Below are positions 1 through 22,289 of a stretch of 22,289 bases of DNA, in pieces (the first letter of the stretch is position 1; each line of letters begins with the position of its first letter). The position numbers and the translations under genes are program-made. The stretch is from a virus. The notes below the pieces were generated by a model. It saw only the letters and a list, made by a program, of their open reading frames with translations, was not told the origin of the DNA and searched no databases. The stretch is taken from positions 1 to 22,289 of IMG/VR virus record IMGVR_UViG_3300033996_001434. The stretch is one strand, 5' to 3'.

Positions 1-315
1 GACCCCTCCTACCTTCACTTATTTGCGATTGAGCCTCAGACCGAGAAGATTTTATCCACCTACATTAACTCCAAACTCCGTAATAAGGTGGTTAAGCTTG
101 AAGACACAATATACGACCAAGGGCAGAAACTTTGGACGCTAGGGCGAAACCTTGAGAAGTCCCAGAATGATGCTCGTGCCTTAGCAAACTCCCTTAAGGT
201 TACTGAAGGGAGGTTAGAACGGTACAGAAAAGAACCGCTGCTCAAGAGACTATGGATTGCCCTTCGACTCCGGCAAGACGGTTCTAACTGTGCGACCTTG
301 ATGCCACACTTTTAA
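1..315 (+). CDS. Hypothetical protein, 5'-truncated by the window edge
   Basis: The reading frame is open from base 1 to the TAA at 313-315 (104 residues visible), so the start probably lies upstream of the window. A GTG at 88 is an internal alternative start. The visible part is rich in charged residues, with a helical, possibly coiled-coil stretch (LGRNLEKSQNDARALANSLK). The basic C-terminus ends in RLRQDGSNCATLMPHF. I recognise no family. It is followed by a 30-base gap and another small gene on the same strand, as in the rest of this accessory block. Confidence 0.55.
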   Translation, partial: DPSYLHLFAIEPQTEKILSTYINSKLRNKVVKLEDTIYDQGQKLWTLGRNLEKSQNDARALANSLKVTEGRLERYRKEPLLKRLWIALRLRQDGSNCATLMPHF

Positions 316-345
316 CTCATTTGAGCAAACACCGAAGGTTCTAGT

Positions 346-537
346 ATGGAAGAAACTGACTACAAGACAGAGTATATGAGAATTTCAACCCTTGTCGGGT
401 CGCAATTCCCAGAATGCGAAGTTACTACGCCAGATATGGTAATACTTTTGATACACGAAAACGACACGTTGCGTATGGCACTAAATTTACCCACGAGACG
501 TGAGGTTCTTTCCAAACTTGACAAGTTTTACGAATGA
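346..537 (+). CDS. Small hypothetical protein (63 aa)
   Basis: It starts at ATG 346, with only a weak purine stretch (GAAGG) upstream. The product is acidic, with a central predicted helix (MVILLIHENDTLRMALNL) of the kind seen in many small phage helical proteins. Its stop overlaps the start of the next gene by four bases (ATGA at 534-537), which supports both genes being translated and coupled. Function unknown. Confidence 0.6.
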   Translation: MEETDYKTEYMRISTLVGSQFPECEVTTPDMVILLIHENDTLRMALNLPTRREVLSKLDKFYE

Positions 538-1253
538 CAAACCGAGAAGAAAGAATTAAACTCCAAACAACCGTTACAGCAGTGATTCATCAGGAAGGCC
601 CATGGTGGGTGGGCCGGACTGAAGAGATTCCAAGGGTGGTTGCCCGGTGGCGTACTAGTGCGGGGTGTTTACACTACCTTGAGAAGGCGCTACGTGGTGA
701 ATCAGCGAGTACACTTGACAGCTGGTCACCACAACCACAAACCCTTGAGCAAGTTGACGAAGGACTGCGCACAGCGTTTCGAGAGTCCCTAAAAGAGTGG
801 GCTTTGACTAAAGATGATGTCCCCCTTATTGGACCGAGAGTGTCTAATCCACTTGAACAAAATTCCGACGCAATGACTCAGCACAATCCGATTGAAGTCC
901 CCGACGAACTAGTTCATAGTTGGTGGCCTAGCGAGGGGTATTATGAGCGAGATGGTGATCTAAACATCCTCGCCGACAAAGCCGCACAATGGGGCGCCGA
1001 CCAGGAGCTTGCTGCTTGCTGCGACTGGTTGCGCCTCCAAGAAGATCCTCAGTTTAGTTCCGACGACGGGTGGGTGGGTAAAGACCAGGAACTTCGTGAA
1101 GCACGCAGGCCCAACGTACCTACACTTAATGAAATCGCCCTGCAATTCATGGGGACTATTGTGAAAGACGGACGGTACCTACCCGAGATTACAAGCACTA
1201 TTGTGAAAGCTTTGATAGAAGGTGGCAAAGCTCTAAAAGAGCTCAATGGCTGA
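534..1253 (+). CDS. Conserved cyanophage-type hypothetical protein (239 aa)
   Basis: This is the largest gene of the left accessory block, overlapping its predecessor by ATGA and its successor by eight bases. The N-terminal part (residues 1-110) is charged and Trp-containing. The C-terminal part carries NILADKAAQWGADQELAACC (about 142-161) followed by DWLR. I recognise this WGADQEL-A-CC-WL pattern as recurring in hypothetical proteins of cyanophages and picocyanobacteria. It is followed by a helical tail with PTLNEIALQFMGTIVKDGRY. No catalytic motif is visible. Family recognition is from memory; the function is unknown. Confidence 0.8.
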   Translation: MTNREERIKLQTTVTAVIHQEGPWWVGRTEEIPRVVARWRTSAGCLHYLEKALRGESASTLDSWSPQPQTLEQVDEGLRTAFRESLKEWALTKDDVPLIGPRVSNPLEQNSDAMTQHNPIEVPDELVHSWWPSEGYYERDGDLNILADKAAQWGADQELAACCDWLRLQEDPQFSSDDGWVGKDQELREARRPNVPTLNEIALQFMGTIVKDGRYLPEITSTIVKALIEGGKALKELNG

Positions 1254-1482
1254 TAGATTGTACAAACAGGGGTGCCCGTGCTTTTATTGTGTCAAGGAAA
1301 GGGCAAACGCCACAGCGCAACCTTTGGTTCACCCTATGGCCGTTTGTCCAACTTGCGGCAACAAAAGGTGTCCAAAAGGAACTCACCACTCGTTCAACTG
1401 CAGCGGAAGCAACGAAGCAGGGCAGTTGGGAAGCCGCTACACCTTACCTAGCATTACACACACTAACCTTTCTCCAGCATGA
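1246..1482 (+). CDS. Small Cys-rich, probable zinc-binding protein (78 aa)
   Basis: The start overlaps the upstream stop as ATGGCTGA. Cysteines sit in GCPCFYC near residues 9-13, in CPTCGNKRCPKGTHH in the middle, and in the segment NCSGSNEAGQLGS. The pattern resembles a family of small cyanophage/phage proteins containing NKRCP...H...C-GSNEPGQ, probably binding one or two zinc ions. The ATGA overlap at 1479 couples it to the next gene. The exact role (nucleic-acid or protein binding) is unknown. Confidence 0.75.
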   Translation: MADRLYKQGCPCFYCVKERANATAQPLVHPMAVCPTCGNKRCPKGTHHSFNCSGSNEAGQLGSRYTLPSITHTNLSPA

Positions 1483-1688
1483 CGACGCAAGTACCCGTAC
1501 CCTTTACCGAGCGGTACCCTGGACCGGAAGACTGTAGTACAAACGGGGAGTTTTGGGTGTTTTGCCCAGGAATCGGTTGTAGAGATTGTTGGACACTCAT
1601 GCGGTACGACAGCCAGAACTTAGAATCTCGAGAGAAATACGGTCTCACTCATTGGTTGCCATACAACTCAATACCCTGCCCTGTTTAA
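1479..1688 (+). CDS. DUF551-like small protein (69 aa)
   Basis: It begins with VPVPFTERYPGPEDC and ends with THWLPYNSIPCP. This fits the layout of DUF551-type phage proteins: a W/V-SV-xRLP-like start, a short beta body, then THW-P near the C-terminus. Here the N-terminal RLP is RYP. It has cysteines in VFCPGIGCRDC. ATG 1479 overlaps the previous stop (ATGA). A second protein with the same layout follows immediately. Function unknown; DUF551 proteins are common accessory genes of tailed phages. Confidence 0.65.
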   Translation: MTTQVPVPFTERYPGPEDCSTNGEFWVFCPGIGCRDCWTLMRYDSQNLESREKYGLTHWLPYNSIPCPV

Positions 1689-1689
1689 G

Positions 1690-2055
1690 ATGAACTTGCG
1701 TGACGCACGAGAGAAAGCCTTGCAGATTTCTGCTGAAACTGAGCATGGCTTATTGAAGGATAGAGAAGCTGAGAGTAAGCTCTACAGAGCTGCTCCCGGT
1801 GAAACCTTTGACCCTGTAAGTGTTTCTGACCGTCTACCTAAACTTTCCGATTCTGACGCCGAAGAACTATGTTGGTGGTGGAGAACCGACGCCGACGGGT
1901 CAGCAGTTGAGGGTATGTGGGAAATGCTACAATTTGACTGGCCAGTTAGAAAATATAACCTCTCAGGGAGCGGTTACAACTACACACACTGGCTGCCACA
2001 CTGGGCCATTGTAAATCCTAATGCCTCCTTAGTTAAAGAACATGGCAAACAATAG
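1690..2055 (+). CDS. DUF551-like protein with helical N-terminal extension (121 aa)
   Basis: Residues 1-35 form a charged helix. The DUF551-like part then starts at DPVSVSDRLPKL (about residue 40) and runs to YTHWLPHWAI (about 100-109), a good match to the xSVxDRLP...THWxP signature. It starts one base after the previous stop. Its 3' end overlaps the next ORF by 14 bases. It shares its layout with the protein encoded at 1479-1688, so the two may be diverged paralogues. Function unknown. Confidence 0.7.
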   Translation: MNLRDAREKALQISAETEHGLLKDREAESKLYRAAPGETFDPVSVSDRLPKLSDSDAEELCWWWRTDADGSAVEGMWEMLQFDWPVRKYNLSGSGYNYTHWLPHWAIVNPNASLVKEHGKQ

Positions 2056-2242
2056 ACAATGCTCAACTTGTTTTTACTCAGTTTCTACCCTAGTTATAAA
2101 CCCTGTACTAGCCTCGATTCCTAACACACACGGCCTGGTAGCGGAACGAATTTCCACAAAGTGCCACATACAAGGTCCACCGAAGGAAGTCAATGCCGAT
2201 AAAGATTGGTTCTACCAGTGGCGATCCAGAGACCGCATATGA
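2042..2242 (+). CDS. Small Cys-containing hypothetical protein (66 aa)
   Basis: It starts with MANNRQCSTCFYSVST: a CxxC pair at residues 7-10, a later Cys in KCHIQGPP, and an aromatic tail DKDWFYQWRS. This layout (CxxC with an aromatic, then C...P...W) recurs in small phage proteins, including the one at 3057-3284, and suggests a zinc ribbon. It overlaps the preceding gene by 14 bases. Two further tiny frames overlap its 3' end: 2193-2297 (34 codons) and 2239-2331 (30 codons, ATGA junction). I cannot decide whether either is expressed. Confidence 0.6.
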   Translation: MANNRQCSTCFYSVSTLVINPVLASIPNTHGLVAERISTKCHIQGPPKEVNADKDWFYQWRSRDRI

Positions 2243-2297
2243 AAAAGGCGACGAACTTTACCGGAAAAATCCCAAGCTATACTACCGGCATAGTTAA
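2193..2297 (+). CDS. Possible overlapping mini-protein (34 aa)
   Basis: ATG 2193 has a purine-rich GAAGGAAG just upstream. The product ends with a well-formed hydrophilic sequence, AYEKGDELYRKNPKLYYRHS, whose composition looks like real protein. It overlaps the Cys protein at 2042-2242 by 50 bases in another frame, so only one of the two 3' portions may matter. The competing frame at 2239-2331 begins with an ATGA overlap but encodes a Pro/Thr-rich peptide that looks less protein-like. Confidence 0.3.
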   Translation: MPIKIGSTSGDPETAYEKGDELYRKNPKLYYRHS

Positions 2298-2309
2298 CCG
2301 TAGACCCCC

Positions 2310-2489
2310 ATGCTCGCCCTACTTGCCGTAACTTACCTGCTTGTGGGCTTTGCAAGGCTCCTTTCCGCACTCCCAGACTACGATCTACCGGTTATCGGGC
2401 ACAGAGTAAGAATTTTGGACGTCTGTGGTCACGTTTTACTCTGGCCCTGCCCAGCAACCGCAAAGTTTCTAAGGAAGCTACGCCGTTGA
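2310..2489 (+). CDS. Small membrane protein (59 aa)
   Basis: ATG 2310 to TGA 2487-2489. The N-terminus, MLALLAVTYLLVGFARLLSA, is a strong transmembrane segment or uncleaved signal anchor. It is followed by a short soluble part with two Cys (LDVCGHVLLWPCP) and a very basic tail (KFLRKLRR). The positive tail predicts a cytoplasmic C-terminus. The gene falls just under a 60-residue cutoff, and it fills what would otherwise be a 305-base gap between genes. No family recognised. Confidence 0.6.
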   Translation: MLALLAVTYLLVGFARLLSALPDYDLPVIGHRVRILDVCGHVLLWPCPATAKFLRKLRR

Positions 2490-2547
2490 CCCGCTGATCC
2501 GGAACCTGGCTCCGCTCATTTAAACTTGAACACCACTAGACCCCAAG

Positions 2548-2931
2548 ATGAACGAAAAAACACCTCTACAGCAACTCCAAGAATGGCAAGAGCTTTGTGA
2601 CCACTTTCGAACCTTGCACACGAAAGGTGTCGCTGCCCCCGAAAACTCACTGAGTGTTGGAGTTGAGGGGTACATAGATCCTCTTTCCAGGGAAACCACA
2701 CTAGAAGCAGGGTGGACCCTAAATGGAAAGAAATTCACACGATCTACAACTTTCTCAACCATTTTATCGGAGTACAAAAACGGGCGGTGTGAGGAGAGTG
2801 CAGAAGCCGTTTCAAGACTCGCCGGACTAATTGCTAAAGATGTCACAAGGGGGCTCGAAGAAGAAATGTACCGTCTTTTGCTGTCGTCTCCCAATTCAGT
2901 CCTACCTCGAAACTTTGCGCCACCGGAATAG
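2548..2931 (+). CDS. Hypothetical protein (127 aa)
   Basis: It starts at ATG 2548. The first 30 residues (KTPLQQLQEWQELCDHFRTLH) form a predicted helix. A middle region with GVEGYIDPLSRETTLEAGW looks beta-rich, and a second helical region (CEESAEAVSRLAGLIAKDV) precedes a Pro-rich end. A long open frame on the opposite strand (2520-3119) is its antisense shadow. It is followed by a promoter-containing spacer, so it is probably the last gene of its transcription unit. Function unknown. Confidence 0.65.
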   Translation: MNEKTPLQQLQEWQELCDHFRTLHTKGVAAPENSLSVGVEGYIDPLSRETTLEAGWTLNGKKFTRSTTFSTILSEYKNGRCEESAEAVSRLAGLIAKDVTRGLEEEMYRLLLSSPNSVLPRNFAPPE

Positions 2932-3056
2932 TCCTGTGTCCTTCCCTGTGTAAAGTACGGTTGACCGTTTACTTCGAGACGGTTTCCCGCCTTTACTTCC
3001 CTGGTGAAAACCGGCATACTTAGTGAAAGATGGCCTAACACGTGGGGGGCGAAGCA
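2932..3056 (+). promoter_or_regulatory. Inverted-repeat/promoter module upstream of 3057
   Basis: This 125-base spacer holds CGGTTT (2980-2985) facing AAACCG (3008-3013). It also has a sigma70-like pair, TTTACT (2992-2997) and CATACT (3015-3020), separated by exactly 17 bases. A near-palindrome centred on GGTTGACC (about 2953-2973) lies upstream. Layout and sequence match the modules at 6123, 10754 and 11035, including the GGTTTCCC core at 2981-2988 and AAAACCGG just before the -10. A GTG at 3042 lies 27 bases after the -10, but ATG 3057 is the better start. Confidence 0.5.
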
Positions 3057-3284
3057 ATGAGCAAAAGCTGCGGGTCTTGTGTCTACTACACCAAGTGGAA
3101 AAAAGATTCCCTTGTGCAATCAAACGGCGGTGAAGGAGGTGAGTTAGCATCGGGACTGTGTGAGTTTCTCGACACACGCACAAAGCCCGACTGGGGTCAC
3201 AGCTGCCCACACTGGGTTGGTAAGCGATACGACCGGACCTCCTTGAAAAGGCAAACACTGAGCGAAATCAACGAGAATGATTAA
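3057..3284 (+). CDS. Small Cys-rich, probable zinc-ribbon protein (75 aa)
   Basis: I choose ATG 3057 (MSKSCGSCVYY) over the in-frame GTG at 3042. The CxxC pair then sits at residues 5-8, as in related small phage proteins. Further Cys/His occur at GLCEFLDTRTKPDWGHSCPHW, giving a plausible four-ligand zinc site (CxxC...C...C-P-HW). It resembles the protein at 2042-2242 in layout. The 3' end overlaps the next gene as ATGATTAA. It is the first gene downstream of a promoter-like module. Function unknown. Confidence 0.65.
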   Translation: MSKSCGSCVYYTKWKKDSLVQSNGGEGGELASGLCEFLDTRTKPDWGHSCPHWVGKRYDRTSLKRQTLSEINEND

Positions 3285-3792
3285 CCGAACTTTGATAGCG
3301 AGAATCCAGAGCTACTACCCGAACTGGTTCCAGGACACGAATTGGAGTGACGAGGACGTTCTCGATGCCATTGCCATAGCAAAGCGTGTTGAGTCCGGAG
3401 AAGAAAAAACATATTCCTTTGAGGAAGCAATGGAAGATCTCGAACTCACCGGGGAACTTGGGTTGGTGACCCGCACCGAGAGGGGATTTGAGGTCATTGA
3501 CTTTCAAGATCTATACAACAAGGAGTGCAGCCTGCAACAAAGCTCCCTTGCCGTTTATTGGGAGCCAGGGACGTCTGCGGTTTGGTTGGGCCAAGGGGAA
3601 GATAGAATGCACCTTGGGGAAGAACAGGTTCAGTCCCTGGTTACTGTTTTGCAAAGGTGGCTGGACACAGGTTCTTTCATTCCCTACCCTACTACAGAAG
3701 TATCACCCCTCTCAAAACTTGCTGGGCGCCTTAAGAACATTTTTGGGCTTGCCTTAAGACCACTCAAATCACTTACAAACCGAAACCAATGA
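3277..3792 (+). CDS. Hypothetical protein (171 aa)
   Basis: The start overlaps the upstream stop by eight bases. The N-terminal half is helical and acidic (NWSDEDVLDAIAIAKRVESG). Residues around 88-130 (SLAVYWEPGTSAVWLGQGED, then MHLGEEQVQSLVTVLQRWLD) look like a small beta-hairpin plus helix domain. The C-terminus is basic and hydrophobic (LKNIFGLALRPLKSLTNRNQ) and could touch membrane or nucleic acid. It overlaps the next gene by ATGA. No family recognised. Confidence 0.65.
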   Translation: MINRTLIARIQSYYPNWFQDTNWSDEDVLDAIAIAKRVESGEEKTYSFEEAMEDLELTGELGLVTRTERGFEVIDFQDLYNKECSLQQSSLAVYWEPGTSAVWLGQGEDRMHLGEEQVQSLVTVLQRWLDTGSFIPYPTTEVSPLSKLAGRLKNIFGLALRPLKSLTNRNQ

Positions 3793-4082
3793 CTTACGAT
3801 GAAAAGACCCTTCAGTGTATTAAAGAGATTGGGGAGAAGGTTGATCTTAGGTTGGTTCAGGAATTCACCCTTGAGCAAGAGAGCTTTTTAAGGGCCATCC
3901 TGAAACAGGAAACCTTAGCAGCTTTGGACGAGGGATTAGCCCTTGCGGTTCAAATGATAAGGGAATCCCCACCTGGCTTAACTCGTGACCAACTGGCTAA
4001 TTTAATTGAGAACTGTATTGGCGACAAAAGAGCCTTAGAAGTTGTTTTACCCTCACTGGATCTTTTAACGACCCTAGACTAG
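3789..4082 (+). CDS. Hypothetical all-helical protein (97 aa)
   Basis: It starts at ATG 3789 in an ATGA overlap. The sequence is almost entirely predicted helix, with heptad-like leucines (ILKQETLAALDEGLALAVQM, then LTRDQLANLIENCIG). It has one Cys near each end and no enzyme motif. The next gene starts 22 bases downstream. Function unknown; its length and fold class are typical of small phage host-takeover or assembly proteins, but nothing specific supports either. Confidence 0.6.
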   Translation: MTYDEKTLQCIKEIGEKVDLRLVQEFTLEQESFLRAILKQETLAALDEGLALAVQMIRESPPGLTRDQLANLIENCIGDKRALEVVLPSLDLLTTLD

Positions 4083-4104
4083 TTTAAAACCAAATGGAAG
4101 CTTA

Positions 4105-4305
4105 ATGACACTACACCCTTACAGCTATTACACAAAGCCCGAAGAGTGGCAAACGTGTTACACCAAGCATTCAGAAGACAGAGAGTCTCCGACTCTGTGT
4201 TACGAAGACCTAATTGACACCATTGTAGACCTTTACGAAAAGATCGCTAAGCTAGAGGCGAGGCTGGACCAAGAAGACACCTATAGGCACGAACAAAATG
4301 ACTGA
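4105..4305 (+). CDS. Small hypothetical protein (66 aa)
   Basis: The N-terminus is aromatic-rich (HPYSYYTKPEEWQTCY). The second half is a clear amphipathic helix (CYEDLIDTIVDLYEKIAKLE, then ARLDQED), likely a short coiled coil for self-association. It overlaps the next gene as ATGACTGA. Function unknown. Confidence 0.55.
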   Translation: MTLHPYSYYTKPEEWQTCYTKHSEDRESPTLCYEDLIDTIVDLYEKIAKLEARLDQEDTYRHEQND

Positions 4306-4585
4306 CGGGGACAAACTACTTGCTGACTACGACTCCGAAATTTACGGAGAATATACACCCCTGGAACCACTTACTGTTGCATCTCTAATTGAGAGTCACA
4401 GACACTTAAGACAAAAAAACTTAGAGTGGCACGGGGCGTATAACGAAGCAGGAAGAGAAGGTTATGAGCAAGGTTACTCCTTTGGACTGAAGAAGGCAAC
4501 AGAAGCCATGATCATGATCGAAGACCTTCGCAAAATGACTATTCAGGAACTTGCAAATCTAATCGGAGACGAGAATGCCTACTGA
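4298..4585 (+). CDS. Hypothetical protein (95 aa)
   Basis: It starts inside the previous gene's end (8-base overlap). It is acidic and helical, with a central segment LEWHGAYNEAGREGYEQGYS that resembles the glycine-rich, Tyr-rich turn of some small phage helical proteins. The tail is MTIQELANLIGDENAY. It overlaps the next gene by 11 bases. No family recognised. Confidence 0.6.
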   Translation: MTDGDKLLADYDSEIYGEYTPLEPLTVASLIESHRHLRQKNLEWHGAYNEAGREGYEQGYSFGLKKATEAMIMIEDLRKMTIQELANLIGDENAY

Positions 4586-4817
4586 GTCATCTGAGAGCCT
4601 AAGTCCTGATGCACAGTCAATAGACGATGCTTTTAACGGGTACCATGAGCTGGTGAATCGTCGTGTAAAGATTGCCGCCGTACTCCGCGCAATTGCTGAG
4701 CTGTGCGAGCCCGACCTTGTGTTCGGGTTAAAGACAATTCGCCAGGGGAAACTAATATCTCTTGCCATCGAACTTGAGGGGTCAACGTCTCTCATTACAC
4801 CTTCAAACAATGATTAA
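4575..4817 (+). CDS. Hypothetical protein (80 aa)
   Basis: ATG 4575 lies 11 bases before the previous stop. It has a Ser/Asp-rich N-terminus (residues 1-18), then helix-forming sequence (FNGYHELVNRRVKIAAVLRA). A C-terminal beta-like part follows (GKLISLAIELEGSTSLI). The stop overlaps the next start as ATGATTAA. Function unknown. Confidence 0.55.
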   Translation: MPTESSESLSPDAQSIDDAFNGYHELVNRRVKIAAVLRAIAELCEPDLVFGLKTIRQGKLISLAIELEGSTSLITPSNND

Positions 4818-5049
4818 AACTCAAATCTCTAGGTTTTCTCTGGTTCAAGAAACTGAACAAACAGGAGTACCTGAGGTCTGGCTTAACGAACTAGAAGAGA
4901 CTTTACAGTCTTTATTTTTGACTACGGTCGAAGAGTTACAACGGTACCACGAAAGTGATGCCGACACCACGGCAAGCGACGAGCTTGCTCGGGTAATCGT
5001 CACCAACAAAGTGATTGACTACCTTAATTCATTTAGTTCAGCTGAATGA
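4810..5049 (+). CDS. Hypothetical helical protein (79 aa), last gene of its operon
   Basis: An upstream in-frame ATG at 4762 exists. I choose 4810 because it gives the same 8-base ATGATTAA overlap used repeatedly in this block. The product is acidic and helical (WLNELEETLQSLFLTTVEEL, then QRYHES). An intrinsic terminator follows 11 bases after its stop, so this gene ends the left operon. Function unknown. Confidence 0.6.
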   Translation: MIKTQISRFSLVQETEQTGVPEVWLNELEETLQSLFLTTVEELQRYHESDADTTASDELARVIVTNKVIDYLNSFSSAE

Positions 5050-5060
5050 GCTAAAACACT

Positions 5061-5083
5061 AGCCCCTTAACGGGGGCTTTTTT
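5061..5083 (+). terminator. Rho-independent terminator
   Basis: A perfect 6-bp stem AGCCCC/GGGGCT (5061-5066 with 5073-5078) closes a TTAACG loop and runs directly into six T residues (5078-5083). This is the clearest intrinsic terminator in the window. It lies just after the stop at 5049 and before a new promoter-like site, dividing the left accessory block into two transcription units. Confidence 0.85.
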
Positions 5084-5115
5084 GTCCAGCAATTCCGCTG
5101 ACACAGACTCCTCCT

Positions 5116-5144
5116 ATGACTCAAACACACTAACATAAGATAAT
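5116..5144 (+). promoter_or_regulatory. Candidate sigma70-type promoter
   Basis: ATGACT (5116-5121) and GATAAT (5139-5144) are separated by 17 bases, directly downstream of the terminator at 5061-5083. It would drive the genes from 5201. Unlike the other modules it has no flanking GGTTTCCC inverted repeat. If it is used, transcription would begin downstream of ATG 5143, so the 21-codon ORF there would not be translated from this transcript. Confidence 0.4.
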
Positions 5145-5208
5145 GGTAACCGCAGAAGTTTACGCAGCAGCACAAAAGAAAGCTAGCATTCGGGGGCACA
5201 ATGGCTGA
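5143..5208 (+). CDS. Possible 21-aa leader peptide
   Basis: ATG 5143 to TGA 5206-5208 encodes MVTAEVYAAAQKKASIRGHN plus a final Gly. It ends in an ATGGCTGA overlap with the gene at 5201, the same coupling seen at several real junctions nearby; that is the only support. It conflicts with reading GATAAT (5139-5144) as a -10 box. Very uncertain. Confidence 0.25.
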   Translation: MVTAEVYAAAQKKASIRGHNG

Positions 5209-5431
5209 GAAAACTTTTCCGCTACAAGTAGTTGGGGTTGAGTATGAATGCGACGAGTGTGAAAGTGGAACAATGCAGCCTTACGGCACCGTTGCCTGGC
5301 TAACTGAACCCCTACAATACCCGCACAGGTGCTCAACCTGCGGAGCAACTAGGGGGCTTCCCGAGAAGTACCCCACCGTGCGTCACTTACGCATACTACC
5401 CGTCGATGACATTCCTGTTGATGAATGGTGA
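5201..5431 (+). CDS. Zinc-ribbon-like small protein (76 aa)
   Basis: Two CxxC pairs (ECDECESG near residues 17-22 and RCSTCGATRGLP near 47-58) make a four-Cys zinc ribbon with an intervening beta-like segment (GTMQPYGTVAWLTEPLQYPH). The spacing is typical of small zinc ribbons in which the second knuckle reads HxCxxCG. It lies first in its unit, after a terminator and a candidate promoter, and six bases before the next gene. Such proteins may bind nucleic acid or RNA polymerase, but the target is unknown. Confidence 0.7.
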   Translation: MAEKTFPLQVVGVEYECDECESGTMQPYGTVAWLTEPLQYPHRCSTCGATRGLPEKYPTVRHLRILPVDDIPVDEW

Positions 5432-5436
5432 AGTAA

Positions 5437-5796
5437 ATGAGTAGCATCCCTGGTCTCACCCTTGAGTCCTACGTAATGTGGAACCATAATCTTGTCGTTA
5501 TTGGGTATCTCAGTGCAAACACATCTCTTCAGATTGCTGAAGCACTCGGAGTAAACACCCGCAGGGTAAGCCTATCCAAGGCGCAATTTGACACGATCCT
5601 CGCGATTTACGAACCGTACCGAACAACCGTGGAGACCCGGTTGGAAGACTTTGACGAAGAGACTCAGTCGTGGCGAACCTACGCTGGTTCCTGCTTCAAT
5701 GACATAGAGGACGCCATTGGAGACGAGGTGTCACTGACTTTACACAATTTTTCTACTGAGAGGGCCATGAAACAACTGCCAGGCGACAATGTTTGA
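5437..5796 (+). CDS. Hypothetical protein (119 aa)
   Basis: ATG 5437 follows the previous stop by five bases, with an AAGTAA stretch upstream. The sequence mixes beta (SYVMWNHNLVVIGYL) and helix (LSKAQFDTILAIYEPYRTTV), with an acidic middle (RLEDFDEETQSWRTYAGSC). The stop overlaps the start of a 30-aa membrane peptide as ATGTTTGA. No family recognised. Confidence 0.6.
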   Translation: MSSIPGLTLESYVMWNHNLVVIGYLSANTSLQIAEALGVNTRRVSLSKAQFDTILAIYEPYRTTVETRLEDFDEETQSWRTYAGSCFNDIEDAIGDEVSLTLHNFSTERAMKQLPGDNV

Positions 5797-5881
5797 AATT
5801 TTGTACCCAACTCTGGGCACGATTGCCAGTTGTTTCTTGCTGTCCATTCTAATTATCAACTTTCTGGGAATAAATGACTAA
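5789..5881 (+). CDS. Single-pass mini membrane protein (30 aa)
   Basis: ATG 5789 to TAA 5879-5881. Nearly the whole peptide is one hydrophobic helix: residues 8-26 read TLGTIASCFLLSILIINFL, flanked by polar ends. It fits exactly between neighbours, with 8-base overlaps on both sides (ATGTTTGA at 5789 and ATGACTAA at 5874). It fills the only gap between two otherwise coupled genes. Both facts argue that it is translated. Mini membrane proteins of this size are common phage host-interaction factors; no specific function can be assigned. Confidence 0.6.
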   Translation: MFEILYPTLGTIASCFLLSILIINFLGIND

Positions 5882-6107
5882 GCACAAACTCAGCCCTGAA
5901 GCCGAAGCCGCATGGAACGCCTACTGCGATGTTGCAGACCGAATCGGAGTTTTTGAAGACACCGGGGAAGCACTAGCTGCTTTTCTTCGAGAACTGATAA
6001 CGCAGATTGAATTTCGAGGTGAACTCGGACTTACACCGCTTGGCGCACACGGGCACTACCAAGAGAAGTTGTACGCGATTGCAACTGAGTTGGATGGGTA
6101 CGGTTAA
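5874..6107 (+). CDS. Conserved cyanobacterial/cyanophage-type hypothetical protein (77 aa)
   Basis: HKLSPEAEAAWNAYCDVADR at the start and EKLYAIATELDGYG at the end match, from memory, a recurring small family in picocyanobacteria and their phages (LSPAAQAV-xAY ... LAAALRA ... LLAIAAELEG). It is all helical, with a glycine-rich middle (LGLTPLGAHGHY). Its stop merges into the GGTTAACC start of a hairpin/promoter module, so it ends its operon. The role is unknown even where the family is common. Confidence 0.7.
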   Translation: MTKHKLSPEAEAAWNAYCDVADRIGVFEDTGEALAAFLRELITQIEFRGELGLTPLGAHGHYQEKLYAIATELDGYG

Positions 6108-6163
6108 CCGCTTGCTCTGGGGCGGTTTCCCGGCTAGGTTTCTCGAAGGGAAACCGGTATAGT
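6106..6163 (+). promoter_or_regulatory. Overlapping hairpins plus promoter module upstream of 6200
   Basis: A 9-bp perfect inverted repeat, CGGTTTCCC (6123-6131) and GGGAAACCG (6148-6156), is followed at once by TATAGT (6158-6163). A 17-base spacer before this -10 gives a weak -35 (TAGGTT, 6135-6140). Upstream, AACCGC (6106-6111) can pair with GCGGTT (6122-6127). The two hairpins share bases 6123-6127 and exclude each other. This is the best-formed inverted repeat of the recurring module family. Confidence 0.55.
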
Positions 6164-6199
6164 TGCCTTATACGTACTCGCGCAGACTCAACTTTTAAC

Positions 6200-6976
6200 A
6201 TGCAACCGGCAGACTTTTACGTTCGACTTTCGAAGTCCATTGAGTGGCTCGGGTCTATTTCCTCCAACGGTGGTGTTCTTGAAACTATTTGTCCGGAAAT
6301 CACGTTCGTCACATCCGCGCACGAGTTCCGGTCCGAAATCAGGCGCATAGCCAAACGGGACGACTTTCACTCTCCTGAAGAGGGTTGGCCCTGGAAATGG
6401 AAAACCAGCGCATCTACCGACTTTTGCTATGTCTTTACGAAGGACCAAGTGGAGGTCTACAAGTTTGGCCGAAAGAGGTCTTTCACCGAAGACGACACCG
6501 CCGTATACTCTAGCCGAAAAGACACTTGGTTCCCGGACATGTCGAGTGCTAAGAGCACGGTTAGCCTCTCCGGCACTAGTACTCCAAAACTAGAGTATCT
6601 TGAGCTATCCGCAGAAGTGCGGTACTGGGGAGACGCGACAGTCAATGAGACGATTGATAAAGAGGGGACACTCATCCCTTTAAGGACCGGTAAATGTTGG
6701 ACTCCAACAATTCGCCTGAAAGACGGCCAGGTAATGGAGTGGCCCTACGGAGTCACCGCCGAAATTTACTACAAAGTGTGCGACCAAGGTGAGTACTGGC
6801 TCAGAGACTCGGAGCACCGCTTATTTAAGTACCGTGGGGAGTACGTTCCTGACGAGTATTTGTGCAAAGGTGACGCGGGGTTCGGCGACTACATTATCTT
6901 GTCTATCGACAAAGCCGGTAAAGTTCGAAACTGGTGGCGACCGAAATTCAAGGCGAACGAGTGGGAGGCTGTATGA
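6200..6976 (+). CDS. Conserved phage hypothetical protein (258 aa)
   Basis: The N-terminal half carries ADFYVRLSKSIEWLGSISSN (residues 4-23), then EEGWPWKWKTSASTDFCYVF (about 60-80). I recognise this ADxYV-x-WLGSI ... GWPWPW-x-S-TD-YA-F layout from hypothetical proteins in phages of cyanobacteria and other bacteria. The C-terminal half is beta-rich, with many Trp and Tyr, and includes SAEVRYWGDATVNETIDKEG, which looks like a small substrate- or surface-binding domain. It starts 42 bases after the -10 of the module at 6106-6163. Function unknown. Confidence 0.75.
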   Translation: MQPADFYVRLSKSIEWLGSISSNGGVLETICPEITFVTSAHEFRSEIRRIAKRDDFHSPEEGWPWKWKTSASTDFCYVFTKDQVEVYKFGRKRSFTEDDTAVYSSRKDTWFPDMSSAKSTVSLSGTSTPKLEYLELSAEVRYWGDATVNETIDKEGTLIPLRTGKCWTPTIRLKDGQVMEWPYGVTAEIYYKVCDQGEYWLRDSEHRLFKYRGEYVPDEYLCKGDAGFGDYIILSIDKAGKVRNWWRPKFKANEWEAV

Positions 6977-7038
6977 GCTATCCCACAGGTATTAAGGAAG
7001 ATTGTCCCATAACATTTCGCCTAGCATTTTCTAGGTAA
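6973..7038 (+). CDS. Possible 21-aa peptide
   Basis: ATG 6973 overlaps the previous stop by ATGA. The frame encodes MSYPTGIKEDCPITFRLAFS plus Arg before TAA. The only support is the ATGA junction. Its 3' end falls in a short perfect hairpin, CCTAG (7020-7024) with CTAGG (7031-7035), that may instead be a leader or terminator element for the DUF1517 gene. Low confidence. Confidence 0.2.
   Translation: MSYPTGIKEDCPITFRLAFSR
7020..7035 (+). promoter_or_regulatory. Short hairpin in the leader of the DUF1517 gene
   Basis: CCTAG (7020-7024) and CTAGG (7031-7035) form a perfect 5-bp stem with a CATTTT loop, ending 18 bases before the DUF1517 ATG. No convincing -35/-10 pair was found near it. It could be a leader hairpin, or part of the end of the upstream unit. 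Confidence 0.3.
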
Positions 7039-7053
7039 CACTACTGCAACACA

Positions 7054-8160
7054 ATGAAAACAAAAACCGCAAAAACCGCAGCAACTGTCTTGGCTTTGAC
7101 TTTCGCCTTAGCAACCCTGCTCTCGGCAACACCGGCACTCGCAGCGTCAGCCGGACGAATAAGCGGACGGAGCTTTCGCAGTTCGTCTAGCTATAACCGA
7201 CCATCTCGGTCCCCAAGTTATAAGAGTAGCCGCTCCAGCTCTCCAAGCTATAGGGCCTCTCCCTCACCGGTGCTAAGAAGCATCCCTGCACCGGGGCTGA
7301 GTAGAAGTTCAAGCTACTACGGTGGCGGCCCTTCGAGAGCGTACCGAAAAACACTACCCTATAGCAACCCCGGAAACAACAGAACGAACATTATTGTCAT
7401 GCCGGACATGACACCGAACGTTTATCCGATTGCTCCTCCACTTTATTCGTCGCAAGTGGCACCAGTGCCGCAAACACCTGTGAGCCCTGCGTTCTTTTTC
7501 GTACTCCTTGCTGTGTTGGGGGCTGGGGGCTTGGCTATCTTTCTGCTGGCTGGGGGTTGGGACGACTTTGTGAGCCCATGGGTGAGTACTCAGCGGGACA
7601 AGCTTAGAAAGACGACCGTGGTGAGGCAGCGAGTGGCCTTGCTCGCCTCTGCAAAGGACCTACAAACAGACCTAATACGACTCGCTCGGCGAGGGGACAC
7701 GGACAGTGCTGAGGGTCTCTCGAAGATCCTGCAAGAAACTTCCCTCGCCCTTCTTCGCCACCCCGACAAAGTTGTTTACGCGTGGAGCAGTACTGAGCAG
7801 GTGGCGTCAGGAGAGGCAGAAAGCCGATTCGACCAACTTTCCATGGAAGAACGCTCGAAGGCATCAGAGGAAGTTCTCACGAATGTGGGCGGGAGCATCT
7901 CAGAGCGTAAGGTCAAACCACAAAGAGACGTCACGGAAAACGAGTATATCCTTGTGAGCGTGCTTGTGGCATCGGACCGAAAGCTGGGTCTCAAACTGTC
8001 GGACTCGCATGAGAGCCTAAACGCCAATCTTGTAACCCTTGGTTCAGTCTCTCCTGAGGATCTGGTGGCACTGGAAGTTATTTGGCAGCCCGAAGACGAG
8101 TTTGATGTTCTGTCAAAGGATGAACTTTTGAGCCTGTACCCTGACTTGAACGTGCTTTAA
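7054..8160 (+). CDS. DUF1517 family membrane protein (FLAP1-like), 368 aa
   Basis: Residues 1-30 are a signal peptide ending in ATPALA. A Ser/Arg/Tyr/Pro-rich linker (32-110) begins with GRISGRSFRSSSSY, as cyanobacterial DUF1517 proteins do. A single membrane span lies at about 146-166 (AFFFVLLAVLGAGGLAIFLL). The C-terminal DUF1517 core (about 190-368) carries LLASAKDLQTDLIRLARRGD, then LQETSLALLRHPDKVVYAWS, and SRFDQLSMEERSKASEEVL. Members are known from cyanobacteria and chloroplasts. Arabidopsis FLAP1, from memory, affects proton balance and non-photochemical quenching in fluctuating light. The protein is full length with intact features, so it is probably functional. I infer host origin and a thylakoid or plasma-membrane location. 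No obvious promoter or Shine-Dalgarno precedes it. Confidence 0.9.
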   Translation: MKTKTAKTAATVLALTFALATLLSATPALAASAGRISGRSFRSSSSYNRPSRSPSYKSSRSSSPSYRASPSPVLRSIPAPGLSRSSSYYGGGPSRAYRKTLPYSNPGNNRTNIIVMPDMTPNVYPIAPPLYSSQVAPVPQTPVSPAFFFVLLAVLGAGGLAIFLLAGGWDDFVSPWVSTQRDKLRKTTVVRQRVALLASAKDLQTDLIRLARRGDTDSAEGLSKILQETSLALLRHPDKVVYAWSSTEQVASGEAESRFDQLSMEERSKASEEVLTNVGGSISERKVKPQRDVTENEYILVSVLVASDRKLGLKLSDSHESLNANLVTLGSVSPEDLVALEVIWQPEDEFDVLSKDELLSLYPDLNVL

Positions 8161-8173
8161 GGAGGGGTAAAAT
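8146..8173 (+). promoter_or_regulatory. Candidate promoter at the end of the DUF1517 gene
   Basis: TTGAAC (8146-8151) and TAAAAT (8168-8173) are separated by 16 bases. The -10 lies in the loop between GAGGGG (8162-8167) and CCCCTC (8190-8195), another inverted repeat around a promoter. It would transcribe the gene at 8217. The -35 overlaps the last codons of the DUF1517 gene. Confidence 0.35.
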
Positions 8174-8216
8174 AAAAACATAGGTGAACCCCCTCGTAAC
8201 TTTCACACTTCCACCC

Positions 8217-8696
8217 ATGAACAAACTCGACCACTGTTACCTCGAAGCCCTTTCAGAAGCACTGAAAGGTAACTTAGGCGAAGCTTTAGAACTCCGCAAT
8301 GAAGCGGATGCGTTAGCATCCGAAGGCTTCGCCTTCTCCGAAAATTACGGGAATAAATACCCATTCATTGAAGAAGCGGTGAATACACTCCTTGGCTCTT
8401 TTGACTTTACAAGATGTGTCCGAGCCGACGGCTCGGCCTATGGTACACGAGGAAAGTGTAAGAAGGGTACCGAACAGAGCTCAGCCAAGGGTCCGAATAG
8501 TATTTACGGGGACATTCACGAGACCATTCTTAGAGGGCTTGAAAAACAGAGCTCAGTCAAGGTTCCGACTAGTGTTCTAAAGGCCCGTATTAGAAGGCTT
8601 GAAAAAGCTATGGACGACACCTATTCAACTACAGAACAAGAGAGAATTTCCACAGCCATTCGGAAACTCAAGAAGACAATAGATGAAGCAGGTTAG
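8217..8696 (+). CDS. Hypothetical protein with a Cys-x13-Cys motif, palindrome-rich gene (159 aa)
   Basis: ATG 8217 is preferred to the in-frame GTG at 8184. It follows the leader AACTTTCACACTTCC (8198-8212) that also precedes ATG 19676. The protein is helical at both ends. In the middle is the segment DFTRCVRADGSAYGTRGKCK (residues 63-82), a CVRPDGS-YGT-GKC-KGT motif that I recall in several cyanophage proteins. Two pairs of in-frame duplicated segments are visible (QSSAKGPNS / QSSVKVPTS and LRGLEK / IRRLEK). The DNA holds four perfect hairpins. A 15-A tract follows the gene. Function unknown. Confidence 0.7.
   Translation: MNKLDHCYLEALSEALKGNLGEALELRNEADALASEGFAFSENYGNKYPFIEEAVNTLLGSFDFTRCVRADGSAYGTRGKCKKGTEQSSAKGPNSIYGDIHETILRGLEKQSSVKVPTSVLKARIRRLEKAMDDTYSTTEQERISTAIRKLKKTIDEAG
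8249..8436 (+). repeat. Cluster of four perfect inverted repeats inside a coding gene
   Basis: CCTTTCAG/CTGAAAGG (8249-8256 with 8262-8269, 5-base loop), CGGATGC/GCATCCG (8305-8311 with 8316-8322, loop GTTA), GAAGGC/GCCTTC (8323-8328 with 8332-8337, loop TTC), and CCGAGCC/GGCTCGG (8420-8426 with 8430-8436, loop GAC). The second and third abut with no gap. An alternative long-range pairing, GTTACCT (8236-8242) with AGGTAAC (8267-8273), encloses the first. No comparable density of perfect short hairpins was noticed in other genes of the window. Confidence 0.75.
8473..8608 (+). repeat. In-frame direct microduplications
   Basis: A stretch starting AACAGAGCTCAG at 8473 recurs at 8545 (72-base offset) and continues with few differences for about 30 bases (CAAGG-x-TCCGA-x-TAGT). 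A second repeat, TTAGA-x-GGCTTGAAAAA, occurs at 8530 and 8590 (60-base offset). Both offsets are multiples of three, so the reading frame is kept. Confidence 0.65.
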
Positions 8697-8709
8697 GGCA
8701 AAAGAAAGA

Positions 8710-8724
8710 AAAAAAAAAAAAAAA
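8710..8724 (+). repeat. Homopolymer of 15 A residues
   Basis: Fifteen consecutive A bases lie in a 98-base gap between two small genes, preceded by AAAAGAAAG. There is no stem that would make it an intrinsic terminator on either strand. Such a run is prone to sequencing and assembly length errors. Confidence 0.9.
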
Positions 8725-8794
8725 GTCTAACTAAACCCCTTCTGAAGAAAAACTCCCCAAAGCTACAAACAATGAAAGAAACATAAGACTAGCA

Positions 8795-8986
8795 ATGGAT
8801 CGTCGTAGTTTGGCGTTGATGAAGCAAATCTCGAAAGAACTAAACAAAGACGAGGGAAGTTTAGAGGTTTTAAAAGAACTAAGCAAACGACAAAAAACTG
8901 ATGAAAAGTTTACAGCTTTGCGTTCCAGAGCTGTAGAAATTGTTAAAGGACTAAGGGCACAACAAAAGAAAAAGACAGACCTTTGA
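8795..8986 (+). CDS. Small Lys-rich helical protein (63 aa)
   Basis: The product is nearly all helix and strongly basic (MKQISKELNKDEGSLEVLKE, and a tail GLRAQQKKKTDL). The DNA is more A-rich than its neighbours. The basic, small, soluble character would suit nucleic-acid or host-enzyme binding, but no motif allows a call. The start at ATG 8795 has no Shine-Dalgarno sequence. Confidence 0.5.
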   Translation: MDRRSLALMKQISKELNKDEGSLEVLKELSKRQKTDEKFTALRSRAVEIVKGLRAQQKKKTDL

Positions 8987-8996
8987 CTGGGGTTAA

Positions 8997-9194
8997 ATGA
9001 AAGGGGAAAGTGCCACTTGGCAGTGGGGTGACGAGCTACAAGAACGAAAGCTACCGTCTCCTGAGGAACAAGCCTTAGCTGACGCCGAGCACTCACTGCG
9101 AATGGTAGCGGCAGGCCTACAGCTAGAAAAAGCGGATAACCGCCCTGAGCGGGGCGGTTTAGGCCCTTGCTTTAACGCGACAAACACGCTATAA
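8997..9194 (+). CDS. Small hypothetical protein (65 aa) whose end overlaps a hairpin and a promoter
   Basis: ATG 8997 begins MKGESATWQWGDELQERKLP and continues with a helical, acidic middle (EEQALADAEHSLRMVAAGLQ). From residue 47 on, the codons coincide with the hairpin at 9138-9159 and the promoter at 9167-9195; the TAA stop lies inside TATAAT. The last 18 residues (NRPERGGLGPCFNATNTL) therefore look like read-through of regulatory DNA and may be unimportant. Confidence 0.45.
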   Translation: MKGESATWQWGDELQERKLPSPEEQALADAEHSLRMVAAGLQLEKADNRPERGGLGPCFNATNTL

Positions 9195-9195
9195 T
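9138..9195 (+). promoter_or_regulatory. Hairpin plus strong sigma70-type promoter for the phosphoesterase gene
   Basis: The stem AACCGCCC (9138-9145) / GGGCGGTT (9152-9159) is a perfect 8-bp hairpin with a TGAGCG loop. It is followed by TTGCTT (9167-9172), a 17-base spacer and a consensus TATAAT (9190-9195). The GTG start at 9218 lies 28 bases after the -10. The hairpin lacks a long T tract, so it is at best a weak terminator. Confidence 0.65.
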
Positions 9196-9217
9196 AGTTT
9201 TTGTTTGGGGAACCACT

Positions 9218-9853
9218 GTGAAAATCAGATTCATCGGTGATGTTCATTGCAAATGGTCGAAGTATGAGAAGCTAATTAGAGAATGCAACCGCTCTCTTCA
9301 AGTCGGGGACTTCGGTGTGGGTTTCATCGACCCGAAGACCGAGAAGCCATACAGCAGCCCACCCTACGACGCGATGTCAAAAGGCGAGCACTTTTTCGTA
9401 CGAGGAAACCACGACAGTCCCGGTGCCTGCAAAAGACACCCTTACTGGGTGAAAGACGGGGGCTCGATGTTCGGGCGCGACGACATTTTTTGTGTGGGTG
9501 GAGCTTACTCCATCGATAGGGACCGACGCACAGAGCGCTACGACTGGTGGCCTGACGAAGAGCTTTCTTACGGCGAGCTTTGCAACATTACGGACGCGTA
9601 TGAGCTTGTGAAGCCGAAGGTTGTCGTCACGCATGAGTGCCCGGACTCTGTAATTTCTCTGGTTTGTCACAAAGTGGGGATGCACAAATTTGACATCCCT
9701 TCGGTAACACGAAGGTGTTTTGACAACATGCTCGAGATTCATAAACCGGACCTTTGGATTCATGGCCACTGGCATCTAAATCACCATACGGTGTACAAAG
9801 GTGTGGAATTTATTGGTCTTGGTGAGCTATCCTTCCTCGACATGGACGTTTAA
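9218..9853 (+). CDS. Calcineurin-like metallophosphoesterase (211 aa)
   Basis: All core metal-binding motifs are present in order: GDVH (D8, H10), VGD (D31), GNHD (N64-D66), VVVTHE (H139) and GHWH (H184, H186). The length suits a single-domain phosphoesterase. The family hydrolyses phosphomono- or diesters with two metal ions. Phage members include protein phosphatases, cyclic-nucleotide phosphodiesterases and nucleases, and the substrate cannot be told here. The start is GTG 9218, after TTTGGGGAACC and 28 bases below the -10 of a consensus promoter, so strong early expression is plausible. It may be monocistronic or read on into the ATPase gene. Confidence 0.9.
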   Translation: MKIRFIGDVHCKWSKYEKLIRECNRSLQVGDFGVGFIDPKTEKPYSSPPYDAMSKGEHFFVRGNHDSPGACKRHPYWVKDGGSMFGRDDIFCVGGAYSIDRDRRTERYDWWPDEELSYGELCNITDAYELVKPKVVVTHECPDSVISLVCHKVGMHKFDIPSVTRRCFDNMLEIHKPDLWIHGHWHLNHHTVYKGVEFIGLGELSFLDMDV

Positions 9854-9889
9854 TCAAGCCCCCACTCATAGGGAACGTCGTACGAAGGT

Positions 9890-9918
9890 CAATTACAAGG
9901 AATCTACACCGCTATACT
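9890..9918 (+). promoter_or_regulatory. Weak candidate promoter upstream of the ATPase gene
   Basis: TATACT (9913-9918), preceded by CCGC as in the other modules, lies in the 128-base gap 9854-9981. The 17-base-spaced -35 (CAATTA) is poor, and the distance to ATG 9982 is longer (69 bases) than at the other modules. Nothing else was recognised in this gap apart from a C-rich tract at 9930-9937. Confidence 0.35.
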
Positions 9919-9981
9919 AAGTTTGTGGCCCCCCCTTCTTTCTACCTATAAGCCTTAAATCAAAACCACCATTAAAGCAAA

Positions 9982-10551
9982 ATGACAACAGTAATTAACC
10001 TCTTCGGCGGGTCCGGTTGCGGAAAATCAACCACAGCTGCGCTCCTCTTCGCCAGAATGAAGCTGGCCGGCATTCACGTTGAACTTGTAAGAGAGTATGT
10101 GAAGTACTGGGCGTGGAACGACCGCAAAGTGCGTGAGTGGGACCAACTCTACCTCCTCGGTAAGCAAAGCGCCTACGAGAGCATGCTGTACGGCAAAGTT
10201 GACTACATTGTTACCGACAGCCCTATACTTCTGGCAGGAATCTACCAAGACTACCGGTCTCAAGGCAAAGACACGTACGTAAGTTCCGCCGCTCAATCCT
10301 TCATGGCTCACGCAGAGGAAAGGGGTGTAACGTACAAGAATTTCTTCCTAAATCGCATCAAGCCCTTCGACCCTCGCGGACGTTACGAAACCGAAGACCA
10401 AGCCAAAAGAGTTGACGAGTTTGTCTACGACTATCTGTGCAAGTACAGTGGGTTCCGTCCAATCTCAATATCTGGACCGGACGAACGCAGGGACACAGAG
10501 ATTTTGAGCTATCTTGGTGAGCTACATTTTAAGGAGGCTCCCTCGCTGTGA
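9982..10551 (+). CDS. P-loop ATPase/nucleotide-kinase-like protein (AAA_28 type), 189 aa
   Basis: Walker A is GGSGCGKST (residues 9-17, K15). A probable Walker B is VDYIVTDSPILL (73-84, D79). ELVREYVKYWAWNDRK (34-49) and WDQLYLLGKQSAYES (53-67) match, from memory, a phage AAA_28-type family that resembles deoxynucleoside-monophosphate kinases and NadR-like kinases. The basic C-terminal part (RIKPFDPRGRYETEDQAKRV) resembles the lid region of such kinases. A role in nucleotide or cofactor metabolism is the best inference; the substrate is unknown. It overlaps the next gene by GTGA. Confidence 0.8.
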   Translation: MTTVINLFGGSGCGKSTTAALLFARMKLAGIHVELVREYVKYWAWNDRKVREWDQLYLLGKQSAYESMLYGKVDYIVTDSPILLAGIYQDYRSQGKDTYVSSAAQSFMAHAEERGVTYKNFFLNRIKPFDPRGRYETEDQAKRVDEFVYDYLCKYSGFRPISISGPDERRDTEILSYLGELHFKEAPSL

Positions 10552-10733
10552 CACTAACTTTCCGAGAACTTTTAGAAAGTTTGCAGACTTTTGCTAACGA
10601 TGACCTGGACAAGGACGCTACTGTGGAGGTAGACGGGGAATTTTTTGGAGTGTCGCACTTTGGAGTGTCCACCTGTTTGGATGACACACCGCTTGATGAA
10701 GGGCACCCCTTTCTTTCAACTGCAACAAGGTAA
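10548..10733 (+). CDS. Small conserved phage hypothetical protein (61 aa)
   Basis: It starts at GTG 10548, overlapping the previous stop, with AGGAGG at 10531-10536 about 11 bases upstream. MTLTFRELLESLQTFANDDL followed by TVEVDGEFFGV and HPFLS resembles, from memory, a widespread small phage family (MTLTYRELLE-x-L-x-L...L...V-x-V...HPYL). It has an alpha plus beta layout and no catalytic motif. It is the last gene before the module at 10754-10789. Confidence 0.65.
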   Translation: MTLTFRELLESLQTFANDDLDKDATVEVDGEFFGVSHFGVSTCLDDTPLDEGHPFLSTATR

Positions 10734-10740
10734 AGTGTTG

Positions 10741-10789
10741 CCTTAGGATGGTTCCCCGGCTTGCTTTGCTGGGGCAAAACAGCTATAAT
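10741..10789 (+). promoter_or_regulatory. Inverted-repeat/promoter module upstream of 10813
   Basis: CCCCGGC (10754-10760) faces GCTGGGG (10768-10774) with one G-T pair. TTGCTT (10761-10766) is the -35, then a 17-base spacer and a consensus TATAAT (10784-10789). The stem thus brackets the -35 box. ATG 10813 lies 29 bases after the -10. Its core aligns with the module at 11031-11075, starting at TTGCCTT in both. Confidence 0.65.
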
Positions 10790-10812
10790 ACGCTCATAAA
10801 TCCTGAAAACCA

Positions 10813-10989
10813 ATGTCATACAACCCGGACTCAGATACCTACCCCTTCAACGACAGCGAGACTCTGTTAAACTTCCTGGACCGTCTTCTACTGGAGTCCG
10901 TGTCGTGCGAAGGAGGCCTTGTGCCCCTCACTTCTTCTCGGTTTCAACGCCTTTCCAGGCTTGTTGAAGGTGTCTCAATTGACGATTGA
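10813..10989 (+). CDS. Small hypothetical protein (58 aa)
   Basis: ATG 10813 to TGA 10987-10989. It begins MSYNPDSDTYPFNDSETLLN, continues with a Leu-rich helix (FLDRLLLESVSCEGG) and ends RLSRLVEGVSIDD. It is flanked on both sides by promoter modules, so it can form its own transcription unit. The first codons and the upstream DNA are nearly the same as those of the HTH gene at 11100 (MSFNPD), which suggests a duplicated promoter/start cassette. It falls just under a 60-residue cutoff. Function unknown. Confidence 0.65.
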   Translation: MSYNPDSDTYPFNDSETLLNFLDRLLLESVSCEGGLVPLTSSRFQRLSRLVEGVSIDD

Positions 10990-11019
10990 CCTTGACCCCC
11001 GTTGGGCGGTGAGCGGTTA

Positions 11020-11075
11020 GCCCCCTTGCCTTGGGCGGTTTCCCCGTTTGTTTTCCAGAAGGAAAACGCTATAGT
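11020..11075 (+). promoter_or_regulatory. Inverted-repeat/promoter module upstream of the HTH gene
   Basis: GTTTTCC (11050-11056) and GGAAAAC (11061-11067) make a perfect 7-bp stem with an AGAA loop. An outer pairing, GCGGTTTCC (11035-11043) with GGAAAACGC (11061-11069), has one mismatch. TATAGT (11070-11075) follows, with TTTGTT (11047-11052) 17 bases upstream. ATG 11100 is 30 bases below the -10. CCCCC-x-TTGGGCGG-like direct repeats precede it (10996-11009 and 11021-11038). Confidence 0.6.
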
Positions 11076-11099
11076 ATTTACGTGACCTTCGAAGAACCA

Positions 11100-11366
11100 A
11101 TGTCATTCAACCCAGACTGGGCTTCACCTCCAGGGTCTATCGTAAGGGAGTTACGTCTGGAGCGTAGAATTTCTCTTCACGACTTTGCGGGAGAAACAGG
11201 GTTAACCGTACCCGAAGTTCTTGAACTTGAGGAAGGGAACCTTCGCATCGACCCTCATCTAGCGGAGCGCCTTGAGTACGTGTTCGGACAACCAACTGAA
11301 AAGTTTTGGCTCACCCTTCAACTAAACTACGACAATGACCTTAAAAGAGGAAGAAAGCATGATTGA
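11100..11366 (+). CDS. HigA-like/XRE helix-turn-helix protein (88 aa)
   Basis: I choose ATG 11100 rather than upstream in-frame starts, because the promoter -10 is at 11070. PPGSIVRELRLERRISLHDF (residues 9-28), then TGLTVPEVLELEEGNLRID, then LAERLEYVFGQPTEKFWLTL (56-75) and QLNYD match the HigA/VapI-type antitoxin layout (HPGE-I-xEEL ... FWLNLQ-xYD). The HTH lies at about 28-50. HigA proteins bind their own promoters as dimers, so the perfect inverted repeat at 11050-11067 beside the -10 is a candidate operator. No HigB-type toxin is recognisable next to it. It could be a stand-alone phage regulator. Confidence 0.75.
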   Translation: MSFNPDWASPPGSIVRELRLERRISLHDFAGETGLTVPEVLELEEGNLRIDPHLAERLEYVFGQPTEKFWLTLQLNYDNDLKRGRKHD

Positions 11367-11634
11367 GCTACTTGTAACGGAGAACAAAAGTATTGATCCC
11401 GCACGATTTTACCGAAACCGAGTTCGTGTCTTTCTCGATAGAAACTACAACTATGGTATGTGGGTAGACGAAGACAAATTGTTTGACCTTTTGTCGCTGG
11501 AGCAGAAAAAACAGTACCTTGTTGACAGATCCTCTAGTGGATGCAAGTACAATGTTACACGAGAGGTAGCACAGAGGGTTCTTGCAGTGGGACACACTCA
11601 CCTCAGTAAGCAGAAACTTCGCCCATGCTTGTGA
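11359..11634 (+). CDS. Hypothetical protein downstream of the HTH gene (91 aa)
   Basis: An upstream in-frame ATG at 11335 exists. I choose 11359 because it follows GAGGAAG by five bases and gives the ATGATTGA overlap with the HTH gene. The sequence is basic and mixed alpha/beta: SIDPARFYRNRVRVFLDRNY, then WVDEDKLFDLLSLEQKKQYL, then NVTREVAQRVLAVGHTHLSK. It has no RelE/HigB signature that I recognise. Coupling to the HTH gene means it could be a partner (toxin or effector), but that is inference only. It overlaps the next gene by 10 bases. Confidence 0.6.
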   Translation: MIELLVTENKSIDPARFYRNRVRVFLDRNYNYGMWVDEDKLFDLLSLEQKKQYLVDRSSSGCKYNVTREVAQRVLAVGHTHLSKQKLRPCL

Positions 11635-11840
11635 CTCCTCGCAGGGTCGGTGACGCTGCTAGAAAAGTTATTGAGACACTTCGCGAGCTTGGTCTATCCC
11701 ACTTGTACAAAGAGGACCAAGTTCTGAGAGAGATGCTGGAAAAGTTTAACAGCAAGGACTCGTGGGGTTGGACCTCCCAGACTCTTGCCGATCACTGGCT
11801 GCAGAGCAATGGCTTGTGGGATTTGAACGACAATAATTAA
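11625..11840 (+). CDS. Hypothetical helical protein (71 aa)
   Basis: ATG 11625 lies 10 bases before the previous stop. It is all helical: RRVGDAARKVIETLRELGLS, then LREMLEKFNSKDSWGWTSQT, then LADHWLQSNGLW. The last part resembles a small winged-helix or helix-hairpin, but no family is clear. It ends the HTH-gene unit; a 46-base gap separates it from the topoisomerase gene. Confidence 0.55.
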   Translation: MLVTPRRVGDAARKVIETLRELGLSHLYKEDQVLREMLEKFNSKDSWGWTSQTLADHWLQSNGLWDLNDNN

Positions 11841-11886
11841 TACACCCTTCTTTAACAACCAAATTAGCTCAGCAATTACCCTTGAA

Positions 11887-13908
11887 ATGACAAACACTGT
11901 CAATGTAAACCTAGTCCAGCAAATTCAGGACGATTACCTTGCCTACTCGCTCAGTGTAATCGTGGGGCGAGCATTCCCCCGGTACACGGACGGGTGTAAG
12001 AGTATCTCTCGACGCATTGTAACAGCCATGAAGTGGCTCAACTTGAAGCCGGACGGTCGCTACATGAAGAGCGCTAGGGTAGAGGGGGAGGTTATGGGTA
12101 AATTGAGCCCCCACGGCGGAAGCTACAGCTCTATTGTCACTTTGGCTGCCCCATGGAATAATATGGCCCCGCTCGTAGACGGGCACGGGAATTGGGGGTC
12201 TTCGACAGACTCTGCGGCGTCGTCAAGGTACACTGAGTGCAAGCTCTCCCCTTTCGCCTGGGACTGCCTCCTCGACGACTCAGAAACCTGGGAGACGATG
12301 TCAAACTACGACGGTACGCTGCAGGAGCCAATCGAGTTGAACGCAAAGATCCCTTACGTTTTGCTCAATGGTCAAGAGGGCATTGGCGTGGGATACGCCT
12401 GTAAAATCGCCTCTCACAGTCTCCGTTCGATTGTTGAAGCAACCAAGCTGGTTTGCAAGGAAGCAACAACGTTTGAGGCACGCGCAGAGAACCTACGAAA
12501 AGCACGGGAGGTTCTCTCCCCTGACTTTCCAACTGGGACCCAGATTGTAAAAGACGATCAGTTGGAACAGTACTCACTAACAGGTATTGGCAGCATTCGC
12601 TGCATGGCGAAGGTTGAGATTGGTACCCAGACCCGTAGTGGAAAGGCAAAGGACCGTCCTTCCTTATCCTTTACGAACTTACCGCCAGGAACCAATCCTG
12701 AGAAAATCGGTGAGCAAGTGAAAAATGAGGTTGAGAAGGGAAGGATTGATGGTGTCGCTGAAGTCAATGACCTGTCCGATCTTACGGGGGACTGCGTTCA
12801 AATTGTGGCCAAGCCCGGTGTGAGCCCGGAAAAGCTAAGAGATCAACTTTACGCCTACACAGACCTTGATTCCAAGTTTTCAGCGAGAACCTTAGTTATC
12901 GACGGCACGAAGCCCGTAGAGCTCTCCCCGGTGGAAATTGTAGAGAAATGGGTGACATGGAGGTTGGGTAGATTACAAGTTAAATTCGAGAATGAGCTCA
13001 CTCATCGAGAGGCTCGCCTGGAAATTGTTCAGGGACTGCTCAAGGCCATTGACACGATGGACTTGATTATTAAGCGTATTCGTGCGGCAAAAGACAAGTC
13101 TGAGGCGAAAGTCGCTCTAACGACTGCACCTCTGAAGTTCTCGGATAAGCAAGCTGAGGCCATTCTAGACATGCGCTTGCGCCAGCTTACGAACCTTGAT
13201 CAAAACGATCTTATTGTCGAAGATAACTACCTTCAAGGCCGGATTCAAGAGCTGGTAGAGCTGTCCAGCGACGAAACCAGAGGGACTACCGCGAGACAAG
13301 TGTATATGCTCAATGAGCTGACCGAGATAGGAAAACGCCACGGAGAGGCTCGCCGAAGCCCCCTCATAGACCCCCCAACTGGCGGTGTGACCCGTGCTCC
13401 TGGGGAAAGCGTGAAGCGCCCTGCAGCCGCACCAAAGCCACGATTCCTGAAGATTGACTCGAAGAAGGGCACTGTTGAGCAGGTGAAAGGGCCACGTGGA
13501 GCTCTTGTCGTAGACCCCAAAGACAAGGTTATTCTTATGACTGAGGACGGGACACTGAAAAAGGTGTCAGCAACCTTCAAGGGAGTTATCTCAACAGCGT
13601 ACTCCGCTGTTTGCTTGGCGAAGAAGGAGTCCGACGTTTCCTCGAAAAAGTACCTAGTTGTGCTCGAACTCGACGGGCAGCTCAAGGCACTGACCCTGAG
13701 CGGAGAAGACCTTTGCAAGGTGACGAGTAAAGGCAAGAGATGGCTACCCGAAGGTTCCACACTGAGGCACTTTGGAGAGGGGGGTTTCACCCTGGACTGG
13801 GTTTCAACTCGAAAGAAGGCAATGAAACTCGACCTGTCAGTAAAGCTCGGGAAGCCGGGGGGCAAAGGAATTAAAGTCGCAAATATAGATGAGGTGAAAC
13901 TACCTTAG
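11887..13908 (+). CDS. Type IIA DNA topoisomerase subunit A (GyrA/ParC-like), 673 aa
   Basis: DYLAYSLSVIVGRAFPRYTD (16-35), then SRRIVTAMKWL, SPHGGSYSSIV (H76) and LVDGHGNWGS (97-106) match the breakage-reunion core. The catalytic Tyr is Y115 in SRYTE, with R114 before it as in GyrA R121/Y122. The coiled-coil/gate region runs to about 500. A C-terminal domain of about 170 residues (FLKIDSKKGTVEQVKGPRGA onward) ends with GKPGGKGIKV (655-664), which resembles the GyrA-box GGKG. Length lies between T4 gp52 (about 440) and ParC (about 750). The ATPase (GyrB-like) subunit is not in the window. It probably relieves supercoils during phage replication. Canonical QRRI and HPHG positions are partly altered (ISRRI, SPHG). 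Confidence 0.93.
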   Translation: MTNTVNVNLVQQIQDDYLAYSLSVIVGRAFPRYTDGCKSISRRIVTAMKWLNLKPDGRYMKSARVEGEVMGKLSPHGGSYSSIVTLAAPWNNMAPLVDGHGNWGSSTDSAASSRYTECKLSPFAWDCLLDDSETWETMSNYDGTLQEPIELNAKIPYVLLNGQEGIGVGYACKIASHSLRSIVEATKLVCKEATTFEARAENLRKAREVLSPDFPTGTQIVKDDQLEQYSLTGIGSIRCMAKVEIGTQTRSGKAKDRPSLSFTNLPPGTNPEKIGEQVKNEVEKGRIDGVAEVNDLSDLTGDCVQIVAKPGVSPEKLRDQLYAYTDLDSKFSARTLVIDGTKPVELSPVEIVEKWVTWRLGRLQVKFENELTHREARLEIVQGLLKAIDTMDLIIKRIRAAKDKSEAKVALTTAPLKFSDKQAEAILDMRLRQLTNLDQNDLIVEDNYLQGRIQELVELSSDETRGTTARQVYMLNELTEIGKRHGEARRSPLIDPPTGGVTRAPGESVKRPAAAPKPRFLKIDSKKGTVEQVKGPRGALVVDPKDKVILMTEDGTLKKVSATFKGVISTAYSAVCLAKKESDVSSKKYLVVLELDGQLKALTLSGEDLCKVTSKGKRWLPEGSTLRHFGEGGFTLDWVSTRKKAMKLDLSVKLGKPGGKGIKVANIDEVKLP

Positions 13909-13949
13909 GACGAAAAACGGAGTGAAACCGGGTAAAATTGGGTACGGGA

Positions 13950-13978
13950 CTTTACGTAGGATCTTGCCCGGCTAAACT
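13950..13978 (+). promoter_or_regulatory. Weak candidate promoter upstream of 13999
   Basis: CTTTAC (13950-13955), a 17-base spacer and TAAACT (13973-13978), preceded by CCGGC. The ATG at 13999 is 26 bases downstream, close to the 28-30 base spacing of the better modules. There is no clear inverted repeat here. The -10 is poor, so confidence is low. Confidence 0.3.
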
Positions 13979-13998
13979 CTTAATAGTTGAACAGAACC

Positions 13999-14544
13999 AT
14001 GACTGTAGTCTATCCGGTTTCCAGGTTACTTTCAAACCCCCGAATTTTCCTAGCTATCTCAAATCATTTGGGAGGAGTTCTAGATGCAGAGGTACTGAGA
14101 GACGTTTTTTACGAACTCCTGGAAGTAGAAATTAACGGGTCTCCTGACGAAGAATGTGAGTTTTCCGCAGAAGAGGCGTGCTTTGAAGTTGAGGAGGACG
14201 GGCTTGTTTACCATATCTACTTTGACACGGGTGCGTCGTTCAAACTCGAAGTTACAGAAGACGGTTTCCACCCTCAAATTTCCACCGAGTTTGAGTTGGC
14301 GACAGCATCTGCAGTGAACAACCGGCTCATCTCAGCAATCGAAGACTCCCACCCGGAGCTCAAAGACGATATTTCGTTCGAGCACCCCCCAACACCGGGA
14401 AACAGCTTCTTAAGTTCAAAAGACGGGGAAGGATTCTCCGGTAGTTTTCACCTTCGATCGGACCCCGACAAAAAGTTTTCCTTTACAATAACCTCAGTAG
14501 ACCCTGAGTCTGACCACTTAGAAGCCAAAATCAAACCCCTTTAA
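13999..14544 (+). CDS. Hypothetical acidic beta-rich protein (181 aa)
   Basis: ATG 13999 (MTVVYPVSRLLSNPRIF) is chosen over TTG 13987. It is strongly acidic. Beta-like segments are GLVYHIYFDTGASFKLEVTE and, near the end, FSGSFHLRSDPDKKFSFTIT. The first 45 residues are hydrophobic and helical (NHLGGVLDAEVLRDVFYELL). No motif is recognised. It sits between the topoisomerase and a coiled-coil protein upstream of the polymerase, so a replication-linked role is possible but unsupported. Confidence 0.6.
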   Translation: MTVVYPVSRLLSNPRIFLAISNHLGGVLDAEVLRDVFYELLEVEINGSPDEECEFSAEEACFEVEEDGLVYHIYFDTGASFKLEVTEDGFHPQISTEFELATASAVNNRLISAIEDSHPELKDDISFEHPPTPGNSFLSSKDGEGFSGSFHLRSDPDKKFSFTITSVDPESDHLEAKIKPL

Positions 14545-14556
14545 AGCGAAACACCC

Positions 14557-15423
14557 ATGATGGATAACATAGTGTTTGCAACCGATAGCATGAGGTCTTC
14601 GGTTTCTTCACTCAAGAAAAAAATATCAAATTTCAAGATCAGCATCGAACAACTCAGTTCGGAAGTAGAAAAAATTGATACAAAGTTTGACAAGCTTTTA
14701 ACACAAACTGAGATATACAAGGCTAAGCTAGAACGAGAAATGGGTCGCGAGGTGAGGCGTCTTGAGCTTGAACTTACCAAGCTTCGAAAACAAGTGAAAG
14801 AGTCACTCCCCCCTGAATCTCCTTTGGAGGACGAGACAGAGCTCGGAATAGCGTCAACACTTGCCATTATCGAGTGCCTTCTGAGGCATATCTGCGAAGG
14901 AGCAGACGACTTTAGGCTAATGAGCTACTCCTTCCTCTTCCCGGCTGTGATAGAAAGAGTTGCATCGTCTGACGACCCCGCGTACTTCATGGAAACTCTC
15001 CCAGAGTCTGCACAAGTTGTGATTGACCGGGGGAGGCAGTACGTTGCATACCTAAGAGGAGACTGCAAAACTCACGTCACAGATCCCGACGCATGGGAGC
15101 AATACATAGACCAAGTTACAGACTGGTGGAGGAACGACGCTCTTCCTTTGCTTTACGGGCAACGAGACGAACAATGGGACACAGACGTCCCGCTCTCTCT
15201 TGTTGAGATTCTAATGTGGCGTGACGAACCGGGTGAGCGACCCCTACACTTCTCACCGATTTTCGACGCCTACGAAACCTACAAGCTTCACAAAGACGCT
15301 GTTTACACAAGCAGCGGTGTTCGAGCTTTCGACCTAAAAATGCACAAATTCGACTCCGGAGCCCCCGAGGAAGAAGTGAAGCCCCCAGTCATTCTGACAC
15401 GACCTGTTTACAGGAAGCCTTAA
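14557..15423 (+). CDS. Coiled-coil hypothetical protein next to the polymerase (288 aa)
   Basis: Residues 12-82 form a long heptad-rich coiled coil (SSLKKKISNFKISIEQLSSE, then KIDTKFDKLLTQTEIYKAKL, then EVRRLELELTKLRKQVKESL). Residues 90-288 form a globular Trp- and Tyr-rich domain (ADDFRLMSYSFLFPAVIERV; QYIDQVTDWWRNDALPLLYG). Start ambiguity: ATG 14557 or ATG 14560. A perfect hairpin GGAAGC/GCTTCC spans its stop. The polymerase gene starts 57 bases downstream. I recognise no family; oligomerisation via the coiled coil is likely. Confidence 0.65.
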   Translation: MMDNIVFATDSMRSSVSSLKKKISNFKISIEQLSSEVEKIDTKFDKLLTQTEIYKAKLEREMGREVRRLELELTKLRKQVKESLPPESPLEDETELGIASTLAIIECLLRHICEGADDFRLMSYSFLFPAVIERVASSDDPAYFMETLPESAQVVIDRGRQYVAYLRGDCKTHVTDPDAWEQYIDQVTDWWRNDALPLLYGQRDEQWDTDVPLSLVEILMWRDEPGERPLHFSPIFDAYETYKLHKDAVYTSSGVRAFDLKMHKFDSGAPEEEVKPPVILTRPVYRKP

Positions 15424-15430
15424 AGCTTCC
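15413..15430 (+). other. Perfect hairpin across the stop codon before the polymerase gene
   Basis: GGAAGC (15413-15418) and GCTTCC (15425-15430) form a 6-bp stem with the loop CTTAAA containing the stop codon. There is no T tract after it, so it is not a classical intrinsic terminator. It may stabilise or punctuate the transcript before the polymerase gene. Confidence 0.45.
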
Positions 15431-15458
15431 GATACGACAACCCCCCCTACGATAAACT
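15430..15458 (+). promoter_or_regulatory. Weak candidate promoter for the polymerase gene
   Basis: TAAACT (15453-15458) lies 27 bases before ATG 15480, the same distance seen at the stronger modules. The 17-base-spaced -35 (CGATAC) is poor, and the spacer contains a C7 tract. It is offered mainly because the position matches. Confidence 0.25.
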
Positions 15459-15479
15459 AAATCATAACAATTCAACGAC

Positions 15480-18410
15480 ATGAGAACCAGCGAACTCGGC
15501 TACCCTGTCCTGTCTACCCCACTGCACACTAAGGTTTTCGGCAAACAAAAGGCAGCTTCAATGGGAGTTAAGGCACGTCAAAAGGCCGAGCGACTCTTAA
15601 AGCAATTTGGTATATCTGTCCCTGTTGATCACCCGGACAACCTGTACGATGGTCCCTTGCCCCTTCCAAGCTTAAGGGGTAGCAATTTACAGGAGCACTT
15701 TGAAAACATAGCAACAGAGCAGGTAGGGGTGTACAAAACCCTTGCGAATTCTCTAGCGGGGTGCAAACTCCCAAAACTCCCTGCAGTTTCCGACTTCGTC
15801 TATCAGGCGGGATGGACACGCTATGAGTTTGTAGACGGAAAGTTTCTTGTAGAGTCCGTACCATGCCCACTCGAAGAAGCTTTCACGTACGACACTGAAA
15901 CCTTCGTAAAAGCGGGTGCGTTTCCGATTATTGGGACGGCGCTAAGTGAAAAAGCAACCTACATTTGGCTCGCGGCAGAGCTTATTGACCCAACCATACC
16001 GGAGGAAGAGTGGGACCAACACGATCTCATTCCCATTGGTGAGAACAGGTTTGTAGCGGGACACAATATTAGCTACGACCGAGTGAGAACACGGGAAGGA
16101 TACTCACTTAGCCGTAACAAGCCTGAAAACTTCTACTTTGACACACTCTCCGCGCATATTGGAGTGTCGGGTTTGGCCTCAGGTCAACGGTGGTTGTACC
16201 TTCTTGCGGCGAAAGACCCCGAAAACCTGACTGAAGAGGAAAAGAGAAAACTCAGGTATGCTCCAAAGTGGCTAGACGAGGGATCAACAAACAGTTTGGT
16301 GCAATGCTACAACTTTCACGTTTACGAGGTTCGTAAGTACTTCGGCGATGACACTGTCCGCCCACTCAACCAAGGGGACAAAAAGGTACGGGACATTTTT
16401 GTAGACGCTACGCATATCTCGCAAATCACCGCAGTTCTTGAGAAGGCCGTAGAATACGCGGTAAGGGATGCTTTTTACACGGCGGAGCTTTTTCAGGCTT
16501 TGTGGCCGAAGTATCTCGATAGCACTCCCTCAATGGTGGGCCTTTGCGGCCACTACCACTTAAACGGCTCGGTCGTACCCCTGGTAGAAAACTGGGCTGA
16601 GTGGATTCAGAACACAGAAAGAGTGTTCCATGAGCACAGCCAGGAAATGACTGAGTTGTGCAGGGAGCTCGTATGGAAGACGTACAACGAGTGGAAGGCT
16701 GTCCTCAACAGCGTGGAGGACCCGGAGCGGGGCCTCGCGAAAGCACAGGAGTGGGCAGAGCAAGACCCTTGGGTGTCTCAGCTTAATTGGGAGCTTTGGA
16801 GTAGAAAAGGTAAGTACGCGTGGGTCCCTACTTGGGTGCAACCCTTTGTGAAAGATCCGCAACAACACATCGGAGTGAAGTCTCAATTGGCTCACTTGCT
16901 GTTGAAGCTCAAATACGAGGGATCACACATTGTTCAAACCAAAACAGAGGGCTGGTGCTACTACGATGAAACAGGTAGCCTTGTAAAAGTTCCCCACCCC
17001 AAAGGAACCGGGGATAATACCGGAGTGTTACTCAGCAAGGACTTTGTCCAAGATATGGAAACCGGGAGGCTAAGTAGCGATCTCCCTGAAGCTAAGAGAG
17101 CTCTGGAGATTTCAAACGCTATTTCTTACTGGACTTCTGTTCGTAAGCGGGTGATGGACCGGATCTTCCTCCGCGCTGAAAACCCGCATGGTTCATCCGC
17201 CCTGGTGACTCTTCCTGAGATTCTCTGCCACGGAACGGTAACTCGCAGAACAGTTGAAAGCTTGATGGCAACCATGTGCTCCACGAAAAACTGGAGAATT
17301 GGCACGGAGTTGAAAACACGAGTGCAGGCCCCCGAAGGCTGGAAAATTGTAAGCGCCGACTACGATGGTCAAGAGCTTCAGATCGCATCCATATACAGCG
17401 ATACTTGGGAAGGTGGCTTTGTCGGGTGCTCGCCGATGGGGTACAACGTCCTGTCTGGGTCCAAGGAAAACGGCACTGATCCTCACACCGCTCTTGCTCG
17501 TGCTATTCTCCCTGAGATGTATAAGGGGCTTGTGTGGGACAGGAAGCTAGGAATTTGTTACAGTCATGAGAGTGAACCGTTGAATGTACCAAATTGTGTA
17601 AAGGCTGGAGAAAAATGGTTAAGCCCAATTGAACCCCAGTTGTACAAACTCCTGGCGAAAGCCAGAGACCTGAGTAAGATTGTCGGTTTTGCAACCTTGT
17701 ACGGGGGGAGCGTAAGAGCCCTGAGCACTCCAATTCGACGAACTTTTCCTGAGAAAGGAGAGAGAGAAGTTAAGGATTTCGCACTGAAAGCACTGTCCTC
17801 GAAAAAAGGTGTTCTTGTGAATGGAGTGTATGAAGGTGGTTCTGACTCCGGCGCATTCAACTTGATGGAGCAAATATCCATGAAGACAAAGGTCCCTCAG
17901 CTACCCTGCCTTGGTACCAAAATTTCGACTGCAATGCGACCTGCGGCAGTTGGGACCGACTTTAGGACAGGACGCACAAACTGGGCCATCCAGGCATCGG
18001 GTGCCGAAATTCTATCCATAACGCTCACGGCTGTCGCGTGGCTAGCGGAAGAGTACAAAATTCCCTACCGCTTCATTATCAGCATTCATGATGAACTCCA
18101 CTTCATGACCCCTGAGAGGTACGCCACTCAGTTTGCCGTGCTGTTTCAAATTGCCCATCTTTATACCTGGGCGAATTTCCATAGCGCAATGGACATACCG
18201 GAGCTTCCACTGAGTCGTGCTTTCTTCTCCTCAGTAGCAATTGACTCTCGGATTCGTAAGTCCCCAAAAGAGTGCACGGTAACACCTTCAAACCCCCACG
18301 GTGCGAAAGAACCTAACGGAGTTGAGTACTCGATGACCGAACTCGGTGAGATTGGGGCTGTAGACAAGCTAAAGACACGATACGAAGCTATTCAAAAAGG
18401 ATTGATTTGA
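15480..18410 (+). CDS. Family-A DNA polymerase, mitochondrial Pol gamma-like (976 aa)
   Basis: A replicative polymerase with an active proofreading domain. Exo I is YDTET (D138, E140), Exo II GHNISYD (D200) then FDT (D221), and Exo III YAVRD (Y326, D330). RWLYLLAAK follows at 237-245. After a long spacer come GTVTRRTVES (585-594) and TELKTRVQAPEGWKIVSADY (609-628). Motif A is SADYDGQEL (D627), motif B R729-K733-F737-Y741-G742, and motif C SIHDE (D871). The end has AFFSSVAIDSRIRK then TPSNPHG. These match POLG (GHNVSFDRA, GTITRRAVE, GADVDSQEL, AFFSAVDID, TPSNP) better than Pol I or T7. It is shorter than human POLG (about 1239). It has a roughly 50-residue insertion at 676-727 between motifs A and B. 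F737 replaces the POLG Tyr951. Confidence 0.93.
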   Translation: MRTSELGYPVLSTPLHTKVFGKQKAASMGVKARQKAERLLKQFGISVPVDHPDNLYDGPLPLPSLRGSNLQEHFENIATEQVGVYKTLANSLAGCKLPKLPAVSDFVYQAGWTRYEFVDGKFLVESVPCPLEEAFTYDTETFVKAGAFPIIGTALSEKATYIWLAAELIDPTIPEEEWDQHDLIPIGENRFVAGHNISYDRVRTREGYSLSRNKPENFYFDTLSAHIGVSGLASGQRWLYLLAAKDPENLTEEEKRKLRYAPKWLDEGSTNSLVQCYNFHVYEVRKYFGDDTVRPLNQGDKKVRDIFVDATHISQITAVLEKAVEYAVRDAFYTAELFQALWPKYLDSTPSMVGLCGHYHLNGSVVPLVENWAEWIQNTERVFHEHSQEMTELCRELVWKTYNEWKAVLNSVEDPERGLAKAQEWAEQDPWVSQLNWELWSRKGKYAWVPTWVQPFVKDPQQHIGVKSQLAHLLLKLKYEGSHIVQTKTEGWCYYDETGSLVKVPHPKGTGDNTGVLLSKDFVQDMETGRLSSDLPEAKRALEISNAISYWTSVRKRVMDRIFLRAENPHGSSALVTLPEILCHGTVTRRTVESLMATMCSTKNWRIGTELKTRVQAPEGWKIVSADYDGQELQIASIYSDTWEGGFVGCSPMGYNVLSGSKENGTDPHTALARAILPEMYKGLVWDRKLGICYSHESEPLNVPNCVKAGEKWLSPIEPQLYKLLAKARDLSKIVGFATLYGGSVRALSTPIRRTFPEKGEREVKDFALKALSSKKGVLVNGVYEGGSDSGAFNLMEQISMKTKVPQLPCLGTKISTAMRPAAVGTDFRTGRTNWAIQASGAEILSITLTAVAWLAEEYKIPYRFIISIHDELHFMTPERYATQFAVLFQIAHLYTWANFHSAMDIPELPLSRAFFSSVAIDSRIRKSPKECTVTPSNPHGAKEPNGVEYSMTELGEIGAVDKLKTRYEAIQKGLI

Positions 18411-18418
18411 GACTAACT

Positions 18419-18616
18419 ATGAAAACACCCATCAAGATCAAAAAGCCACGAGTTCAATCCGCAGACATATACCCATGCAGAACAAAAGTAGGCATGTACT
18501 GGTGGCCGATCCCGTTTGACAAGAACGGAAGATTCATCCCGTCGTCTGTGGACTGTTTGTACTCACAAGAGTACTTCTCCCAAGGTGATGCAATTCGCAT
18601 GCTTCGTTCTCTATAA
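18419..18616 (+). CDS. Small hypothetical protein (65 aa)
   Basis: It starts at ATG 18419, nine bases after the polymerase stop. A basic start (MKTPIKIKKPRVQSADIYPC) is followed by an aromatic beta-like stretch (GMYWWPIPFDKNGRFIPSSV) and a helical end (EYFSQGDAIRMLRSL). No family recognised. It lies at the boundary between the replication and virion genes. Confidence 0.55.
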   Translation: MKTPIKIKKPRVQSADIYPCRTKVGMYWWPIPFDKNGRFIPSSVDCLYSQEYFSQGDAIRMLRSL

Positions 18617-18633
18617 CTAACAAGAGCTTAATT

Positions 18634-19653
18634 GTGGGACACTACTTAGAAAAGCTACTAAAGTGGTTGGGGTTTGGTTCCTATGAGAGGGACTCAGTTT
18701 GCGCAGATTCGGGTAGCTCTATCGAGTTTTTAGAAAGCTGTGACGACTTTCTTGAGTGGGTGAATAACCCGACCACGTCTATCGCCGATCTTGAAAATTA
18801 CGGAAAAGACAATCCCATAACATTTTTTGATAAAACCCTAACTTTCCCACCAAACCCATCGAAAGGGCAAATATACCACTGTCCAGCCGAGGGTAGGAGG
18901 TATATTTGGATGGAGACCGCGAGTAGCTCAAACTGGGTGCCCCTGCTCGACCAAGCTTGTGTCTCACCTTTGGGGAGTCTTGTGCAGGGGTCCGGTGGTG
19001 CAGGTGGTGCTGGCGTAGTTAGTCTTATGCAGGGGTCCGGTGGCGCGGCGGGTGCGACGGGGATAGAGCTCGCGTACACTCCGTGGAACTACCTACCACC
19101 CACAAAAGCTGTTACAATTCTGGCGCACGAGAGCGGCGACAGCAACCACCCACCTTCGGGATCCTACATAGATGGTTCCACATGGGTTCACCCGTTGTCA
19201 GAAGAATCCCACCTACTTGTACTTGTGGTGAAAGAGGGTAAATGGCGGCTCACTCATGAGTCAGCCGAAGAGTTAGAGACCTACTTGCGTTTGTATCCCA
19301 ACACAAGATTCAACACTTACTTGACCGATGCGCAAATTAGAGATGCTGTGAAGTTACTCCTGCTCAACACCCTTGGGAGTTCAGGTATATCGGACTACAA
19401 CAGTTTAACTAAGCAGTTTGCAATTAGGGATGGAAAAGAGTCCTGGAGTTTATTTTGGGAGTTTTTACACGACCTAACCCCTTCTGCTTTTGTTGGGGAT
19501 ATAGAAAAGACTCGTATAGAGAAGGGGTTAAAGGGAAGGGAGTACGACCACTGGCTGGAGCGACAACCACTGACAAAACTCAATTCTCAAGAAGTAAAAC
19601 AGCAGAAAATGCTCCATAAGCTGAAGAGAAGAGGTGCATTTATCAACCTTTAG
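18634..19653 (+). CDS. Probable virion structural protein with a Gly-rich repeat (339 aa)
   Basis: GTG 18634 (GHYLEKLLKWLGFG) is the only in-frame start near the 5' end. Residues 70-105 (FPPNPSKGQIYHCPAEGRRY, then IWMETASSSNWVP) resemble the NPxxGxxYxxxxGxxYxWxGxxW motif found in many phage structural proteins. A two-unit Gly-rich repeat follows (SLVQGSGGAGGAGV at 115-128, SLMQGSGGAAGATG at 130-143). The C-terminal half is helical and basic at the end (KQQKMLHKLKRRGAFINL). It heads the tail block; a neck, fibre or adaptor role is plausible but unproven. Confidence 0.6.
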   Translation: MGHYLEKLLKWLGFGSYERDSVCADSGSSIEFLESCDDFLEWVNNPTTSIADLENYGKDNPITFFDKTLTFPPNPSKGQIYHCPAEGRRYIWMETASSSNWVPLLDQACVSPLGSLVQGSGGAGGAGVVSLMQGSGGAAGATGIELAYTPWNYLPPTKAVTILAHESGDSNHPPSGSYIDGSTWVHPLSEESHLLVLVVKEGKWRLTHESAEELETYLRLYPNTRFNTYLTDAQIRDAVKLLLLNTLGSSGISDYNSLTKQFAIRDGKESWSLFWEFLHDLTPSAFVGDIEKTRIEKGLKGREYDHWLERQPLTKLNSQEVKQQKMLHKLKRRGAFINL

Positions 19654-19655
19654 CC

Positions 19656-19670
19656 AACTTTCACACTTCC
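19656..19670 (+). promoter_or_regulatory. Leader element shared by two start codons
   Basis: AACTTTCACACTTCC occurs here, five bases before ATG 19676, and again at 8198-8212, four bases before ATG 8217. It contains no Shine-Dalgarno sequence. The identical 15 bases at the same distance from two starts suggest a translation-leader role or a shared origin. Confidence 0.4.
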
Positions 19671-19675
19671 TTAAC

Positions 19676-19891
19676 ATGCCGTTCCCTATCCCCCTAGACC
19701 CTGACTTTCGGAAAGAAGTCATACAGAGTTGGATCGAAGACATTTACGATCGCCTAGGTGGTGGTGACGTAGAAAGTGCGAAGAAAAGTTGGGAAATAGC
19801 AAATAATCTTTATCTCTCCCTCCCAGTTGGGCAGGGGGATTTTTTCATTGAGGAAAGGCTCTTAGAAGCTAGGGTAAAACTAGAGCGGTAA
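19676..19891 (+). CDS. Hypothetical protein (71 aa)
   Basis: ATG 19676 (MPFPIPLDPDFRKEVIQSWI) is chosen over an upstream in-frame ATG at 19634, which lies inside the previous gene. The product is helical and amphipathic (KKSWEIANNLYLSLPVGQGD, then FIEERLLEARVKLER). Its position just before the tail chaperone genes suggests a virion or assembly role, but it has no recognised family. Confidence 0.6.
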   Translation: MPFPIPLDPDFRKEVIQSWIEDIYDRLGGGDVESAKKSWEIANNLYLSLPVGQGDFFIEERLLEARVKLER

Positions 19892-19906
19892 AGATACAAC
19901 ATCACC

Positions 19907-20230
19907 ATGCGAACTGTAACTACAGAACCAAACCCACCCGCAGAACCAAACACCCGTCACGATCTTCTAACCTTTAGCGGAGCCTTGTCGGACGGAAGGC
20001 AGATCACAGTTCGTGAAATGACTGGACGAGACCTGCTCTATATCGAGGACGAATTGTCGGCACTCGGGGAGACACGGCAGAGCTTTCACCTTGTTGAACG
20101 ACTAAACGTGGGGCCTGAAAAAGTGTCCTTTGACGAAGTTGCAGACATGGGTGCTCGAGACCTGAAGGTTGTAGTCGGGTTGATTAAACAGGCTAACGGG
20201 TCCGACGAAGAAAAGAAAGACCCAAAATAA
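19907..20230 (+). CDS. Tail assembly chaperone, short form (107 aa)
   Basis: The sequence DGRQITVREMTGRDLLYIED (residues 29-48) and VADMGARDLKVVVGLIKQAN (about 78-97) match phage tail-assembly chaperones of the Phage_TAC/Mu gp41 kind (GRxVTVREMTGxDLL ... DLxxV). These coat the tape measure protein during tail building. It ends EEKKDPK-stop. The last two sense codons and the base before them make a slippery CCCAAAA, giving the longer fusion listed separately. It starts at ATG 19907. Confidence 0.8.
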   Translation: MRTVTTEPNPPAEPNTRHDLLTFSGALSDGRQITVREMTGRDLLYIEDELSALGETRQSFHLVERLNVGPEKVSFDEVADMGARDLKVVVGLIKQANGSDEEKKDPK

Positions 20231-20652
20231 CCGTTGAAGAACTCGAAGACTTTTCCTTTTTAGTCTCAGTAGGGCGAAACAAGGCAGTTCATGTTCGGGA
20301 CATTGTTCCGAAAGACTTTATCTTCGCCAGAGTTCTACAAGACAAGGGTTTAAGTGCTATGGGGCTACTTGTCAGGTTAATAAAGAACCCTGAAAGTCTT
20401 GAGACTTTATCTTCCACCAACTTTCGAGCCCTCTACAAGTGGGTCACGGATAATATTCTCAACGAGAGTATTCTCACTCCGGAAAGTTGGATGGAGATTT
20501 CGTTTCACTTGAACAAGCAACGCTGGGACGGCGGAATAGACTGGTTGGACTCTCAACCAATGGCACGAATAAAGCGCATGATTGAAATAAACCAGAAAGT
20601 CGCTGAGCAGCAGCAAGACGAGATCAAAAAGTCAAGGAGAGCAGGCCGCTAA
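19907..20652 (+). CDS. Tail assembly chaperone, -1 frameshift fusion (248 aa)
   Basis: After slipping at CCCAAAA (20221-20227), reading continues from ATA 20227 in the -1 frame: ITVEELEDFSFLVSVGRNKA, then VHVRDIVPKDFIFARVLQDK, and so on to TAA 20650-20652, adding 141 residues. The frame between 20197 and 20358 is open but has no start codon, although its protein looks genuine; the first in-frame ATG is 20359. This is the classical lambda gpG/gpGT arrangement. The fusion tail ends in a basic helix (KKSRRAGR). Its stop overlaps the next ATG by one base. Confidence 0.8.
20221..20227 (+). other. Programmed -1 ribosomal frameshift site CCCAAAA
   Basis: In the 0 frame the codons read GAC CCA AAA TAA, so C-CCA-AAA is a perfect X-XXY-YYZ heptamer directly before the stop codon. 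Slipping by -1 enters the open downstream frame. No strong downstream pseudoknot or upstream Shine-Dalgarno was seen by eye; the adjacent UAA may itself act as the pause. Confidence 0.8.
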
Positions 20653-21062
20653 TGTTCAAGTTTAACCTAAGAACACCTTTCAGAGGTGAGCCATTCAACC
20701 CGAACTGGTGGGAGCCCACAAAACTGGAGTGGGCCCCTGTACTCCTAAACGAAAACAAACCGTACTGGAAAAACCAGACTGACACGAACGGTCGAGCCTG
20801 GCGCCCACTTACAACACAGTACCGTGCTTGGAAAAGACAACGGTACGGCGATCTCCCAATCCTCAGGGTAACAGGAAAGATGCAGGATACTGCAAAAGTC
20901 TTATCTTACCTTAAAAACGATCGCTTTGCGGTCCTTACAACTAGTGTAGGACCCTACCACCAGTTTGGTACAAAAAACATGGCTGCAAGGCCGTGGATGG
21001 GGGTGCCTAAGTCATCTCTCGAAAAACTTTCAGGAATCGCCTGGAAACACATTCTCAATTAA
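20652..21062 (+). CDS. Phage virion morphogenesis/tail completion protein (136 aa)
   Basis: W-x-PLTTQYRAWKRQRYG (about 56-71), ILRVTGKMQDTAKVLSYLKN (about 75-94) and GPYHQFGTKNMAARPWMGVP (about 104-123) match the Phage_tail_S / Mu gpG-like virion morphogenesis family (RxTGxMxxS ... YHQFGTxxMPARPWLG). Members act in tail completion or head-tail joining. The ATG overlaps the previous TAA by one base (TAATG). The fold and motifs are complete. Confidence 0.75.
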   Translation: MFKFNLRTPFRGEPFNPNWWEPTKLEWAPVLLNENKPYWKNQTDTNGRAWRPLTTQYRAWKRQRYGDLPILRVTGKMQDTAKVLSYLKNDRFAVLTTSVGPYHQFGTKNMAARPWMGVPKSSLEKLSGIAWKHILN

Positions 21063-21071
21063 CTCATCACC

Positions 21072-21485
21072 ATGACAAAGACAAGAGCGAAGGACGACAA
21101 GGGACAATTTCTTGGAGACAACCCCGCAACGCCGGACGTAGACGAGGCGTGGGTCGAAGACAAGAGCGAAGTTGCACCTGCCGAGGGGAACAACGCCGAT
21201 TCAACCGTTGAGGACAAGGTTGAGAAACCGTCGCAAGAGCCCGCCACGGTGGAGCTTAAGACATCTGAAACGACCGCAGTGAAAGAAAAGCAGAGCAAGG
21301 AGTCCATTGAAGCTTCCGTGCAAGAAAAGCTCTCAAAAAGACTAGACGGTGAAGTAGACCCCTTCATCCCGTCGGCACAGCTTCAAAAAGAAGTTAAAGA
21401 GATTGCAAGTCAGGAGGGTTTCCAACTCACACGTGGAACCGAAGCTGGTGCGGCTCTCATGGCCCGCGCACGTAGGTCTGCTTAA
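21072..21485 (+). CDS. Acidic disordered hypothetical protein with a conserved C-terminus (137 aa)
   Basis: Residues 1-75 are low-complexity (Glu, Asp, Ala, Lys, Thr; for example EDKSEVAPAEGNNADSTVED) and likely disordered. The C-terminal 50 residues look folded: DPFIPSAQLQKEVKEIASQE, then GFQLTRGTEAGAALMARARR. It lies between two tail genes and is probably a small structural or assembly protein. A long reverse-strand frame here is its shadow. Confidence 0.6.
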   Translation: MTKTRAKDDKGQFLGDNPATPDVDEAWVEDKSEVAPAEGNNADSTVEDKVEKPSQEPATVELKTSETTAVKEKQSKESIEASVQEKLSKRLDGEVDPFIPSAQLQKEVKEIASQEGFQLTRGTEAGAALMARARRSA

Positions 21486-21487
21486 TC

Positions 21488-21850
21488 GTGAAATCATTTG
21501 TCTTCCAACCTGGAATGACCTGGAGAAAGCTAGGGTACGGGTTTCACTCGGACTCCTTGGCTTACCGAGAAGTTCTAAACTACAACCCCAAGTGGTCTGT
21601 CGTTGAGCTTCCCCCTCCAGGGACAGTTCTTCAAGAGGGGGCAAACACAGCAGGGTCAGGGGCATCACAGCAGTCCCCAATATTCGGTAGAAGTTCAGGG
21701 CAGACATCCTTGGACTTCTACCCCTTTTCAAGCGAAGCAGAATACTTTTTGTCCTTGTCATCCTACAATCGGTCTGCCCTTCGTGAAGTGAGCAGGTTGA
21801 ACGGGTGGTCACTCGATAGCTCCGAAGTTGTTACCGGACAGGTAGGGTAA
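21488..21850 (+). CDS. LysM/tail-protein-X-like protein (120 aa)
   Basis: It starts at GTG 21488. The first 48 residues, FVFQPGMTWRKLGYGFHSDS, then YREVLNYNPKWSV and LPPPGTVLQ, fit the LysM-like layout of tail protein X (gpX) and baseplate LysM proteins: V-x-GxTxxxLxxxxxxxxxxYxxVLxxNP...LPxGTxL. The second half (residues 53-118) is Ser/Gly-rich then helical (SSEAEYFLSLSSYNRSALRE) and I do not recognise it. It probably sits at the tail end or baseplate and may contact peptidoglycan. Confidence 0.6.
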   Translation: MKSFVFQPGMTWRKLGYGFHSDSLAYREVLNYNPKWSVVELPPPGTVLQEGANTAGSGASQQSPIFGRSSGQTSLDFYPFSSEAEYFLSLSSYNRSALREVSRLNGWSLDSSEVVTGQVG

Positions 21851-21895
21851 AACCTCTAGGTATACACCCTAAACCTTTGGCCTACGGGCACCACC

Positions 21896-21939
21896 GCCGG
21901 ACTTATCCTCGCCGGCACAAAGGTAAGGAAAAGGAGGAA
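21896..21939 (+). promoter_or_regulatory. Leader hairpin and strong Shine-Dalgarno before the sheath gene
   Basis: GCCGG (21896-21900) and CCGGC (21912-21916) form a 5-bp stem with an 11-base loop. It is followed by AAAAGGAGGAAT (AAGGAGG at 21931-21937), about 11 bases before ATG 21949. Few genes in this window have so good a Shine-Dalgarno, which fits a very highly expressed structural protein. TATACA at 21861-21866 might be a -10 but has no good -35. Confidence 0.6.
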
Positions 21940-21948
21940 TCTACCCAA

Positions 21949-22289
21949 ATGGCAACTTTTTCTTTCGGCACCGGTATCGTCCCCGGAGCACCAGGTACAT
22001 ATATCAACGAGCGTGTTGGAAATGTAGCTTCCGCAGGTATTGCCTCGTTCAACACAACTTACATGTTGGTTGAAACTGAGGAAGACGTCACTGTCGCACG
22101 TTTCCCCTTCAACACACCAGTTCCAGTATCTTCACTGACCGACTACAAAGCCTTGGTAGGGAAAGTTCCCGAAACTCGTATTCCCCTCCTTAGCTACAAC
22201 TGTGTGAATGCATTCTTTTTGAATGCGCAAGTTGGCGATCTTCGAGTCGTTCGTGTTGGAACTCCAAACCAGATTGTAGAAATAGTGAT
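21949..22289 (+). CDS. Contractile tail sheath protein, N-terminal part (3'-truncated by the window edge)
   Basis: ATG 21949 starts MATFSFGTGIVPGAPGTYIN, followed by ERVGNVASAG and FNTTYMLVETEEDV. Then FPFNTPVPVSSLTDYKALVG, VNAFFLNAQVGDLRVVRVGT. This is the typical N-terminal region of tail sheath proteins (APGVYI-E...PVxIxSLxDYxxxxG...YxAVxAFFxN...LxVxRVG). The protein polymerises round the tail tube and contracts to drive it into the host. The frame is open to the right edge (113 codons visible). Strong Shine-Dalgarno upstream. The presence of this gene shows a contractile tail. Confidence 0.92.
   Translation, partial: MATFSFGTGIVPGAPGTYINERVGNVASAGIASFNTTYMLVETEEDVTVARFPFNTPVPVSSLTDYKALVGKVPETRIPLLSYNCVNAFFLNAQVGDLRVVRVGTPNQIVEIV

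What the first reader, a model, noticed from the sequence alone, without database searches (positions are those of the whole stretch)
15480..18410. Phage-encoded DNA polymerase of the mitochondrial Pol gamma type
The 976-aa family-A polymerase carries motifs that, from memory of the human POLG sequence, are diagnostic of Pol gamma: GHNISYDR in the exonuclease, GTVTRRTVES, the motif A context SADYDGQEL, SIHDE, and the extreme C-terminal pair AFFSSVAID...TPSNP. Bacterial Pol I and T7 polymerase lack the last pair. A phage relative with an intact exonuclease bears directly on where the mitochondrial replicase came from. Seen in sequence: the motifs. Known: the family is classically mitochondrial. 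Inference: phage and mitochondrial enzymes share ancestry.
Basis: partly seen in the sequence, partly recalled or inferred. Interest (0 to 1): 0.88.

Follow-up and report, generated by a model that had tools for sequence, protein, structure and literature searches.

The report
Cyanophage DNA polymerase of mitochondrial type
A large virus, probably of photosynthetic bacteria, carries a DNA-copying enzyme of the same family as the one that copies human mitochondrial DNA; such viruses have been known since 2011, and this is a further member of an outer branch rather than the closest one to our own enzyme.

Summary
Window 15480-18410 (+) encodes an intact 976-aa polymerase of the Pol gamma subfamily: PF18136 (E 1.1e-61), human POLG (E 8e-99) against E. 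coli Pol I (E 0.007), a predicted fold whose best 35 PDB entries are all human, mouse or yeast Pol gamma (Z 27-42; next Pol I, 15.9), and all 14 active-site positions compared except one Phe-for-Tyr. A rooted tree separates it from T7/Pol I enzymes (100/100). The kind is known: cyanophages A-HIS1/2, S-TIM5, S-CBWM1 and Mic1 carry Pol gamma, and common ancestry with mitochondria is in print. The window is 99.8% identical to part of a 277-kb cyanophage-like contig where it is the only family A, B or C polymerase detected. Added here: 138 distinct phage Pol gammas; human and yeast Pol gamma group with Mic1-like phages (100/98), and grouping them with the window's clade is rejected (p 5e-6); no T7-type RNA polymerase or DnaB/gp4-type helicase domain in 14 Pol gamma phage records. 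If mitochondrial Pol gamma came from a phage, a Mic1-like donor fits better than the window's lineage or a T7-like package. The root, hence direction, is unresolved (p 0.087, 0.26).

The parts
15480..18410 (+). Pol gamma-type family-A DNA polymerase, 976 aa (P0001)
   Evidence: ORF and translation; PF18136 and PF00476; phrog_22619 E 1.8e-216; human POLG E 8e-99; fold Z 27-42 to Pol gamma
15660..16514 (+). 3'-5' exonuclease domain (aa 61-345), PF18136
15891..15899 (+). Exo I: D138 and E140
   Evidence: aligned with human D198, E200; invariant in 138 of 138 phage sequences
16062..16082 (+). Exo II: HNISYDR, D200 (the G of GHNISYDR is aa 194)
   Evidence: aligned with human D274; D in 138 of 138
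16467..16469 (+). Exo III: D330
   Evidence: aligned with human D399; D in 138 of 138
16809..16982 (+). Short spacer between exonuclease and polymerase (about 59 residues; 253 in human by residue numbering, 104 in yeast); borders approximate
17358..17360 (+). Polymerase motif A aspartate D627
   Evidence: aligned with human D890; D in 138 of 138
17664..17702 (+). Motif B R729...K733...F737...Y741; F737 where human has Y951
   Evidence: F in 86, Y in 52 of 138
18087..18095 (+). Motif C H870-D871-E872
   Evidence: H and D in 138 of 138; E in 88, S in 50
18219..18296 (+). Pol gamma C-terminal stretch with AFFSSVAID and TPSNP
   Evidence: aligned with human AFFSAVDID and TPSNP; patterns absent from T7 gp5, PolA and four other phage family-A enzymes
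11887..13908 (+). GyrA/ParC-type DNA topoisomerase subunit A, 673 aa, conserved neighbour
   Evidence: PF00521 E 3.3e-92; 47% identical to S-CBWM1 gp73 in the same order
13987..14544 (+). Conserved neighbour of unknown function
   Evidence: homologues between the GyrA-like gene and Pol gamma in S-CBWM1 (32%) and upstream of Pol gamma in L241 (37%)
14557..15423 (+). Conserved neighbour of unknown function
   Evidence: weak homologue directly upstream of Pol gamma in S-CBWM1 (22%, E 3e-13); in L241 (33%) two small ORFs lie between it and Pol gamma

Best explanation
It is the replicative DNA polymerase of a jumbo cyanophage, a true member of the Pol gamma subfamily of family A: an N-terminal 3'-5' proofreading exonuclease, a short spacer, a polymerase domain and the Pol gamma C-terminal stretch in one chain. 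It most likely copies the phage genome together with a phage primase with a DUF5906 domain (phrog_25243; its reading as an SF3-type primase-helicase is recalled), a 5'-3' exonuclease, a homologue of a gene annotated Pol III epsilon, and a GyrA-like topoisomerase encoded by the same phage. Shown: the sequence family, the predicted fold, intact active-site residues, the partner genes on the 277-kb contig, and that it is the only family A, B or C polymerase detected there. Inferred: enzymatic activity, the role as main replicase, and the cyanobacterial host. It lacks the long animal spacer that carries accessory-subunit contacts (recalled), so it probably works without a POLG2-like subunit; and it has Phe at the motif-B position where animal Pol gamma has Tyr, which predicts weak use of dideoxynucleotides (recalled rule from Pol I against T7).
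For: family; residues; 12 of 14 positions compared invariant in 138 of 138 distinct full-length phage sequences; model pLDDT 89.1; best 35 PDB entries all Pol gamma, Z 27.2-41.9 over 744-856 residues, then Pol I at Z 15.9; trees; window = contig G005 159476-181758 at 99.84%; psbA, primase, 5'-3' exonuclease, epsilon, GyrA, terminase, capsid and portal homologues on that contig; PF00476 once in each of G005, G006 and S-CBWM1, in G005 within the Pol gamma gene; PF00136 and PF07733 in 0 of 3, controls rang; primase = DUF5906, phrog_25243; 11, 16 (isolated cyanophage relatives).
Against: No activity has been measured. The host is inferred from psbA and from the isolates S-CBWM1, S-TIM5, A-HIS1 and Mic1; one relative contig was binned with a Microbacteriaceae genome (L241), which may be misbinning. 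No replicative helicase was identified apart from the primase reading, and the DUF5906 match of S-CBWM1's primase lies under Pfam's cut-off (25.2 against 27.6 bits; A-HIS1's is over it, 41.8). The primase gene of G005 is interrupted, so its product there depends on splicing that was not shown. G005 shows no exact end repeats and may be incomplete.
Confidence: 0.92

Rival explanations
1. Eukaryotic Pol gamma is the source and phages captured it from opisthokonts, so the phage enzymes say nothing on mitochondrial origins.
For: The root inside the Pol gamma family is not resolved: a tree with all phage Pol gammas as one clade and the eukaryotes outside is not rejected (p-AU 0.087; 0.258).
Against: Phage lineages are several and deep (window/S-CBWM1, S-TIM5, A-HIS+L394, L349, Mic1-like), while human and yeast form one lineage next to Mic1-like phages. 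Only two eukaryotes were sampled, so this is not decisive.
Confidence: 0.15
2. It is a T7-like or Pol I-like phage polymerase with a few convergent motifs.
For: All are family A; PF00476 also matches.
Against: E-values, a tree in which T7 gp5, four more phage enzymes and E. coli PolA form a separate clade at 100/100, fold ranking, C-terminal stretch.
Confidence: 0.01
3. The contig is eukaryotic contamination, or a nuclear POLG gene.
For: The closest solved structures are mitochondrial enzymes.
Against: A phage neck/tail-completion gene lies downstream (phrog_26); the window is colinear with a 277-kb contig that holds phage terminase, portal and capsid homologues, and shares gene order with S-CBWM1.
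Confidence: 0.01
4. It is a repair or recombination polymerase and the phage relies on the host's replicase.
For: The role is inferred only; a homologue of S-CBWM1 gp126 (annotated Pol III epsilon subunit) also lies on the 277-kb contig.
Against: No other family A, B or C polymerase was detected on G005, its 279-kb relative G006 or S-CBWM1, and primase and 5'-3' exonuclease genes are on the same genome. Use of the host polymerase is not excluded.
Confidence: 0.06

Closest known systems
Synechococcus phage S-CBWM1 gp77, 'DNA polymerase gamma' (MG450654)
   Same: 57% identity over the whole length; GyrA-like gene, two genes of unknown function, Pol gamma and then four further shared genes in the same order
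   Different: 139-kb genome against a 277-kb contig; shared replication and head proteins compared are about 41-62% identical
Cyanophages A-HIS1/A-HIS2, S-TIM5 group and Mic1 Pol gamma
   Same: Same subfamily; the compared active-site residues are conserved apart from motif B Phe/Tyr and motif C Glu (Ser in S-TIM5)
   Different: 30-34% identity to the window; separate deep lineages; Mic1 and S-TIM5 have Tyr at motif B, the window Phe; Mic1's gene is split by an insert
Human/mouse POLG (Pol gamma A) and yeast Mip1
   Same: Exonuclease plus polymerase plus C-terminal TPS stretch (human); same fold, Z 27-42
   Different: No animal-size spacer (59 against 253 residues), Phe for Tyr951, phage-encoded
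T7 gp5 and bacterial Pol I
   Same: Family-A polymerase core
   Different: Separate clade at 100/100; C-terminal stretch absent; E. coli Pol I only E 0.007 and T7 polymerase not listed up to E 1

Membership tests
DNA polymerase gamma subfamily (family A) | Pol gamma-type exonuclease domain PF18136 | tested here: met
   208.9 bits, cut-off 26.7, aa 61-345
DNA polymerase gamma subfamily (family A) | Exonuclease and polymerase catalytic residues intact | tested here: met
   D138, E140, D200, D330, R590, D627, R729, K733, Y741, Q838, H870, D871, E872 aligned with the same human residues; F737 stands for Y951; which residues are catalytic is recalled
DNA polymerase gamma subfamily (family A) | C-terminal stretch with the TPS motif | tested here: met
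   104 residues after HDE, TPSNP aligned with human TPSNP
DNA polymerase gamma subfamily (family A) | Clusters with Pol gamma and away from T7 and Pol I in a tree | tested here: met
   Outgroup split 100/100 (6 outgroup rows; 5 rows, without PolA)
DNA polymerase gamma subfamily (family A) | Pol gamma fold | tested here: met
   Predicted model only; best 35 PDB entries all Pol gamma, Z 27.2-41.9
Animal-type Pol gamma A (POLG) | Long spacer between exonuclease and polymerase that binds the accessory subunit (role recalled) | tested here: not met
   59 residues in the window, 58-98 in the 28 phage sequences of the alignment, 104 in yeast; 253 in human by numbering
Animal-type Pol gamma A (POLG) | Mitochondrial localisation | not testable with these tools
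   The gene is on a phage contig
[quoted passage not shown]
   Bench work needed
T7-like DNA polymerase (gp5) | Groups with T7 gp5 in a tree | tested here: not met
   T7 gp5 groups with four other phage enzymes and PolA, not with the window
Pol gamma + Twinkle + single-subunit RNA polymerase as one phage package | Single-subunit RNA polymerase PF00940 in the same genome | tested here: not met
   0 of 14 records (where no control rang); repeated on 9 of these 14 with T7 and P-SSP7 as positive controls: 0 of 9, controls 2 of 2. Of the 10 contigs four have a polymerase at least 97% identical to the window's, so they are not independent, and contigs may be fragments
Pol gamma + Twinkle + single-subunit RNA polymerase as one phage package | T7 gp4/Twinkle-type primase-helicase in the same genome | tested here: not met
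   PF03796 in 0 of 14 records, well-known bacterial genomes rang; T7 and P-SSP7 gp4 find each other by tblastn but nothing on the 277-kb contig. Contigs may be fragments, and PF03796 was not tried on T7

The most novel reading that the evidence does not exclude
Mitochondrial Pol gamma of animals and fungi was acquired from inside a cyanophage Pol gamma radiation: its sister group is the Mic1-like phages, and it came separately from Twinkle and the mitochondrial RNA polymerase, because Pol gamma phages pair it with a DUF5906 primase and show no T7-type RNA polymerase or helicase. The window's jumbo-phage lineage would be an outer branch that keeps a spacer-poor, possibly ancestral form.
Probability: 0.5. 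Interest if true: 0.7.

Novelty: new member of a known kind. Interest (0 to 1): 0.42.

Why it matters
The origin of the animal and fungal mitochondrial replicase is an open question with a phage answer already proposed in print. A larger phage set turns it into a tree problem: which phage lineage is the sister of animal and fungal Pol gamma, and did it bring its partners along. The window adds a jumbo-phage member of an outer branch; the wider set made here points to Mic1-like phages and to a replisome assembled from several sources. The natural Phe/Tyr difference at motif B also offers natural enzymes to compare for dideoxynucleotide use, the property behind the mitochondrial toxicity of some antiviral drugs (recalled).

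Tried and rejected
Rejected: T7-like, Pol I-like or contaminant readings. A bacterial Pol gamma: two pattern scans of the genome collection (84,980 species by its description) gave 38 candidate stretches with 0 confirmed and 49 with 1 confirmed; that one, L241, is a phage-like contig in a Microbacteriaceae bin with four genes in the window's order. Each scan used only two short peptide patterns, so this is weak evidence of absence. Plasmids: no match, with the Mic1 first piece as query. A GyrB partner for the GyrA-like gene: PF00204 in 0 of 5 records. A second replicase: PF00476 only once per record, PF00136 and PF07733 in 0 of 3 records.

Led nowhere: rooting the Pol gamma family. With outgroups the basal branches stay unresolved, and 'all phage Pol gammas one clade' is not rejected (p-AU 0.087 with 27 rows; 0.258 with 25 rows and 502 columns). 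Only two eukaryotes could be used, both opisthokonts. A first test of eukaryotes with A-HIS1/2 alone (p-AU 0.0009) was flawed, since it also split A-HIS from its sister L394; it was redone with L394 (p-AU 1e-5). Rfam found no known RNA at the Mic1, L323 or primase inserts at gathering thresholds. The Mic1 DNA helicase was not scanned (one search failed on its frame).

Rows dropped: from 361 ORFs over 800 aa, 138 distinct, 27 representatives at 75% identity were kept; fragments and split genes (among them L241, L398, L323-L325) were left out, except Mic1. Nine representatives were dropped, those nine plus L349, and E. coli PolA too.
Full report
What was checked first. Pfam assigns the mitochondrial polymerase exonuclease domain PF18136 at E 1.1e-61 and DNA_pol_A at 1.2e-9. 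Among PDB sequences human POLG scores E 8.4e-99 and yeast Mip1 2.3e-93, with E. coli Pol I at 0.007. PHROGs already holds a family for it, phrog_22619 (E 1.8e-216; the next DNA polymerase family, phrog_17, E 2.2e-18).

Anatomy. Aligned with human POLG (residue numbers from the 1239-residue chain; catalytic roles recalled), the window has D138, E140, D200 and D330 in the exonuclease, and R590, D627, R729, K733, Y741, Q838, H870, D871 and E872 in the polymerase, each the same letter as in human; F737 stands where human has Y951. Over 138 distinct full-length phage sequences, 12 of the 14 positions counted are invariant; the two that vary are the one of human Y951 (F in 86, Y in 52) and of E1136 (E in 88, S in 50). 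The spacer between the domains is 59 residues, against 104 in yeast and 253 in human by numbering. After HDE the window has 104 residues, while T7 gp5, PolA and four other phage enzymes have 45-49. An AlphaFold2 model from 24 sequences reached pLDDT 89.1 and pTM 0.87. Its best 35 PDB entries are all Pol gamma of human, mouse, human-mouse chimera or yeast, Z 41.9 to 27.2; the next are Pol I and Pol theta at Z 15.9 and below (at most 50 entries shown). In the viral library the best match is G0KYA6 (959 aa, E 1.7e-63, the length of A-HIS2's enzyme), far ahead of ordinary phage family-A enzymes.

The genome it belongs to. The window matches contig G005 of IMG/VR (277,244 bp) at 99.84% over 22,283 bases; a relative with a 68% identical polymerase lies on a 279,339-bp contig. 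No exact end repeats of 30-100 bases were seen in G005, so it may be incomplete. G005 carries psbA 76% identical to that of Prochlorococcus phage P-SSP7, and homologues of S-CBWM1 terminase, portal, capsid, 5'-3' exonuclease, primase, epsilon, sigma factors and ribonucleotide reductase, and 49 tRNA genes plus a tmRNA-like gene. I read this as a jumbo cyanophage; the host is inferred.

What is already known. tblastn over 50,697 phage records finds 11 records, all named as phages of cyanobacteria: S-CBWM1 (56.8%, two records), S-TIM5 (two records) and three relatives (34%), A-HIS1 (two records) and A-HIS2 (30%), Mic1 (30%); five of the 11 are annotated DNA polymerase gamma. The Mic1 paper (PMC7156551; passages and section 15 read) lists these phages, credits the first to Chan et al. 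2011, and proposes a common ancestor with mitochondrial Pol gamma from an unrooted neighbour-joining tree; it also notes the Tyr of motif B in Mic1 and S-TIM5. A 2014 paper (PMC3914683; [quoted passage not shown] Chan et al. 2011 itself is not held. So the window is a new member of a known kind. My nine searches in the paper library (listings only, apart from the papers named) showed no paper that singles out Mic1-like phages as sister to opisthokont Pol gamma; the library lacks most subscription journals.

How large the family is. Eight scans of viral contigs, with the isolates, gave loci that hold 361 Pol gamma ORFs over 800 aa, 138 of them distinct, in 27 groups at 75% identity. Overlapping loci of one contig are counted in the 361. 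Two lineages were not close to any isolate: L349 (29% at most) and L394 (34% to A-HIS2).

Where the mitochondrial enzyme attaches. Human and yeast Pol gamma group with Mic1 (from then on also with its relative L322) apart from all other phages in the set: 100/99 (26 rows, 872 columns), 100/98 (30 rows, 879 columns), 96/90 with six outgroups, 96/99 on columns filled in the outgroup. Exonuclease and polymerase halves agree, 100/99 each, though the halves differ weakly on where the S-TIM5 clade goes. On the 30-row set, holding the two eukaryotes with the window clade (16 rows), with the S-TIM5 clade (6) or with A-HIS plus L394 (3) is rejected (p-AU 5e-6, 7e-18, 1e-5). These groups were named after seeing the tree, which the test does not allow for in full. 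L322, whose gene is uninterrupted, is 38.7% identical to yeast Mip1 (611 bits) but 30.7% to the window (417 bits) and 32.8% to A-HIS2 (454 bits). Against a firm reading: several branches are long, the letter make-up of the two eukaryotes is unlike the rest, only two eukaryotes were available, and the root is open (p-AU 0.087; 0.258). If the root lies on the eukaryote branch, eukaryotes are merely the sister of all phage Pol gammas.

Replisome partners. PF00940, the single-subunit RNA polymerase, is in 0 of 14 Pol gamma phage records (no control rang); on 9 of these repeated with controls it is 0 of 9, while T7 and P-SSP7 both match. PF03796 is in 0 of 14 (well-known bacterial genomes rang, T7 was not among them). 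Ten of the 14 are IMG/VR contigs, four of them with a polymerase at least 97% identical to the window's, so they are not ten independent phages. T7 and P-SSP7 gp1 and gp4 find each other by tblastn but nothing on G005 or on the S-CBWM1 stretches searched, which leave out bases 45,001-54,999 of that record; of A-HIS1, Mic1, L319, L323 and L349 only 9-14 kb each was searched there. The same call shows the limit of that method: T7 gp5 did not find the Pol gamma genes either. Instead A-HIS1, S-CBWM1 and G005 share a primase of phrog_25243 (for the first two, for G005) with a DUF5906 domain (A-HIS1 over Pfam's cut-off, S-CBWM1 under it), and L349 has a related protein two genes upstream of its polymerase. 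DUF5906 as an SF3-type helicase is recalled. Whether Mic1-like phages have this primase was not settled.

Only polymerase. On G005, G006 and S-CBWM1 PF00476 rings once each (in G005 inside the Pol gamma gene), and the family B and C polymerase domains PF00136 and PF07733 ring in 0 of 3, with controls ringing.

Mechanism proposed. The enzyme extends primers made by the phage primase and proofreads with its own exonuclease; the 5'-3' exonuclease would remove primers and the GyrA-like topoisomerase would relieve twist. These steps are inference from gene content. Without the long spacer the enzyme probably needs no POLG2-like subunit; how it stays on DNA is unknown. Phe737 predicts discrimination against dideoxynucleotides (recalled from Pol I F762 and T7 Y526).

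Verdict. Observation confirmed, interpretation partly supported, novelty low for the window, moderate for the phylogenetic refinement that came out of it.

Noticed in passing
L322, L343 (IMG/VR contigs 3300044611_002191, 3300044970_002871); L323-L325: Mic1-like Pol gamma. L322 and L343 have an uninterrupted gene; L323-L325 are split at the same point as Mic1 (after ADVDS) by about 900 bp; in L323 this holds an ORF that looks like a homing endonuclease (by eye), as if a mobile insert comes and goes.
   Followed up: partly
L349 5551-8010 (contig 3300033515_000021): A deep Pol gamma lineage (820 aa from the likely start, at most 29% identical to others) with Tyr at motif B and a primase-like protein two genes upstream; it keeps the C-terminal TPS.
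   Followed up: partly
G005 191794-194750 (L311 11794-14750): Five group I introns (RF00028) within 3 kb around the major capsid gene of the window's phage.
   Followed up: no
G005 247941-248856 (L314): The primase gene is interrupted by about 0.9 kb that reads like a GIY-YIG endonuclease ORF by eye; Rfam gave no match there at gathering threshold.
   Followed up: partly
G005 145799-147214 and 147617-148996; S-CBWM1 gp8: Two ORFs related to S-CBWM1 gp8, which is annotated SNF2 DNA repair protein but matches the TET/JBP oxygenase domain (E 4e-18): possible DNA base modification.
   Followed up: no
S-TIM5 lineage (L028, L127, L126, L109, L112, L218 groups): Motif C reads HDS instead of HDE in 50 of 138 phage Pol gammas; S-TIM5 is one, and the number equals the size of the S-TIM5 groups.
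   Followed up: no
window 11887-13908: GyrA-like topoisomerase subunit; no GyrB domain (PF00204) was found in any of the 5 related records searched.
   Followed up: partly
L241 (Microbacteriaceae MAG contig CALGUV010000157.1): Phage-like contig with four genes in the window's order inside a bacterial genome bin; prophage or misbinning.
   Followed up: partly
G005 whole contig: 49 tRNA genes and a tmRNA-like gene on the window's phage contig.
   Followed up: no
L398 4650-8160 (contig 3300033571_013339): Another Pol gamma gene split in two pieces of 502 and 430 aa.
   Followed up: no
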